Shown: positions 1 to 64,000 of the stretch, in pieces
Layout: each line of letters begins with the position of its first letter
Position numbering within the stretch: the first letter of the stretch is position 1
Assembly: GCA_016219965.1 (NCBI GenBank)
Contig: JACRJM010000004.1
Coordinates: forward strand, 62,001 to 126,000
Length of the DNA stretch: 64,000 nucleotides
From: Candidatus Schekmanbacteria bacterium
Lineage (GTDB): Bacteria; Schekmanbacteria; GWA2-38-11; J061
Direction: 5' to 3'
Program-made: the position numbers and the translations under genes
Notes under the pieces: model-generated
Database searches by the model: none
The model's input: only the letters and a program-made list of their open reading frames with translations
What the model was told of the DNA's origin: nothing

Positions 1-430
1 CCTGTATCGAAAGTTTTCCCGCTATTTCACTCATAGGGACAAGAAGAGGAAGACTTCCGTTTTCAAGCTGTATTGTCTCATAGCCTATGGCGGAGACTTT
101 GCGTTTAATCAATTCTTCCGTAAGTTCTCTGTTTGATGCAAGATGGAGAAAAGTATAGAGGATAAGATCTTTCCTTAAAAAAGGATATTCTGCAGGAAGA
201 GGTTCCTTTACCTTGATTACCATTTCTGAACTATTGTAAACCTCTTTTGCTGATTGGAGGATCTTTGCGCCTGCTTCTTCATATTCCCTGTCAGCTATAT
301 TGCTTCCAATCCCTGCTGATTTTTCGACTACTACCTTTGCGCCTGCCTCAACAAGGGCGCGTACTCCGGACGGGACAACGCCTACCCTGTATTCGTGGTT
401 CTTTATTTCCTTAGGGATTCCAATGATCAT
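1..430 (-). CDS. ald: Alanine dehydrogenase, 5' part (cut by window edge)
   Basis: The reading frame runs off the left edge; about 143 N-terminal residues are present. It opens with MIIGIPKEIKNHEYRVGV and continues through VMVKVKEPLP-like (here MVIKVKEPLP), LYTFLHLA and LPLLVPMSEIAG segments, the standard N-terminal domain of alanine dehydrogenase, which converts L-alanine to pyruvate and ammonia with NAD+ in the cytoplasm. The start is the ATG at 428-430, preceded by a GGAGGG ribosome site. The Rossmann domain lies outside the window. It is divergent from the HAMP-protein gene. The pyridine nucleotide transhydrogenase alpha subunit is a relative, but the N-terminal match is closer to Ald. 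Confidence 0.88.
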   Translation of the reverse strand, partial: MIIGIPKEIKNHEYRVGVVPSGVRALVEAGAKVVVEKSAGIGSNIADREYEEAGAKILQSAKEVYNSSEMVIKVKEPLPAEYPFLRKDLILYTFLHLASNRELTEELIKRKVSAIGYETIQLENGSLPLLVPMSEIAGKLSIQ

Positions 431-631
431 CGCAATGCCCTCCTCGTTTATCTATCAACAATATCTAGCAACAAGTATGAAAAAATATTACTTTAACAAT
501 CTAATGCGGGCAATAACTAAAATTGCTGTTAAGCAAAAATCTGTTGACTTCACCATGCCCTATCTATTCCAATATGTAGTGTAATCTATCTTAATTTTCT
601 ATCAAAGAAGATTAACAGATAAGGAGGCGAG

Positions 632-1234
632 ATGAAACATAAAGATAAGCGAAAAAAGATAATAGTAGATATGAGCTCCCAGTCGAAATATGCGATAATG
701 GTGTTTGCCTACCTGATGATTTATTCACTGATAGTAAATGTCCTTGTTTACCTGCCTACAGTTTCTGTCCTCGAGAATGAGAACCTGCCATTAGAAAGCA
801 GGATTGCCGCATCCAAGGAATTTTTTTTCCTTGAAAGCAGGTATCTGCCTATTGCCGTGCTTGTAATGGTGGTGATGTCTCTGCACAGCTTCAGGATAAC
901 GCACAGGTTTTTTGGCCCAATTTACAGATTCAAGGAAACAATAAAAGAAATAGCAGGGGGAAATCTGGACATCAGGGTCAGACTCAGGAAAAATGACTAT
1001 CTGAAAGATGTGGAATCTGTTTTTAACGGAATGCTTGATACGCTTTCTGCCAGGTTCAGAGATGTCTTTACATCTAACCTTAAATGCCGTCTCATAATTG
1101 CTGAAATCATGCAGGGTGCTGATAAAGGAACGATCTCAAAAGAGCAGATGAACGAAAAACTGCAGAATATCAAGGAGCAGCTTGAGATAGTTGAGCGGCT
1201 TACGGGAAGCAGTGTAAATAATAAAAAAGAATAA
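632..1234 (+). CDS. Membrane protein with two TM helices and a HAMP domain
   Basis: A 200-residue protein with membrane helices at about 20-42 and 70-88. A HAMP linker follows at about 88-140, with the typical G-P-I-Y-R-F start and an A-G-G-N-L-D turn. The last 60 residues are a charged helix. There is no methyl-accepting, kinase or GGDEF output domain and the periplasmic loop is only about 28 residues. It may transmit a signal to a separate partner. A good AGGAGG ribosome site precedes the ATG. Six bases downstream lies a type IV pilin gene, so the two are probably co-transcribed; HAMP-only proteins next to pilins are of unknown role. The family assignment is firm only at HAMP level. Confidence 0.72.
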   Translation: MKHKDKRKKIIVDMSSQSKYAIMVFAYLMIYSLIVNVLVYLPTVSVLENENLPLESRIAASKEFFFLESRYLPIAVLVMVVMSLHSFRITHRFFGPIYRFKETIKEIAGGNLDIRVRLRKNDYLKDVESVFNGMLDTLSARFRDVFTSNLKCRLIIAEIMQGADKGTISKEQMNEKLQNIKEQLEIVERLTGSSVNNKKE

Positions 1235-1240
1235 TAAGTT

Positions 1241-1627
1241 ATGACTATGAAAAAACCCAAATCAAAGCAGGGTGGATTCAGCATCATTGAACTCGTCGTA
1301 GTCATTCTTATCATCGGTGTAGTTGCAGCTATTGCAATACCGACATATTTGAATTACAGGAAAAAAGCCATAAGCGTAGAGGCGACAACAAACCTGATAA
1401 ATATCTATAAATTTGAAATGCAATATTTTGCAGAAAAGAATACCTTTACGGACAGCATGAACCTTCTCTCCTTTGAAGCAAAATCGAATCCCTATTATAC
1501 TTATTCCATAGTTGCGACTCAGCTTTCATTTACTGCCGAGGCTCGCGGTAATATTGACAATGATCCTGACGAAGATGTCTGGACTGTTAATGACAGCCAG
1601 GCGATCGTCCATACATCGATAGATTAA
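1241..1627 (+). CDS. Type IV pilin-like protein
   Basis: A 128-residue prepilin. A short basic leader ends in Gly-Gly (residues 11-12) before the mature N-terminus F-S-I-I-E-L, with the conserved Glu at mature position +5. A long hydrophobic helix VVVILIIGVVAAIAIP follows. This is the class III signal cut and N-methylated by prepilin peptidase PilD, for assembly into type IV pili or a type II secretion pseudopilus. The globular part (about 95 residues) has an aromatic stretch and the acidic N-I-D-N-D-P-D-E-D segment, reminiscent of a calcium loop. No other pilus genes are nearby, so it is an orphan (minor pilin or pseudopilin). An alternative ATG lies two codons in. Confidence 0.85.
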   Translation: MTMKKPKSKQGGFSIIELVVVILIIGVVAAIAIPTYLNYRKKAISVEATTNLINIYKFEMQYFAEKNTFTDSMNLLSFEAKSNPYYTYSIVATQLSFTAEARGNIDNDPDEDVWTVNDSQAIVHTSID

Positions 1628-1768
1628 AGTGGCAGCAACCTGATCAGGCAATCGCTTTCCATACTCCATTCTAATTTTTTGACATATGATTAAGCATGTA
1701 TTATGTTTAGTATATCTCTGTTAATTTAAAATCTAATTGCTCAACTAATGCGGATAAAAGTGGATTTA

Positions 1769-3481
1769 ATGAAATCAAAACTTCAAATCACTGCTTTATT
1801 CTTTTTAGTTCTAAGTTTTCTTTTTCTTTCCAATAGTATTTCAGCCGCAACATTCAAGGTAAGCACAACGAGCGAGTTCCGTCAGGCACTTTTAGATGCC
1901 GCTGGAAACGGGGAAGATGATACAATTATTTTAAATGCCGGGACTTATAAGACCACAGATGACGGGCTGGGAACTTTTACGTTTTCCGACAGTGAAGCTC
2001 ACAATCTCACAATAAAAGCTAAGGATGGATTGACAAGGAATGACGTTATTCTGGACGGTGATAATACTGATCAGGTTCTCGACTATGAAAACACTGAAAC
2101 AGATTCAGTTTTGACAGTTGATACTATCACTGTTCAAAACTGTTACACTCACGGCAGCGGCAACACAGGTGGCGGGATTAGTAGCTCAAGTGACATAATA
2201 ATTACAAACACAACCATCTCGAATAATGTAGCTTATAACGGTGGTGGAATACATGCGGGTAAAGAGGCGACCGTGATAAATTCAACTATTTCAAATAATA
2301 GTGCTAACAAATATGGTGGCGGTATCTATGGCGAAAGTGGTGCAACTATAACTATTACAAATTCCATTATTTCTAATAATTCAGTTACAAATATTATTCC
2401 TTATAATTTTGTTTGTAGTGACTACAATAAGAAATTTAATACTAATGGTAATGAAACAATAAAAAAAGTAGTCATAATAGATAATATAGATCCATTACTC
2501 TTTTCCGGTACTGGCTATGGTGCTGGTATCTATGCCAGTGCTGTAACCGTAACAAATTCAACTATATCCAATAATAGAGCTCTGATAGTTGGTGGTGGTA
2601 TCTATGCCAATGCTGTAACCATAAGAAATTCAACTATATCCGGGAATGATGGTGGAGGTATCTATGCCAATACTGTAAACGTAACTAACTCTACAATCTC
2701 GGAAAATATAAGCGGTTTTTGCTACTCAACATGTGAGCGGGGCGGTGGAATTTATGCAGGGGATTCTGTAACTGCAATAAACTCTACCATTTCTGATAAT
2801 TCATCTACCGCAGGAGGAGGCATCTGTGGCAAAGGGAATTTTATAAACAATATTTTCACAAACAATTCGTCTGACATTTATTTTAGCGGGGACAGTAATC
2901 TTTACAATAACTTTATTGACAATACAAAACTGGAAAATGAGTTGTCTTTTGTCATTACAAAGGAGAACAACGTTGAGCCAGAGGAAGTAAAACGTAACTA
3001 CTTTCCAGATTCTGATCTCAGGTTAGGTGCCCATGTATATAAAACGAGTTATGATTCGGAGAGTCTTAACTTTGCTGACTCTGATTTCAGGTTAGGCGCG
3101 GGTTCGATTGCTATTAATAAGGGATTAAATCCTAGCTCAAAATTATTTAAGAAGTTAATAAATGATAAATCAATTTTAAAAGCATTGAAAACAGATAAGG
3201 ACGGAAACAAGCGTATCAGGGGTAAAGCAATTGACCTGGGAGCCTATGAATACTTGGCTTTTACAATCACAGCATCAGCAGGCGTGGGAGGAAGCATCAC
3301 TCCCAAAGGTAATATGAAAGTTACTTACGGTACAGACAGGACATTTACCATCACACCAAAAAAGGGCTACAAAATCGCAAAAGTAAAAGTAGATGGGGTT
3401 TCCGTTGGCGCAGTGAAGACTTATACTTTTACGAACATAACAAAAAACCATTCCATAAGCGCAACATTTAAGAAGAAGTGA
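1769..3481 (+). CDS. Secreted right-handed beta-helix protein with C-terminal bacterial repeat domain
   Basis: About 570 residues. The signal peptide (ITALFFLVLSFLFLSNSISA) is followed by an ATFKV mature start. The body (about 40-400) has repeated coils of the form G-G-G-I-Y-A..V-T..N-S-T-I-S-N-N, a polymorphic-outer-membrane/pectate-lyase-like parallel beta helix. Near residue 440-490 is an I-D-L-G-A-Y-E segment, which often ends such helices. The last 75 residues (ITASAGVGGSITP..NHSISATF) form a beta-grasp-like bacterial repeat domain. It is probably surface-exposed or secreted; substrate unknown. I chose the ATG at 1769, which begins the signal peptide, over 1748, which lacks a ribosome site. 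Asn/Thr/Ser richness fits an extracellular protein. Confidence 0.75.
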   Translation: MKSKLQITALFFLVLSFLFLSNSISAATFKVSTTSEFRQALLDAAGNGEDDTIILNAGTYKTTDDGLGTFTFSDSEAHNLTIKAKDGLTRNDVILDGDNTDQVLDYENTETDSVLTVDTITVQNCYTHGSGNTGGGISSSSDIIITNTTISNNVAYNGGGIHAGKEATVINSTISNNSANKYGGGIYGESGATITITNSIISNNSVTNIIPYNFVCSDYNKKFNTNGNETIKKVVIIDNIDPLLFSGTGYGAGIYASAVTVTNSTISNNRALIVGGGIYANAVTIRNSTISGNDGGGIYANTVNVTNSTISENISGFCYSTCERGGGIYAGDSVTAINSTISDNSSTAGGGICGKGNFINNIFTNNSSDIYFSGDSNLYNNFIDNTKLENELSFVITKENNVEPEEVKRNYFPDSDLRLGAHVYKTSYDSESLNFADSDFRLGAGSIAINKGLNPSSKLFKKLINDKSILKALKTDKDGNKRIRGKAIDLGAYEYLAFTITASAGVGGSITPKGNMKVTYGTDRTFTITPKKGYKIAKVKVDGVSVGAVKTYTFTNITKNHSISATFKKK

Positions 3482-3489
3482 TGATGAGA

Positions 3490-3543
3490 TTGCTTCACTT
3501 TGTTCGCAATGACAGAGACGACGGCACGTTCGGGGAACGTGCC
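3490..3543. repeat. Intergenic hairpin element (REP-like)
   Basis: Lies between the convergent beta-helix and rimO genes. It contains a perfect 9-bp inverted repeat (GGCACGTTC at 3523-3531 and GAACGTGCC at 3535-3543, GGG loop), preceded by an imperfect ATTGC...GCAAT pair at 3490-3509. No T-run follows, so it is not a classical terminator. The wording resembles dispersed intergenic REP-like elements; copy number could not be tested. Confidence 0.5.
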
Positions 3544-3569
3544 CTACAATAAATGATGTAAGGTTTTTG

Positions 3570-4901
3570 TTATTTCACTACTTCTGCGGTGAGGTCAAAA
3601 TCAACTGAGCTAACAATCTCGACTTTATAAATTTTCCCGGGCACAAGTTTTTTCCCCTGTATGAATGTGATGCCGTCAACATCAGGAGCCTGCGACTTTA
3701 TTCTTCCTTCATAAAACCCGGTCTCTTCAGACTTGCGTTCTACTATTGCCTCATTAAGAGTGCCTATGAGATTCTTATTTCTTGCGGCTGATATTTCTCT
3801 CTGTGCGTTTTCTATTTCCAGCGCCCTCTGCATTGCTTCTTTTTTACTGACATGTCCTTTAAAGCTATAAGCCGGTGTTCCTATTTCCCTTGAATAGGTG
3901 AATGTTCCAAGAGTATCGAATCTTACTTTTTTTATAAACTCAAGGAGTGAGTTGAAATCTTCTTTGCTTTCTCCCGGGAAACCTGTTATCAGGGATGTGC
4001 GCAATACTGCATCAGGCGCTCTTTCTCTTATGCGTGTCATAAGCTCTTCAATATCCTGTCTTCTGTATTTCCTCCCCATCTTTTTCAATATCCTGTCCTC
4101 AGAGTGCTGTATGGGAATGTCAAAATATTTGCAGATTTTTTCTGACGAGGAAATTATGTCTATAAGCTCATTGTCTATTTTTGAAGGATAAAGGTAGAGA
4201 GGTCTTATCCATTTAATCCCTTTGATTTTTTCAAGTTCAACAAGTAGGGTTTTAAGGTCATTCCCGTTATTATCACTGTTTCCGAATGCTGTAAGATCCT
4301 GCGCTATGAGATTTATTTCGACCGTTCCATCGCGAGCCAGCTTTTTCGCTTCATTTACTATTGATTTTATTTCTCTGCACCTTAAGTCTCCTCTGATTGC
4401 AGGAATGGAACAGTATGAGCATCTGTTGGAGCAGCCATCGGCAATTTTTATATAAGACACTCCATGCGGCGTAAATCTCTTCCGAGGGAGTTTATGGTCA
4501 TAAATGAAAGTCGGCGAATCTTTTTTCCGTGCGGAAGATTCTCTTCCGGAAGAAACATAATCCATTATTCTCGGTATGTCATTTATGCCGGCGATGGAGT
4601 CTATTTCAGGCATCTCTTTTTGAAGTTCACCGCCATATCTCTGCGGAAGACAACCTGTGACTATTATTTTCTTTATCTCACCTTTTTCTTTTAAGCGTGA
4701 AGCATTGAGTATGGTTTCAATGGACTCCTGCTTGGCTTTATCTATAAAAGAGCATGTGTTTATGAGGACAGTGTCTGCCGGTGCATCACCATCCACAATC
4801 TCGATTCCGTTTTCCTCAAGTATCCCGGCCATGACTTCGGCATCTACGTTGTTCTTTGCGCACCCGAGGCAGACGATTTTTATTTTTTCAGTTTTGCTCA
4901 T
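3570..4901 (-). CDS. rimO: Ribosomal protein S12 methylthiotransferase RimO
   Basis: A 443-residue radical SAM enzyme that adds a methylthio group to a conserved Asp of ribosomal protein S12. The N-terminal UPF0004 domain supplies cluster cysteines C14, C50 and C84 (motifs CLGCAKN, NTCSF and VTGC). The radical SAM CxxxCxxC is C157-C161-C164 (CSNRCSYC). A C-terminal TRAM domain (about 380-443) completes the family. RimO rather than MiaB is indicated by the CLGCAKNNVDAE start and the DIPIQH and TSLITGFPGE segments. The ATG at 4901 matches the family N-terminus; an upstream in-frame TTG at 4916 has no ribosome site. It lies downstream of mnmA on the same strand. Confidence 0.92.
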   Translation of the reverse strand: MSKTEKIKIVCLGCAKNNVDAEVMAGILEENGIEIVDGDAPADTVLINTCSFIDKAKQESIETILNASRLKEKGEIKKIIVTGCLPQRYGGELQKEMPEIDSIAGINDIPRIMDYVSSGRESSARKKDSPTFIYDHKLPRKRFTPHGVSYIKIADGCSNRCSYCSIPAIRGDLRCREIKSIVNEAKKLARDGTVEINLIAQDLTAFGNSDNNGNDLKTLLVELEKIKGIKWIRPLYLYPSKIDNELIDIISSSEKICKYFDIPIQHSEDRILKKMGRKYRRQDIEELMTRIRERAPDAVLRTSLITGFPGESKEDFNSLLEFIKKVRFDTLGTFTYSREIGTPAYSFKGHVSKKEAMQRALEIENAQREISAARNKNLIGTLNEAIVERKSEETGFYEGRIKSQAPDVDGITFIQGKKLVPGKIYKVEIVSSVDFDLTAEVVK

Positions 4902-4936
4902 TTGTAAGCCATTCAATATTACTTTGTATTGTTAAT

Positions 4937-4998
4937 CGGCTTGGCAGGTTCCACGGCAGGCACCTGCGGTTTAGTGCCAGAGTGGGACCGACAAGCCG
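4937..4998. repeat. Structured palindromic element between mnmA and rimO
   Basis: A 62-base imperfect palindrome with three nested stems. The outer arms are CGGCTTG (4937-4943) and CAAGCCG (4992-4998), the middle arms GGTTCCAC and GTGGGACC (one G-T pair), and the inner arms GGCAC and GTGCC. It is GC-rich compared with its surroundings. It has no T-run on either strand. It may be a mobile REP/MITE-like element or an RNA structure in the mnmA-rimO transcript. Confidence 0.55.
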
Positions 4999-5011
4999 TA
5001 GCATAATATAA

Positions 5012-6112
5012 TTATTGGCTCTCTTCAATCCAGCCACCGCCCAAAACAGAATCATCATTGTAAAAAACTGCAGCCTGTCCCGGTGTTATTGCTTTTTGAG
5101 GTTCAAGAAACTTTACAGTCGCATTCTCTCCATCTATTGCAATAATCTCTGCTGCGGCGTATTTGCTGCGATACCTGTATTTTACTTCCAACCGCATGCC
5201 GCTTGCAGGAACAGCTCTTTCCGAATGCCAGATAATTCCTGTCACTTTCATCCCTGTTTTAAACAATTCATTTTCGTCGCCTATTACAACCTGTTTTTTC
5301 TCCGGAATCAGGGCTGTGACATAGAAAGGCTTTCCGAACGCCAGACCGATTCCTTTTCTCTGTCCGATTGTGAAATTCTCAATTCCATTGTGTTTGCCAA
5401 CCACTGTTCCATCGGAGGTCATGATTTCTCCGGGTGTCTCTCTAAATGATGGGATTTCTCTCTTCAAAAAATCACGGTAGTTATTTGAAGGGACAAAACA
5501 TATCTCCTGGCTTTCTTTCTTCTCCCAGACCGGAAGCCCGTTCTCGCGGGCTATTTCCCTTACCTCTATTTTCTTTAAGCTGCCCACCGGGAAAAGTATA
5601 TTTTGCATCTGCGCCTGCGTCATCCCTGCAAGAAAGTAGGACTGGTCCTTGTTTGCATCAATCCCTTTTTTAAGGATAAATTCGCCACTTGCACTGTCCT
5701 TTTCTATACTTGCATAATGTCCCGTAGCGAGAAAGTCCGCCCCGATTCCGAATGCCCTGTTAAGAAGGTGTCTGAACTTTATCTTCTGATTGCAAAGGAT
5801 ACAGGGGTTCGGGGTTTTCCCATTCGAGTACCTGGAAAGAAAGTTGTCTATTACCTCTTCCCTGAATTCCTTCTCAAGATTTATGACATAGAAAGGAATA
5901 GCGAGTTTTTCCGCCACACGCCTTGCGTCATGGATATCCTTGAGCGAACAGCAGGAGCCGAAAAGTGTCTCGCTGTAAGAACTCTGATCATAGAGCTGAA
6001 GAGAAATGCCTATCACATTATATCCCTGCTCTTTAAGAAGAAAGGCGGCGACCGAGCTGTCAACCCCTCCGCTCATTGCTACAATAACTGTTTTATGGTT
6101 TGATGCACACAT
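5012..6112 (-). CDS. mnmA: tRNA-specific 2-thiouridylase MnmA
   Basis: A 366-residue cytoplasmic enzyme that thiolates U34 of Lys, Glu and Gln tRNAs. The PP-loop SGGVDSS is at 14-20 near the N-terminus. Catalytic cysteines are in PNPCILCN (C104) and in QEICFVP (C205). The segments ATGHYA, KDQSYFL and FTIGQRKG are family hallmarks, and length matches the usual 355-375. It starts at the ATG at 6110-6112. Downstream lies rimO, so the pair groups two RNA/ribosome sulfur-insertion enzymes. The short MnmA form without a rhodanese fusion is present, so a separate sulfur donor is required. Confidence 0.95.
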   Translation of the reverse strand: MCASNHKTVIVAMSGGVDSSVAAFLLKEQGYNVIGISLQLYDQSSYSETLFGSCCSLKDIHDARRVAEKLAIPFYVINLEKEFREEVIDNFLSRYSNGKTPNPCILCNQKIKFRHLLNRAFGIGADFLATGHYASIEKDSASGEFILKKGIDANKDQSYFLAGMTQAQMQNILFPVGSLKKIEVREIARENGLPVWEKKESQEICFVPSNNYRDFLKREIPSFRETPGEIMTSDGTVVGKHNGIENFTIGQRKGIGLAFGKPFYVTALIPEKKQVVIGDENELFKTGMKVTGIIWHSERAVPASGMRLEVKYRYRSKYAAAEIIAIDGENATVKFLEPQKAITPGQAAVFYNDDSVLGGGWIEESQ

Positions 6113-6258
6113 TAATAAGCTCCGTTTGAAAGCTACTCTAATATATTATTTTGAAATAAAAGCAAGAATGGCAATAAAACTGTTTACACTGAATGGTAAA
6201 GGAAATTATACTTATAACAGCTTGTTGGACCTATAGACAATTTAAAGAAAAGTTCCTA

Positions 6259-9200
6259 ATGAAATTATCAACGAAGCTGGCGCTCTTTTTCTCTGCAATA
6301 TTGTTTTCCATTATTACAGTTACCGGGTATTTTTTTTACAACAAAAGTATTGAGATTCTGGAACTGCGGATAAAAAACCAGCTTGAAAACCTTGCTTCCA
6401 ACTCTATGGGCAAGATTGACAATAACTTCAGTGAATGTTTCGCAGATATAAAAATTCTCGCATCTGAACCATTGCTGGTATCAGGCAAGGCAACACCTGA
6501 GCAGATCACGGAAAGGCTTATCCAATACAAGAATGATTATACTTTTTATTCATCTCTTTCTTTTTTTGGTATGGACAGGGTGAGGATTGCTGACTCTGAC
6601 GGGCAGAATATAGGGGAAAAACATGCTCTGATAGGTTACTGGAAAGATATCGAGAAGAAGGAGGATGTAGCCTTTTCCCTTCATGTGGCTGAAAGCCTTA
6701 AAAAGCCGACATTTCATTTTGCGGCTGTTGTAAAAGATAAAAATGGAGTCCCGTTAGGTGTTGTTGTTTCAAGAATGCCGTCTGAAAAGATAGGTGAAAT
6801 CACGAAAGAGGTCTCATCGCATGTAATAAAAGAGGATTATAAAATAACACTGGTTAATAAGGATGGGGTTGTTGTTTATTCCAACTTCGACCCCAAATCT
6901 ATTCTAAAAGAAAAATTTGAAGATTGGGATTTTATAAAAAAAGAAATAGATGATGGGAAGTTAATATACAGCGGCCAGCATCATACAGAAAAAGATGAAG
7001 AAGATGAGATTTATGCCTTTACTCATAAGCATAACGCTATTAATCCTCTGGTTTCTGACTATACACTGGTAATAGAAATACCTGCTAAACTAGCTTTCAA
7101 CTCTTCTATAGAATTAAGAAACAAAATGCTTTTTGCTCTTGCGGGGGTTATTTTTATTTCAATAATGGTAATAATCTTCTTTTCCCGCACCATTACAAGC
7201 CCATTGGAAAAACTTAATACTGCTGCACAAACTGTTGCCGGCGGGAACCTCGATATAGCTCTTGATATCAGGTCAAGGGATGAAATAGGAACACTGGCAG
7301 TTTCTTTTAGCAGAATGGTAGAGAAGCTTAAGGAATCACAGGATTGGGACTTAAGGCAGAATAAAGAGCTTGAAGATAAAATCGCTGCTAGGACTGCAGA
7401 GCTTGAAAATATCAATACCAAAATGAATGAAGAGCTTTCAAGCAGGGAGATTGTGGAAAAAACATTGCGGGAAAGCGAAGATCGCTTCAAGACTTTTATG
7501 AACAACAGCCCTGCTTTGGCATGGATAAAAAGCAAGGAGTTTTCCTATCTCTATGTAAATGCGCCTATGGAGAAGGCCTTCAACAGAAGTCTTGCGGATT
7601 GGATAGGGAAAACTGATTTCGATTTCTGGCCTGAAGAACAAGCTAAAGAACTTCGCGATAATGATGCCGAGGTTTTGGAAAAATGGGAGGCTATTGATGC
7701 GATAGAAGAAGTATCAACTCCTGAGGGGATGGTTTGCCAGTGGCAGGTTTTAAAGTTTCCGCTTAAAGATGCATCAGGAGAGATATATGTGGGCGGTATG
7801 GCGGTGGATATGACTAAACGCATTGAAGCCGAGAAACTGCTTGGAAGAAGCAATAAGCAGATGGCTCTCATATTCGAATCAATGCCTGTGGTTGTGTATG
7901 CTCTTAAAGCGAAGGAGGATTTCGGCATTACATATATGAGCAGCAACGTAATATCCATTACCGGATACCGTCCCGAACAGTTCATGGCTGACCCTGAATT
8001 CTGGGTTCAATGCGTGCATCCTGACGATGTTAACCGCACGATTAGAGGTTTTACTGATTTGATGGAGAAAGGTTATGAGGATCTTGAATACAGGATGCGT
8101 ATATATAATGGAAAATATAGGTGGTTTTTGGATTCTTTACGTTTGATAAATCCTGAAGATGGCTCAGAGCCATATATTCTTGGAGTAGGGATTGACATTA
8201 CCGAGCGTAAAAAAAATGAAGAAGCTCTTAAGCAGGCAACGACAGAACTTGAGAAAAAGGTCATGGAGCGCACCGCTGCTCTTAATAACGCTTATGTAAA
8301 GCTCAAGGACTCAACTGACAGGCTTGCAGAACAAAATCGGGAGATAGGCATATTAAGCCAAATGACGGACCTGCTCCAGTCAGCCAGCACGCTTGAAGAA
8401 GCATTTGTCATAATCTCCCAGTCACTCGATGAATTGTTTACAGAGAATAGCGGTGCCCTCTATATATTTAATGCTTCCCGGAACATTTTAAAAGCAGAGG
8501 CTACATGGGGAGAAGAGATGCCTGACGACTTGTTTGTAGTGCCCGATGATTGCTGGGCGCTAAGACGCGGCAGGACTCACAAATGTATTGGAGGCGGCGC
8601 TCTCTCTTTAAGATGCAAACATATGGGGAATAAAGAGAGAAGCTACATCTGTATCCCTCTCATCGCACATGGAGAGACACTTGGGATTTTACAACTTATC
8701 ATTAATGGAAAAGACGATGGAAAAGGTGAAGGGAAAGACAGTGAATATGCGAATGAAGCTTACATAGAAGAGAAAGATCAGCTTCTTCTTAATGGATCGG
8801 AACGCATCAGCATGGCATTGGCAAATCTTAAGCTTCGGGAAACTTTAAGGAACCTTGCCATTCGTGATCCTCTGACCGGCTTATTTAACAGGCGCTATAT
8901 GGAAGAATCATTCTCAAGGGAAATATTCCGGACAGAAAGAAAAGGCTCAATGCTGGGGATTATAATGCTGGATATAGATAATTTTAAATTTTTTAATGAC
9001 ACATACGGACATGATGCGGGTGACATGATGCTACGCAAGATGGGAGAATTCCTTAAGAAGAATATAAGGGGGAGCGACATTGCCTGCAGGTACGGCGGAG
9101 AGGAATTTCTGATTATTCTCCCCGAGGCATCACTTGAGATTACACGGGAGAGAGCAGAATTCCTGCGCATTGCTGTAAAAGAACTTCAGATACAGTGCAG

Positions 9201-9357
9201 CGAAAATATTACAGCATTTATTACGCTTTCCTTAGGGGTTGCCATATATCCTGTGCATGGATCAACCTCAGAAATAGTTTTGCAGTCTGCTGATAAAGCC
9301 CTGTATAAGGCAAAGACTGAAGGCCGCGACCGGGTTTGTCTGGCGGAAATAAGTTGA
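6259..9357 (+). CDS. Membrane sensor diguanylate cyclase (Cache-HAMP-PAS-PAS-GAF-GGDEF)
   Basis: A 1032-residue enzyme predicted to make c-di-GMP from two GTP. Order: TM1 at about 8-30, a periplasmic Cache-like sensor (about 31-285, with FHFAAVVKDKNGVPLGVV), TM2 at about 288-312, HAMP (about 313-365), coiled coil, PAS (about 405-520), PAS with PAC (about 530-655), GAF-like domain (about 700-860), and GGDEF. The active site is intact as GGEEF (946-950), and an RxxD inhibitory I-site (RGSD) sits five residues before it, so feedback inhibition is expected. The cysteines in the GAF domain (CWALRRG, HKC, CKHM) follow the pattern of a common bacterial GAF subgroup. The ATG at 6259 begins TM1; an upstream in-frame start at 6193 is less likely. 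Confidence 0.9.
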   Translation: MKLSTKLALFFSAILFSIITVTGYFFYNKSIEILELRIKNQLENLASNSMGKIDNNFSECFADIKILASEPLLVSGKATPEQITERLIQYKNDYTFYSSLSFFGMDRVRIADSDGQNIGEKHALIGYWKDIEKKEDVAFSLHVAESLKKPTFHFAAVVKDKNGVPLGVVVSRMPSEKIGEITKEVSSHVIKEDYKITLVNKDGVVVYSNFDPKSILKEKFEDWDFIKKEIDDGKLIYSGQHHTEKDEEDEIYAFTHKHNAINPLVSDYTLVIEIPAKLAFNSSIELRNKMLFALAGVIFISIMVIIFFSRTITSPLEKLNTAAQTVAGGNLDIALDIRSRDEIGTLAVSFSRMVEKLKESQDWDLRQNKELEDKIAARTAELENINTKMNEELSSREIVEKTLRESEDRFKTFMNNSPALAWIKSKEFSYLYVNAPMEKAFNRSLADWIGKTDFDFWPEEQAKELRDNDAEVLEKWEAIDAIEEVSTPEGMVCQWQVLKFPLKDASGEIYVGGMAVDMTKRIEAEKLLGRSNKQMALIFESMPVVVYALKAKEDFGITYMSSNVISITGYRPEQFMADPEFWVQCVHPDDVNRTIRGFTDLMEKGYEDLEYRMRIYNGKYRWFLDSLRLINPEDGSEPYILGVGIDITERKKNEEALKQATTELEKKVMERTAALNNAYVKLKDSTDRLAEQNREIGILSQMTDLLQSASTLEEAFVIISQSLDELFTENSGALYIFNASRNILKAEATWGEEMPDDLFVVPDDCWALRRGRTHKCIGGGALSLRCKHMGNKERSYICIPLIAHGETLGILQLIINGKDDGKGEGKDSEYANEAYIEEKDQLLLNGSERISMALANLKLRETLRNLAIRDPLTGLFNRRYMEESFSREIFRTERKGSMLGIIMLDIDNFKFFNDTYGHDAGDMMLRKMGEFLKKNIRGSDIACRYGGEEFLIILPEASLEITRERAEFLRIAVKELQIQCSENITAFITLSLGVAIYPVHGSTSEIVLQSADKALYKAKTEGRDRVCLAEIS

Positions 9358-9416
9358 AAAAGCTATTTTAAAAAGATAAGGAAGTTTATTAAGACTGATA
9401 TTTAAAGGAGAAGAAA

Positions 9417-9872
9417 ATGGCAGATAACAAAAATCCTGCGCTTGAGATGTTCAGGAAGAAGTTTGACACTTACAGGAAGGTAATGGATGCAGAAGGGGAA
9501 CAGAAGGCATGGGATACTCTTTTTGCCGGTTACCCTGAGAGACAAAAAAAGAACATGGGGCCTATGATTGAAGGAGTATCTCTTGCAAAGGGATTTTCAA
9601 CAGGCATTGAAAAATACAAGCAGATAGGGATGGAGATGGAAGTCATAGACATTTCAAATGCAGGAATGGATGCGGTGCTTGAGATCCAAAAAGTATGTCC
9701 TGTTCTTGGGATGTCAAAAGAATACGGGTTTGAGAAACCATGTCATATAATCTGCGATATGGATATTGAAGCGACAAAGGCAGCCTTCCCGGGAATGCAT
9801 GGCGCTAGACTCAGCGCAAAGGCCGAAGGCTCTGCTGTCTGCATATTCAAGTATGAGAGGAAGGCGAAGTAG
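9417..9872 (+). CDS. ATC hydrolase-like (PF14196-type) small protein
   Basis: A 151-residue soluble protein with no signal peptide. The C-terminal half has the pattern K-V-C-P-V-L....G...P-C-H-I-I-C-D-M-D....F-P-G-M-H-G-A-R-L....G-S-A-V-C-I-F-K-Y. This resembles the L-2-amino-thiazoline-4-carboxylate hydrolase-like family, whose members share spaced cysteines and an R-L...G-D-x-x-C ending. Here the usual Asp before the last Cys is replaced (G-S-A-V-C). Real substrates of most members are unknown, so no reaction is claimed. A strong AAGGAG ribosome site precedes the ATG. It stands alone between the cyclase and ychF and may be co-transcribed with the cyclase. Confidence 0.5.
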   Translation: MADNKNPALEMFRKKFDTYRKVMDAEGEQKAWDTLFAGYPERQKKNMGPMIEGVSLAKGFSTGIEKYKQIGMEMEVIDISNAGMDAVLEIQKVCPVLGMSKEYGFEKPCHIICDMDIEATKAAFPGMHGARLSAKAEGSAVCIFKYERKAK

Positions 9873-9936
9873 AATCTGCCAAGCCATTTTTAAGTTTACT
9901 TAAGATTATCTAAATTCTTCTTAGAGGGTTACCTTT

Positions 9937-11037
9937 ATGATCATTGGTATTGTCGGTCTTCCCAATTGCGGGAAAACAACGCTTTTTAATGCTATTACAC
10001 ATGGGAAGGCTGAAGTCACACCTTACGCACAGACCGGCGTCGAACCGAATGTCGGAATCGCAAAGGTTCCTGATGCGCGGATTGACAGTCTTAGCGCCAT
10101 ATTCAAGCCCAAGAAAATAACCTATGCCGTTGTCGAGTATGTTGACCTTCCCGGGCTTCCCCGCGGGAGCGTTGCAGAAGGGGGAAAAGTAACTGACTTT
10201 TTAAAGCGTGCCCGCGAAGTTGACGCCCTTGTCCATGTTGTCAGAGCCTTCGAAGATTCATCAGTACCGCATCCGGCCGGCTCAGTGGATCCTTTGCGCG
10301 ATGTTCAGGACCTTGAGCTTGAAATCATGCTGAGCGATCTCGGGATCATAGAAAAAAGGCTTGAGAGGATTGAGGCGGAGTTGAAGAAAGGTCTTTCGCG
10401 CGAGAAGAATGAGATTGAAAAAGCTATACTTGTAAAATTTCGCGAAGCTCTCGAATCCGAGAAACCGCTCCGGGATCTTTCAGTCACGCCTGATGAGGAA
10501 AGGATTGTCCGCGGTTACAGGTTTCTCACTTTGCAGCCCCTTATAATAATGTTGAATATCGGTGAGAGTAAGATAGGCGCCGATGATTCCGCAGAACTCG
10601 CATCAAAAATAAGCTCAAAGTTTCCCGGAGAGAAAGCACGTGTTGAGATAATGTGCTCAAAGATTGAAATGGAGATAGGAGAACTTCCTCCTGAAGAAGC
10701 GCAGATTTTCATGGATGACCTTGGGCTAAAGGAATCTGCCATGGACAGGCTTATTCACACCTGCTACGATCTTCTAGGGCTTATATCATTTCTTACTGTC
10801 GGTGAAGATGAGGTGCGCGCGTGGACTATCAAAAGAGGAAACACGGCAGTCCGTGCCGCAGGTGCAATCCATTCAGATATTGAAAGAGGTTTTATAAAAG
10901 CTGAGGTGGTATCCTACAATGATTTTATTGAGGCAGGCTCAATAGCCAATGCCAGAGGCAAAGGGACATTCCGTCTGGAAGGCAAGGAATATATTGTAAA
11001 GGACGGGGATATAATCAATTTCAAATTCAATGTATAA
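9937..11037 (+). CDS. ychF: Redox-regulated GTPase/ATPase YchF
   Basis: A 366-residue OBG-family P-loop protein that binds ribosomes and hydrolyses ATP as well as GTP. The Walker A is GLPNCGKTT (7-15), the G3 motif is DLPGLPRG, and N-I-G-E stands in place of the canonical NKxD, as usual for YchF. Inserted coiled coil is at about 130-200 and the C-terminal TGS domain at about 283-366, ending GDIINFKFNV. The length matches E. coli YchF (363). GAGGG precedes the ATG. The stop overlaps the next gene by 8 bases, implying translational coupling to a small lipoprotein. Confidence 0.95.
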   Translation: MIIGIVGLPNCGKTTLFNAITHGKAEVTPYAQTGVEPNVGIAKVPDARIDSLSAIFKPKKITYAVVEYVDLPGLPRGSVAEGGKVTDFLKRAREVDALVHVVRAFEDSSVPHPAGSVDPLRDVQDLELEIMLSDLGIIEKRLERIEAELKKGLSREKNEIEKAILVKFREALESEKPLRDLSVTPDEERIVRGYRFLTLQPLIIMLNIGESKIGADDSAELASKISSKFPGEKARVEIMCSKIEMEIGELPPEEAQIFMDDLGLKESAMDRLIHTCYDLLGLISFLTVGEDEVRAWTIKRGNTAVRAAGAIHSDIERGFIKAEVVSYNDFIEAGSIANARGKGTFRLEGKEYIVKDGDIINFKFNV

Positions 11038-11545
11038 ATTAATAAAATATTCATTAGTCACTATTGTTTTACTTTCTCTCACATCCTGCTGGTATGCTGA
11101 AGAGCCTTCGCAAATCATATATCCACCTAGCTCAATAGGACCCATGAAACTCAAAGAAAGCAAGACTGGGAGTGAAGCTTTAAAAGAACTCTTCAGACTT
11201 CATGGCAAAAGAATGGGGCTTGCTAATGGATATGTCGGAGAATACAGAGGGGATATGGGGAGTGCGACAGTGTATTATTCAGTGGCAAAGAACGAAGATA
11301 TCTCTGCAAGGCTCATAGAGTTCATGGTTAAAAGAATAGGCGAAGGAAATAAATATTTTCAGGGTTTGAAAGAGGAGAGAAGAGGTTCTTTCATCTTCTA
11401 TTCAGTGACCGGTATGGGGCAGAGGCATTTCTTTTTCAGGATAGCTGACAAAGTAATATGGATTGCAGCAGATGCACCTATCGCTGAAATGTTTCTTGAT
11501 GAATCGTTGAAAATATATTTGCCGCAGGGTTCAAAGATAAAATGA
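11030..11545 (+). CDS. Predicted lipoprotein of unknown function
   Basis: A 171-residue protein. It starts with a basic N-terminus, a hydrophobic core (YSLVTIVLLSL) and a lipobox LTSC, so Cys20 is the likely lipidated residue. The mature part contains a G-S-A-T-V-Y-Y-S-V segment, a basic helix and a F-I-F-Y-S-V-T-G-M-G-Q motif. It is reminiscent of small envelope proteins that protect or sense stress, but I do not recognise the family. The start overlaps the end of ychF by 8 bases in another frame. A strong hairpin follows immediately after the stop, closing the ychF transcript. Confidence 0.65.
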   Translation: MYKLIKYSLVTIVLLSLTSCWYAEEPSQIIYPPSSIGPMKLKESKTGSEALKELFRLHGKRMGLANGYVGEYRGDMGSATVYYSVAKNEDISARLIEFMVKRIGEGNKYFQGLKEERRGSFIFYSVTGMGQRHFFFRIADKVIWIAADAPIAEMFLDESLKIYLPQGSKIK

Positions 11546-11590
11546 ACCACAGAGGACACAGAGTAGTTATCTCCGTGTCCTTTGTGGTTT
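11545..11590. terminator. Hairpin between convergent lipoprotein and dedA genes
   Basis: An inverted repeat (AACCACAGAGGACAC at 11545-11559 with GTGTCCTTTGTGGTT at 11575-11589, extended by GAG/CTC inside) lies between two convergent genes. Only a short T-run follows on the plus strand, so termination may be partial. The position suggests a shared bidirectional transcript end. Confidence 0.6.
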
Positions 11591-11603
11591 ATTAGTTTTC
11601 CGT

Positions 11604-12275
11604 TTAATCAGTAATTTCCGCTTCCGGCTCAGCACTTTTATTATTGTACTTATGCCGCAAGTATTCGATCACTCCGGGCATAATGGAAAGTATGATTATA
11701 GCTATGATGACTATTGTGAAATTGTTTTTAATGACCGGGATGTTCCCGAAATAAAAACCGCCCCAGAAAAATAAGGTTATCCACGCAATCCCGCCCACCA
11801 CATTATAGGTAATAAAGCGGCTGTATGTCATGGATCCTATGCCTGCTACAAATGGCGCAAAAGTGCGGACGATTGGAACAAAGCGCGCAAGGATAATTGT
11901 CTTGGCTCCGTATTTCTCATAGAAGTTGTGGGTTTTATCAAGGTATTCTTTTTTAAAGATCCGCGAGTTTTCCCTCTTGAAAACACTTGGCCCCATTATT
12001 TTTCCGACCCAGTAGTTGACGGTATCACCTGCTATGGCGGCAATGACAAGCAGGATGAAAAGCATTTTGCTATCGAGAGTCCCAAGTGAAGCTATAGCGC
12101 CTGCTGCGAATAAAAGCGAGTCACCGGGAAGGATTGGTGCCACTACAAGTCCTGTCTCACAGAATATGATTGTAAAAAGAATGACGTAAGTCCATGTGCC
12201 GTAATCGCTGACAATAACTGCAAGATGCTTGTCAAGATGCATTATGAAATCATAAAAAAAAGTGATTATTTCCAT
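11604..12275 (-). CDS. DedA family membrane protein (VTT domain)
   Basis: A 223-residue inner-membrane protein with about five hydrophobic segments. It carries the DedA signatures F-C-E-T-G-L-V-V-A-P-I-L-P-G-D-S near residues 40-55 and R-F-V-P-I-V-R-T-F-A-P-F-V-A-G near 130-145; the latter has the two arginines of the re-entrant loop. Bacterial DedA proteins are linked to lipid-carrier flipping, membrane potential maintenance and drug resistance. A charged tail follows the last helix. It has its own ribosome site (GGGAG) and stands alone, converging on the ychF-lipoprotein unit. The subgroup (YqjA/YghB type) is inferred from length. Confidence 0.85.
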   Translation of the reverse strand: MEIITFFYDFIMHLDKHLAVIVSDYGTWTYVILFTIIFCETGLVVAPILPGDSLLFAAGAIASLGTLDSKMLFILLVIAAIAGDTVNYWVGKIMGPSVFKRENSRIFKKEYLDKTHNFYEKYGAKTIILARFVPIVRTFAPFVAGIGSMTYSRFITYNVVGGIAWITLFFWGGFYFGNIPVIKNNFTIVIIAIIILSIMPGVIEYLRHKYNNKSAEPEAEITD

Positions 12276-12372
12276 ATTTTATATTACTCCCAGCAAGTGA
12301 TGGTTACACTATTAACAGAATATTCGAAACCTCACAAGGTCAAAAGAATTGGTCAAACCAATTAGATGAATG

Positions 12373-14646
12373 TTATTTCACCCTGAACCCTGCTTTTTCC
12401 CATGCGTTCCGGTTAGTGAGAGTATCGCTCTTATTCTCTCCGCTGCTTAGAGGTTTTTTTTCTGTTTTGTTTTTTCCCGGTTCAGCTTCTTTTATAGAAA
12501 GAGATATCCTTTTTCTCTCAACATCAGCTGAAAGGACTTTTACTTTGACTATCTGTCCGACTTTTACAACCTTGTGCGGGTCTTTGACATAACTCTGTGC
12601 AAGGTGGCTTATGTGAACCAATCCGTCCTGATGAACGCCGATATCAACGAAGGCGCCAAAATCAGTTACATTTGTAATAGTTCCCTGAAGTATCATTCCT
12701 TCAGAAAGGTCCTTTATCTCCGTGATATCATCGCGGAGTTCAGCGGTTTTAAATTCAGCGCGCGGGTCCCGGCCGGGCTTTTTAAGTTCTTCAGTGATAT
12801 CTCTGAGTGTAGGCATTCCAACATCTTCTGTTGTATAGCGGCTGAGGTCTATATTTTTTACAAGAGTAGAGTCAGACATTAGATCCTTTAAAGACACTTT
12901 GAGGTCTGATGCCATTTTCTTTACTATCTCATAATGCTCAGGATGCACGGCAGTATTGTCAAGAGGGTCGGCTCCATTGCGGATGCGCAAAAATCCTGCT
13001 GACTGTTCAAAAGCCTTTGCTCCGAAACGTGCAACCTTGAGAAGGTCTTTCCGTGATGCGAATGGTCCTGTGTTGTTCCTGCAATCCGTTATGGCGCGGG
13101 CAAGCGTATTGCCGATTCCCGATATATAAGAGAGAAGGGAAGTAGAGGCAGTGTTAAGGTCGACTCCTACAAAGTTAACGCATGATTCAACCACTGCATC
13201 AAGGGATTTCTTTAGCGCAGGCTGGTTAACATCATGCTGGTACTGTCCAACACCTATGCTTTTGGGATCAATCTTTACGAGCTCGGCAAGCGGGTCCTGC
13301 AAGCGCCGCGCAATCGAGATTGCCCCGCGTATGGTAAGATCAAGGTCAGGAAATTCTTCTCTTGCCACTTCCGATGCTGAATAAACGCTTGCCCCTGCCT
13401 CGTTTACAATCACTACCTGTATCTGGAGCGCCCCTTCGCGAAGCGTTTGTTTTACGAAGAGGTCCATCTCGCGGCCCGCAGTGCCGTTCCCGATGGCAAT
13501 TATATCGATGGAATGTTTTTCAATCATGCGGAGGAGATCGCTTTTCGCCCTCTCTATGTTTCCTCCATCACCCTTGTGAGGGTAAATCGTGCAATGTTCT
13601 AGGAATTTCCCTGTGCCGTCAACTGCAGCGATTTTTGAGCCTGTGCGGAATCCGGGATCTATCCCCAGTACGCGCCTGCTCCCTGCCGGAGGGAGTAAAA
13701 GCAGATTGTTGAGATTCCCTGCGAATACTTTTATTGCCGACTCATCCGCTTTTTTCTTCGCTTCTGCGCGAAGCTCAGCTTCAATTGATACTGCTATAAG
13801 CCTGCGGTAGGAGTCCTCGGTTATGCCAGAAAGTATCCCTGAAAAAATACTTTCCTTGATTATGATTTTATTTCTTAAGAGCTGGAGTATCTCTTCTTCA
13901 GGTGCAAGTATTGAAATCCTCAGGAATTCCTCTTTCTCACCACGGCGCATGGCGAGCATCCTGTGGGAAGGAATCTCTTTAAGAGGCTCTTTGTAATCAT
14001 AATACATCTCATACTTGCTTACACCTTCAGACTTGTCCTGTATGACCTTTGAAGTAAATATACCCTTCTCCCATGTAAGTCTTCTTACCATAGCCCTGAT
14101 ATCCGCATCCTCGCTTATCATTTCTGCGATTATGTGTCCTGCACCGGCAAGTGCCGAGGCAGCGTCGGGCACATCTTTTGAAGGGTCTATGAAAGGTGAA
14201 GCTATTTCATCAAGCGAACCTTCCTTTAATTCCTGCGCAAATATTATTTCTGCCAGAGGTTCAAGTCCGCGTTCCTTTGCGATTGTTGCCTTTGTCCTGC
14301 GCTTTGGTTTATAGGGAAGATAAAGATCTTCAAGTTCGTTCTTAAGTCTTGTTGTCTCTATGCGGGTTTTAAGCTCAGGGGTAAGCTTTCCCTGTTCCTC
14401 GATTGATTTTAGGATAGCCTCTTTTCTTTCCTCAAGCTCTGAGAAATAGACGAGGCGGTCGGAGATATTCCGGATCTCTACCTCGTCAAGCTCGCCAGTC
14501 TTCTCTTTCCTGTATCTTGCTATGAACGGAACAGTAGAGCCTTCCTGCAAAAGAGCGACAGTGTTTAATACCTGCGAAGCTCTTAATCCTGTTTCTTCAA
14601 CAAGTATGTTTATAATGCGCGTTTGCTGGTCAGCCGTGATTGCCAT
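12373..14646 (-). CDS. tex: Transcription accessory protein Tex
   Basis: A 757-residue RNA-binding protein with the Tex architecture: N-terminal helical domain (LRASQVLNTVALLQEGSTVPFIARYRKEKTG pattern, in part), a YqgF-like RNase H fold at about 325-460 (VLGIDPGFRTGSKIA), helix-hairpin-helix repeats near 480-620, and an S1 domain at about 650-720 (GTITNVTDFGAFVDIG). Tex affects transcription and toxin expression in several bacteria and binds nucleic acid through S1. Nine bases separate it from the rdgC stop, so rdgC-tex is an operon. The C-terminal tail is charged and of no known role. Confidence 0.94.
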   Translation of the reverse strand: MAITADQQTRIINILVEETGLRASQVLNTVALLQEGSTVPFIARYRKEKTGELDEVEIRNISDRLVYFSELEERKEAILKSIEEQGKLTPELKTRIETTRLKNELEDLYLPYKPKRRTKATIAKERGLEPLAEIIFAQELKEGSLDEIASPFIDPSKDVPDAASALAGAGHIIAEMISEDADIRAMVRRLTWEKGIFTSKVIQDKSEGVSKYEMYYDYKEPLKEIPSHRMLAMRRGEKEEFLRISILAPEEEILQLLRNKIIIKESIFSGILSGITEDSYRRLIAVSIEAELRAEAKKKADESAIKVFAGNLNNLLLLPPAGSRRVLGIDPGFRTGSKIAAVDGTGKFLEHCTIYPHKGDGGNIERAKSDLLRMIEKHSIDIIAIGNGTAGREMDLFVKQTLREGALQIQVVIVNEAGASVYSASEVAREEFPDLDLTIRGAISIARRLQDPLAELVKIDPKSIGVGQYQHDVNQPALKKSLDAVVESCVNFVGVDLNTASTSLLSYISGIGNTLARAITDCRNNTGPFASRKDLLKVARFGAKAFEQSAGFLRIRNGADPLDNTAVHPEHYEIVKKMASDLKVSLKDLMSDSTLVKNIDLSRYTTEDVGMPTLRDITEELKKPGRDPRAEFKTAELRDDITEIKDLSEGMILQGTITNVTDFGAFVDIGVHQDGLVHISHLAQSYVKDPHKVVKVGQIVKVKVLSADVERKRISLSIKEAEPGKNKTEKKPLSSGENKSDTLTNRNAWEKAGFRVK

Positions 14647-14655
14647 AACTATAAT

Positions 14656-15825
14656 TTATCCTCTTTCCAGCCACTTACTAATCTTTCCTTCAGTTGTTGT
14701 CCACCCCTGTCCCAATCGTTCTTTTAAAAAGTTCGCGTAAAGGCTGTCAAATAATTGCATTCCCTGTTCAAGGAGAAGCATCCTCTCATAGAATACGGCC
14801 TCCCTTTCAGCCGCCCGGTCAGTGATGTTGTCTTTCTCTATTGTTACCGACGGAGATTTGAATGAAGAGAAATGAAACTTATCTCCCTTAAGGGTGGTCT
14901 TCCACTGATTGTCCTGTTTTTCAAGGTAAAGCGTTGCCTCGATGATATTCTTATCTTTTTTAAGCGCTGCAATGACCTCGCTGAAATTGTCCTGAGGTCC
15001 TGCCACGGTTATCCTCTGAGATTTCTCTTCGCTTTCATTCATGAGCACCATCCTGTCGTCAAGGTAGGAGACGAAATACTCTCCCTCGCTAAAATGCCCC
15101 GGCTGGTTTACTTCATATTTTGAAGAGTCATTCATTGTTTGATATATGAGCCAGCGAAAAAAATCCCTGCCGAGCCACAGGTTGCCGTTAACAGCTTCAA
15201 TATAAGAATCCCTGCTTGACTTGTTTGCGCGTGCAACAGACTGTTTTAATTTTTCATCTGCTACTATGCTCTCAGCGCGCGCTATGGGATGTATCATTGA
15301 GATCTGGACTTCTTCAAAAGTCTTGCTGAACAGCCCTTCAAAGAGCTCTATGGTTTTTCCACCAAGGCTTGCGAATGTGATAATCCCTGTTCGCGTATCC
15401 CATACAATGTCATAGACTGAGGGCGATGGGATCACTCTTGTAAAAAGTGCGTCTTTTACTGTCTCCCGGATTTCCTCTTTCATCTTCTTGGGGACAAACT
15501 TGTATCTTGGATTTTCCGAGAGGTACTCATCATAGGCTCTTTCGATGTGTGCTTTTAGGACTGCGGAAGGGAGCCTCCTTCTGTCATGGCGCAGGGAAAA
15601 AGCAAGGTAATGGTCGCGCAGTAATACGCGGGGCACATCGAAGCTTGCCTCCCTGTAGTCGTCTATATGTACCCAGCCTGTCGACATCTCATCAGATGTG
15701 TTGTCTATGGCTTTAAAAGCATTATTGGCGAGTGCTTCCGACGCCCATTCGAAAATATTTTTTGCCGGCACTTTGCCCTTTGCATTATAATGGCAAATGC
15801 TCACCGTATTATAAAGTATCCCCAT
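14656..15825 (-). CDS. rdgC: Recombination-associated protein RdgC
   Basis: A 389-residue protein that matches the RdgC family in the segment LPSAVLKAHIERAYDEYLSE and the basic E-I-R-E-T-V-K-D-A-L-F-T-R-V-I-P-S stretch. In E. coli RdgC is a ring-shaped DNA-binding protein that limits RecA filament formation. Length is longer than E. coli RdgC (303). AGGAG lies ahead of the ATG at 15825. It is the first gene of an rdgC-tex operon, next to a dense inverted-repeat array; a link between a recombination modulator and repeats is only suggestive. Confidence 0.8.
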   Translation of the reverse strand: MGILYNTVSICHYNAKGKVPAKNIFEWASEALANNAFKAIDNTSDEMSTGWVHIDDYREASFDVPRVLLRDHYLAFSLRHDRRRLPSAVLKAHIERAYDEYLSENPRYKFVPKKMKEEIRETVKDALFTRVIPSPSVYDIVWDTRTGIITFASLGGKTIELFEGLFSKTFEEVQISMIHPIARAESIVADEKLKQSVARANKSSRDSYIEAVNGNLWLGRDFFRWLIYQTMNDSSKYEVNQPGHFSEGEYFVSYLDDRMVLMNESEEKSQRITVAGPQDNFSEVIAALKKDKNIIEATLYLEKQDNQWKTTLKGDKFHFSSFKSPSVTIEKDNITDRAAEREAVFYERMLLLEQGMQLFDSLYANFLKERLGQGWTTTEGKISKWLERG

Positions 15826-15960
15826 CTTCTCTTGTCTCCTTCAAGGTATAATGAAATAGGAAGGGTAGGAGATACACTTTTTGAACAACTGTTGCAACAG
15901 GGTTTTTGTTTTCAACTACGAGATCTTATCTTCAGGCTTTGCGGGGAAGAAATGTAGGAA

Positions 15961-16285
15961 GAAATGGGGACGCACCCCTTTTTTATGGGGAAGAAATAAT
16001 TAGAGAAATGGGGACGCAACCCTTTTTTATTATTAGTTCAATAGCGCAAAAGAAAAATGGAGAGAAATGGGGACGCAACCCTTTTTTATTATTAGTTCAA
16101 TAGCGCAAAAGAAAAAAGGTTACGTCCCCATTTTCCCTTTTCCATTTTCCTTCACGCATTTTCCTTAAAAGAAAAAGGGTTGCGTCCCCATTTTCCTTTC
16201 GATACGCACGCATTTTCCTTAAAAGAAAAAGGGTTGCGTCCCCATTTTCATTTTCAAAAGAAAAAGGGTTGCGTCCCCATTTTCC
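15961..16285. repeat. Array of inverted GGGGACG-CAACCC repeats
   Basis: The 588-base gene-free stretch 15826-16413 is dominated by this array. Three plus-strand copies of AAATGGGGACGCAACCCTTT-like units begin at 15962, 16005 and 16064 (the first reads CACCCC), followed by four reverse-complement copies near 16107-16137, 16167-16197, 16221-16249 and 16256-16285 (the first reads GGTTACG). Copies two and three lie in a roughly 55-base direct repeat with period 59 (starts at 16003 and 16062). The centre forms a long hairpin. No transposase is present in the window. The rest of the gap (16286-16413) shows nothing clear. Confidence 0.85.
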
Positions 16286-16413
16286 AGGGAATATTATATG
16301 AGCTGAAAAACAAGAATATTGCCTTTGGATGAATTGAATAATGAAATGCTCGGTGATTAACCTGTAAAATGAATTTAGTCTGAAAAGCTTCTAAAAAAAC
16401 TCCCAAGTCATTT

Positions 16414-16821
16414 TCAATAATCACAATGGAGTTTAAGAAACTTTTGCGGTGTTAATATGCTGATTCCCTCATGTTTTTTTACAGCAAGAATTTCCTTGTC
16501 CCCTGTTACTACAGCATCTGCTTTTAGAGCAACGGCACATTCTATAAACTTATCATCAGTAGGATCATTCTTTACAATCTTTAACTTTGGCGTTTTCATG
16601 GTAAACAGTATGTTGAAGCCTTTGGAAAAAAGAGCTAATAATTCTCCGAGTTCCTGCTCGTCTTTTAGTCCGATTCTTTGAAGAACATCAATATATTCAT
16701 CAAGAATGGTGCTTGAAAGGCAGAGGGCTATTTTTTCATTTTTCCACATATCTATGACCTTCCGCGGGTTGCCCCCGAAAAAAGATGAAACAAAAACATT
16801 GGTATCAATAACGACCTTCAT
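16414..16821 (-). CDS. PIN-domain toxin of a type II toxin-antitoxin system
   Basis: A 135-residue PIN nuclease of the COG1569 type. It opens with KVVIDTNVFVSSFF, giving the first acidic residue (D6). Further acidic residues are in the I-L-D-E-Y-I-D-V segment, D-P-T-D-D-K-F and the T-G-D-K-E motif, consistent with a metal-dependent RNase site. The start overlaps the antitoxin stop by 4 bases. It would be expected to cleave RNA when unbound. No further gene follows in the operon. The assignment to toxin is by family and context. Confidence 0.85.
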   Translation of the reverse strand: MKVVIDTNVFVSSFFGGNPRKVIDMWKNEKIALCLSSTILDEYIDVLQRIGLKDEQELGELLALFSKGFNILFTMKTPKLKIVKNDPTDDKFIECAVALKADAVVTGDKEILAVKKHEGISILTPQKFLKLHCDY

Positions 16822-17066
16822 CTTTTTTCCTTGCGGGATGCTTTTACAGCCTTGTTGATTGCTTCAGGAGTTACGCCTTTTGATTTAAGTTTCCTGCCTG
16901 TTCTATCCCATAAATCATCAATATAGGTTCCTATATCACGATCCCTGATATAATCTTCGATAAGCCTTCTTACCATTTCGCTTGTGGTTTTCCCTTCAAT
17001 CCTGGCAAGCCTGCTGAGCCTGTCCTTAATCTCATTGTCTATCCTTATAATCATCTGAGTTGTCAT
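16818..17066 (-). CDS. Ribbon-helix-helix antitoxin
   Basis: An 82-residue protein with an N-terminal ribbon-helix-helix: the T-T-Q-M-I-I-R-I-D strand is followed by helix L-S-R-L-A-R-I-E-G-K-T-T-S-E-M-V-R-R-L-I-E-D. This is the CopG/Arc-type fold that binds DNA as a dimer. The basic C-terminal part likely wraps the PIN toxin. A GGGAGG ribosome site precedes the ATG. The stop overlaps the toxin start (4 bases), the standard order antitoxin first. It should repress its own promoter through the palindromic operator just upstream. Confidence 0.85.
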   Translation of the reverse strand: MTTQMIIRIDNEIKDRLSRLARIEGKTTSEMVRRLIEDYIRDRDIGTYIDDLWDRTGRKLKSKGVTPEAINKAVKASRKEKR

Positions 17067-17089
17067 GGTTTTCCTCCCTGATATATTTC

Positions 17090-17124
17090 GTATATAATGT
17101 ATATAATAGATATACTATTGTCAA
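17090..17124 (-). promoter_or_regulatory. Promoter and operator of the RHH/PIN module
   Basis: A consensus -35 TTGACA lies on the minus strand at 17119-17124, with a candidate -10 (TACATT, 17-base spacer). Overlapping the -10 region are three hexamers, GTATAT at 17090 and 17099 and ATATAC at 17110. The outer two are a perfect inverted pair, the arrangement expected for cooperative RHH dimers. Confidence 0.65.
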
Positions 17125-17195
17125 TTACGTTTTTTTTCGTTTATAATGGTCAATGTATTGAACGCTACCTTGAAAACTGATAAACTTCAATTCAT

Positions 17196-18182
17196 ATGAA
17201 ATGCTGGGTAATTAAGAAATTCGGAAATGAGATTGAAAACCTCGTCATTGAAGAGCGGGCGGAGCCTGCTGCAACGGGTGAAAACATACGGGTAAAAGTC
17301 TTGGCAACTGCCTTAAACAGGGCAGATCTCCTTCAAAGGCGCGGGCTTTACAATGCTCCGTCGGGCGTTGTACCCGATATTCCCGGGCTTGAATTCGTAG
17401 GAGTGATAGACAGCCTCGGAGAACAGGTTACGGAGTGGAAGGGGGGCGAGCGTGTTTTTGGTGTTGTTGCAGGAGGTTCCTATGCTGAGAAATTAATAAC
17501 TCATCAGAGGACGGTTGTGCCAGTGCCGGATAATTTAAGCGACATCGAAGCAGCGGCAATCCCTGAAGCATTCATTACTGCCCATGATGCTCTTGTAACA
17601 CAGGGGAATTTCAAATCCGGCGACCTTGTGCTTATTTATTCAGTTGCAGGAGGAGTGGGGAGCGCGGCAGTCCAGCTTGTAAATCTTTTAGGGGGAAAGG
17701 CGATTGGCATTGCAGGAAGCGGAGATAAGCTTTTAAAAATTGCGGAAACTGCTTTGTTCCATGCGATTAATTACAGGGAAGAAGATATCTTTAAGAACAT
17801 CGAGAAAAAATTCGGAAAGCAGTCAGTTGATATTGTAATCGATACAGTAGGTGGAAATTACTGGCAGCAGAATTTAAAAATACTGAAGAATTGCGGTTTT
17901 ATTGTCATCGTGGGATTGCTTGGTGGCGCCAATGCCGAGACGAATCTTTCCCTTATCCTGACTAAAAGACTTCATATCACAGGCACAGTTCTTCGCGCCC
18001 GGCCTCTCGAAGAGAAGATAATTGTAACAAGAAAATTCGCTCATGAAGTTGTACCTCACTTTACAGATGGGAAGCTAAAATCTGTTATTGATTCAGTTTT
18101 TCAGTTTGAAAAACTCCATGAGGCGACACTGCGTATGGAGAATAATGAAAACACAGGCAAGATTATATTGAAATTGCAATAA
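17196..18182 (+). CDS. NAD(P)H-quinone oxidoreductase (PIG3/QOR type)
   Basis: A 328-residue member of the medium-chain dehydrogenase/reductase superfamily. It has the GroES-like N-terminal half (A-L-N-R-A-D-L-L-Q-R-R-G-L-Y), a G-L-E-F-V-G stretch and the nucleotide-binding motif AGGVGSAAVQL at about 150-160. There is no zinc-binding cysteine cluster, which puts it in the quinone oxidoreductase/PIG3 group that reduces quinones with NADPH. The predicted place of action is the cytoplasm. The ribosome site is weak. The gene ends only 3 bases from the convergent hybrid kinase gene. The natural substrate is not predictable. Confidence 0.85.
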   Translation: MKCWVIKKFGNEIENLVIEERAEPAATGENIRVKVLATALNRADLLQRRGLYNAPSGVVPDIPGLEFVGVIDSLGEQVTEWKGGERVFGVVAGGSYAEKLITHQRTVVPVPDNLSDIEAAAIPEAFITAHDALVTQGNFKSGDLVLIYSVAGGVGSAAVQLVNLLGGKAIGIAGSGDKLLKIAETALFHAINYREEDIFKNIEKKFGKQSVDIVIDTVGGNYWQQNLKILKNCGFIVIVGLLGGANAETNLSLILTKRLHITGTVLRARPLEEKIIVTRKFAHEVVPHFTDGKLKSVIDSVFQFEKLHEATLRMENNENTGKIILKLQ

Positions 18183-18185
18183 GGT

Positions 18186-20453
18186 TTATTTCTCTGACAG
18201 CACCCTGATTATTTCATTCTGCAGATCATTAAGCTTGTATGGCTTTCTTACTACCCCTAGAAACCCATGTTTGCTATAATCAGCCATTACATGGTCATCC
18301 GAATATCCGCTTGAAACTATTGCCTTAACACCTGAATCAATTTCGAGAAGTTTTTTTATTGCCTCTTTCCCACCCATTCCGCCGGGAATAGTTAAATCCA
18401 TTATAACGGCATCAAAGGGAGCTCCTGCGTCTTTCGCTTCTTTATAAAGTTTTACTGCTTCAACCCCATCATTTGCAAAGAAGGATTCATAACCTATGAG
18501 ATTCAGCATATCACCTGTGACATTTCTTATTAGTTCCTCATCATCCATTACAAGTATCTTTGCTTTCTCCGGCGCAGATTTTTCTTCTTTGAGATTTACT
18601 TTTTTTTCAGGTTTTTTAAGAGATGCCGGGATATAGATTGTAAAAGTCGTTCCCTTGCCGGGTTCCGATGCTACTGAAATGTTGCCGCCGTGGTTTTTTA
18701 TTATTGAGTATGCCGAGGCAAGGCCAAGCCCACTCCCACTCTTTTTTGTTGTAAAATAGGGATCAAAGATTTTTTCAAGATTTTCTTTTGGTATCCCTGT
18801 CCCATGGTCCTCTATAATTATCATTACATAGCTGCCATCTTTAACTGGATGTTTATTGTCATCTGCAGTGTTTAAATTCCTTGTTCGTATATTGATAATG
18901 CCACCTTCAGGCATTGCCTGGCAGGCATTTAAGACAATATTATTCATTACCTGCCATAATAGCTCTTTATCAGCTTCAACAGGTTTAATATCCTCTGGAA
19001 TGGAAAACTCGCATTTTACATTTGATCCTCTTATTGCAAATAAAGCGGAGTCATTGATCACTTCCTTTATTGAGGTTACTTCCTTTACAGGAGCACCCCC
19101 TTTTGAGAAAGTAAGCAGCTGCTTGGTCAGTGCCATTGCCCTGATAGATGCCTTTTCTGCTTCTTCCAGTCTTTTAAATTCCTTTTTTTCAGCATTAGTC
19201 AGCATTTTTACTATATTGATGTTTCCAAGAATTCCGGTGAGCAGATTGTTGAAATCATGGGCAATGCCTCCTGCAAGCAAGCCAAGAGACTCTAACTTAG
19301 CTGCTTTTTGAATTTCTTCTTCCATCTTCTTTTTTTCTGTCAGGTCGTCTATGATGAGAAGTAAATATGGCTCATTGTTCAAGATGAATCTTGAGAAGTG
19401 GCAGTTAAACCAAGCTTCTTTGCCAAATGTTGTTACAAAATGAAATTCACTGCGCGAGTCGGTTCCGGTCTCAAGAGTTTTTTCGGCACTCTGCAGAATG
19501 CCGGAACTCTTCCATGAATCAATAACCCGGAAGTTCTGTTGAAGTAGTTGTTCCTTTGAAGCCCCGACAATTTTTGCAGCAGCGTCATTTGCAAGAACAC
19601 ATTGTCCGTCACTGCGATAAGCATAAATCCCTACGGATGATTTTGTTATAAGCTTTTCATTGAAATCGTTTGCCTCAGCTAATTGTCTTTCTGCGTTCTT
19701 TCTTTCAGTGATATCATTTACAATTCCAATTACACCGGCGATCTCTCCTGCAGAAGAGTAGTATGGTCCATAAATTTCGTAAAACGATCCTGATTTTCCG
19801 GTTTGTGGAATGTTAAATTGAACATCCTCTGAAACAACCGTTTCTCCGGTTAATGCTCTTTGCAATAAGCGGTCAATGCCACGTTCTTTATGACGAGGGA
19901 ATACATCGAAAGGATTTTTTCCAATTACTTCTGACATTGAAAAGCCTGTCATTTCCTCCATAAAATGGTTCCATATAAGATAGTGTAAATCTTTGCCATA
20001 AACAATGATACCCTCTTTGGCACTTGAAATTACTGTCTCGTAAAATCTGGTTGTTTCCTGCAAGAGAGACTCAGAATACTTCCGCTCTGTAATATCTGTT
20101 GCTATTTCGAGCCTTACAACTTCGCTGTTCGTCCATGTGATAGCACGGTCGATGTTTTTAAACCATTGCCCTGTTAATGTGTTCTGATTTTCCCATTCAT
20201 AAGTTCCTGTAGGATTGCCATCTGCATCAACAATTTTGCTGTTTGAACAGAAGCTGCATGGACCGGATTGGTTTTTTTGCAGTGCCTGCCAGCAGACCTT
20301 CCCCTTTATTTCCCCGAAAATATTTCTGGCATAATGGTTTACAAATAGAATTTCATGGGTCTTGATGTCTGCGACATACACAAGTGCATCGATGTTATCA
20401 AGAATCATTTTGAACACTTCAGTAGATTCATTTATTTTATCTTTATTATTCAT
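18186..20453 (-). CDS. Cytoplasmic hybrid histidine kinase, PAS-PAS-PAS-HisKA-HATPase-REC
   Basis: A 755-residue sensor kinase without membrane segments. Three PAS modules occupy about 10-125, 130-252 and 258-375. The phosphorylated His is H399 in GIAHDFNNLL. The ATPase domain follows (N-box NNIVLNACQA, DHGTGIP, SGLGLASAY) and the C-terminal receiver begins near 631 with phospho-acceptor D686. The first PAS holds a C54-x11-C66-x2-C69 cluster, as in a group of redox- or metal-suspected PAS domains. No DNA-binding output is fused, so phosphotransfer to another protein is likely. It is divergent from the nuo operon. Confidence 0.93.
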   Translation of the reverse strand: MNNKDKINESTEVFKMILDNIDALVYVADIKTHEILFVNHYARNIFGEIKGKVCWQALQKNQSGPCSFCSNSKIVDADGNPTGTYEWENQNTLTGQWFKNIDRAITWTNSEVVRLEIATDITERKYSESLLQETTRFYETVISSAKEGIIVYGKDLHYLIWNHFMEEMTGFSMSEVIGKNPFDVFPRHKERGIDRLLQRALTGETVVSEDVQFNIPQTGKSGSFYEIYGPYYSSAGEIAGVIGIVNDITERKNAERQLAEANDFNEKLITKSSVGIYAYRSDGQCVLANDAAAKIVGASKEQLLQQNFRVIDSWKSSGILQSAEKTLETGTDSRSEFHFVTTFGKEAWFNCHFSRFILNNEPYLLLIIDDLTEKKKMEEEIQKAAKLESLGLLAGGIAHDFNNLLTGILGNINIVKMLTNAEKKEFKRLEEAEKASIRAMALTKQLLTFSKGGAPVKEVTSIKEVINDSALFAIRGSNVKCEFSIPEDIKPVEADKELLWQVMNNIVLNACQAMPEGGIINIRTRNLNTADDNKHPVKDGSYVMIIIEDHGTGIPKENLEKIFDPYFTTKKSGSGLGLASAYSIIKNHGGNISVASEPGKGTTFTIYIPASLKKPEKKVNLKEEKSAPEKAKILVMDDEELIRNVTGDMLNLIGYESFFANDGVEAVKLYKEAKDAGAPFDAVIMDLTIPGGMGGKEAIKKLLEIDSGVKAIVSSGYSDDHVMADYSKHGFLGVVRKPYKLNDLQNEIIRVLSEK

Positions 20454-20472
20454 AATTTTAAATTTTACATGA

Positions 20473-20630
20473 TTTCTTAAACATGTAAAAGAATATTATT
20501 TTAAATTATTATAAAATTATTTGTTTAAGAAACATTACCATGCATATATTTTAAGTGATAAAAACCTCTTGCGTCCCTTAAACCCTTATGTTAAAAGGCG
20601 CTCAATTTTTAATGAACCTTGATGTTAAGG
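20473..20630. promoter_or_regulatory. Candidate regulatory region ahead of nuoA
   Basis: The gap between the hybrid kinase gene and nuoA contains an 11-bp perfect inverted repeat, TTTCTTAAACA (20473-20483) and TGTTTAAGAAA (20522-20532). Nearer nuoA are two near-palindromes, CCTTATGTTAAAAGG (20584) and CCTTGATGTTAAGG (20617). They may be operator sites; no clear -35/-10 pair was chosen. Confidence 0.4.
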
Positions 20631-20643
20631 TACTGATTGCCTG

Positions 20644-21036
20644 ATGGATTTTTTTGCTAACTTTAATGAGTACCGTGAAATAGGTGAGTACATTCCTATA
20701 GCGCTGCTTTTTGCAGCAGCTATCATATTTGCTATCGGAACACTGATAGTTGCCCTCATTGTAAGACCGAATAACCCCAGTCAGGAAAAGTTGAGCCCTT
20801 ATGAGTGCGGGCTTGAACCTGCAACCCCTGATGCGCGCGGTGCATATAACGTAAGATATTTTCTGATAGCAGTTCTTTTCATAATATTTGATGTTGAAAC
20901 AATATTTCTTTTCCCCTGGGCTGTGGTCTATAAGAAGATCGCGTTTTTCGGTTTCATAGAGATGATGCTCTTTATAGTCATACTTCTTGTAGGTTATTTT
21001 TATGCCTGGAAAAAAGGAGCGCTTGAATGGGTTTGA
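20644..21036 (+). CDS. nuoA: NADH-quinone oxidoreductase subunit A
   Basis: A 130-residue membrane subunit of complex I with three helices (about 17-40, 72-95 and 98-122). The family signature [11 protein letters not shown] connects helices 1 and 2, and [12 protein letters not shown] marks the second half; the Cys and acidic residues near the quinone site are intact. It is first in an 11-gene nuo cluster and overlaps nuoB by 10 bases. Length is normal. Confidence 0.97.
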
Positions 21037-21515
21037 TAGAAAACAGGTTTAGTCCAAACATCCTGATTACCAGCGCAGATTACATATTCAACTGGTCAAG
21101 AAAGTCCGCGCTCTGGGGAATGACATTCGGGCTCGCATGCTGCGCTATAGAAATGATGGCAACGGGTGCAGCCCGATATGATTTCTTTGAGCGTTCAGGG
21201 ATGGTTTTCAGGGGGTCGCCGAGACAGGCGGACATGATGATAATAGCAGGAACCGTTACGAAAAAGATGGCACCAATCATCGAAAAGCTTTATGCACAGA
21301 TGCCTGATCCCAAATGGGTGGTTTCAATGGGAGCCTGCGCAAACACAGGCGGGATATTCCCCACATACAGCGTAATACAGGGTGTAGATAAGATAATCCC
21401 TGTTGATGTTTATATTCCAGGATGTCCTCCAAGGCCTGAAGCTTTGTGCCACGGGCTTATGATGCTGCAGGAAAAGATAATGAAAGAAACGATGGCTAAG
21501 AAAGAGATTAAATAA
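21027..21515 (+). CDS. nuoB: NADH-quinone oxidoreductase subunit B
   Basis: A 162-residue peripheral subunit carrying cluster N2, the last iron-sulfur centre before quinone. The ligands are C38 and C39 (GLACCAIE), C104 (GACANTGG) and C133 (PGCPPRPE). All four are present, so the cluster should form. The gene overlaps nuoA by 10 bases and ends 2 bases before nuoC. It has the usual short B-subunit form; it is not fused to C or D. Confidence 0.98.
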
Positions 21516-21517
21516 TA

Positions 21518-21973
21518 ATGGCTGATGATTTGGAAAAGAGACTGCTCGAAAAATTCCCCGGCGCTATAGAAGTGCTCCCTCCTCACAGGGATCTTCCAAG
21601 CGAGCGTACATACAGGGTAAGCATGGGCCGGATTGTTGATGTCTGCAACTACCTTAAAAACGATGAAAAATTTAATTTTCTATCTGACCTTTGCGGAGTC
21701 CATTATCCGGACAAAGACAAAAAGTTCGAGGTTGTCTATCACATTTTTTCAATTGAAAATAAACAGAGGCTAAGGCTCAAGGTCGCTGTCGGCACAGGTG
21801 AAAAGGTTCCCAGTGTCACAGGTGTCTGGGGTACGGCAGACTGGCACGAAAGAGAATGCTTTGACCTTTTGGGAATTGAATTTTCCGGTCACCCGAATCT
21901 GAAGAGGATACTTTTACCGGATGACTGGGAAGGTCACCCTTTGAGGAAAGATTATCCACTAAGTGGGCGTTAA
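21518..21973 (+). CDS. nuoC: NADH-quinone oxidoreductase subunit C
   Basis: A 151-residue subunit of the connecting module. The 30-kDa signature is at about 114-150: V-W-G-T-A-D-W-H-E-R-E-C-F-D-L-L-G-I-E-F-S-G-H-P and then R-I-L-L-P-D-D-W-E-G-H-P-L-R-K-D-Y-P. It is not fused to NuoD, unlike in E. coli. It lies 2 bases after nuoB. It has no cofactor of its own and supports NuoB-NuoD. Confidence 0.97.
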   Translation: MADDLEKRLLEKFPGAIEVLPPHRDLPSERTYRVSMGRIVDVCNYLKNDEKFNFLSDLCGVHYPDKDKKFEVVYHIFSIENKQRLRLKVAVGTGEKVPSVTGVWGTADWHERECFDLLGIEFSGHPNLKRILLPDDWEGHPLRKDYPLSGR

Positions 21974-22000
21974 GTTAGTTAAGTTAAATGAGTGAAATTA

Positions 22001-23137
22001 ATGGAAAAGATGTCTGAGGAAAAAACAGAGGGTACGAATTTTTTAAGGACTGAAGAGGTCATTATAAACATGGGGCCTCAGCATCCAAGCACTCATGGTG
22101 TGCTTCGGATACTCCTTAAACTTGACGGCGAGGTGGTAACGGACTGCGAGGTTGTGGTCGGCTATCTCCACCGCGGTATCGAGAAACTCTGTGAAAACAA
22201 AACATACAGCCAGAACATAGTATATACGGACAGGCTTGATTACGTTGCGTCAATGACAAACAATCTGGCTTACGTTGGTGCCGTTGAAAAGCTGATGGGG
22301 GTAGATGTCCCGGATAGGGCACAATATATAAGGATAATCTGCTCGGAGCTTCAAAGGATAGCAAGCCATCTTCTCTGGCTTGGAACACATGCGATGGATA
22401 TAGGAGCGCTTACTGTCTTCCTCTACTGTTTCCGCGAAAGGGAGGATATACTCGATATCTTCGAGATGTTAAGCGGCGCAAGGCTTACTTACAACTACAT
22501 GCGCATTGGCGGTGTTGCACAGGACATCCCGGATGGATTCAAAGAGAGGGTAATACGCTTTCTTGAGTCTTTTCCCGGACATATTGATGAGTATGAAACC
22601 CTCCTTACCAAGAACCGTATATGGCTCGACAGGACAGTCAATGTGGGTACTATTTCAGCCAAAGATGCGATAGACCTTGGTCTTAGCGGACCGAGCCTCA
22701 GAGGTTCAGGGGTGAGGTGGGATATAAGGAAAGCAGAGCCATACTGCATATATGACCGTTTTGATTTTCAGGTTCCAATAGGTACAAAGGGTGATACATA
22801 CGACAGGTATCTTGTAAGGATGGAAGAGTTGAGGCAGTGCGTAAAGATTGTTAAACAGGCTGTAGCTCAGCTGCCGGACGGGGAGATAATGGCAAAGGTT
22901 CCCCGTGTTATAAAGCCGCCTGCCGGTGAGGTATATCATTCCATTGAAGCACCCAAGGGGGAACTTGGTTTCTACATTGTAAGCGATGGAGGAGAAAAGC
23001 CTTACAGGGTGAAGATAAGACCACCGTCGTTTGTTAACCTCGAATCTTTCAAGAAAATGATCATGGGGCATCTTGTGGCGGATGTTATAGCGGTCATAGG
23101 AACACTTGATGTTGTTCTGGGCGAGGTGGACAGATGA
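22001..23137 (+). CDS. nuoD: NADH-quinone oxidoreductase subunit D
   Basis: A 378-residue 49-kDa subunit that forms the quinone site with NuoB. Key features are the N-M-G-P-Q-H-P-S-T-H-G segment (quinone-site His) and V-G-Y-L-H-R-G-I-E-K near the N-terminus. These are characteristic of the [NiFe]-hydrogenase large-subunit relatives that have lost the metal site. Reading from the ATG at 22001 is preferred; an in-frame GTG at 21992 has no clear ribosome site. The gene overlaps nuoH by 4 bases (ATGA). Confidence 0.97.
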   Translation: MEKMSEEKTEGTNFLRTEEVIINMGPQHPSTHGVLRILLKLDGEVVTDCEVVVGYLHRGIEKLCENKTYSQNIVYTDRLDYVASMTNNLAYVGAVEKLMGVDVPDRAQYIRIICSELQRIASHLLWLGTHAMDIGALTVFLYCFREREDILDIFEMLSGARLTYNYMRIGGVAQDIPDGFKERVIRFLESFPGHIDEYETLLTKNRIWLDRTVNVGTISAKDAIDLGLSGPSLRGSGVRWDIRKAEPYCIYDRFDFQVPIGTKGDTYDRYLVRMEELRQCVKIVKQAVAQLPDGEIMAKVPRVIKPPAGEVYHSIEAPKGELGFYIVSDGGEKPYRVKIRPPSFVNLESFKKMIMGHLVADVIAVIGTLDVVLGEVDR

Positions 23138-24291
23138 TAGCTGACCTTATCCGCGACATTGTTATCGCCATAATAAAGATAGCGGTTGTAATGGGGGTTT
23201 GCGCTCTTGGCGTTGCTTACACGGCTTACCTTGAAAGAAAGGTCTGCGGCTGGATTCAATCAAGGGTAGGGCCGATGCGTGTCGGCTATCATGGCATACT
23301 TCAGCCGATTGCCGACGGACTGAAGCTTTTCCTTAAGGAAGATATCATACCTACGCCGGCAGACAAGATAGTGTTTTACCTTGCGCCTGTGATATGTCTT
23401 GTTCCCGCATTTACAGTCCTTGCTGTAATACCCTGGAGTCCGCAGTTCTATATAACTGATATAAATATCGGTCTCCTTTATATATTCGCAGTTGCATCGC
23501 TTGGTATTTTCGGTATCGTAATGGCAGGCTGGTCGTCAAACAGCAAATATCCTCTACTTGGAGGACTCCGCTCTGCTGCACAGATGGTCAGCTATGAAGT
23601 TTCTCTCGGTCTCTCAATAATCGGAGTGATTATATTCGCAGAGAGTCTGAGCATGGTGAACATAATAAAAATGCAGACTGACAGCGGTATCTGGTTCATA
23701 TTGTTACAACCTCTCGGGTTTATCCTCTATTTTATATGCGGGCTTGCAGAGACTAACAGGCTTCCTTTTGATTTGCCTGAAGCTGAGACAGAGCTTGTTG
23801 CAGGATTCCATACTGAATACAGCGGTATGAAGTTTGCCTTCTTCTATCTTGCCGAATATATGAACATGATCGTTGTCTCGGCAATCGGGGTCACTCTTTT
23901 CCTTGGCGGATGGGGAAGTCCTTTCAGTTTTCTAAAGATAGAGTTCCCTGAGGGTCTTGGAATTATAAAGACAGTCCTTGATGCACTGATGCCGGTGTTC
24001 TGGTTCTGTCTTAAGATAGTATTTATGCTTTTTGTTTTTATCTGGATAAGGTGGACTTTCCCGCGCTACAGATATGACCAGCTTATGAGAATAGGCTGGA
24101 AAGTCCTGATTCCATTTACGCTTGTTAATCTTGTGTTTGCCGGAGTTATGTTCTTCTTCTACGAAAAACTCAAATGGTATGTCTTTTTCCCGGCTACTTG
24201 GTTTATCACGGCAATACTTGTTGTTTTATGTTTCAGGTTTATAAAGAGTTTTGATTCATTCTGTATGGCTGATGGAAGGCCGCAGGAGTAA
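23134..24291 (+). CDS. nuoH: NADH-quinone oxidoreductase subunit H
   Basis: A 385-residue membrane subunit that links the quinone cavity to the proton-pumping arm, with about eight helices. Family segments include A-Y-L-E-R-K-V-C-G-W-I-Q-S-R-V-G-P, Q-P-I-A-D-G-L-K-L-F-L-K-E-D and F-D-L-P-E-A-E-T-E-L-V-A-G-F. The charged loops expected for the E-channel are present. It starts within the stop of nuoD (4-base overlap) and ends shortly before nuoI. Confidence 0.98.
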   Translation: MIADLIRDIVIAIIKIAVVMGVCALGVAYTAYLERKVCGWIQSRVGPMRVGYHGILQPIADGLKLFLKEDIIPTPADKIVFYLAPVICLVPAFTVLAVIPWSPQFYITDINIGLLYIFAVASLGIFGIVMAGWSSNSKYPLLGGLRSAAQMVSYEVSLGLSIIGVIIFAESLSMVNIIKMQTDSGIWFILLQPLGFILYFICGLAETNRLPFDLPEAETELVAGFHTEYSGMKFAFFYLAEYMNMIVVSAIGVTLFLGGWGSPFSFLKIEFPEGLGIIKTVLDALMPVFWFCLKIVFMLFVFIWIRWTFPRYRYDQLMRIGWKVLIPFTLVNLVFAGVMFFFYEKLKWYVFFPATWFITAILVVLCFRFIKSFDSFCMADGRPQE

Positions 24292-24304
24292 AAGGAATTA
24301 TTTG

Positions 24305-24868
24305 ATGGAAGACTATATCGTAATATCGAGAGAATGTGCGGAAAGGAAGCAGGAGATCTGGTATGATTTCATGCAGGACTTGAAAGCTGGACTTGCCGTC
24401 ACCCTTGAATATATGTTCAGGAAAAAGGTTACCATGCAGTATCCCTATGAGAAATCCACGAAAGACTGGGAGATACCTGAGAGATGGAGAGGTCTTCACG
24501 CATACGCGCTGAAGGAAGACGGCTCTTACCGCTGTATCGCATGCAGTCTTTGTATAAAGACATGTCCTGATTCTTGCATATCAATGGTGGTTGAAGGGAA
24601 GGGGAAGGACAGAGTCATCAAGGAATTCACAGTCGATCTTTCAAGATGTTCTTTCTGCGGAATGTGTTTCCAGATATGCCCTGTAGATGCCATAGTCCCA
24701 ACAGAGGAATATGAGATTTCCTGCGAGTCAAAAGAAGAATTCGTTTATCCAATAGATAAACTTGTAGAAAACTGGAAGAGGAGCAAGAAGAGCAAAGTTG
24801 TAAAACCAGCCGAGACACCGGCGGCAGAGCCTGCGGCAACAGCACCGGCTCCGGTAGTAAAGGAATAA
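24305..24868 (+). CDS. nuoI: NADH-quinone oxidoreductase subunit I
   Basis: A 187-residue subunit with two [4Fe-4S] clusters. The ligands are C77-C80-C83 with C125, and C115-C118-C121 with C87, from two ferredoxin motifs (CIACSLCIKTCP and CSFCGMCFQICP). The last 25 residues form an Ala/Pro-rich tail, which is longer than usual and may contact other subunits. The ATG at 24305 has a GGA ribosome site; an in-frame upstream start at 24251 overlaps nuoH and is less likely. No nuoG or nuoF is next to it. Confidence 0.95.
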   Translation: MEDYIVISRECAERKQEIWYDFMQDLKAGLAVTLEYMFRKKVTMQYPYEKSTKDWEIPERWRGLHAYALKEDGSYRCIACSLCIKTCPDSCISMVVEGKGKDRVIKEFTVDLSRCSFCGMCFQICPVDAIVPTEEYEISCESKEEFVYPIDKLVENWKRSKKSKVVKPAETPAAEPAATAPAPVVKE

Positions 24869-24873
24869 ATAAG

Positions 24874-25395
24874 ATGGAAATTTCATCAATAGCAACTGTA
24901 TTTCACTATGTGATTTTCTTAACCCTTGCATTTATTACCGTTGCTTCAGCGATAATGGTGATAACAAGGGAAGAGATAGTGCACAGCGCACTTTATCTTG
25001 TATTGGGATTTTTTGGTGTAGCTGGAATTTATATACAGCTTAGAGCTCAGTTTATCGCTGCTGTTCAGATACTTGTTTATGCAGGGGGTATCATGGTGCT
25101 TTATCTCTTTGTAATACTCCTTGTAAACAAGAGGGTCACGGAAACAGCAAAGCCCCATACAGCATTCAAATTCCTCTCTTCTATAGTTGGCGTGACTCTG
25201 CTCTTTGAATTTTTCTATATCTTTGTCCGGTCAGGGAAGGTCATTTCCTCGGTTTTTTCCGGAAGCTACCTTCAGGGGACTGTTGAGAATATTGGCATTC
25301 AGCTTTATACGAAGTATCTGTTCCAGTTTGAACTTGTTTCGCTTGTGCTTCTTGCGGCAATGGTCGGCGCAATAATATTAAGCAGGAAATCATAG
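24874..25395 (+). CDS. nuoJ: NADH-quinone oxidoreductase subunit J
   Basis: A 173-residue membrane subunit with about five helices. The segment H-S-A-L-Y-L-V-L-G-F-F-G-V-A-G-I-Y and the L-V-Y-A-G-G-I-M-V-L-Y-L-F-V-I-L-L-V motif, containing the pi-bulge helix that reorients during turnover, identify the family. It lies 5 bases after nuoI, with nuoK 13 bases further on. The length matches E. coli NuoJ (184). Confidence 0.96.
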   Translation: MEISSIATVFHYVIFLTLAFITVASAIMVITREEIVHSALYLVLGFFGVAGIYIQLRAQFIAAVQILVYAGGIMVLYLFVILLVNKRVTETAKPHTAFKFLSSIVGVTLLFEFFYIFVRSGKVISSVFSGSYLQGTVENIGIQLYTKYLFQFELVSLVLLAAMVGAIILSRKS

Positions 25396-25408
25396 GAGAA
25401 TATAAATA

Positions 25409-25711
25409 ATGATTCCATTAAGCTGGTATCTGACTTTAAGCGCCATTCTTTTCATAATAGGTGCGGTCGGTGTGCTTACAAGGAAGAATGCCCTTATTAT
25501 ATTAATGTCCATTGAGCTTATGCTTAATTCAGCTGCCATAAACTTCATAGCCTTTTCAAGCTATCTCAAGGAAGTTACCGGGCAGATTTTCGTAATAATG
25601 ATAATCACTGTGGCAGCAGCAGAGGCTGCAGTCGGACTTGGCATTATCATAGCAATGTTCAGGAACAAGGGAAGCGTTAACCTTGATGATTACAAGCTGT
25701 TGAAAGGATAA
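25409..25711 (+). CDS. nuoK: NADH-quinone oxidoreductase subunit K
   Basis: A 100-residue, three-helix membrane subunit. Two membrane-embedded acidic residues of the proton path are seen in S-I-E-L-M-L-N-S-A and [10 protein letters not shown]. Homology to the MrpC antiporter subunit is a family trait. A TAGGAG ribosome site precedes the ATG. The length is exactly that of most NuoK proteins. Confidence 0.97.
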
Positions 25712-25716
25712 TTGAG

Positions 25717-27798
25717 ATGCTGCAATATTTGTTTCTAATACCGCTTCTTCCTGCGCTGGGCGCTTTCATAAACGGCGTTTGCGGATTATTTTCTGAAAAG
25801 TACAGGAAGCGCGAGGACATCATCCATTATGTTGGTTGCGGAGCAGCGATTATCTCCTGCGCCATAGCGCTTGGAGCACTTGCTGACTATATGTTTTTTA
25901 ATCATCCGGCAAGCGGCACATTTGAACAGGATCTTTTCACATGGATACCTGCCGGGGATTTCAATGTGAACATAGGGTTCCAGCTTGACCAGCTTTCGGC
26001 TGTGATGCTTTTTGTCGTCACATTCGTCGGAATGCTCATACATATTTATTCAACAGGATATATGCACGGAGACGACGGCTACTACAGGTTCTTTGCATAT
26101 CTAAACCTCTTCATGTTTGCCATGCTTCTTCTTATCCTTGGAAACAGTTTTCTCCTTATGTTCGTTGGCTGGGAGGGAGTGGGACTCTGCTCATATCTTC
26201 TGATAGGTTTCTATATCTATAAAAAATCTGCTGGCGATGCAGGAAAAAAGGCTTTCGTCGTAAACAGGATAGGCGATTTCGGATTCATACTCGGCATATT
26301 CTGCATATATTCAGTGTTCGGTACCCTTGATTTCACAACGGTGTTTTCAAATGTTGAGGCACATAAGGAAACGCTCCTCCATGCGACACCGCTGTTCGGG
26401 CTTTCACTTGTTACGGTACTGACACTTTCCCTTTTTGTAGGCGCAACCGGAAAGTCAGCACAGCTTCCTTTATATGTGTGGCTTCCGGATGCTATGGAAG
26501 GTCCCACTCCGGTAAGCGCACTCATCCATGCTGCAACAATGGTGACCGCGGGTGTATACATGGTTGCGCGCTGCAATCATCTATTCGAGCTTGCCCCTCT
26601 TTCACTTGCAGTTGTTGCGACTGTCGGAGCCATTACGGCGATATTCTCTGCATCTATAGGACTTGTGCAGAATGACATAAAGAAAGTTCTTGCCTATTCC
26701 ACGGTGAGCCAGCTTGGCTTCATGTTCATAGGCTGCGGGGTTGGTGCATACGCCGCGGGTATTTTCCATCTCATGACACATGCTTTCTTCAAGGCATGTC
26801 TCTTTCTTGGTTCAGGAAGCGTTATACACGCTATGAGCGGAGAGCAGGACATAAGAAAGATGGGAGACTTGAAAGGACACATGCCGCGCACCTACTGGAC
26901 TTTTCTTTTTGCGACATTTGCTATTGCCGGGATTCCTCCTTTTGCAGGATTCTTCAGCAAGGACGAGATTCTTTTTAAGGCTTTCACTACGGAAAACCCT
27001 GTTCTTGGCGATTTCAGATATGTCATATGGTTCCTTGGTGCATGTGCGGCATTCATGACATCATTCTATATGTTCAGGCTTGTAAATCTCACATTCAAAG
27101 GTGAATCGCGCGTAAGCCATGAAGCTGCGCACCATCTCCATGAATCACCCATTAATATAACTCTGCCGCTTATGGTGTTGGGAGTCCTCTCTCTAGTAGG
27201 AGGTCTTGTAGGCATTCCATTGATCCCCGGAGCGAACAGATTCCATGAATTCCTAAGCCCCATATTCGGAGGCAGCGCGCATGAAGCCGTTGCCGGTGCA
27301 GCAGAGGCTGTTGCGGAAGGTGCCCATGAATCGATGGGGCTTGAAATTACACTTATGATAGTGTCTGTCGGAATAGCATTGGCAGGTATGATGCTTGCAA
27401 AGAAGCTTTACATAACAAGCCCTGAATTGCCTGACAAACTTACGGAGAAATTCAAGAAGATGTATACAGTGCTCCTTAACAAATACTATGTTGATGAAAT
27501 TTACGATGCATCGGTGGTTAACCCAATAAAAAGTGTTTCAAGAGGCCTCTGGAGGTTTGATGCGAAGCGCGTTGACGGAGTGGTAAATTTCACAGGCTAC
27601 TTCACCCTTATAACAAGTCATCTTTCATATCTTTGGGATACTTATGTGGTTGACGGGCTTGTAAATGGAGTAGCCAATGTAATCAAGTATTTCAGCAGTA
27701 CAGGGAGGAAGCTTCAGTCAGGATTTCTTAATACCTATGCCATGATAATGCTTGTTGGCATTTTTATTCTTGTGAGTTTTTACATAGTAATGCTGTGA
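25717..27798 (+). CDS. nuoL: NADH-quinone oxidoreductase subunit L
   Basis: A 693-residue antiporter-like subunit at the far end of the membrane arm. Typical parts are the V-G-W-E-G-V-G-L-C-S-Y-L-L-I-G-F segment with its conserved Glu, the W-L-P-D-A-M-E-G-P-T-P-V-S-A-L-I-H-A-A-T stretch, and a long C-terminal region (about 520-693) that includes the lateral helix and a last membrane segment. His-rich loops near residue 470 are specific to this protein. It is co-transcribed with nuoK and nuoM. Confidence 0.97.
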   Translation: MLQYLFLIPLLPALGAFINGVCGLFSEKYRKREDIIHYVGCGAAIISCAIALGALADYMFFNHPASGTFEQDLFTWIPAGDFNVNIGFQLDQLSAVMLFVVTFVGMLIHIYSTGYMHGDDGYYRFFAYLNLFMFAMLLLILGNSFLLMFVGWEGVGLCSYLLIGFYIYKKSAGDAGKKAFVVNRIGDFGFILGIFCIYSVFGTLDFTTVFSNVEAHKETLLHATPLFGLSLVTVLTLSLFVGATGKSAQLPLYVWLPDAMEGPTPVSALIHAATMVTAGVYMVARCNHLFELAPLSLAVVATVGAITAIFSASIGLVQNDIKKVLAYSTVSQLGFMFIGCGVGAYAAGIFHLMTHAFFKACLFLGSGSVIHAMSGEQDIRKMGDLKGHMPRTYWTFLFATFAIAGIPPFAGFFSKDEILFKAFTTENPVLGDFRYVIWFLGACAAFMTSFYMFRLVNLTFKGESRVSHEAAHHLHESPINITLPLMVLGVLSLVGGLVGIPLIPGANRFHEFLSPIFGGSAHEAVAGAAEAVAEGAHESMGLEITLMIVSVGIALAGMMLAKKLYITSPELPDKLTEKFKKMYTVLLNKYYVDEIYDASVVNPIKSVSRGLWRFDAKRVDGVVNFTGYFTLITSHLSYLWDTYVVDGLVNGVANVIKYFSSTGRKLQSGFLNTYAMIMLVGIFILVSFYIVML

Positions 27799-27821
27799 CT
27801 AATTTGAGTGGAGGATTATAG

Positions 27822-29573
27822 ATGGACCTAAATTTTTCATCCTATCTGGATAATGCTTATTCATATGTTAACCAAATAGGATTCCCAATACTCACATATA
27901 TTACCTTTCTTCCTTTGCTTGGAGCATTGATATTGATGTTTATCCCGAAGGGGAAGGATAATTCAGTGAGGATAGTTGCAAATGTCGTGGCGGCAGCGGA
28001 CATGCTCCTTTCTTTCTGGCTGCTTCCATACTATGACTCTTCCACATATAAAATGCAGTTCGTGGAAAGGGTGGCATGGATAGAGGTCCCTTCAATAAAC
28101 CTCGTCATAAATTATTTTCTGGGTGTAGACGGGATAAGCGTGCTGTTGTTCCTGCTTACTACAATACTTGGTTTCATCGCTATACTTTCATCATGGAGTG
28201 CGATTCAGGAGCGGGTTAAGGAATACTACATATTCATTCTCCTTCTTCAGACAGGGATGCTTGGAGTTTTCGCATCGCTCGACTTCTTCCTCTTCTATGT
28301 TTTCTGGGAAGTGATGCTGGTTCCGATGTATTTTCTCATCGCAGTCTGGGGCGGAGGACCGCGCAAGCTTTACTCTGCCATAAAGTTCTTCCTGTATACG
28401 CTTTTTGGCAGTCTATTCATGCTGCTTGGTATTCTTGCGCTCTTCTTCCATTATCATTCCACGCATCCGGATGAGTATACGTTCGATCTGCTTAAACTAA
28501 TGAATGACCAGCTACCGCATACATGGGAGATGTGGCTCTTCGGTGCATTCTTTCTTGGTTTTGCCATCAAGGTCCCCATGTTCCCGTTCCATACATGGCT
28601 GCCGGATGCGCATGTTGATGCACCGACTGCCGGCAGTGTTATCCTCGCAGGAGTCCTCCTCAAAATGGGGACATACGGATTTTTGCGGTTCAGCATTCCA
28701 CTCTTTCCGTATGCAAGCAGGGAATATGTTCCTTTGATAGGTGCACTTTCAATCATAGGAATAATCTATGGTGCCATGGTTGCACTTGTGCAGACTGACA
28801 TGAAGAAACTTGTCGCTTATTCAAGCGTGAGCCATCTGGGATTTTGCATGATCGGCTTGTTTGCGCTTAATGCTCAGGGAATGCTTGGAAGCGTGCTTCA
28901 GATGATTAACCACGGTATAAGCACAGGGGGACTCTTCCTTATCGTAGGACTTATATATGAGAGACGTCATAACAGGGACATTGCAGAATACGGCGGACTA
29001 TCAAGCGTTATTCCCGTATATGCGATGTTTACCCTTATTATTTTCCTTTCATCGATGGGATTGCCGGGAATGAACGGTTTCATCGGTGAGTTCCTCATTC
29101 TTCTTGGTGTTTTCAAATCTCCATATATGGGGTGGGGATGGGCTGCATTTGCATCAGTCGGCATAATACTGGGCGCCGCATATCTTCTCTGGCTCTACCA
29201 GCGCGTATTCTTCGGCAAGCTGTGGAATCCAAAGAACATGAAACTCAAGGATCTTAATTTCCGCGAGATGGCAACGCTTGTACCTCTTATTGTATTTGTC
29301 TTCTGGATCGGGATTTATCCTAAGCCTTTTATAAAGATAATGGAGAAATCTGTTGAACAGCTTGTTGTAAGGGCAAACTCAGACAATACGGCAGTTCCCG
29401 GTATGACAGCATCTGCAAATGAAGGAACAAAGAAAACGGAAGCTGTACCTGCTCCTGCTGTTGCAGTAAATGAAAGCGGAGAAAATGAAAATACGGTGAA
29501 AGCTCAGCCGGCAGCTATGCCTGTTCTGGCTGGAGAGGAACGTTCACAAAATAATATTGCAGGCGATGAATAG
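27822..29573 (+). CDS. nuoM: NADH-quinone oxidoreductase subunit M with hydrophilic C-terminal extension
   Basis: A 583-residue antiporter-like proton-pumping subunit. Key segments are Y-V-F-W-E-V-M-L-V-P-M-Y-F-L-I and W-L-P-D-A-H-V-D-A-P-T-A-G-S-V. The last 65-70 residues (after V-E-Q-L-V-V) are Ala/Pro/Asn/Glu-rich and hydrophilic, an extension beyond the usual length of about 500-520. A GGAGG ribosome site lies upstream and nuoN starts immediately at the stop. Confidence 0.96.
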   Translation: MDLNFSSYLDNAYSYVNQIGFPILTYITFLPLLGALILMFIPKGKDNSVRIVANVVAAADMLLSFWLLPYYDSSTYKMQFVERVAWIEVPSINLVINYFLGVDGISVLLFLLTTILGFIAILSSWSAIQERVKEYYIFILLLQTGMLGVFASLDFFLFYVFWEVMLVPMYFLIAVWGGGPRKLYSAIKFFLYTLFGSLFMLLGILALFFHYHSTHPDEYTFDLLKLMNDQLPHTWEMWLFGAFFLGFAIKVPMFPFHTWLPDAHVDAPTAGSVILAGVLLKMGTYGFLRFSIPLFPYASREYVPLIGALSIIGIIYGAMVALVQTDMKKLVAYSSVSHLGFCMIGLFALNAQGMLGSVLQMINHGISTGGLFLIVGLIYERRHNRDIAEYGGLSSVIPVYAMFTLIIFLSSMGLPGMNGFIGEFLILLGVFKSPYMGWGWAAFASVGIILGAAYLLWLYQRVFFGKLWNPKNMKLKDLNFREMATLVPLIVFVFWIGIYPKPFIKIMEKSVEQLVVRANSDNTAVPGMTASANEGTKKTEAVPAPAVAVNESGENENTVKAQPAAMPVLAGEERSQNNIAGDE

Positions 29574-31073
29574 ATGTTAGAACTACAACAATACATTCCA
29601 CAGATAGATTTATTGTACCCGGAGTTCGTGCTCACGGTTTGGGCTCTCTTCCTTCTTGTGGCGGGGATATTCGTCTCGAAAGAAAAAGAAGGATCAGTGA
29701 TGTCAGGCCTTGCACTTATAGGGTTAGTTGTTGTCTCTTTATTCTGTGTTGCAGGTATGGGGAATAAAGGGATAACGTTTTCAGGAAGCTATGCAGTTGA
29801 CGGGTTCTCAACCTTTTTCAAGTTTGTTTTTCTGATATCAGGAATACTTACTATACTCATATCCGGCAAGTATAACCGGATGGAAAAGATTTTTCGCGGA
29901 GAGTATTACGTCCTTCTCTATTTTTCCATAATCGGAATGTTTGTTATCGCCAGTGCCAACGACATCATGGTCATATACATAGGTATAGAGCTCATGGCGT
30001 TGTCCATATATGCGCTTGTGGGATTTATGAAACATGATGTCAGGTCGAACGAGGCGGCGCTAAAATATTTTGTTCTGGGTTCGTTTTCATCAGGTATTCT
30101 TCTCTATGGGACTTCTCTCTTATACGGTGAAACATCAACTACTAATCTGATAGATATACAGAATACACTTATCCTCCATGGCTATTCTAAGATGGCTATG
30201 CTGGGGATAATACTTATAATCGTAGGTCTTGCATTCAAGATTGCTGCTGTTCCGTTTCATCTCTGGTGTCCTGATGCTTATGACGGAGCGCCAACCGCAA
30301 TTACTGCATTCATGTCAGTTGCTCCAAAAGCAGCGGGGTTTGCGGCATTCCTGAGATTCTTTGTTGTTGCAGTGATGCCTGCGAAAAATGAATGGTATAT
30401 ACTGCTATGGCTTCTCTCTGCATTTACAATGATACTTGGCAACGTGCTTGCCGTATCGCAGGATAATGTGAAAAGACTTCTTGCCTATTCGAGCATTGCC
30501 CATGCAGGTTACGGTCTTATGGGTGTAGTATCTGCAGGAAGGCTCATTGAGATAACGGACGGGAAGCTTGTGTTCACTGAAGGAGGAAGGATGAGCATAT
30601 ATGCAGTTCTTTTTTATATGCTTGCCTATATGTTCATGAACATCGGTGCCTTTACAATGGTGATATTCATGCGCAACAACAGCCTTCGTGGCGACAGGAT
30701 AGAAGATTTTGCAGGCCTTGCAAGGGTAAAACCAATGTATGGTGCGATTATGACAATCTTCCTTCTTTCATTGATGGGGATTCCTCCGCTTTGCGGATTT
30801 GTCGGCAAGTTCTATATATTCGCGGCAGCGATAAAATCCGAACTTTACGGACTCTGCGTTATAGGTATTTTGACGAGCGCAGTGTCAGCGTTCTATTACT
30901 TTAAAATAATAAAGACTATGTACGTCGATGCACCTCCCGCAGATTTTGAAGTCATGGAATCAGGCTCGATGAAAATTGCATTATATGCCTCTGCATTCAT
31001 GACTCTTCTCATTGGTATATTCCCCGGACCATTCATAAATTTTGCAAGAAATTCATTTCTGATTTTCATGTAG
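29574..31073 (+). CDS. nuoN: NADH-quinone oxidoreductase subunit N
   Basis: A 499-residue antiporter-like subunit. Helical content and segments I-G-I-E-L-M-A-L-S-I-Y-A-L-V-G, F-H-L-W-C-P-D-A-Y-D-G-A-P-T-A-I-T-A-F and L-L-A-Y-S-S-I-A-H-A-G-Y are the NuoN hallmarks, including Lys and Glu of the proton channel. The start codon follows the nuoM stop with no gap. It ends the nuo cluster; the next gene starts 33 bases later and no terminator was seen. Confidence 0.97.
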   Translation: MLELQQYIPQIDLLYPEFVLTVWALFLLVAGIFVSKEKEGSVMSGLALIGLVVVSLFCVAGMGNKGITFSGSYAVDGFSTFFKFVFLISGILTILISGKYNRMEKIFRGEYYVLLYFSIIGMFVIASANDIMVIYIGIELMALSIYALVGFMKHDVRSNEAALKYFVLGSFSSGILLYGTSLLYGETSTTNLIDIQNTLILHGYSKMAMLGIILIIVGLAFKIAAVPFHLWCPDAYDGAPTAITAFMSVAPKAAGFAAFLRFFVVAVMPAKNEWYILLWLLSAFTMILGNVLAVSQDNVKRLLAYSSIAHAGYGLMGVVSAGRLIEITDGKLVFTEGGRMSIYAVLFYMLAYMFMNIGAFTMVIFMRNNSLRGDRIEDFAGLARVKPMYGAIMTIFLLSLMGIPPLCGFVGKFYIFAAAIKSELYGLCVIGILTSAVSAFYYFKIIKTMYVDAPPADFEVMESGSMKIALYASAFMTLLIGIFPGPFINFARNSFLIFM

Positions 31074-31106
31074 CAATATTTTTTTATCTGCAATATTCTG
31101 TTCTGC

Positions 31107-31574
31107 ATGGACGCTTATCTTGATATCGAAACTTCGTTCGATGGAGACATAACGATCATTGGAATTCACACTTCACGCGATGGGACTGTTCAAATTCTCG
31201 AACCATCATACGATGATCTTCGCATATATAAAATTCTAGAAAGTATTTCTGTGATTTTTTCATACAATGGAAATTCATTTGATATCCCTGTGATAAGAAA
31301 AAAAATCGGAATAAATATTCTGGAAAATATCAGAAGTGTTGATTTAAAAAATGTTTGCTGGAAAAAAAATATTTACGGCGGACTTAAAAAAGTTGAAAAA
31401 TATTTTGGCATCGAAAGAATGACATGCGATGTAGATGGGCGTGCAGCAATGATGTTATGGAAGTCATATAAAAATGAGAATGATGCAGATGCATTGGAAA
31501 AACTTCTTCGCTACAATAAAGAGGATGTTGAAAATCTAATTCAGCTTAGAAAAAAACTCGAAAATATTTTCTGA
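31107..31574 (+). CDS. RNase H-like exonuclease domain protein (YprB type)
   Basis: A 155-residue protein. The N-terminal L-D-I-E-T motif supplies two acidic residues (D6, E8), F-S-Y-N-G-N-S-F-D a third, and the Y-N-K-E-D-V-E-N-L motif near the C-terminus a fourth, the DEDD pattern of 3'-5' exonucleases. This fits the YprB RNase H-like family, which is normally fused to a TPR domain or stands alone. It is probably a nucleic-acid 3' end processor; the substrate is unknown. Ribosome site not evident. It follows nuoN by 33 bases and may be read through from it. Confidence 0.7.
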   Translation: MDAYLDIETSFDGDITIIGIHTSRDGTVQILEPSYDDLRIYKILESISVIFSYNGNSFDIPVIRKKIGINILENIRSVDLKNVCWKKNIYGGLKKVEKYFGIERMTCDVDGRAAMMLWKSYKNENDADALEKLLRYNKEDVENLIQLRKKLENIF

Positions 31575-31610
31575 AAAAAAATCCAGATGATGCTGTTGGA
31601 TAAAAAAAGA

Positions 31611-31638
31611 TTGACACTGAAGAAATTTTAAATAAAAT
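31611..31638 (+). promoter_or_regulatory. Promoter of the tiny basic-protein gene
   Basis: TTGACA at 31611-31616 and TAAAAT at 31633-31638 are separated by 16 bases, close to the sigma-70 consensus. The resulting transcript would have a leader of about 65 bases before the ribosome site and would end at the strong terminator at 31850. Confidence 0.6.
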
Positions 31639-31710
31639 TACATATAACGAGTTGTAAAAGCAGTTAGAAGTTAGCTGTAAACACACAACCGAAAGGAGGG
31701 GTGAGAGAGA

Positions 31711-31788
31711 ATGGCAACCAAAAAGAAACCAGCTGCGAAGAAAAAAGCTGCGAAGAAACCTGCGAAGAAAGCTGCAAAGAAGAAGTAA
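31711..31788 (+). CDS. 25-residue Lys/Ala/Pro-rich basic protein
   Basis: A tiny gene with an excellent ribosome site (AAGGAGGGG, ten bases ahead of the ATG). The product begins M-A-T-K-K-K-P-A-A and continues with A-A-K-K and P-A-K-K repeats to a Lys-rich end. It has 14 Lys, no acidic residue and a predicted net charge near +14. It resembles the tail of histone H1-like and bacterial Lys-rich nucleoid proteins, so RNA or DNA binding is plausible. It stands alone between its own promoter and terminator. It is too short for automatic gene callers and could also be a remnant of a longer protein. Confidence 0.6.
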   Translation: MATKKKPAAKKKAAKKPAKKAAKKK

Positions 31789-31808
31789 CAGAGACATAAG
31801 AGATTTAA

Positions 31809-31850
31809 AACTGGGAGCGTTTGAAACATTAAACGCTCCCAGTTGTTTTT
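31809..31850 (+). terminator. Rho-independent terminator after the tiny basic gene
   Basis: A 14-bp perfect stem (AACTGGGAGCGTTT at 31809-31822 and AAACGCTCCCAGTT at 31831-31844) with an 8-base loop, followed by GTTTTT. It is one of the strongest terminators in the window and lies 20 bases after the small gene. Confidence 0.9.
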
Positions 31851-31904
31851 AAGCTCCCTTCTCTACAGCTTGAAATAAATTTCTAAACATACTATTTTGA
31901 TATT

Positions 31905-32351
31905 ATGAAACCAACACATCATTTATATACTTCTATAGCTACTGCTGCCGTTGTTTATCCGCTTACCGGCTCGCTCATGGCGTCTCTCGGCTGTATAATA
32001 GCAGGAGTCTTTATTGACGTTGATCATCTTCTGGAGTTCTTTATGTTCTCAAAACAGAGATTCTCTGTTAAGAACTTCATGAGTTTTTTCATGAGCCTTC
32101 ATTACAAGAAAGCGTTTGTTTTGTTTCATTCCTATGAACTGATAATTGTGTTGTGGCTGATCTGTCTTAAAGTAAATAATGTTGTAGCATACGGAGCTAT
32201 GCTTGGTTATACTATCCATATGGTGTTTGACATGATTTTTAACCCTGTTTACTGGTATGGGTATTTTTTATCTTTCAGACTGGCTACCGGATTCAGTAAA
32301 GAGAAATTTATTGATGAAGAACTTCACTTCAGAAAATATCCGAATACATAA
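31905..32351 (+). CDS. Small integral membrane protein, YdjM-like
   Basis: A 148-residue protein. It starts M-K-P-T-H-H-L-Y and has hydrophobic segments at about 10-38, 66-90 and 95-120. The D-V-D-H segment near residue 40, with T-H-H and a G-Y-T-I-H-M-V-F-D segment near residue 105, resembles the His/Asp pattern of the YdjM family of membrane proteins, annotated as metal-dependent hydrolases. The match is by eye only. It overlaps the start of rlpA by 38 bases, so the two are coupled, but a shared role is not known. Confidence 0.45.
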   Translation: MKPTHHLYTSIATAAVVYPLTGSLMASLGCIIAGVFIDVDHLLEFFMFSKQRFSVKNFMSFFMSLHYKKAFVLFHSYELIIVLWLICLKVNNVVAYGAMLGYTIHMVFDMIFNPVYWYGYFLSFRLATGFSKEKFIDEELHFRKYPNT

Positions 32352-32979
32352 TAAATTTATTTTCTTTTTTCTCATTCCACTCTTTTTTAATATTTCCTCA
32401 TGCTCTTTTTCCTCCGGCAGTAAAATAGAAATAAAACAGGGAGAATATAAGGAAAGAGGAATTTCTTCCTGGTACGGAGTCCCCTATCATGGAAGGAAAA
32501 CAGCGTCAGGGGAAGTCTATGACATGTACGGAATCAGCGCGGCGCACAGGACACTACCTCTTGGTACAGTCTGTAAGGTTTCCAATTTAAAGAATGGGAA
32601 AAACATCCAGGTGAGGATAAATGATCGCGGGCCATTTGTGAAAAACAGGATCCTTGACTTAAGTTATGCCGCTGCAAAGTCACTTGGATTTGCAGTAGAA
32701 GGAACGACAGAAGTTCTTATCGAAGTAATATCATTGCCGGCGGTCGTTCAAAGTTTCGCAGTCCAGGTAGCATCTTTTAAGAATGAAAAGAATGCACTTA
32801 ATCTCCAGCATTATCTTTCAGAAAAGTACGGCAATGCCTCTGTCGTTAAATATGATAATGGCTCAGATACGTTTTACAGGGTAAGAGTAGGAAGTTTCAA
32901 GAATGTTGAAGATGCAGGAAAATTCATTGATCAGGTAAAGATTAAAGATTCAACGCCTTTTATAGTCGCCCGTGACTGA
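32314..32979 (+). CDS. rlpA: RlpA-family septal lipoprotein with SPOR domain
   Basis: A 222-residue lipoprotein with lipobox I-S-S-C near residue 29 after a hydrophobic stretch. The double-psi beta-barrel domain (about 45-140) has G-I-S-S-W-Y-G, H-G-R-K-T-A-S-G-E and I-N-D-R-G-P-F motifs typical of lytic transglycosylase RlpA, acting on denuded glycan at the septum. A SPOR domain (about 147-222, F-A-V-Q-V-A-S-F...Y-R-V-R-V-G-S-F) would bind denuded peptidoglycan. The ATG at 32314 begins the signal; an ORF start at 32257 lies inside the preceding gene. The two genes overlap by 38 bases. Confidence 0.88.
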   Translation: MKNFTSENIRIHNKFIFFFLIPLFFNISSCSFSSGSKIEIKQGEYKERGISSWYGVPYHGRKTASGEVYDMYGISAAHRTLPLGTVCKVSNLKNGKNIQVRINDRGPFVKNRILDLSYAAAKSLGFAVEGTTEVLIEVISLPAVVQSFAVQVASFKNEKNALNLQHYLSEKYGNASVVKYDNGSDTFYRVRVGSFKNVEDAGKFIDQVKIKDSTPFIVARD

Positions 32980-32994
32980 CCTTTTTAAAAAAAT

Positions 32995-33690
32995 ATGACA
33001 TCTATAGCTGACAACTATAAGCGGATATTGGAAAAAATCAACGATGCTGCCTTGAGGGCAAAGAGGGATCCGGCAGATGTCATGCTTGTGGCAGTATCTA
33101 AAACATTTCCTTTTGAGAAAGTTCTTGAGGCAATTGAGGCAGGTGCGAGGATATTCGGTGAAAACTATATTCAGGAAGCAGTGGATAAGATTGAAACAGT
33201 ACGTGGAATGTCAGGAGTAATTGAATGGCATTTCATAGGACACTTGCAGACCAACAAGGTGAAATATGCATCCGGCAAGTTTTCCATGATTGAGTCAGTG
33301 GATTCGATTAAGCTTTTAAGCGAGATAAACAAAAAGGCGCTGTCGGCAGGCATAACCGAAAAAGTTTTATTTGAAGTTAATGTCTCAGGGGAGGAGAGCA
33401 AATTCGGGTTTAGCCCTGAGGCTCTGGAAACAAGCCTTGAAGAGATTTCTGGCTGCAGGAACGTAATACCTCTGGGATTGATGACAATGCCTCCATACAG
33501 TTCAAACCAGGAGGACTCACGTAGATATTTTGTACGTCTACATGAGTTGATGGAGCGAATTAACGCAAAGAAAATTCAGGGAATAAACTTTCAGCATCTC
33601 TCCATGGGGATGTCGGGTGATTTTGAGGTAGCAATCGAAGAGGGGGCGACGATCATCCGTGTCGGTTCAGCAATCTTCGGCGGGCGGTAA
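32995..33690 (+). CDS. Pyridoxal phosphate homeostasis protein YggS
   Basis: A 231-residue alanine-racemase-like barrel. The PLP lysine is in V-A-V-S-K-T-F-P near residue 36, followed by F-G-E-N-Y-I-Q-E-A and W-H-F-I-G-H-L-Q-T-N-K. The ending S-M-G-M-S-G-D-F-E-V-A-I...R-V-G-S-A-I-F-G matches the PLPBP/YggS family, which buffers PLP in the cytoplasm and lacks the racemase second domain. It starts 15 bases after rlpA. The convergent purA terminator follows. Confidence 0.94.
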   Translation: MTSIADNYKRILEKINDAALRAKRDPADVMLVAVSKTFPFEKVLEAIEAGARIFGENYIQEAVDKIETVRGMSGVIEWHFIGHLQTNKVKYASGKFSMIESVDSIKLLSEINKKALSAGITEKVLFEVNVSGEESKFGFSPEALETSLEEISGCRNVIPLGLMTMPPYSSNQEDSRRYFVRLHELMERINAKKIQGINFQHLSMGMSGDFEVAIEEGATIIRVGSAIFGGR

Positions 33691-33746
33691 ACTCAATTTT
33701 TGGTGTTATACTTCGTCAGTGGCCACCTCGCAAATCCTCACATACG

Positions 33747-33774
33747 AAAAAACCCCATAAATTTCTATGGGGTT
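33747..33774 (-). terminator. Rho-independent terminator of purA operon
   Basis: On the minus strand a 9-bp stem, AACCCCATA with TATGGGGTT (six-base loop), is followed by a run of T residues. It lies 30 bases after the purA stop and closes the aminotransferase-serA-purA transcript. Confidence 0.85.
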
Positions 33775-33804
33775 AGCGCGCGAATATAATAAGTTATTAT
33801 CTTT

Positions 33805-35100
<1,296 letters not shown>

Positions 35101-35112
35101 TTACCCCGTAGG

Positions 35113-36690
35113 TTATAGTTTAACAACTGTGGCACTGAGAATGTTTGGAAGTTTCTCTATTTTTTCAACGATGTCCTTGGGAATGTCGTTGTCAACATTA
35201 ACTATTGATAATGCTTTTTCCCTTGGAGCGCTTCTTCCTAATATCATTCCGGCGATATTGATCCCGGCATCACCCATTATTGTACCTATCTTTCCTATGA
35301 CACCTGGTGTGTCGTAGTTTGAAAAGATAAGCATTGTCCCTGAAGCGGGTGCTTCAAGGTAATAGGAGTCAATTTTTACAATGCGCGGTATTTTCCCGTT
35401 AAAAATGGAACCTCCTACCGCATATTCCTTTTTATCTGTTTTGAGCTTAACAGTAATGAGGTTTGAGAAGTCATCAGAATGGCTGAGTGTGCTTGTAACT
35501 ATCTTTATGCCTCTTTCTTTTGCAAGAAGCAGGGAATTTACAGGATTAGCACTCTCATGTATTGGTTTTAAAACCCCCTGTACGATGCTTGCTGTCACAG
35601 GGTTAGTGTTTATCTCTGTCACATCCCCGCTGTATTCAACCGTGACCTCCTCGAACCTGCCGGTTGACAACTGCGATGCCATCAAGCCGATCTTTTCTCC
35701 AAGGTCGATGAATACATTAGTCTTTGCCGCGAACTGCGGCTCGATTGACGGGAAGTTAACTGCATTCCTTATGGTCCCGCTTACAAGGTAATCAACTATC
35801 TGGTGTGCTATGTCGAGTGCAACATTGGTCTGCGCTTCGACAGTTGACGCACCAAGGTGAGGTGTGCAGATTACTTTCGGATGATTTACGATGTTCCAGT
35901 CTGCAGGCGGTTCCTTTTCGAAAACATCAAAGGCAGCTCCCGCGACTATTCCTTCATTGATTGCATTAAGGAGGGCTGCCTCATCAACTATTCCGCCGCG
36001 GGCACAGTTAATTATGCGAACTCCTTTTTTTACCTTCTTAAGAGATTCTTTTCCTATGATATGTTTTGTAGCCTCTGTAAGCGGTGTGTGGATTGTTATG
36101 AAATCAGCTTCTTTCAATAGTTCATCAACGCTTACAAGCCTGACATTAAGTTTCTTGGCTGATTCCTCTGAGAGGTAAGGGTCGTAAACGACAACCCTCA
36201 TTTCAAGGCCGTTTGCCCTTGAAGCCACTATCGAACCTATTCTTCCCATCCCTATGATGCCCAATGTCTTGTTGTATAGTTCGACTCCCATGAACTTGGA
36301 TTTTTCCCATTTCCCCTCTTTCATAGACTGGCATGCAGCCGGGATGTCTCTTGCGAGGGACATCATCATTGAAAGCGCATGCTCTGCTGTGGTCACAGTG
36401 TTTCCGCCGGGAGTGTTCATTACAAGTATTCCCTTTGAAGTGGCTGCTTCGATGTCCACATTATCTACACCGATACCTGCGCGACCGATGACCTTCAGGT
36501 TGTCAGCTTTTTCTATTACTTCCTTTGTAACCCTTGTGCGGCTTCTTATCGCAAGGGCACTATATTTGCCGATTTCCTTTATCAGGTTTTCAGGGGATAT
36601 CTCCGGATCAAATACTACTTCAACTCCCTTTGCCGCATTGAATATCTCTAAAGCCTCTTTTGAGATTTTATCGCTGATTAAGACTTTCAT
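35113..36690 (-). CDS. serA: D-3-phosphoglycerate dehydrogenase with ASB and ACT domains
   Basis: A 525-residue long-type SerA that oxidises 3-phosphoglycerate to phosphohydroxypyruvate with NAD+. The NAD site is G-M-G-R-I-G near residue 150, with the active-site Arg in N-C-A-R-G-G, Glu in V-F-E-K-E-P-P and His in T-P-H-L-G-A-S-T. The C-terminal 200 residues include the intervening (ASB) domain and an ACT domain (I-F-S-N-Y-D-T-P-G-V-I-G), the usual site of serine feedback control. It lies between the aminotransferase and purA, 17 and 15 bases away. Confidence 0.97.
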   Translation of the reverse strand: MKVLISDKISKEALEIFNAAKGVEVVFDPEISPENLIKEIGKYSALAIRSRTRVTKEVIEKADNLKVIGRAGIGVDNVDIEAATSKGILVMNTPGGNTVTTAEHALSMMMSLARDIPAACQSMKEGKWEKSKFMGVELYNKTLGIIGMGRIGSIVASRANGLEMRVVVYDPYLSEESAKKLNVRLVSVDELLKEADFITIHTPLTEATKHIIGKESLKKVKKGVRIINCARGGIVDEAALLNAINEGIVAGAAFDVFEKEPPADWNIVNHPKVICTPHLGASTVEAQTNVALDIAHQIVDYLVSGTIRNAVNFPSIEPQFAAKTNVFIDLGEKIGLMASQLSTGRFEEVTVEYSGDVTEINTNPVTASIVQGVLKPIHESANPVNSLLLAKERGIKIVTSTLSHSDDFSNLITVKLKTDKKEYAVGGSIFNGKIPRIVKIDSYYLEAPASGTMLIFSNYDTPGVIGKIGTIMGDAGINIAGMILGRSAPREKALSIVNVDNDIPKDIVEKIEKLPNILSATVVKL

Positions 36691-36707
36691 CGTATGTTCC
36701 TTCCTCT

Positions 36708-37850
36708 TCAGTTTCCCAGTATTTCTAATGCTCTTTTTACCCCTTTGCCCAATTCAACAGGGTATCCGAGCTTCTTCAGCGTCATTTCCACTGCACTCAC
36801 AGCATTTATTACATCAAACTGGTCTGCATATCCAAGATGGGCGATTCTAAATATCTTTCCCTTAAGGCTGTCCTGTCCGCCTGCGATTGTCATCCTGTGC
36901 TGGTTACGTAATGTTTTTACTATGTCTCCTCCACTTACACCTTCCGGAGCATAGACTGCTGTTAAGGCATCGCTTGGGCTTTCAGGTGCAAGGAGTTTAA
37001 GCCCCAATGCTTTCATTGCCTCACGCGTTGCATGGGCAAGCTTAGCATGTCTTGCGAATACATTTTGCAGCCCTTCTTTCTTTATCTTCTCAATCACTGT
37101 ATGCAATCCCATTATAAGGGATACTGCAGGTGTATATGCTGTCTGGTTCTCAAGATGATTCTTCCGTTCCTTCTTCATGTCAAAGTAAAATTTAGGAAGT
37201 TTCGAAGTTTCATTTAATTTCCATGCTTTGTCGCTCATTGTTATGAAAGCAAGTCCCGGAGGAAGCATGAATGCCTTCTGTGAACCGGAAACAACGATAT
37301 CAAGACCCCACTCATCTGTTTTAATATCAAAAACGCCGAGCCCTGTGATTGCGTCAACTATGCAGATTGTATTGAGCTTTTTTGCAACAATCTTTCCTAT
37401 TGTCTCAACATCATGTCTTACGCCCGTTGAAGTTTCCGAAGCCTGGACGCAGACCGCCTTTATGTCAGGTTCTTTCTGAAGATGTTCTTCGACTACCTTA
37501 GGATCAACTGCTTTTCCCCATTCAACATTTATAATGGTGGTGTTTACGCCGTAGGCTTTGCAAATGTTCCCCCACCTTTCACCGAACTTTCCTCCATTTA
37601 TTATAAGTGCTTTGTCGCCTGCTGAAAGTGTGTTCACTATTGCAGATTCCATTGCACCTGTTCCGGAAGATGCGAGACATAAGACTTCGTTCTTTGTCTG
37701 AAAAATATATTTAAGGCCTTCGCGAACCTGACTAAAAAGCTCAACAAAGGCAGGTGCCCTGTGATGTATTATTGGCTCTGCCATTTTCAAAAGGACATCT
37801 GGCGGAACTTGAGTAGGTCCGGGAGCCAGCAGATAATCTTTGATAACCAT
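36708..37850 (-). CDS. Class V aminotransferase, likely serving serine synthesis
   Basis: A 380-residue PLP enzyme of the alanine-glyoxylate/serine-pyruvate group. The motif L-L-A-P-G-P-T-Q-V-P at the N-terminus and S-G-T-G-A-M-E-S near residue 75 are typical. The Schiff-base Lys is in V-S-G-S-Q-K-A-F-M-L-P-P-G. The neighbour serA is the step before a phosphohydroxypyruvate transaminase, and no SerC is seen here, so a phosphoserine transaminase role is inferred. The ATG at 37850 has a GGAGGT ribosome site ten bases upstream; a start at 37868 would include that site in the coding region. It heads the operon. Confidence 0.86.
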   Translation of the reverse strand: MVIKDYLLAPGPTQVPPDVLLKMAEPIIHHRAPAFVELFSQVREGLKYIFQTKNEVLCLASSGTGAMESAIVNTLSAGDKALIINGGKFGERWGNICKAYGVNTTIINVEWGKAVDPKVVEEHLQKEPDIKAVCVQASETSTGVRHDVETIGKIVAKKLNTICIVDAITGLGVFDIKTDEWGLDIVVSGSQKAFMLPPGLAFITMSDKAWKLNETSKLPKFYFDMKKERKNHLENQTAYTPAVSLIMGLHTVIEKIKKEGLQNVFARHAKLAHATREAMKALGLKLLAPESPSDALTAVYAPEGVSGGDIVKTLRNQHRMTIAGGQDSLKGKIFRIAHLGYADQFDVINAVSAVEMTLKKLGYPVELGKGVKRALEILGN

Positions 37851-38017
37851 AACGCCTTTTACCTCCATCGATTAGTGAGTTTAGAACAAATATAAATTAC
37901 CGGGGTCGGTTTCTCCCCCAAAATGTGGTTGGAAATTAGCAAAGGGGTAGCTTTGTGTCAAGGGAAAACAGGTTTTTTTTGACTTTAAAAGATATTGTTT
38001 TTTCTGGCAGATAGAGC

Positions 38018-38046
38018 TTGACAAAGAAATTTTCATTTGTTAAGAA
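38018..38046 (+). promoter_or_regulatory. Candidate promoter of the atp cluster
   Basis: TTGACA at 38018-38023 is followed after 17 bases by a weak -10-like TAAGAA (3 of 6 to consensus). It lies 33 bases before the first gene of the ATP synthase cluster. The preceding 150 bases (37869-38017), shared with the divergent aminotransferase operon, show nothing else clear. Confidence 0.4.
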
Positions 38047-38078
38047 ACACGCCATTTTTAAGCTGTCTCGGGGGAACA

Positions 38079-38462
38079 ATGTCTTTTTTTAAAAGCAAAG
38101 CTTTATATGTGTCTTTAGCCGGTCTGCTATTACTTTTTACAGTATTTGTTGTTTTTAATACTGCTATTGAAGGAATTGTATTATTAATTGGCGGATTCAT
38201 AGGAATTCTGAATATTAACCTGCTGACAAGGTGTATAGGAAACATAACAGGAAATAATATTCCGGGAAAAGGTAAAGCCCGTGTTTTCGTTGTTTCTGCT
38301 TTAAGGTTTGTGCTGGCAGGACTATTTCTTTTTGCGGCAGCAGGTATATCAAAATGGTGTATTATTACCGGATTTGTCGGGTATCTTTTCCCGACTTTTG
38401 TCATGATACTTTTCCCGCTTGGTAGCATTGAGGCAGCGGCAGAAGTTTGCGAAGGAAGGTAA
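38079..38462 (+). CDS. AtpI-like small membrane protein ahead of the ATP synthase genes
   Basis: A 127-residue protein with four hydrophobic segments (about 8-28, 31-55, 70-92 and 95-118). The position before atpF' and the small four-helix form match ATP synthase subunit I, which helps assemble the c-ring. Sequence similarity by eye is weak. GGGGA lies just ahead of the ATG at 38079; a longer reading frame from 38037 has no ribosome site. It stands 6 bases before the b' gene. The a and c subunit genes, normally nearby, are missing here. Confidence 0.5.
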   Translation: MSFFKSKALYVSLAGLLLLFTVFVVFNTAIEGIVLLIGGFIGILNINLLTRCIGNITGNNIPGKGKARVFVVSALRFVLAGLFLFAAAGISKWCIITGFVGYLFPTFVMILFPLGSIEAAAEVCEGR

Positions 38463-38468
38463 AAAGTT

Positions 38469-38888
38469 ATGTTAAAAATAGATTTCACTCTTTTTATTCT
38501 GGCCATCAACTTTGTAATACTCATGATAATACTCAACAAGAAACTTTTCCTTCCACTTGTGAGGATTATGGATGAGCGGGACAGCGACATTAAAGGGGCT
38601 TTTAGCAAGGCGGCGAAATTTAATGATGAAGCAGCCGGGAAAAATGAGTCTTTTGCGAATTCAGTAGCGGCTGAAAAGAGAAATAGCATACAGCAACAGG
38701 GGGAAAACCGAAAGCTCGCCTCTGTTTCAGCAACAGAAATAGTAAAAGCTGCACAGAAAGAGGCTGAAGATAAACTTTCCAGTGTAAGGGATAATCTCAG
38801 GCAGGAGAAGGAGCGTGCATCCAGAGATCTTGCCTTGCAGACCGAAGCATTGGCAAAGGATATTGCTGATAAAATACTTAAATCTTAG
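38469..38888 (+). CDS. atpF': ATP synthase subunit b'
   Basis: A 139-residue protein with one N-terminal membrane helix (F-T-L-F-I-L-A-I-N-F-V-I-L-M-I-I-L) followed by a charged, Ala/Lys/Glu-rich helix. This is the b/b' stator of F-type ATP synthase. The paired gene downstream is the second b-type subunit, so a heterodimeric stator is expected, as in photosynthetic and some delta-type bacteria. It contains F-L-P-L-V-R-I-M-D-E-R, the segment common near the membrane side of b-type subunits. Confidence 0.8.
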   Translation: MLKIDFTLFILAINFVILMIILNKKLFLPLVRIMDERDSDIKGAFSKAAKFNDEAAGKNESFANSVAAEKRNSIQQQGENRKLASVSATEIVKAAQKEAEDKLSSVRDNLRQEKERASRDLALQTEALAKDIADKILKS

Positions 38889-38897
38889 GGGATGAGT

Positions 38898-39488
38898 ATG
38901 AGTTCATTATCCGGACGAAGGAACTTGGCGGCTGTAATTGCATTTGCAGTGTTCCTGTGTTTTTCCTTCAGTATTGCTTATGCGGCTGAAGAGGGAGAGC
39001 ATGCCGGGATAGACATATCTAAGGAAGTCTTTAAATGGATTAATTTTCTTATACTTGCGGGAGCTCTTTTTTTTATCCTGAAGAAAACTGTAAAAGAATT
39101 TTTTGAGATGCGCATAGAGAATATAAAGAAATCGCTTGATGAGAGCAGGAAGGCTGAAGAAGAGGCATCAGTCAAATTAAAGGATGCAGAAAGAAAACTT
39201 TCAGCGTTATCTTCAGAGATTGAACAGATAAAGAGAAATACGGCAAAGCTTATTGAAGATGAGAAGAACAGGATAATAAAAGAGTCCGGCGACAAGGCAC
39301 AGCGGATAATAGCGCAGAATGAGAAAAACATACGGTATGAGTATGAGAATTCTCTTAAAGAACTTAAAAGCGAGATGGTAAAAAATGCCGCAAAAATGGC
39401 TGAAGCGATACTTACGGAGAAAGTTTCAACTGAAGAGAGAAAACGCGTTTTTAATAAATATCTCTCTATGCTTGGAGGGATAAATTGA
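38898..39488 (+). CDS. atpF: ATP synthase subunit b
   Basis: A 196-residue stator subunit. An N-terminal signal-like stretch (L-A-A-V-I-A-F-A-V-F-L-C-F-S-F-S) is followed by the main membrane helix near 45-65 (W-I-N-F-L-I-L-A-G-A-L-F-F-I-L) and a long charged coiled coil. The signal-like extension is a trait of one b-subunit type in some phyla. AGGGG lies six bases before the ATG at 38898; the ATG at 38892 has too short a spacer. The end overlaps atpH by 4 bases. Confidence 0.88.
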   Translation: MSSLSGRRNLAAVIAFAVFLCFSFSIAYAAEEGEHAGIDISKEVFKWINFLILAGALFFILKKTVKEFFEMRIENIKKSLDESRKAEEEASVKLKDAERKLSALSSEIEQIKRNTAKLIEDEKNRIIKESGDKAQRIIAQNEKNIRYEYENSLKELKSEMVKNAAKMAEAILTEKVSTEERKRVFNKYLSMLGGIN

Positions 39489-40024
39489 TAAAGACCGCCA
39501 CAGCAAGGAAATTTGCAAGAAGCTTAATCGAAGTTATCGAGAAAGAGGCTGACCTTGAAACGATTTACAGTGAGCTTGTTGCTCTTTCTGATCTGTTGCT
39601 CGGTTCTTCGGAGGCATTGAATTTCTTTTCAAATCCGGGTGTTCCGGCTGAAAGAAAAGAATTTGCAATGACAGAGATAACAGGAAAGATGGGATGCTCT
39701 GCTGTGACTAAGAGCTTTATGTTTGTACTCTTAAAGAAGAGATGCATAGGGCTTCTCAAAGAAATAACTGTGCAGTTTCTGTTGTCCATTGATGACGTGA
39801 AAAACCGGGTGAGGGGAAGCGTAACTGTGGCAGAGCCGCTTGACAGCGGGGAATATGCGCTCCTTCAGAAAAAACTTTCAGAAATAACACGCAAGGAAGT
39901 CGTTGTAAGCGTTGATGTTGACCCTTCGATCATAGGAGGTGTCATAACAAAGATCGGCAGCCTTGTAATAGACGGCAGCATAAAGAACCAGATAAAGCTT
40001 GTTCAGGAAAAATTATTAAACTGA
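39485..40024 (+). CDS. atpH: ATP synthase subunit delta
   Basis: A 179-residue stator subunit that ties b-subunits to the top of the alpha-beta head. The pattern A-R-K-F-A-R-S-L-I-E near the N-terminus and, at the C-terminus, V-D-P-S-I-I-G-G-V-I-T-K-I-G...D-G-S-I-K-N-Q, is the family signature. It begins at a TTG that overlaps the atpF stop by 4 bases, after GGAGGG. The TTG start suggests weaker, coupled translation. Confidence 0.93.
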   Translation: MIKTATARKFARSLIEVIEKEADLETIYSELVALSDLLLGSSEALNFFSNPGVPAERKEFAMTEITGKMGCSAVTKSFMFVLLKKRCIGLLKEITVQFLLSIDDVKNRVRGSVTVAEPLDSGEYALLQKKLSEITRKEVVVSVDVDPSIIGGVITKIGSLVIDGSIKNQIKLVQEKLLN

Positions 40025-40063
40025 TTCAGGCTCATATAAGTTCAGGAAAGGAGAGATACAAAG

Positions 40064-41584
40064 ATGCAAATCAGACCGGCAGAAATAAGCGAAATAATTA
40101 AGAAGCAGATTTCCGGCTATGAGAGTTCTCTGGAGGTTAATGAGGTTGGCTCTGTGATGATGGTTGGAGACGGGATTGCCCGCATATATGGCCTTGAAAA
40201 GGTCATGTACGGCGAGCTTCTTGAATTCCCTCACGGAGTTTTCGGGATGGCTCTTAACCTTGAAGAAGATAACGTCGGAGCTGTCATATTCGGAGCAGGC
40301 GAACATATAAAGGAAGGGGATACCGTAAAGCGAACGAAGAGAATCATAGAAGTGCCGGTCGGAGAGAGTCTCATAGGAAGGGTTGTAAATGCTCTTGGCC
40401 AGCCTATTGACGGGAAAGGACCGATAGACTCAAAAGAGTTTAGTCCCCTTGAAAGAATTGCTCCCGGAGTTGTTGACAGGCAGCCGGTTAAAGAACCTCT
40501 ACAGACAGGTATTAAAGCCATAGACTCCATGATTCCCATAGGAAGAGGGCAGAGGGAACTTATAATAGGTGACAGACAGACGGGAAAGACTGCTGTTGCG
40601 CTCGATACAATAATAAACCAGAAGGGCAAGAATGTTATCTGTATTTATGTTGCGACAGGACAGAAGAAATCAACCATAGCTCAGGTTGTTAAGACACTTG
40701 AAGAATACGGCGCAATGGAGTTTACAATAATTGTAGTAGCATCAGCTTCCGAGCCTGCGCCGATGCAGTATATATCTCCATATGCAGGCTGTGCTATGGG
40801 AGAATATTTCAGGGATAAGGGAGGCCATGCGCTGGTAATATACGATGATCTCTCAAAACAGGCAGCAGCTTACCGTCAGCTCTCTCTCCTCCTCAGAAGA
40901 CCTCCTGGACGTGAAGCATATCCGGGCGATGTTTTTTATCTCCACTCAAGGCTTCTTGAAAGGGCAGCAAAACTTAATAATTCTCTCGGAGGAGGCTCCC
41001 TTACTGCTCTTCCGATCATTGAGACTCAGGCAGGAGACGTTTCCGCTTACATACCGACAAATGTTATTTCCATCACAGACGGGCAGATATACCTCGAGAC
41101 AGACCTTTTCTATTCAGGTATCAGACCGGCAATCAACGTAGGACTCTCAGTATCCCGAGTCGGTGGAAGTGCGCAGACAAAAGCAATGAAACAGGTTGCC
41201 GGAAGGCTGAGGCTGGATCTTGCACAGTATAGAGAAATGGCGGCTTTTGCCCAGTTTGGAAGCGAGCTCGACAAAGCAACTCAGGCGCAGCTCGCAAAAG
41301 GAGGAAGAATGGTTGAACTTCTGAAACAGGGACAATATGTTCCGGTTTCAGTTGGAAAACAGATAATAGTTCTTTTCTCAGGTATCAATGCCTTCCTTGA
41401 TGATATTCCTATTGAAGAGTGCAAGAGATTTGAATCTGAGATGTTGCAATTCATAGATGGTAACCACCCGGGAATTATTGAGGAAATCGAGACGAAAAAA
41501 GAGATTACTAAAGAAACAGATGAAAAGCTTCGCGGGATCATCAAGGAATTTAAGGACAGCTTTGTTCAGACTGTTCGTAAATAA
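40064..41584 (+). CDS. atpA: ATP synthase subunit alpha
   Basis: A 506-residue non-catalytic nucleotide-binding subunit of F1. The P-loop is G-D-R-Q-T-G-K-T near residue 170, with [14 protein letters not shown] and the alpha signature [17 protein letters not shown] near 350-370, which holds the arginine finger. Length is typical (500-510). An AAGGAG ribosome site precedes it. It is followed by gamma after 18 bases. Confidence 0.98.
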
Positions 41585-41602
41585 AAATCAAGAGAGCTTT
41601 AA

Positions 41603-42466
41603 ATGCCAAGCCTAAGAGATATAAAAAGAAGAATAGTAAGTGTAAAGAAAACTGAACAGATAACAAAAGCCATGAAAATGGTTTCTGCCGCCAAGTTCAG
41701 ACGCGCACAGGAGCGGATAATAGCAGCACGCCCCTATGGCAGAAGCATTGAAAAGGTTTTGCAGAGCCTTGTGATGAGGGCGGGCGGTGAGGATGTCCAT
41801 CCGCTTCTTCGCCGCGGTGAGCCCGGTACTATCGAGCTTATTGTGATAACTGGAGACAAAGGGCTTTGCGGCGGTTTTAATAACAATGTTATCAAAGCAG
41901 CGAACGCGTTCATTAAAGAGAATCCCGAAAGCAACATAAACATGACTCTTGTGGGCAAAAAATGCAAAGAGTTCTTCTCGAAGAGGAAACTTTCTGTAAG
42001 AAATATTTACTCTGATTTTTTTAACACTTTGGGATATGAGCATGCAGTGAGGATTGCCAGAGAGGTTATTAAGAATTATTCGGAAGATGAGATAGAAAAA
42101 GTTGTGATGATATATAATGAATTTAAATCTGCTATGACGCAGAATGTTTTGGTGAAACAGATTCTTCCCATTGAACCGGCAGAGACAGGGAAAGCTGAAG
42201 ACGGGATTGATTTCATATATGAGCCGTCGAGGGAAAAGATATTCGACCAGTTACTTCCCCGGTCAATTGAGGTTATCATCTATAATGCGCTCCTTGAATC
42301 TCTTGCTGCCGAACAAGCTGCAAGGATGGCTGCCATGGAAAATGCATCGCAAAACGCGGGCGATATGATATCGAGTCTTACTCTTAAATATAATAAGGCA
42401 AGACAGGCTGCCATAACTAAAGAACTCCTTGAGATTGTTGCCGGAGCTGAGGCACTTAAAGGATAA
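41603..42466 (+). CDS. atpG: ATP synthase subunit gamma
   Basis: A 287-residue central-stalk subunit. Start M-P-S-L-R-D-I-K-R-R-I and segment K-A-M-K-M-V-S-A-A-K-F-R-R-A-Q belong to the N-terminal helix; the C-terminal helix A-M-E-N-A-S-Q-N-A-G-D-M-I-S-S-L is the family signature. It rotates inside the alpha-beta ring. Length is normal. It lies between alpha and beta, the standard order. Confidence 0.97.
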   Translation: MPSLRDIKRRIVSVKKTEQITKAMKMVSAAKFRRAQERIIAARPYGRSIEKVLQSLVMRAGGEDVHPLLRRGEPGTIELIVITGDKGLCGGFNNNVIKAANAFIKENPESNINMTLVGKKCKEFFSKRKLSVRNIYSDFFNTLGYEHAVRIAREVIKNYSEDEIEKVVMIYNEFKSAMTQNVLVKQILPIEPAETGKAEDGIDFIYEPSREKIFDQLLPRSIEVIIYNALLESLAAEQAARMAAMENASQNAGDMISSLTLKYNKARQAAITKELLEIVAGAEALKG

Positions 42467-42480
42467 ATATAAACATTTAA

Positions 42481-43923
<1,443 letters not shown>

Positions 43924-43929
43924 TGTGAT

Positions 43930-44343
43930 ATGGCAGATACAATTTTTCTTGAAATAGTAACACCTGACAGGATGCTTGTAAGCGAAGAGGTAAAGGATAT
44001 TTGCGCTCCGGGAATAGAGGGGGAATTTGGTGTTTTGCCTGAACACACGCCATTCCTTTCAATTTTAAAATCCGGCCTTATAAGCTTTAAGACCCCGCAA
44101 AATGAAGTAAAATATTTGAATGTTAGCTGGGGCTACGCTGAGGTAAGGAGCGATAGGGTTATCATTTTAGCTGAGGCTGCTGAACGACCTGAAGAGATTG
44201 ATCTTGATCGTGCAATGTCAGCGAAAAAGCGCGCTGAAGACAGACTAAGTAAGGGTTCTGAGGATATTGATGTAGAGAGAGCTCAATTGGCTCTGGCTCG
44301 TGCACTTGCAAGAATAGATATTGCCTCAAAATATATAAAGTGA
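43930..44343 (+). CDS. atpC: ATP synthase subunit epsilon
   Basis: A 137-residue central-stalk subunit with a beta-sandwich domain (F-L-E-I-V-T-P-D-R-M-L...P-G-I-E-G-E-F-G-V-L-P-E-H-T-P-F-L-S) and a helical C-terminal hairpin (about 90-137). It can inhibit ATP hydrolysis in some bacteria. It ends the ATP synthase cluster. No clear terminator follows, and the next gene, the first of the convergent SdrD_B-like trio, ends 31 bases further. Confidence 0.95.
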   Translation: MADTIFLEIVTPDRMLVSEEVKDICAPGIEGEFGVLPEHTPFLSILKSGLISFKTPQNEVKYLNVSWGYAEVRSDRVIILAEAAERPEEIDLDRAMSAKKRAEDRLSKGSEDIDVERAQLALARALARIDIASKYIK

Positions 44344-44374
44344 TTCAAGCTTCTATTAATTAGTCTTTGCCGCT

Positions 44375-44776
44375 TTATTCGTGACAGCATCCACCCGGGG
44401 GACTTATAAATTTTTTACTGTCACCAAAATGTTGACCGTCTACATCTTTGTTTTTTATCTTGATAACTCGTACGTTCGGAGTAGTACTGCAATAACCCGC
44501 AGGATCAGTTTCAGTTACTGTATAAGTCTTTGGTTTTAAGTTTTTAAATTTATATTTACCTGAACTGTTGGTTGCCGTTACTAATCCCCCTGGTTCCAAA
44601 GTAACAGTAACTCCCTGGATACCTGGATCACTGCCATTCCTATTCCCATTACAGTTTTTATCATTAAATACTATACCTTCAATTTGAAAATCCTTATCCT
44701 TTGAGAATGAATGGTATGGTATGGCCATAAGAAAAAATAAACAAAATATTAACGAACAAACTACTTTTATTTTCAC
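44375..44776 (-). CDS. Small secreted SdrD_B-like protein, copy 1
   Basis: A 133-residue protein with an N-terminal signal peptide (V-C-S-L-I-F-C-L-F-F-L-M-A). A single SdrD_B/Cna-B-like beta-sandwich follows (about 33-115): G-I-V-F-N-D-K-N-C-N-G-N-R, G-V-T-V-T-L-E-P-G-G and Y-T-V-T-E-T-D-P-A-G-Y-C-S-T-T-P-N. It ends F-I-S-P-P-G-G-C-C-H-E. Two paired Cys and a terminal CC are shared by all three copies. Adhesins use arrays of such domains; a single-domain secreted form is unusual. Start is GTG with an AGGAG site. A TTGACA -35-like box at 44851-44856 (minus strand) may serve it. Confidence 0.7.
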   Translation of the reverse strand: MKIKVVCSLIFCLFFLMAIPYHSFSKDKDFQIEGIVFNDKNCNGNRNGSDPGIQGVTVTLEPGGLVTATNSSGKYKFKNLKPKTYTVTETDPAGYCSTTPNVRVIKIKNKDVDGQHFGDSKKFISPPGGCCHE

Positions 44777-44914
44777 TTGTCTTCTCCTGCTAAGTTGTAA
44801 TTCAGTCCATTGGTCCTTCTACAATCTCTCTTTATTTAGGATTCTAAAATTGTCAAGGACGCTCAAATACTGATTTAATATGATGAGTGTGGGCGTGTTA
44901 GAGGTAAAACAAAT

Positions 44915-44948
44915 AAAAAAGCCCTCAAATTTAAATGAGGGCTTTTTT
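44915..44948 (-). terminator. Rho-independent terminator after SdrD_B-like copy 2
   Basis: A 7-bp GC-rich stem (GCCCTCA at 44921-44927 with TGAGGGC at 44936-44942) is flanked by A6 and T6, so it can work in either direction. It lies 22 bases after the stop of copy 2 on the minus strand. Confidence 0.85.
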
Positions 44949-44969
44949 CAGGTAATGTAATTTGACTTA

Positions 44970-45371
44970 TTAATACACTTCCTGTGGGCAACAACTGCTG
45001 TTTGGAGGGCTGACAAACTGATTGCTGTCTCCAAAATTCTGCAGCAGAATATCCTTACCTTTTACTTTTACGGTACGGATATTTGGTGAAGTACTGCAAT
45101 AACCTGCTGGGTCAGTTTCTGTTATAGTATAAGTTCCGGGTAGAACACCTGTAAACATGTAGTGTCCTAAACTGTTTGTTGTTGTTGTAATCCCACTCGG
45201 GGTTAATGTTATAGTAACTCCGGGGATCCCTGAGTCTCCTGCATTTCGAACACCGTTGCAATTCGTGTCATTATATACAAATCCACCTATGATAAATGCA
45301 AAAGAGAAGGATGGTATAGCCAGGCAAAAAACAAAGAATAACTTCAATATTAAAGCATTTTTTATCTTCAT
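44970..45371 (-). CDS. Small secreted SdrD_B-like protein, copy 2
   Basis: A 133-residue paralogue of its two neighbours. Signal peptide (L-F-F-V-F-C-L-A-I-P-S-F-S-F-A) is followed by G-F-V-Y-N-D-T-N-C-N-G-V-R, G-V-T-I-T-L-T-P-S-G and Y-T-I-T-E-T-D-P-A-G-Y-C-S-T-S-P-N. It ends in F-V-S-P-P-N-S-S-C-C-P-Q-E-V-Y, so the CC pair is kept although the Gly pair is lost. GGGGAG lies before the ATG. It is in its own unit: a terminator follows, and a TTGACA box at 45514-45519 (minus strand) is upstream. Function unknown. Confidence 0.7.
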   Translation of the reverse strand: MKIKNALILKLFFVFCLAIPSFSFAFIIGGFVYNDTNCNGVRNAGDSGIPGVTITLTPSGITTTTNSLGHYMFTGVLPGTYTITETDPAGYCSTSPNIRTVKVKGKDILLQNFGDSNQFVSPPNSSCCPQEVY

Positions 45372-45561
45372 TTAATATCTCCCCTTAAAAACATAAAATT
45401 ATATATCTTTACTTATTCCTTTTCACTTGCAACTCATAGATAAAATGAATGCTTTTAGCTATTCCCATAATTGCTATAAAATTAAACATAAAGTTATTTT
45501 TAATAATTAGATTTGTCAAGAATCTTCAAATCTATATAGATATATTTTCAAATTATTATTC

Positions 45562-45602
45562 AAAAAAAAGACTGACATAAAATTTATGTCAGTCTTTTTT
45601 TT
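45562..45602 (-). terminator. Rho-independent terminator after SdrD_B-like copy 3
   Basis: A long A-tract/stem/T-tract hairpin: the stem arms GACTGACATAA and TTATGTCAGTC are perfect, with A8 and T8-9 flanks. It lies 27 bases after the stop of copy 3. It is probably active in both directions. Confidence 0.9.
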
Positions 45603-45629
45603 ATTGAATTATATAAAACATATTTATTT

Positions 45630-46016
45630 CTAAGGGCAGCAACCACCTGGAGGACTTACGAATTTCTTGCTATCCCCAAAGTGCTGTCCGCTTACATCAG
45701 CATTTTTCAGCTTAATTTTACGTGAATTAGGTGTTGTACTGCAATAACCTGAAGGATCAGTTTCTGTTACTATATATGTTCCTGGTACTAATCCTGAGAA
45801 AGTATATTGTCCTGTAGCACTTGTGGAAGCTACTATTGCACCGGGACTTAATATCAGAGTGACACCTGCAATTCCGCTATCTCCGGCACTTCTTGCTCCA
45901 TTACAATTTACATCATTAAACACAATCCCGCTGATTGTAAGTGCAAATGATGTCGACGGTAATACCATGAGAACCAATACCCCTGCTACAATAACTAAGA
46001 TATTTCTTATGTTCAT
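45630..46016 (-). CDS. Small secreted SdrD_B-like protein, copy 3
   Basis: A 128-residue paralogue. Signal peptide (V-A-G-V-L-V-L-M-V-L-P-S-T-S-F-A) precedes the domain G-I-V-F-N-D-V-N-C-N-G-A-R, G-V-T-L-I-L-S-P-G-A and Y-I-V-T-E-T-D-P-S-G-Y-C-S-T-T-P-N, ending in F-V-S-P-P-G-G-C-C-P. Four mature cysteines (N-C-N-G, Y-C-S-T and terminal CC) match the other copies, so two disulfides or a Cys-pair link are possible. GGGAGG precedes the ATG at 46016. The 258-base gap to copy 2 and the 267-base gap upstream are AT-rich and hold only promoter- and terminator-like signals. Confidence 0.7.
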   Translation of the reverse strand: MNIRNILVIVAGVLVLMVLPSTSFALTISGIVFNDVNCNGARSAGDSGIAGVTLILSPGAIVASTSATGQYTFSGLVPGTYIVTETDPSGYCSTTPNSRKIKLKNADVSGQHFGDSKKFVSPPGGCCP

Positions 46017-46283
46017 TCCAGTCCTCCCACGAAATTAATGACTATTTATAAAATTCTCTTCTATCAGGTTGAAAAATAAGCAAATACTGTGCCACTTTTA
46101 TATTGTTTAAATAATGTATTGATTAATAATACTAAAATATTTTTTTTTGAGCATACTTTGCATTTTTCTTAACAAGAATTCAAACTTGAGCCTCTTTATT
46201 TGTTCAATTTTTCGACACTTTTTCCCAGCTTTTCATAACTAATTGAATTGTTAAACAAAAAAATGTCTAAAAACCCGACAACC

Positions 46284-46946
46284 TTAAATATCACCAGTAT
46301 CGAAGCTATTTCCCGGAAAAATCTTATCTATAACTTCTTTAACTACAGTCGCAGCATCATTAAGTTTCTTCATAGCATCAAGGGATATATATTTTGTCTG
46401 AAACATGTCATACTGGTTTGAAAGTTCAATGGCTTTTGTTAGCAAAGCATCTGACTCCACGATAACAGGACTTATTTTTTCTTCAACATCTTTAACTGCC
46501 TCATAATTCGACTTTAAATCGTCAGATACCTTGTTGTCAAGTGACTGCATTAAAATTTTCTTATAAGCTCCACGCAGGAGCCTGTTTATTTTTAGCCTCA
46601 TGTCTTTTATCTGTATGATGCGCTGGTAGTTTTCGAGTGTCCAATTTCTTTGAAACAGGTATGATGACACAAAAGCTTCGTCGTAAAAGTCCTTTGCCTT
46701 TTTATAATGCACAGTTGCTTCATCCAGATGAACTTTTTTTTCTTCTCTTTCGCCAAGAATGAATTCTCTTTCTCCCATTGTCAGGGTGAAACTCGTATTA
46801 ACCTGAGAGTTATTGGTATAAGCCTTTTTTTTAGCTTCAAGGGCTGCCTCTTTGTCTTTTATTAGTGATGATGTTGTAGAACAACCTGTAGAAAACATCA
46901 TAAGTATAGAAAAGCAAATAACTCCTGCTATTTTTCTTTTTTCCAT
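46284..46946 (-). CDS. Predicted lipoprotein, helical, unknown function
   Basis: A 220-residue protein. After M-E-K-R-K-I comes a hydrophobic segment (I-C-F-S-I-L-M-M-F) and lipobox S-T-G-C, giving Cys22. The mature part is mostly charged helix with a heptad-like K-D-K-E-A-A-L-E-A-K-K-K-A-Y start, suggesting a coiled-coil or helical envelope protein. I do not recognise the family. It is last in the PASTA-rpe-flavodoxin operon and shares a TAATG junction with the flavodoxin gene, so translation is coupled. Confidence 0.55.
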   Translation of the reverse strand: MEKRKIAGVICFSILMMFSTGCSTTSSLIKDKEAALEAKKKAYTNNSQVNTSFTLTMGEREFILGEREEKKVHLDEATVHYKKAKDFYDEAFVSSYLFQRNWTLENYQRIIQIKDMRLKINRLLRGAYKKILMQSLDNKVSDDLKSNYEAVKDVEEKISPVIVESDALLTKAIELSNQYDMFQTKYISLDAMKKLNDAATVVKEVIDKIFPGNSFDTGDI

Positions 46947-47581
46947 TACGATGGATCCTTAATTATAAAGTCTCTTATTTTTTTTCCAAAATCCATTGCT
47001 TCACCTTTATCCATGAAATCAAAAAACTGGACTTTCTGCCCTCTGTCAGCCCAGTATTTTTCCATTATTTTATAGTGAAATTCGCTAAGTTTATCAGGTA
47101 CCATGCGTCCGCCGAAAAAGGCTGTCGTAAATGGTTTCTTTTCTAACTCGCGTTCAAATAGACTCAAATATCTTTCACCGCTAATGAGATAACTTCCGGA
47201 AACAATAAAAAGTGCCACTTTCTTATCTTTGAATTTTTCCCTGTTCTCTTTTAAAAAATCTTTCATAGGCAGGGCAATATTTTCCATGTAGACTGCACTT
47301 CCTAATACTATTATGCTGTAATCATTTATATTAACTTTTGAAAAATCATTAATCGGCAGAATATCGGTTTTGCCGTCAATTCCTGAGGCGACCCATTCCG
47401 ATACCTGTTTAGTGCTTCCATAGAGGGAATAATAAAGAAGAAGGATTCGCGTATTCTGCAGAAAAGGTTGCTCCACTTCATGTTTGTTAATTACATTACA
47501 GGAACTAAGCAGCGGAGATGCGATTAAAAAAAAGATAATAAAGAACTTCAGAAGGTTACGAAATTTATTCGCTCCATGCAT
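46946..47581 (-). CDS. Exported lipoprotein with flavodoxin domain
   Basis: A 211-residue protein. The N-terminus has basic residues, a hydrophobic stretch (F-F-I-I-F-F-L-I-A-S-P) and lipobox L-L-S-S-C (Cys27). A flavodoxin fold starts near residue 45: I-L-L-L-Y-Y-S-L-Y-G-S-T-K-Q-V binds the FMN phosphate, and I-V-L-G-S-A-V-Y-M-E-N-I is the second loop, as in the HemG/flavodoxin_5 branch. Flavodoxins normally work in the cytosol; a lipid-anchored one would sit in the periplasm or outer membrane, where FMN must be supplied. The start follows the rpe stop with no gap. It could alternatively be a degenerate, non-flavin protein. Confidence 0.7.
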   Translation of the reverse strand: MHGANKFRNLLKFFIIFFLIASPLLSSCNVINKHEVEQPFLQNTRILLLYYSLYGSTKQVSEWVASGIDGKTDILPINDFSKVNINDYSIIVLGSAVYMENIALPMKDFLKENREKFKDKKVALFIVSGSYLISGERYLSLFERELEKKPFTTAFFGGRMVPDKLSEFHYKIMEKYWADRGQKVQFFDFMDKGEAMDFGKKIRDFIIKDPS

Positions 47582-48235
47582 TTATATATTCCCTTCCTTT
47601 TTCAAAATCTCGGCTGTCTTTAGCGGGTTCTTACTGTGAAATATTTCGCTTCCCGCAACGAACATTGTTGCTCCTGCCATTGCAACTTTTTTTACGTTAT
47701 TTACTTTGATTCCACCATCAACGGAGAGTTCTGCTTTACTTTTGCAACTGTCAATCATTCCCCTGATAATCTTTATTTTATTCGTTGAGCTTTCAATGAA
47801 TTTCTGTCCTCCAAAACCTGGATTTACAGACATGACGAGAACAAGGTCAACATCTTCAATGATTGATTCTAAAGTATTGGCAGGTGTTGAAGGATTTATT
47901 GATACTCCGGCTTTTTTGCCAAGTTCTTTTATCGCTGAAACTGTGCGGTTTAAATGTATACATGCTTCCTGATGTACTGTAATCCAATCGCTGCCTGCGT
48001 TTGCAAAATCATTTATATATCTATCAGGCTGTGCAATCATGAGATGTACATCAAGAGGGATTGATGTCATTTTTTTTATTGCAGAAACAATCAGTGGTCC
48101 TATGGTTATGTTGGGGACAAAAATTCCATCCATTACATCTATATGTATAAAATCTGATACAGGTTCGACTTTTTTTATTTCTTCTTCGAGTTTGGCAAAA
48201 TCTGCTGAAAGGATTGAAGGAGATATTTTTATCAT
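47582..48235 (-). CDS. rpe: Ribulose-phosphate 3-epimerase
   Basis: A 217-residue TIM-barrel enzyme that interconverts ribulose-5-phosphate and xylulose-5-phosphate. Features are the N-terminal I-S-P-S-I-L-S-A-D-F, metal and catalytic region I-H-I-D-V-M-D-G-I-F-V-P-N, D-V-H-L-M-I, M-S-V-N-P-G-F-G-G-Q-K-F-I and V-D-G-G-I. All acidic and His metal ligands are visible. It lies 17 bases after the PASTA gene and directly before the flavodoxin gene. The PASTA-rpe pairing is seen in several delta-type bacteria. Confidence 0.97.
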   Translation of the reverse strand: MIKISPSILSADFAKLEEEIKKVEPVSDFIHIDVMDGIFVPNITIGPLIVSAIKKMTSIPLDVHLMIAQPDRYINDFANAGSDWITVHQEACIHLNRTVSAIKELGKKAGVSINPSTPANTLESIIEDVDLVLVMSVNPGFGGQKFIESSTNKIKIIRGMIDSCKSKAELSVDGGIKVNNVKKVAMAGATMFVAGSEIFHSKNPLKTAEILKKEGNI

Positions 48236-48252
48236 TTGTTCTCCGTTATAAT

Positions 48253-49251
48253 TTAATAATTGTTTTCTGCGATAACTTCGCCGTCTACAAATACCTTCAT
48301 GATTGTTTTCCCGGAAACTTCAAAGAATAGATTTATCAGCTTTCCTGGTGGAGTCACTTTATTATATATTTCCCTTGTTGTGTTCCCGCTTATCAGAATA
48401 ACCCTCACATTCCTGTTTTTAGGTGCATCAGGCACGGTGAATGTGTATGACCTGTAAGTTTTAACTGCTGTTTTCGTGACGTTTTTCGCTCCAGATACTG
48501 CTTTACCAACAGATGTTCCCTTCCCGCCAGTTGATATTGCAAGGCTCACTTCTTCTCCTGATCTTATATTATATCCATACGGGGGTTGCTGGGAAACGAT
48601 TGTCCCGGCCGGCTTTCCCGAATCGTATTCTCTTCTTAATTCACCCAGCTTTACCCCCATTTCATCGAGAAGATTATATGCCTGGTTTTCTGTTAATCCC
48701 GATAAATTGGGCATGATATATGTTTTTTCAAATTGTCCGGCGCTTATTAGCAGGGATATCTTGACTCCTCTCGGAGCGTCCCTGCCCGGCGCAGGATATG
48801 TGGCAATTGCCACATTATCAGGATAAGTTTCGGAGTGAACCTTCAGCACTCTGCCTAAATTAAGACGTGCCTCTGAAATGAGCATTTCTGCGTCCTGGAG
48901 ATTTTTTCCGATGACATCAGGAACATATGCCTTTATGGTACCTTTGCTTATTATTATATCAATTTCCCTTCCTTTTTTTACTTTTTTCCCTGGCTCCGGA
49001 GATTGCGAAATAACATGGTAAAGAGGTATTTTGGTGTCAAACGCCTTGCCTGCGATCCTTATGTTTATTCCTGCTTCTCCGCATTCTGCCAAAGCATTGT
49101 CAATTGATTTTCCTTTTATATCTGGGACTGTTATCTCTTCTGGTTTTGTAATGAAGTTCATTACCATAACCCCTGTTATTGCACCTATGGCAATGAAAAT
49201 AAAAAACAGAAGCCCGTATTTTCCAACTATTTTCACATAATTTGGGACCAA
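48253..49251 (-). CDS. Membrane-anchored protein with three PASTA domains
   Basis: A 332-residue protein with one N-terminal membrane helix (about 10-33). Three PASTA repeats follow at about 38-104, 105-173 and 176-243, each with V-P-D-I/V-x-G, S-P-E/A-P-G and I-S-K/A-G hallmarks. The last 90 residues are of unknown fold. No kinase or transpeptidase domain is fused, so it may sense peptidoglycan fragments or tether other proteins. The start TTG at 49251 has GGGAG upstream; an in-frame GTG at 49236 is a less likely start. It heads an operon with rpe and two lipoprotein genes. Confidence 0.85.
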   Translation of the reverse strand: MVPNYVKIVGKYGLLFFIFIAIGAITGVMVMNFITKPEEITVPDIKGKSIDNALAECGEAGINIRIAGKAFDTKIPLYHVISQSPEPGKKVKKGREIDIIISKGTIKAYVPDVIGKNLQDAEMLISEARLNLGRVLKVHSETYPDNVAIATYPAPGRDAPRGVKISLLISAGQFEKTYIMPNLSGLTENQAYNLLDEMGVKLGELRREYDSGKPAGTIVSQQPPYGYNIRSGEEVSLAISTGGKGTSVGKAVSGAKNVTKTAVKTYRSYTFTVPDAPKNRNVRVILISGNTTREIYNKVTPPGKLINLFFEVSGKTIMKVFVDGEVIAENNY

Positions 49252-49385
49252 GTTGTCTAACTCCCGGATAAAAAAAGAATAATTATCTGCATTGTATAAC
49301 TGAAAAAAGGCTGATCTGTCAACGATTGCAAGATAAAAACAGTGAATAAAAGACTAAGTTGAAACTGTCCTGGTCTCGAAAAGGC

Positions 49386-49413
49386 TTGACTTGATGAGTT
49401 ACATATTTATATT
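49386..49413 (+). promoter_or_regulatory. Candidate promoter of topA operon
   Basis: TTGACT at 49386-49391 is followed after 16 bases by TATATT at 49408-49413, five of six matches to each consensus hexamer. The expected transcript start near 49420 lies about 54 bases ahead of the topA ATG. Confidence 0.5.
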
Positions 49414-49473
49414 GATATCCCCTTATAGGCTTTGGTACCACGATCACAATAAGAAAAAGGAGTTTTCCAGACT

Positions 49474-51900
49474 ATGGCAAAGAAGCTTTTAATCGTTGAA
49501 TCGCCGGCTAAAGCGAAAACGATAAATAAGATAGTGGGAAAAGATTTTGTTGTTATGGCAACAGTAGGCCATATAAAGGACCTTCCCAAAAGCAAGCTAG
49601 GAATTAACATAGAAGCAGGGTTTGAGCCTGATTACGTTACAATAAAGAGCAAAAGCCAGGTCATAAAAGATTTAAAAAAAGAGGCGGAAAAGGCTGATGA
49701 GATTTATCTGGCTCCTGACCCTGATCGTGAGGGAGAGATAATTGCATGGCATGTTGCGTCAGAAATACAATCCAAATCAAGGAAAAAACCTGCAAAAATA
49801 TACCGTGTTCTGTTTAATGAAATCACGAAAGATGCAGTCAAAAAGGCTGTTTCGAATCCCGGAGAGATAGATATACAGAAAGTTGAAGCCCAGCAGGCGC
49901 GCAGGGTGCTTGATAGGCTTGTTGGTTATAAGATCAGTCCTCTTCTCTGGAAAAAATTAATGTATGGGTTAAGCGCAGGCCGTGTACAGTCGGTCGCATT
50001 AAGGCTTATTTGTGAGCGGGAAGAGAGCATAAACAAGTTTGTAAGCGAGGAGTACTGGTCCATCACGGCAAAGCTTTCAGCTTCGAATCCACCAGAGTTT
50101 AATGCGAGGCTAATAGAGCATATGCAGCAGAAAATTAAAATTTCCAATGAATCCGAATCATCGGGAATTTTGGATTATCTCAATAAACAGAAGTATATTG
50201 TAAATCGTATTGAAAAGAAGGAAAGGAAGAGAAATCCATCTCCTCCGTTCATAACCAGCACACTTCAGCAGGAAGCCTACAGACATTATGGATTTTCTTC
50301 CAAGCGTACTATGGCTATTGCCCAACAGCTCTATGAGGGACTCGAAATAAACGGGGAAGGAACAATAGGACTTATAACTTATATGAGAACTGACTCAGTG
50401 AGGATTGCAGACGAGGCTAAAAAGGCGGCCAGAGAATATATAGGTGAAAAATATGGCTTATCCTATCTTCCTCCATCTTCTCCGGAATACTCAGTAGGAA
50501 AATCAGCACAGGATGCGCACGAAGCAATAAGGCCGACAGTGATAACTATAGAACCTGATAGTATTTCATCCTTTCTTTCTGTCGACCAGTTAAAGATTTA
50601 CAAGCTGATATGGCAAAGGTTTATAAGCAGTCAGATGTCTCCGGCTGTAATGGATTTAACCACGATAGATGTTGCCGCCGGAGATTATACATTCCGTGCT
50701 AACGGTTCGATCTTAAAGTTTGATGGTTTTAGAAGGGTCTATCTAGAGGGGAAGGATGACGAAGAAAATGGAAACGGAGAAAATGGTGAGAATGTTTACC
50801 TTCCTGAAGTGGCTGAAGGGGAGAGTGTGAATCTTCTTGAACTTCTGCCCAAACAGCATTTTACAGAACCGCCTCCAAGATATACTGAAGCGACTCTTGT
50901 CAAGGAGCTTGAGAAACTTGGCATAGGAAGACCAAGTACATATGCTAACATCATGGATAAGATAGAAGACCGCAATTACATCACTAAAGAAAATAAAAGA
51001 TTTAAGCCATCAGAACTTGGTCAGATTGTTACGACTCTGCTGGTGAAAAATTTCCCTGATATATTTAATGTTGATTTTACTGCATCAATGGAAACAATGC
51101 TTGATGAGATTGAAGAGGGAAAGGCTAAACGGATCGATGTGCTGAAGAGTTTCTATTCCCCTTTTGAAAAGGATATAGAAAAGGCATCGGTAGAGATGGA
51201 GGTAAAAGAGGAACCAACTGAGCTTAATTGCGAAAAATGCGGCTCTATGATGGTTAAAAAGTGGGGAAGAAACGGAATGTTCCTTGCCTGCTCAAAATAT
51301 CCTGAATGTAAAACAACAAAGGATTTTAAGACTGACGAAAGCGGAAAAACTATACCTGTAGAAGCGGAAATATCGTCTGAGGTTTGTGAGAAGTGCGGGA
51401 AGCCCATGAAGGTAAAGGCAGGACGTTTCGGAAAGTTTCTTGCCTGTTCGGGTTACCCTGAATGTAAGAATACCAAGAAAATCAATGGCACGTCTGAGCC
51501 GCAAAATGAGGAAAACGGCAAACTCCTCGATGAAAAATGCCCGAAATGTGAAAAACAGCTTACAGTAAGGATAGGCCGCTTCGGAAGATTTGAAGCCTGC
51601 TCGGGATATCCGAAATGCCGCTATATTAAGCCAACAAGCACAGGTGTGAAATGCCAGAAGGAGAATTGTACCGGTGTGCTTATCCAGAAGAAAAGCAGAA
51701 AAGGAATATTCTACGGGTGCAGTAATTATCCGGAATGTGATTATGCAGTTTGGGACAAGCCCATTGACAGGAAGTGTCCTAACTGCGGCAGTCAATTTAT
51801 GCTTGAGAAGAGGAACGGCGTAAAAGATTCTTCAAAAGTAGCCTGTCCCAATCAAGAATGCGGCTATGAAGAAGAACAGAAGTCTCCTCAGGAAGGTTAG
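49474..51900 (+). CDS. topA: DNA topoisomerase I
   Basis: An 808-residue type IA topoisomerase relaxing negative supercoils. The Toprim domain starts K-L-L-I-V-E-S-P-A-K-A-K-T-I and includes D-P-D-R-E-G-E; the active-site Tyr is Y303 in L-I-T-Y-M-R-T-D-S. The last 240 residues carry five Cys-rich zinc ribbons (C-E-K-C-G twice, C-P-K-C-E, C-Q-K-E-N-C and C-P-N-C-G). AAGGAG lies before the ATG. It heads topA-trmFO-xerC-hslV-hslU, an order widely kept in bacteria. Its end overlaps trmFO by 35 bases. Confidence 0.97.
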   Translation: MAKKLLIVESPAKAKTINKIVGKDFVVMATVGHIKDLPKSKLGINIEAGFEPDYVTIKSKSQVIKDLKKEAEKADEIYLAPDPDREGEIIAWHVASEIQSKSRKKPAKIYRVLFNEITKDAVKKAVSNPGEIDIQKVEAQQARRVLDRLVGYKISPLLWKKLMYGLSAGRVQSVALRLICEREESINKFVSEEYWSITAKLSASNPPEFNARLIEHMQQKIKISNESESSGILDYLNKQKYIVNRIEKKERKRNPSPPFITSTLQQEAYRHYGFSSKRTMAIAQQLYEGLEINGEGTIGLITYMRTDSVRIADEAKKAAREYIGEKYGLSYLPPSSPEYSVGKSAQDAHEAIRPTVITIEPDSISSFLSVDQLKIYKLIWQRFISSQMSPAVMDLTTIDVAAGDYTFRANGSILKFDGFRRVYLEGKDDEENGNGENGENVYLPEVAEGESVNLLELLPKQHFTEPPPRYTEATLVKELEKLGIGRPSTYANIMDKIEDRNYITKENKRFKPSELGQIVTTLLVKNFPDIFNVDFTASMETMLDEIEEGKAKRIDVLKSFYSPFEKDIEKASVEMEVKEEPTELNCEKCGSMMVKKWGRNGMFLACSKYPECKTTKDFKTDESGKTIPVEAEISSEVCEKCGKPMKVKAGRFGKFLACSGYPECKNTKKINGTSEPQNEENGKLLDEKCPKCEKQLTVRIGRFGRFEACSGYPKCRYIKPTSTGVKCQKENCTGVLIQKKSRKGIFYGCSNYPECDYAVWDKPIDRKCPNCGSQFMLEKRNGVKDSSKVACPNQECGYEEEQKSPQEG

Positions 51901-53215
51901 CGTTGTCGGTGCCGGCCTTGCGGGATGTGAAGCAGCATGGTATTTAGCAGAGCGCGGCATTGATGTAGAACTCTTCGAAATGCGTCCTCATGTTTTAACA
52001 CCTGCGCATAAGACTTCTTATTTTGCAGAACTCGTATGCAGTAATTCTTTAAAATCAGATCATGTTGAAAATTCGTCAGGACTTCTTAAAGCTGAATTAA
52101 GAGAGTGCGGTTCTTTTCTGATTAGAGTCGCAGATGACTGCCGTATCCCGGGAGGAAAAGCTCTCGTTGTTGACAGGAATAAGTTTTCACTGGCAGTAAC
52201 GAATCTTATCGAATCGCATCCGCGCATCAGAGTAAAAAGGGAAGAGTTTGCAGGCATTGACATTAATAATAGCGGATCAATCATACTTATAGCTTCCGGT
52301 CCATTAACTTCATCAGCGCTCTCAAATAATATTGCAGGACATGTCATGAAAGAATCACTCTACTTCTACGATGCAATTTCTCCAATAGTTGACGCTGATT
52401 CGATTGATATGGGCAAATGTTTTTATGCGGACCGTTATGGAAAAGGTACCGGAGACTATCTGAACTGCCCGATGAGCAAAGAGGAATTTGACATTTTTTA
52501 TGATGCCCTGGTCAACGGGGAGAGAACTGAAATTCACGAATTTGATAAAGTACGCTATTTTGAGGGTTGTCTCCCTGTAGAGGAAATCGCAGCAAGAGGT
52601 CATGATGCACTGAGATTTGGCCCCATGAAACCTGTAGGGATATTGGGGCCTGCAGGAGAGAAGTATTATGCTGTAGTTCAACTTCGGAAGGAAAACATGG
52701 CAAGCAGCAGTTTTAATATGGTGGGATTTCAGACAAGACTCCGTCACAAGGAACAGGAAAAGGTATTGTCTTTGATCCCCGGACTTGAAAATGTAAGGAT
52801 ACTACGTTATGGCAGTATGCACAGGAATACGTTCATAAACTCTCCTTTGGTCCTTGATCACTATATGAGGCTTAATAGCAATCCGCTTATTTATTTCGCA
52901 GGGCAAATTACCGGTTCAGAGGGATATGTCGAAGCCATAGCTACAGGTCTTTTTTGTGGTATTAATATTTATTATCAGCTGATTGATGAAGATCAGGTTT
53001 TGTTTCCTAGGGAAACCGCCATAGGAGCCCTCTGCAATTATTTAACTGATCCGATAAATGGCGAGTCATTTCAACCAATGAATTTTAATTTTGGTCTTCT
53101 CCCAAGCCTTGACGGAAGACATAGCAAAAAAAAGCGTGCTGAACTTAAATCAAACATTTCTCTTGTTTCTATCAAAGATTTTTCCCGGAGAATTTCTGCA
53201 GTTCATCAGGGCTAA
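51866..53215 (+). CDS. trmFO: tRNA (uracil-54-C5)-methyltransferase TrmFO, folate-dependent
   Basis: A 449-residue FAD enzyme that methylates U54 of tRNA using methylene-tetrahydrofolate. The FAD site is V-S-V-V-G-A-G-L-A-G-C-E-A-A near the N-terminus, followed by A-E-L-V-C-S-N-S-L with a conserved Cys. Further signatures are G-G-K-A-L-V-V-D-R and G-Q-I-T-G-S-E-G-Y-V-E-A near 345. The start lies inside topA (35-base overlap, another frame) and no other in-frame start is available, so translation is probably coupled. It is typical of bacteria that lack TrmA for this site. Confidence 0.96.
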   Translation: MKKNRSLLRKVSVVGAGLAGCEAAWYLAERGIDVELFEMRPHVLTPAHKTSYFAELVCSNSLKSDHVENSSGLLKAELRECGSFLIRVADDCRIPGGKALVVDRNKFSLAVTNLIESHPRIRVKREEFAGIDINNSGSIILIASGPLTSSALSNNIAGHVMKESLYFYDAISPIVDADSIDMGKCFYADRYGKGTGDYLNCPMSKEEFDIFYDALVNGERTEIHEFDKVRYFEGCLPVEEIAARGHDALRFGPMKPVGILGPAGEKYYAVVQLRKENMASSSFNMVGFQTRLRHKEQEKVLSLIPGLENVRILRYGSMHRNTFINSPLVLDHYMRLNSNPLIYFAGQITGSEGYVEAIATGLFCGINIYYQLIDEDQVLFPRETAIGALCNYLTDPINGESFQPMNFNFGLLPSLDGRHSKKKRAELKSNISLVSIKDFSRRISAVHQG

Positions 53216-53304
53216 ATTAATTTTTAATCAAATTTGCAATATAAGTGATATAATATAATAATTTAAAACATACTTTAATAACTCAGTTTGGCATACTTAA
53301 CGCT

Positions 53305-54204
53305 ATGAATGAAGAGATAAAAATATTTCTAACGTATATAGAATCTGAAAGAGGTCTTTCAGAGCATACTGTAAGAAATTATTGCAGTGATATTCTGCAG
53401 TTCCAGTCTTTTTTTGAAGACTTGAAGAAAAATAAATCTGTTTCTGAAATAACTCCATCGGATGTAAGGGAATTCCTTAGTTCGGTTATGAAGAAAGGCG
53501 ATAGAAGGACTTCAGTGGCTAGAAAACTTTCAGCGTTACGGAGTTTCTTCAATTTTCTGCACAAAGAAGGAATAATTGAGAAGAATCCTGCAGCGGAACT
53601 CAGCATTCCAAAAATGCCTAAGAGACTTCCCCTGTTTCTTAATGTCGATGAGGTTTTCAGAATGCTTGACCAAAAAAATGATGAGAGTTTCACCAATATT
53701 CGTGATATTGCAATACTTGAATTTCTTTATGGAACAGGGATTAGGGTAGGAGAGCTTGTTTCAATCGATAATAGACAGATTGATTTTAACAGCATGACTG
53801 TAAAGATTCTGGGAAAAGGAAAAAAAGAGAGGATAGTCGTATTTGGCGATAAAGCCGCTCAGGCATTAACTAATTATATGGCATTAAAAGATGGGATGGG
53901 TTTGCAGGTAAGTTCAGATGCACTTTTCGTAAACAGGAGAGGGGGAAGGTTGACAGCGAGGTCAGTCGGCAGGATAGTTGAAAAATATGTTAAGCTTTGC
54001 GGCATAAGTAAAAAAATAAGCCCCCACAAACTAAGGCATACATTTGCAACCCATCTTCTCAATGCAGGGGCTGATTTACGTACTATACAGGAACTGCTTG
54101 GACATTCTAATCTTTCAACTACTCAGAAATATACTCATGTAGGAATTGAAAAATTGGTCGAGACGTACGATAAATTTCACCCCAGAGCAAAAGCAAAGAA
54201 CTGA
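53305..54204 (+). CDS. xerC: Tyrosine recombinase XerC-type
   Basis: A 299-residue recombinase that resolves chromosome dimers at dif. The N-terminal SAM-like core-binding domain spans about 1-90. Catalytic residues are R147 (GTGIRVGEL), K171, H241 and R244 (HKLRHTFATHLL), H267 (LLGHSNL) and Y276 (TQKYTHV). All are intact. Position between trmFO and hslV matches the conserved topA-trmFO-xerC order. An 89-base AT-rich gap precedes it. XerC rather than XerD is chosen by context only. Confidence 0.93.
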   Translation: MNEEIKIFLTYIESERGLSEHTVRNYCSDILQFQSFFEDLKKNKSVSEITPSDVREFLSSVMKKGDRRTSVARKLSALRSFFNFLHKEGIIEKNPAAELSIPKMPKRLPLFLNVDEVFRMLDQKNDESFTNIRDIAILEFLYGTGIRVGELVSIDNRQIDFNSMTVKILGKGKKERIVVFGDKAAQALTNYMALKDGMGLQVSSDALFVNRRGGRLTARSVGRIVEKYVKLCGISKKISPHKLRHTFATHLLNAGADLRTIQELLGHSNLSTTQKYTHVGIEKLVETYDKFHPRAKAKN

Positions 54205-54227
54205 GATAACAGAGAAGGGAATAAGCT

Positions 54228-54767
54228 ATGAAAAAAAGATTCAGAGGTACGACGATTCTGTGTGTAAGAAGGAATGGCAAAGTCGCAATGGCAGGTGATG
54301 GTCAGGTTACATTTGCCAATTCCATGATTATGAAAAGATCGGCAAAAAAGGTGAGAAGGCTTTTTAAGGAAAAAATACTGGCCGGTTTTTCAGGATCTTC
54401 CGCAGATGCCCTTACCTTGCTTACCAAATTCGAGGAAAAGCTTGAGGAGCACAGAGGTAATCTGTCCAGAGCAGCAGTTGAGCTTGCACGCGATTGGCGT
54501 AAAGACAAGATACTGACTAAGCTTGAAGCGTTGATTATAGTTTCTGATCAGAACAGTACGTTTGTTATCTCAGGAACAGGTGATGTGATTGAGCCGGATG
54601 ATGATTTTATTGCTATCGGTTCCGGGGGAGCATATGCGCTGGCTGCGGCAAAGGCGCTTATGCTTAAGACAGATCTTTCTGCGGCAGAGATAGTAAAGGA
54701 AGCAATGGCTATAGCTTCGTCTATATGTATATACACAAATGACCAGATCACTCTTGAGGAAATATGA
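54228..54767 (+). CDS. hslV: HslV peptidase subunit of HslUV protease
   Basis: A 179-residue proteasome-like peptidase. The segment [23 protein letters not shown] puts the expected N-terminal catalytic Thr at residue 8 or 9, so a short leader must be cut off. The Lys and Ser expected in the mature enzyme are present. It forms a hexameric double ring capped by HslU. AAGGGA precedes the ATG. The stop overlaps a possible alternative hslU start. Confidence 0.96.
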
Positions 54768-54781
54768 AAGGTAAGGAAAAA

Positions 54782-56149
54782 ATGGATGCATTGACCCCTA
54801 ATGAAATAGTTGAAGAACTTGATAAATATATAGTCGGTCAGAACGAAGCAAAGAGAGCGGTTGCAATAGCAATGCGTAACCGCTGGCGCAGGCAGCAGCT
54901 CCCGCTGGAGCTGAGAGAGGAAGTAGCGCCTAAAAATATAATAATGATAGGACCTACTGGTGTAGGAAAAACAGAAATTGCCCGTCGTCTTGCAAAGTTG
55001 GCAGAAGCACCTTTCCTTAAAATTGAAGCCTCAAAGTTTACAGAGGTTGGATATGTGGGCCGCGATGTAGAATCGATGATAAGGGATCTGGTCGAACTTG
55101 GAGTCAAGATGGTGAAAGATGAGGAGGAAAACAAGGTAAAGGAAAAAGCGGAACAGATTGCCGAGGAAAGACTTCTTGATATGATTTTGCCTCCATTAAA
55201 AAGAAAAGAGCGTGGGGCATCTACCGAGGAAATTCAAAATATTGAAAAAGAAAATGATGATTTCAAAAAGACAAGAGAGGTATTCAGGGTACGTTTGAAG
55301 TCAGGAAAACTTGACGATAGATATGTTGAACTTGATGTTCAGGATAAAGGGCTCCCATCTATAATAGAAGTGATATCCAGCTCGGGTGGATTTGAGGAAA
55401 TAGATTTTAATATAAAAGACATGGTTGGCGGGCTTTTTCCCAAAAAAAACAAAAAAAGGAAAGTAAAAGTCTCCGATGCGAAAAAGATACTGGTGGAAGA
55501 GGAAGCGCAAAAATTAATTGACATGGACAAGGTACGTTCACTGGCAAAAGAGAGAGTAGAACAAGCCGGCATAATATTCCTTGACGAGCTCGACAAAATA
55601 GCAGGAAGGGAGACCGGGACAGGTCCCGATGTATCAAGGGAAGGGGTACAGAGAGACCTTCTTCCAATAGTTGAAGGGACAAGCGTTGCCACTAAATATG
55701 GACTCATACGAACAGACCACATCCTGTTTATTGCAGCAGGAGCATTTCATGTTTCAAAGCCTTCTGATCTTATTCCTGAGATGCAGGGAAGATTCCCGAT
55801 AAGGGTAAGCTTGCAATCGCTTAACAAAGATGATTTTGTGAGGATTCTTACTGAGCCCAGGAATGCTCTTATACGCCAGTATATTGCTCTTCTTGAGACA
55901 GAGGGGGTACATATGGATTTCAAGGAGGACGCTATCGAAAAAATAGCAGATATAGCTTCGATTGTGAATGAAAAAACGGAAAATATCGGAGCCAGGAGAC
56001 TTCACACTGTTATGGAAAAACTTCTTGATGAGATATCGTTCAATGCACCGACTATGGAAGATAAGAAAATTTCGATAACTGCAGATTATGTTGTAAGTAA
56101 ATTATCTGAGATCATTAAAGATGAGGATTTAAGCAGATATATTTTGTGA
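54782..56149 (+). CDS. hslU: HslU ATPase subunit of HslUV protease
   Basis: A 455-residue AAA+ unfoldase. The Walker A is G-P-T-G-V-G-K-T-E, Walker B is I-I-F-L-D-E-L-D-K, and a G-Y-V-G-R-D-V-E-S pore loop follows. The charged I-domain lies at about 130-225, and the sensor region includes N-I-G-A-R-R-L-H. It starts at the ATG at 54782, matching the family N-terminus ([11 protein letters not shown]). An in-frame ATG at 54764 that overlaps the hslV stop is also possible. The gene ends 2 bases from the convergent cutA. Confidence 0.97.
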
Positions 56150-56151
56150 TC

Positions 56152-56484
56152 TTATTTTTTTATGGTTGTTTCGTCGAAAACCCAATTGGAGTATGCTTCC
56201 AGGGCATTTGGTACTGACAGGGAAATAATTTCCGGAAGTTTATAGGGATGAATTTTAAGGAGTTCTTTCTTAACTGAATTAAAAAGTTCAGTTCTTGTTT
56301 TTATCAGCATGATTATTTCGTTTTCATTGCACAGCTTTCCTTCCCAAAAATAGACTGAATTAATTCCTGGCAAAATATTTACACATGCGGCAAGTTTTTT
56401 TCTGAGAAGTATTTCAGCTATGGAAAGAGCATTTTCCTTCGAATCAACTGAAGTTAGTATAATTGTTAAAGAATTAGCTTGCAT
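56152..56484 (-). CDS. cutA: Divalent-cation tolerance protein CutA
   Basis: A 110-residue trimeric cytoplasmic protein with a ferredoxin-like fold. Recognisable pieces are A-A-C-V-N-I-L-P-G-I-N-S-V-Y-F-W-E-G-K and the C-terminal P-E-I-I-S-L-S-V-P-N-A...Y-S-N-W-V. Mutants affect copper tolerance in E. coli, though the exact function is debated. The ATG at 56484 has a GGAGG ribosome site; a TTG at 56496 includes that site. It converges on hslU. Confidence 0.92.
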   Translation of the reverse strand: MQANSLTIILTSVDSKENALSIAEILLRKKLAACVNILPGINSVYFWEGKLCNENEIIMLIKTRTELFNSVKKELLKIHPYKLPEIISLSVPNALEAYSNWVFDETTIKK

Positions 56485-56573
56485 GATTTCCTCCAAAAAG
56501 TTTTAATTTGCAAAAATTATTACAGTTGATAAATGTGAATTGTCAAATAAACTCATAAAGAGTGAATAAAACG

Positions 56574-57443
56574 ATGAAGAAAAAATATTCCGCTTCAAAA
56601 ATTCCGGCAAATTTGAAGGTAACAGATGATAGTTTAATGTCCTATCTTAACAAGATAGGAAAGATCTCGCTTCTTAAAAGGGAAGAAGAGATTGATTTAG
56701 CCTGTAAAGTGAAAGAAGGGGAAAAGGCATTCAAGCTGTTAGTTGAATCTAATTTGAGGTTCGTTGTAAATATTGCTTCAAAATTTAAGGGGTGCGGTCT
56801 TAGTTTCTCTGATCTTATTAATGAAGGCAATATAGGATTGATGCAGGCAGCACGTAAATTTGATCCTGACAGAGGGGTAAAATTTGTTTCCTATGCTGTA
56901 TGGTGGATTAAACAAAGCATCATACAAGCTCTCGCAGATCAAACTGGAGCTGTTAAGATCCCTGTCAGGCAAATTGCTGATCTCAACAAAATCGGAGAGC
57001 AATTTGACGAACTGATCCAAAAGCTTGGACGCGAACCTAATGTCAATGAACTTGCAAAAGCCATAAACCGTACAAACAAGGAAGTGGAGTATTTACTCCT
57101 GTTATCGAGGAACTCTGTTTCACTAGAGAACCCAATATCTGATGATAATGACGCTACTTTTCTGGATTTTCTCGAAGCGGACAACCTTCCATCTGTCGAT
57201 GAAGAGATAGATAAAGCAAAAATGGAACAGGATCTGCAAGAGCTGCTTAATTCGCTGAAACCCAAGGAGGCTGAAGTTTTGAGGAGACGATTTGGCCTTG
57301 ACGGGAGTGAGTCAGAAACCCTTGAGGAAATAGGAAACAGCATGAACCTCTCCCGGGAGCGTATACGTCAGATAGAAGAGAAAGCCAAAAAAACTATTAA
57401 AAAAATGGGAAGGAGCCATCTTCTCAAGGATTTTCTTAGATAG
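56574..57443 (+). CDS. RNA polymerase sigma-70 factor, group 2 type
   Basis: A 289-residue factor with no region 1.1. Region 1.2 (D-D-S-L-M-S-Y-L-N-K-I-G), region 2 (L-V-E-S-N-L-R-F-V-V-N-I-A; G-L-S-F-S-D-L-I-N-E-G-N-I-G-L-M-Q-A and the promoter-melting V-S-Y-A-V-W-W-I-K-Q-S-I), region 3 and region 4 (L-E-E-I-G-N-S-M-N-L-S-R-E-R-I-R-Q-I-E) are all visible. It is smaller than a main RpoD and resembles RpoS-type stress sigma factors. The ATG at 56574 is preferred over the GTG at 56562. Confidence 0.93.
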   Translation: MKKKYSASKIPANLKVTDDSLMSYLNKIGKISLLKREEEIDLACKVKEGEKAFKLLVESNLRFVVNIASKFKGCGLSFSDLINEGNIGLMQAARKFDPDRGVKFVSYAVWWIKQSIIQALADQTGAVKIPVRQIADLNKIGEQFDELIQKLGREPNVNELAKAINRTNKEVEYLLLLSRNSVSLENPISDDNDATFLDFLEADNLPSVDEEIDKAKMEQDLQELLNSLKPKEAEVLRRRFGLDGSESETLEEIGNSMNLSRERIRQIEEKAKKTIKKMGRSHLLKDFLR

Positions 57444-57493
57444 AACCGAATGTCTCATTCTGTTTAACAGCCTTCTTTATAACAAATCGTTCT

Positions 57494-58849
57494 ATGTCCG
57501 GACTCATTGATAAAAATAAAATAATTAATTTTGTCAGCAAGAATCCCCTGGTGAATATTGTCAGAGAGGTCGCTCTTTCTAAAAAATCAAATGTTTATGT
57601 TGTAGGCGGGTTTATAAGGGATTTAATTCTTGAGAACAGGTCTGTTGATATAGATTTTGCAGTTGAGAGTGATGCAAAGGGTTTTGTTGAAGGTGTTTTT
57701 AAAAGGATTCAGGGGAAACTCATAGTTCTTGGGAAAGAGCCATTGGTGAACTACAGACTTGTACACAGGGGGTCTATCCTGGATTTTGTAGAAGCTGCGG
57801 GACATGATATTCATATAGACCTTTCAAAAAGAGATTTTACGATGAATGCACTTGCTCTCAATCTCACATCATGGGAACTACATGATATCTTCTCAGGCAT
57901 TAAGGATATAAAGGCTAAAATTATAAGAGAAATATCTCCGTCAAGTCTGCGCAATGATCCTGTCAGGATAATGAGGGGAGCTCGTTATATATCTGTAATG
58001 GATGGCGCGAAGATAGAAGACGGAACAATTTGTCATATGAAAGAATATTCTGCCGGGCTTTCTAGCTCTGCACCTGAGCGGGTAATTGACGAGCTCAAAA
58101 AAATGTGTGCAGGCAGATATGTCGGGAAGGGAATCAGTCTGCTTTTTGAAATAAAAGCATTCGAGCATCTTATCTCCAGCTATATGAAAGACAAAACAGA
58201 GCATACATCCTCTTTAGAAGAAGCTAAAAGGTTTTATCTGTCAGAGAGCATAAGAAGTTTAGTGGAGTCCCGCAGTTCTGCGGTTTATCGATTGCTATTT
58301 TGCGGTGAAACAGACAAAGATGCTGATACAGAAAAAATAATTATAATTTCTTCTCTTTTTTTCCTCTACAAGTCTGTTTTCGATATCTCTGAAAAGGAGC
58401 TTGGAAACATAATAAAGAAAATGCGTTTCTCTAATCACTATCATAAGAGGATTGTTAGTATCTGCTCCTGGGCTATGGAACTTAAAGCGCTTGCAGAAAG
58501 AGGATGTGATGATGACGAGCTAAGATTGTTTATAGGAAGACATGGCGAAGATTCATATTTGAGTTTTGTGATTTTATCAGCTTGTTGCGCTATTGCAGGT
58601 TTAGAATCAGCACGACTGAAACGAATTGAAGAGAGTTTTTTGCGCCTTATAACAAATGAAGGTCGGGTTCTTCTAAACCCTGAAAAGCTTATATCAGGAG
58701 ATGATATAAAGAAGAATTATCAGGTCAATGCCCCAGCTGAGATAGGTGAAATGCTCAGTCGTATCCGGGATTTACAGTTTCAGGGAGTTATTAAAACAAG
58801 GGAAGAGGCACTTTCATTTATTCAAGAAATGGGAAGAAGTAATAACTGA
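57494..58849 (+). CDS. CCA tRNA nucleotidyltransferase / poly(A) polymerase family
   Basis: A 451-residue class II nucleotidyltransferase. The catalytic core has V-V-G-G-F-I-R-D (37-44), D-I-D-F (52-55) and K-R-D-F-T-M-N-A-L-A near residue 115, followed by N-D-P-V-R-I-M-R-G-A-R-Y. The C-terminal part is all-helical, with no HD domain seen. It adds CCA to tRNA 3' ends, or A-tails; the two cannot be told apart by sight. It lies 50 bases after the sigma gene and converges on the receiver-PilZ gene. Confidence 0.88.
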   Translation: MSGLIDKNKIINFVSKNPLVNIVREVALSKKSNVYVVGGFIRDLILENRSVDIDFAVESDAKGFVEGVFKRIQGKLIVLGKEPLVNYRLVHRGSILDFVEAAGHDIHIDLSKRDFTMNALALNLTSWELHDIFSGIKDIKAKIIREISPSSLRNDPVRIMRGARYISVMDGAKIEDGTICHMKEYSAGLSSSAPERVIDELKKMCAGRYVGKGISLLFEIKAFEHLISSYMKDKTEHTSSLEEAKRFYLSESIRSLVESRSSAVYRLLFCGETDKDADTEKIIIISSLFFLYKSVFDISEKELGNIIKKMRFSNHYHKRIVSICSWAMELKALAERGCDDDELRLFIGRHGEDSYLSFVILSACCAIAGLESARLKRIEESFLRLITNEGRVLLNPEKLISGDDIKKNYQVNAPAEIGEMLSRIRDLQFQGVIKTREEALSFIQEMGRSNN

Positions 58850-58872
58850 CAGAAACGACCGTATTATTCATG

Positions 58873-59613
58873 TTATATCGAGTTTAAATATACCTTGATG
58901 TAGTCATGATCAGAATTTGGTAGTCTCACAAATTCCAGTCCGGCATGGTTTAGGTCTGCTCCTTCAGCGGATTCGGTTTTTTTCTTAACGCGTCTTATAA
59001 CCGCAGAAGCTTCTATTCTTTTTCCGGCAAGTATCGGGTGGATTTCAACCATTTCATCTTTCATAAGATTGCATGAAGATTCAAGCAGCAACCCGGAAAG
59101 ACTTATATCTATTACCAACCCCTTTATTTTTCTAATCTTCTCTTTTTCTCTGTTTATTATAAAAGCCGGTTCCGAAATTGTGAATCGCGGATGCTTGCGT
59201 CTGTCTTCAGTTTCAACCCTTGTAGATAAAGTAGCTAAATGTCTCTGTGAAGTTATTTTGATTATTTTTTCGAGTTCATCTGCACTAACTGGTTTATTAA
59301 GATATTCAGATGCGCCGAGCTTTGATGATCTTATATAGCTCTCAACGTCTCCGTAAGAGGTGCAAATTATGACATCGGTATTTATGTTGTTTTCATGGAT
59401 CATTCTGAGAAGTTCAACGCCACCTAAATATGTTGCCTTAATACCGCTGATCAATATTTCAATGTTACCTTTTTTTAATTCCTTCCAAGCTTTTTCACCA
59501 TTATTTGATAATTTTACATTATAACCTTTTTTTTCCAGCTGGTTTGCTAGGGTAACACCACCATCATCACCTTCTTCATCAACAATCATTATATTTCTGA
59601 CATGCTTAATCAT
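58873..59613 (-). CDS. Degenerate receiver domain fused to PilZ domain
   Basis: A 246-residue soluble protein. The N-terminal receiver (about 5-120) has the acidic pair D12-E13, T85 and K107, but the phospho-acceptor Asp is missing: the strand E-I-L-I-S-G-I-K places Gly57 there. The C-terminal PilZ domain (about 138-240) has R139-x-x-x-R143 and D169-x-S171-x-x-G174, the c-di-GMP-binding residues. It should respond to c-di-GMP without phosphotransfer and may act by protein contacts. The cyclase gene at 6.3 kb offers a possible signal source. A good promoter is visible upstream. Confidence 0.88.
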   Translation of the reverse strand: MIKHVRNIMIVDEEGDDGGVTLANQLEKKGYNVKLSNNGEKAWKELKKGNIEILISGIKATYLGGVELLRMIHENNINTDVIICTSYGDVESYIRSSKLGASEYLNKPVSADELEKIIKITSQRHLATLSTRVETEDRRKHPRFTISEPAFIINREKEKIRKIKGLVIDISLSGLLLESSCNLMKDEMVEIHPILAGKRIEASAVIRRVKKKTESAEGADLNHAGLEFVRLPNSDHDYIKVYLNSI

Positions 59614-59649
59614 AAAAACCTATGAATTTAGATATTAACTGGCCACTTG

Positions 59650-59678
59650 AATATAAACCCACCTAACGATGTTGTCAA
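59650..59678 (-). promoter_or_regulatory. Promoter of the receiver-PilZ gene
   Basis: On the minus strand TTGACA (59673-59678) is followed after exactly 17 bases by TATATT (59650-59655). The expected start of transcription is near 59643, about 30 bases ahead of the ATG at 59613. Confidence 0.65.
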
Positions 59679-59794
59679 GGTTAAGAGTTTTTAGTCTAAT
59701 TTTTAGAAAAATATATTAGTTTTAAGATATTAACTAGACTATTTATCAGGCAGCATTGATCCAATTTATTATATATTGCAGACCAATACTGAAA

Positions 59795-61282
59795 TTATTT
59801 GGTGTCAATCTGGGCTCGTTGAAGTCTGCCGCTATAATCAATGTACACTGTCTTGATCTCGCTGAAAAATTCAAGTGCAGATGCACCTGATTCTCTGTGT
59901 CCATTGCCTGTATTCTTAAAGCCGCCGAAGGGAAGATGACATTCAGCGCCTATGGTCGGGCTGTTTACATAGACTATTCCGGATTCTGCTTCGTTTACAA
60001 CCCTCAAAGCATGGTTCACATTTTTCGTATAAACCGATGAAGACAGCCCATATGAAGTGCTGTTTAATGCATTGATCGCCTCGTTTATTCCGTTAACAGG
60101 TATTATCAGTACGACAGGACCGAATATTTCTTCTCTCGCTATGGTCATACAGCTCTTGCCGTCAGCAAAAATAGTAGGCTCGTAAAAAAAACCTTTTTTA
60201 TGTTTTCCTGAATTTAATATTTCCCCTCCGCACAGGAGTTTCGCCCTGTCTATATCTTTCCCTATCTGCACATAGTGTTCTATCTTTTCAAGCTGCTGCT
60301 GATTTATTATTGGTCCAAGATCAACTGAAGCATCCATGCCGTTGCCGACATTAAGTTTCATGGTTCTTTTGAGAAGTTTGTCTGCGAACTCTTTTATGAC
60401 TTTTCTGTCTATAATCAACCTGCTCGTAGCAGTGCAGCGCTGTCCGGATGTGGCAAAGGCTCCCCATAATGCTCCATCTACTGCAAGATCAATATCTGCA
60501 TCGCTTAAAACTATCTGTCCGTTCTTTCCTCCCATCTCGAGGGAACATCTCTTATGGGATTCACCGCAAAGCGATGCTATGAGCTTTCCTGTTTGAGACG
60601 AGCCGGTAAAAGATACAAGACTTACATCAGGATGCCTTACGATAGCTTCTCCTGCCTCTTTGCCTAACCCATATACTAAGTTTACTACTCCTTCGGGGAG
60701 GCCTGCTTCCATAAGAAGCTCAACAAAAACCCGTGCAGTCTCAGGTGTATCAGTTGCTGGCTTGAAAACAACGGTGTTCCCGCATATCAGTGCCGGAAAA
60801 ATCTTCCATGCAGGTATGGCAGCAGGAAAATTCCATGGTGTGATTATCCCTGCCACTCCGACCGGAGACCTCATAGTATAAGCGATTTTATTTGTAAGCT
60901 CCGAAGGAGTCGTAAAACCGAAAAGCCTTCTCCCTTCTCCTGCCATGTAAAAAGCAGTATCGATTGCTTCCTGAACGTCTCCGCGCGTTTCAAGAATTGT
61001 TTTTCCCATTTCCCGGGTTTCTATTTTCGCAATTTCTTCCTTACGTTTTATAAGGAGATTGTGAGCATTAAGGATAATCTCTCCTCTCTTTTGGGCCGGG
61101 AGACTGCTCCATCCTTTAAAGCATTTCTTTGCGGATTTAACTGCCTTATCTACGTCACTCAGTTCAGACTGTGCATATAGACCGATGACATCATCTGTAT
61201 TCGCAGGGTTTATATTCTTAAAATATTTTCCAGATGCCGGAGGACAGTATTTACCGCCAATAATGTTATTATGTTTTTTCAT
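59795..61282 (-). CDS. NAD(P)-dependent aldehyde dehydrogenase
   Basis: A 495-residue ALDH superfamily enzyme. Catalytic Cys is C283 (S-G-Q-R-C-T-A-T), general base is E249 (S-L-E-M-G-G-K-N) and N151 (P-W-N-F-P) completes the oxyanion site. The C-terminal [15 protein letters not shown] motif is typical of amino-acid semialdehyde-type dehydrogenases. It follows a class III aminotransferase by 15 bases, so it probably oxidises the semialdehyde that enzyme makes. The exact substrate (aminoadipate, succinate or glutarate semialdehyde) is unclear. It is last in its operon. Confidence 0.9.
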
Positions 61283-61297
61283 GACTCTCCCTCCTAG

Positions 61298-62632
61298 TTA
61301 CTTTCCCTTTTCTTCCACATGGCTCAAAGCATCATCAAAAATCGAAAGAGCTTTATCCGCCTGTGAGCGGCTTATTATCAAAGGAGGAAGGAAGCGGATG
61401 GAATTTGTGCCGCAGCCCAGTATTATAAGCCCCTTCTGAAAACAAAGATTAAGTATTTGAGCTCTTTCTTCAGTGGCCCGGGACTTTGTTTCCCTGTCTT
61501 TTACAAGCTCCACACCAAGCATCAAACCTATTCCGCGGACATCGCCGATGAGCCTGTGGTTCTTCTGCATATCAAGGAGACATTGCTTCATGTAATCTCC
61601 CACTGCTTTTGCATTTTCCATCAGGTTTTCTTCAAGCAGCTTTATAGTTGCCAGAGAAGCTTCGCATGCAACAGGATTTCCTCCGAATGTACTTGCATGA
61701 CTTCCCGGGGGCCAATCCATTATTTTTTCTGACGCAACAGTTGCCGAAAGCGGAAGTCCCGATGCGATCCCTTTAGCCAGAGTCACGATATCGGGTATAG
61801 TGTCGAAATTTTCAATCGCAAGGAATTTTCCGGTCCTTCCGCAGCCCGACTGAACTTCATCGGCAACGAGAAGTATCCCGTATTTTCTGCATATTTTTTT
61901 TAAAGCAGGCAAAAAACCGGGGGGCGGTACAACATATCCTCCTTCTCCCAGGATGGGTTCCACAAATATCGCTGCCACCTCGTCAGAGGGAACAGTATGC
62001 TGAAAAAGCTCTTCTTCTATCCATGAAACACAGGCAAGGCAGCAGCCTGGATACTTAAGTCCCTGCGGGCACCGATAGCAGTAAGCGTAAGGGACATGGA
62101 AGACTCCCGGAACGAGCGGGGAAAACTTTTTTTTCTGAATAGTCTTGCTTGCTGATAGTGACAAAGCGCCCAATGTCCTTCCATGGAAAGCCCCGAGAAA
62201 ACCGATTACAAGCTGCCTTCCCGTATGGTGCCTTGATAATTTAAGCGCCGCCTCCACTGATTCAGCTCCGGAGTTGCCGAAAAATACCCGCTTCCTGTAA
62301 TTTCCCGGAACAAGTGTGTTTAGTTTTTTTGCAAGCCTCATCTGTGACGGATAGTAGAAATCCGTTCCTGACATATGTATGAGTTCATTGGCTTGCCTTG
62401 ATATGGAGGCGATTACTTCAGGATGACAGTGCCCTGTAACAGTCACTCCTATGCCGGAAGAAAAATCAAGGAACCTGTTTCCGTCAATATCTGTGATAAT
62501 TGCGCCGCGCCCTCTTACGGCGACAAGAGGATAACAACGCGTATAAGAAGGGGATATGTAATGGGTATCTTCCTTTACAAATGCGCTGGCTTTTGGACCC
62601 GGTATTTTCTCTTTGTTTTTTTTCTTTTTCAT
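61298..62632 (-). CDS. Class III aminotransferase, acetylornithine/GABA family, with Cys cluster
   Basis: A 444-residue PLP enzyme. Start region P-G-P-K-A..., S-P-S-Y-T-R and T-G-H-C-H-P-E-V mark the acetylornithine aminotransferase-like clade common in archaea and delta-type bacteria. The PLP lysine is K287 (L-A-K-G-I-A) and D-E-V-Q-S-G-C-G-R-T-G precedes it. Residues C185, C188, C197, C198 and C201 (C-Y-R-C-P, then G-C-C-L-A-C) form a cysteine cluster that could bind metal. Members act on omega-amino groups (ornithine, lysine, GABA). It lies between the acyl-CoA dehydrogenase and the aldehyde dehydrogenase. Confidence 0.85.
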   Translation of the reverse strand: MKKKKNKEKIPGPKASAFVKEDTHYISPSYTRCYPLVAVRGRGAIITDIDGNRFLDFSSGIGVTVTGHCHPEVIASISRQANELIHMSGTDFYYPSQMRLAKKLNTLVPGNYRKRVFFGNSGAESVEAALKLSRHHTGRQLVIGFLGAFHGRTLGALSLSASKTIQKKKFSPLVPGVFHVPYAYCYRCPQGLKYPGCCLACVSWIEEELFQHTVPSDEVAAIFVEPILGEGGYVVPPPGFLPALKKICRKYGILLVADEVQSGCGRTGKFLAIENFDTIPDIVTLAKGIASGLPLSATVASEKIMDWPPGSHASTFGGNPVACEASLATIKLLEENLMENAKAVGDYMKQCLLDMQKNHRLIGDVRGIGLMLGVELVKDRETKSRATEERAQILNLCFQKGLIILGCGTNSIRFLPPLIISRSQADKALSIFDDALSHVEEKGK

Positions 62633-62649
62633 CAGGACAAGTCTCCTTT

Positions 62650-63804
62650 TTAATAATAAGCACGAAGACCGAGCACATGCTCTCCGATTATGAGCGTCTG
62701 TATCTGCGAGGTTCCTTCATAAATTGTTGCCACCTTGGCATCCCTTAAATATCTTTCTACAGGGAAATCATCGCAATAACCATAGCCTCCGTGGATCTGG
62801 ATTGCATCATTTGCAGCGCGAAAAGCTGCCTCGCTTGCGTAATACTTTGCAATCGATGTTTCCAGTATGCTTTTCTTCCCCCTGTTTTTAAGGTCGCCTG
62901 CCCTGTAAACAAGAAGTCTTGCAGCATCCCGCTCGATAACCATTTTGGCTATCATCTCCTGCACGAGCTGGTAGGAGCCTATAGGTTTCCCGAAGGTCTT
63001 CCTTTCCTTTGCGTACTTTACGCAGGCATCGATGCATCCAGAGCTTATCCCAACACAGCCTGCAGCAACGCTGTAGCGTCCAGTATTAAGTGAATTCATG
63101 GCAATACTGAAACCATCTCCCACTTTGCCGAGGACAGAGTCTTCAGGAACTTCCACATCTTCAAGGACAAGGGCAGCAGTGTTGCTTGCGCGCAGCCCCA
63201 GTTTTCCTTCGATAGTGTAGCTGGAAAAACCTTTGGATTTAGTATCAACGAGGAATGCAGTGATCCCCTTATGTTTTTTTGATTTGTCAGCCTGTGCAAA
63301 TAGTATGGCAATATCGGAAACACCGCCGTTTGAGATCCACATCTTGTTTCCATTAATTATCCATTTACCATTTTTATATGCTGCCATTGTGCTGATGTTC
63401 GATGCATCGCTTCCGGCCTCAGCTTCGGTTAAGGCAAAGCATCCTATCATTTCAGCGCTCATCAGGCGTGGCAGATATTTCCTTTTTTGTTCCTCTGTCC
63501 CGTATTTAAGGATTGTGTGCTCTACGAGGGAAACCTGAACCGATACGGTCGTCCTAACCGATGAGTCTCCCCTTCCTATTTCTTCTGCAATCAGGGCATA
63601 GCTTATATAATCAAGCCCGGAGCCGCCGTATTCTGACGGCATAGATGCGCCGAGCAGCCCAAGCTCTGCCATCTTGTTTATTATCTCACGCGGGAAATGT
63701 TTCTCTGTGTCGTTTTTCCTTGCTACCGGTATTATCTCTTCATCAGCAAATTTCTTTGCTGTGTTTTTTATCATTAGTTGTTCTTCAGTGAATTCAAAGT
63801 TCAT
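62650..63804 (-). CDS. Acyl-CoA dehydrogenase
   Basis: A 384-residue FAD enzyme that introduces an alpha-beta double bond into an acyl-CoA. Segments A-L-T-E-A-E-A-G-S-D, K-M-W-I-S-N-G-G and the short-chain-type I-H-G-G-Y-G-Y are visible. The catalytic Glu is in the A-T-I-Y-E-G-T-S-Q-I-Q motif near residue 363. The ATG at 63804 has a near-perfect AGGAGGTGAT ribosome site. It is in an operon with an aminotransferase and an aldehyde dehydrogenase, suggesting that a short-chain acyl-CoA from amino-acid breakdown is the substrate. Confidence 0.93.
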   Translation of the reverse strand: MNFEFTEEQLMIKNTAKKFADEEIIPVARKNDTEKHFPREIINKMAELGLLGASMPSEYGGSGLDYISYALIAEEIGRGDSSVRTTVSVQVSLVEHTILKYGTEEQKRKYLPRLMSAEMIGCFALTEAEAGSDASNISTMAAYKNGKWIINGNKMWISNGGVSDIAILFAQADKSKKHKGITAFLVDTKSKGFSSYTIEGKLGLRASNTAALVLEDVEVPEDSVLGKVGDGFSIAMNSLNTGRYSVAAGCVGISSGCIDACVKYAKERKTFGKPIGSYQLVQEMIAKMVIERDAARLLVYRAGDLKNRGKKSILETSIAKYYASEAAFRAANDAIQIHGGYGYCDDFPVERYLRDAKVATIYEGTSQIQTLIIGEHVLGLRAYY

Positions 63805-63827
63805 AAATATCACCTCCTACTTATTTA

Positions 63828-64000
63828 TTAACAATTATCAATAAACAATACCAGACATTTGGCGCTTCCACCTGCTTTAATGAATTCCGAAAGATCCGTT
63901 TCAATCACTTTCATGCCATGATTTTTAAGATTATCTTTTGCATCTTTGCATCTGCTGTTGATTATAGCAGTTTCCCCGATTGTCACTGCATTACAGCAGA
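63828..64000 (-). CDS. DDAH/amidinotransferase-like hydrolase, C-terminal fragment (cut by window edge)
   Basis: Only the last 56 residues are inside the window. The end reads A-V-T-I-G-E-T-A-I-I, then V-I-E-T-D-L-S-E-F-I-K-A-G-G-S-A-K-C-L-V-L. The S-E-F-x-K-x-G-G...C-L-x-L ending matches dimethylarginine dimethylaminohydrolase-like enzymes of the amidinotransferase fold, whose catalytic Cys lies in just this place. These hydrolyse guanidino groups (arginine-like substrates to citrulline-like products). It lies upstream of the acyl-CoA dehydrogenase (23-base gap), in the same direction, so it is likely part of the operon. Confidence 0.6.
   Translation of the reverse strand, partial: CCNAVTIGETAIINSRCKDAKDNLKNHGMKVIETDLSEFIKAGGSAKCLVLFIDNC

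Follow-up and report, generated by a model that had tools for sequence, protein, structure and literature searches.

The unit and its product

The window analysed here, a 64-kb stretch of contig C4 in the 3.58-Mb host genome, carries a compact unit composed of a promoter-like site, a leader, one short open reading frame and an intrinsic terminator. It sits between nuoN and a DUF6122/YdjM-like gene, with an RlpA-like part next, and the same arrangement is found in two other genomes of the phylum (G003 and G002, see below). The assignments to DUF6122 and YdjM come from weak Pfam matches of the window genes that lie below the cut-off. In the host, an RNase_H_2-type exonuclease gene (31107-31574, + strand) is placed between nuoN and the unit. 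Besides the NuoN/NuoM-type genes of the window, a second set was found at G000:C15:142858-147730, and the relatives in the phylum also have two. The features of the unit are as follows.

31611-31638 (+): promoter-like site TTGACA-16-TAAAAT, with 11/12 consensus matches, the top score in the scanned stretch
31645-31710 (+): 5′ leader, its start placed from the promoter, containing the ribosome site AAAGGAGGGG and GAGAGAGA
31711-31788 (+): Lys/Ala/Pro-rich, histone-H1-tail-like ORF of 25 aa (orthologues 23 and 24 aa)
31809-31844 (+): intrinsic terminator with a 16-bp stem, then GTTTTT, the T-run reaching 31850

These features make up a single-gene transcription unit of about 200 nt. For comparison within the phylum we used the host and three other genomes, one from the same family (G001) and two from another family of the same order (G002 and G003). 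A preliminary description of the locus had reported a consensus-like promoter, a strong ribosome site and a strong 14-bp terminator. The promoter is borne out by its consensus matches and by a promoter-like site, TTGAC[T/G]-17-TAATAT, at the aligned position in G003 and G002 (alignment read by eye). The ribosome site was likewise recovered: AAAGGAGGGG precedes the ATG, with a slightly long GGAGG-to-ATG gap of 11 nt, and both orthologues carry AAAGGAGG at the corresponding place, as well as a terminator stem. The terminator is also present, with a stem of 16 bp and not 14; folded alone, its hairpin has an energy of -25.8 kcal/mol (z -8.2).

The peptide encoded by the ORF, MATKKKPAAKKKAAKKPAKKAAKKK, consists of 13 Lys, 8 Ala, 2 Pro, 1 Thr and 1 Met. 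Of its earlier characterization as an all-basic protein of 25 residues, the length holds, and "all-basic" is better taken to mean a lack of acidic residues, with Lys making up about half of the peptide. No Pfam or NCBIfam family was matched, although so short and simple a sequence can hardly score against profiles, and a comparison with PDB sequences gave no match. The peptide is expected to be disordered.

Two kinds of further candidate were rejected. The pattern K-K-x-A-K-K has seven matches in the host's own genome, three of them inside the 25-aa gene, and matches that translate in frame sit in ordinary longer ORFs. A Glu/Cys-rich ORF of 32 aa overlaps the gene in the +2 frame (31701-31799, + strand, starting with GTG at 31701); in the host it stays open as a side effect of the Lys/Ala codons, and stops lie inside the frame in both relatives.

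Conservation within Schekmanbacteria

DNA searches with the unit identified G003 (E 2e-22, 89% identity) and G002 (E 5e-18, 87% identity), the alignments running from the last part of the leader into the start of the gene. The peptides of G003 and G002, MATKKKAAKKKPAKRKPAAKKKR and MATKKKAAKKKPAKRKAAKKSRKR, have 23 and 24 residues, respectively; length changes among the three peptides correspond to whole codons and the Lys/Ala/Pro/Arg composition is kept. The relatives have almost the same last ~30 bases of the leader, including AAAGGAGGGG and GAGAGAGA, and this close agreement of the start block stands out because the NuoN proteins of G003 and G002 are only 60-62% identical to that of the host. 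Between G003 and G002, the differences in the alignable first part of the gene are confined to third, silent positions (by eye), and as three orthologues are assembled, the case for coding selection rests on few substitutions. The second half of these two peptides is reshuffled and still rich in Lys/Arg/Ala/Pro, with one Ser in G002 (by eye). In G001, the contig carrying nuoN ends ~30 bases beyond nuoN itself and the next contig begins inside DUF6122. The break falls in the nuoN-DUF6122 interval, and therefore absence of the unit cannot be claimed for this genome.

The preliminary description had made its proposal depend on conservation of the reading frame and of the Lys content in related genomes, and both are kept in the two relatives in which the locus is assembled. 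The 25-aa ORF is thus a real, conserved gene, and we infer from the conserved frame and the accompanying signals that it is presumably translated. Neither G003 nor G002 has an ORF of the size of the RNase_H_2-type gene between nuoN and the unit; linkage of the unit to the gene upstream is therefore not fixed.

As the sequence is very short and simple, we considered whether it might be a chance ORF or a functionless relic. We applied an ORF filter requiring a length of 15 aa or more, a K/R/A/P/T share of 90% or higher and a K/R share of 40% or higher. Only one ORF in the window passed, that at 31711-31788 (+), and none did in 80 windows simulated with matching composition (40 first-order and 40 third-order Markov); the ORF exceeds chance expectation. 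Its position is kept across families of the order. In addition, four pairs of the terminator stem are changed on both strands relative to the relatives (positions 6, 7, 10 and 11 of 13). The hairpin has therefore been kept as a hairpin and its stem, judged by these compensated changes, is under selection. All of this makes a chance or relic origin extremely unlikely.

A transcription unit this short, bounded by a promoter and a strong terminator, could also specify a small RNA, with the ORF incidental or secondary. A functional RNA had been named beforehand as the outcome that would overturn the protein reading, and we looked for one. The leader folds differ among the three genomes (z -2.2, -0.2 and +1.9), no RNA fold of the 5′ leader is conserved among them, and the sole conserved and covarying stem is the terminator. 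No Rfam match was obtained at the gathering threshold anywhere in the window. The frame, the start block and the composition are conserved, whereas the leader fold is not. We regard the small RNA as very unlikely, and the protein reading stands.

A Lys-rich ORF with a terminator immediately behind it and co-oriented genes downstream is also what would be expected of an attenuator leader peptide; here, translation through the Lys codons would govern terminator read-through into the DUF6122/RlpA genes. Yet the terminator persists when the whole transcript is folded, and this fold offers no alternative structure that would open it. The distance from the terminator to DUF6122 varies, being about 61 nt in the host, 120 nt in G002 and 222 nt in G003, and the downstream genes are unrelated to lysine or alanine metabolism. 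Comparable units in other families also have unrelated neighbours. We assign a very low probability to attenuation.

Similar short ORFs in other bacterial families

A pattern of the form Met-Ala-x-Lys-Lys ... Ala-Lys-Lys ... Lys-Lys-stop was run over 386 genomes spread across the domain. Matches occurred in 23 of the 386 genomes, and the reversed control pattern gave 0. Three of the 24 pattern loci were dropped, not being short in-frame ORFs by our filter, and true in-frame ORFs of 12-29 residues were retained in 21 genomes from 17 families, the family of the host included. Four more ORFs of this kind, with 31-37 residues, came from other sequence searches in further families. In one family (f22), three genera have versions of 15-16 residues of the MATKKKAKK type (MATKKKAKKATKKKK and alike; L087, L088 and L089). 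Each of these comes with a ribosome site and with a terminator of the form GGGCTGAA...TTCAGCC, the neighbours differ among the three genera, and 5 of the 9 genomes of the family match a stricter pattern.

In a set of 27 such ORFs, a ribosome-site motif at a distance of no more than 20 nt was seen for all (27/27) in a permissive test run without a control. Terminators with a stem of at least 8 bp follow within 130 nt of 14 of the 27 ORFs, compared with 5 of 891 stretches drawn at random from these loci; here the G003 orthologue was scored as having none solely on account of a T-run that begins a few bases too late. Gene neighbours differ between families, and across the other families none is conserved, the exception being an FtsK-like gene next to two of the ORFs. 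These two are Lys/Ala ORFs of 12 residues (L094, in G337) and 15 residues (L101, in G066) from two different families. Each lies 220-300 nt upstream of a gene for an FtsK-like DNA translocase (identified by eye), which may point to a link with the chromosome.

The simplest reading of these results is that there are many single-gene units sharing one type of product. Common descent and repeated origin cannot be told apart because the sequence is so simple. We give even chances to the broader proposal that stand-alone "histone H1 tails" of 12-37 residues would form a widespread, unannotated class of bacterial single genes, maintained within lineages and perhaps of many independent origins, each supplying a free Lys/Ala polycation that acts in trans on the nucleoid or on RNA.

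Relation to H1-like proteins and proposed role

The peptide has Lys/Ala/Pro repeats (KAAK, PAKK, KPAA), a strongly basic character and presumed disorder in common with the C-terminal domain of HupB and the KPAA domain of AlgP/PhaF. Those tails, however, are long (the AlgP repeat region has 154 aa; PMC9239181) and are joined to a domain that is folded or helical, whereas the peptide described here has 25 aa and stands alone. With Chlamydia Hc2 and Bordetella BpH1 it shares a Lys/Ala-rich, repetitive H1-like sequence, but Hc2 has 165-237 aa with pentamer repeats (PMC2848022), and the peptide matches no Pfam family. Of the traits of the H1-like class, acid-free Lys/Ala/Pro-rich repeats are present, in both orthologues too, and a long repeat array or an attached folded domain is absent from the 25-aa peptide as well as from the orthologues of 23 and 24 aa. 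Based on its composition we call the peptide an H1-like tail, and a variant of the described H1-like proteins instead of a member, because it has neither the long array or partner domain nor a match to a curated profile. A longer protein of related character is encoded in the family-level relative (L072, G001:C93, 1353-2078, + strand); it has 241 aa, with a long Lys/Ala/Thr-rich H1-like N-terminal part and a DksA/TraR-like zinc finger at its C-terminal end (by eye).

Three HU-family genes were found in the host's own genome, and their products end without Lys-rich tails. Taken together, the H1-type tail sequence and the tail-less HU proteins make charge-based nucleic-acid binding by a free tail the most likely function. 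We think it probable that the product is an ultra-short, disordered, Lys/Ala/Pro-rich H1-tail-like peptide from a single-gene unit, which binds nucleic acid by charge without a globular domain. The unit would yield a 25-aa peptide with the composition of an H1 C-terminal tail, and this would neutralise and bridge the phosphates of DNA and possibly RNA, no globular domain being needed, and would serve as a free tail alongside the HU proteins that have no such tails. KPAA peptides are known to bind DNA in vitro (PMC9239181), the HupB tail with its PAKK/KAAK motifs is required for stable DNA binding (PMC5676037), and Hc2 binds both DNA and RNA (PMC2848022). From the composition of the peptide we infer a putative nucleoid- or RNA-binding role, in which 25 residues may bind too weakly at the salt concentration of the cell if the peptide is not abundant.

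The charge argument holds for any polyanion, and the sequence fits equally well a real small protein with a partner other than the nucleoid, namely one that binds the ribosome or polyphosphate by charge in the manner of small basic ribosomal proteins or of granule components. Thx, a small basic ribosomal protein, has about the same length and the strong positive charge of the peptide but, unlike it, no Lys/Ala repeat. For polyphosphate, the KPAA-tailed AlgP associates with polyphosphate granules (PMC9239181). In the loci examined, however, the neighbouring genes showed no connection to ribosomal or polyphosphate functions, and such a partner appears unlikely.

Searches of the open full-text literature found long H1-like tails only and no stand-alone mini-tails; the titles and abstracts listed for the phylum contained nothing relevant. 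Standard gene callers and profile libraries are likely to miss ORFs of this kind. If translated and functional, their products would be among the shortest conserved bacterial proteins with histone-tail composition. They would then show that a tail can earn its place as a gene even with no folded DNA-binding domain attached, and would offer a minimal, easily synthesised system for studying the organisation of bacterial DNA, RNA or polyphosphate by lysine-rich tails. Because such ORFs recur across many families, the question can be addressed in cultured bacteria, beyond the uncultured Schekmanbacteria.
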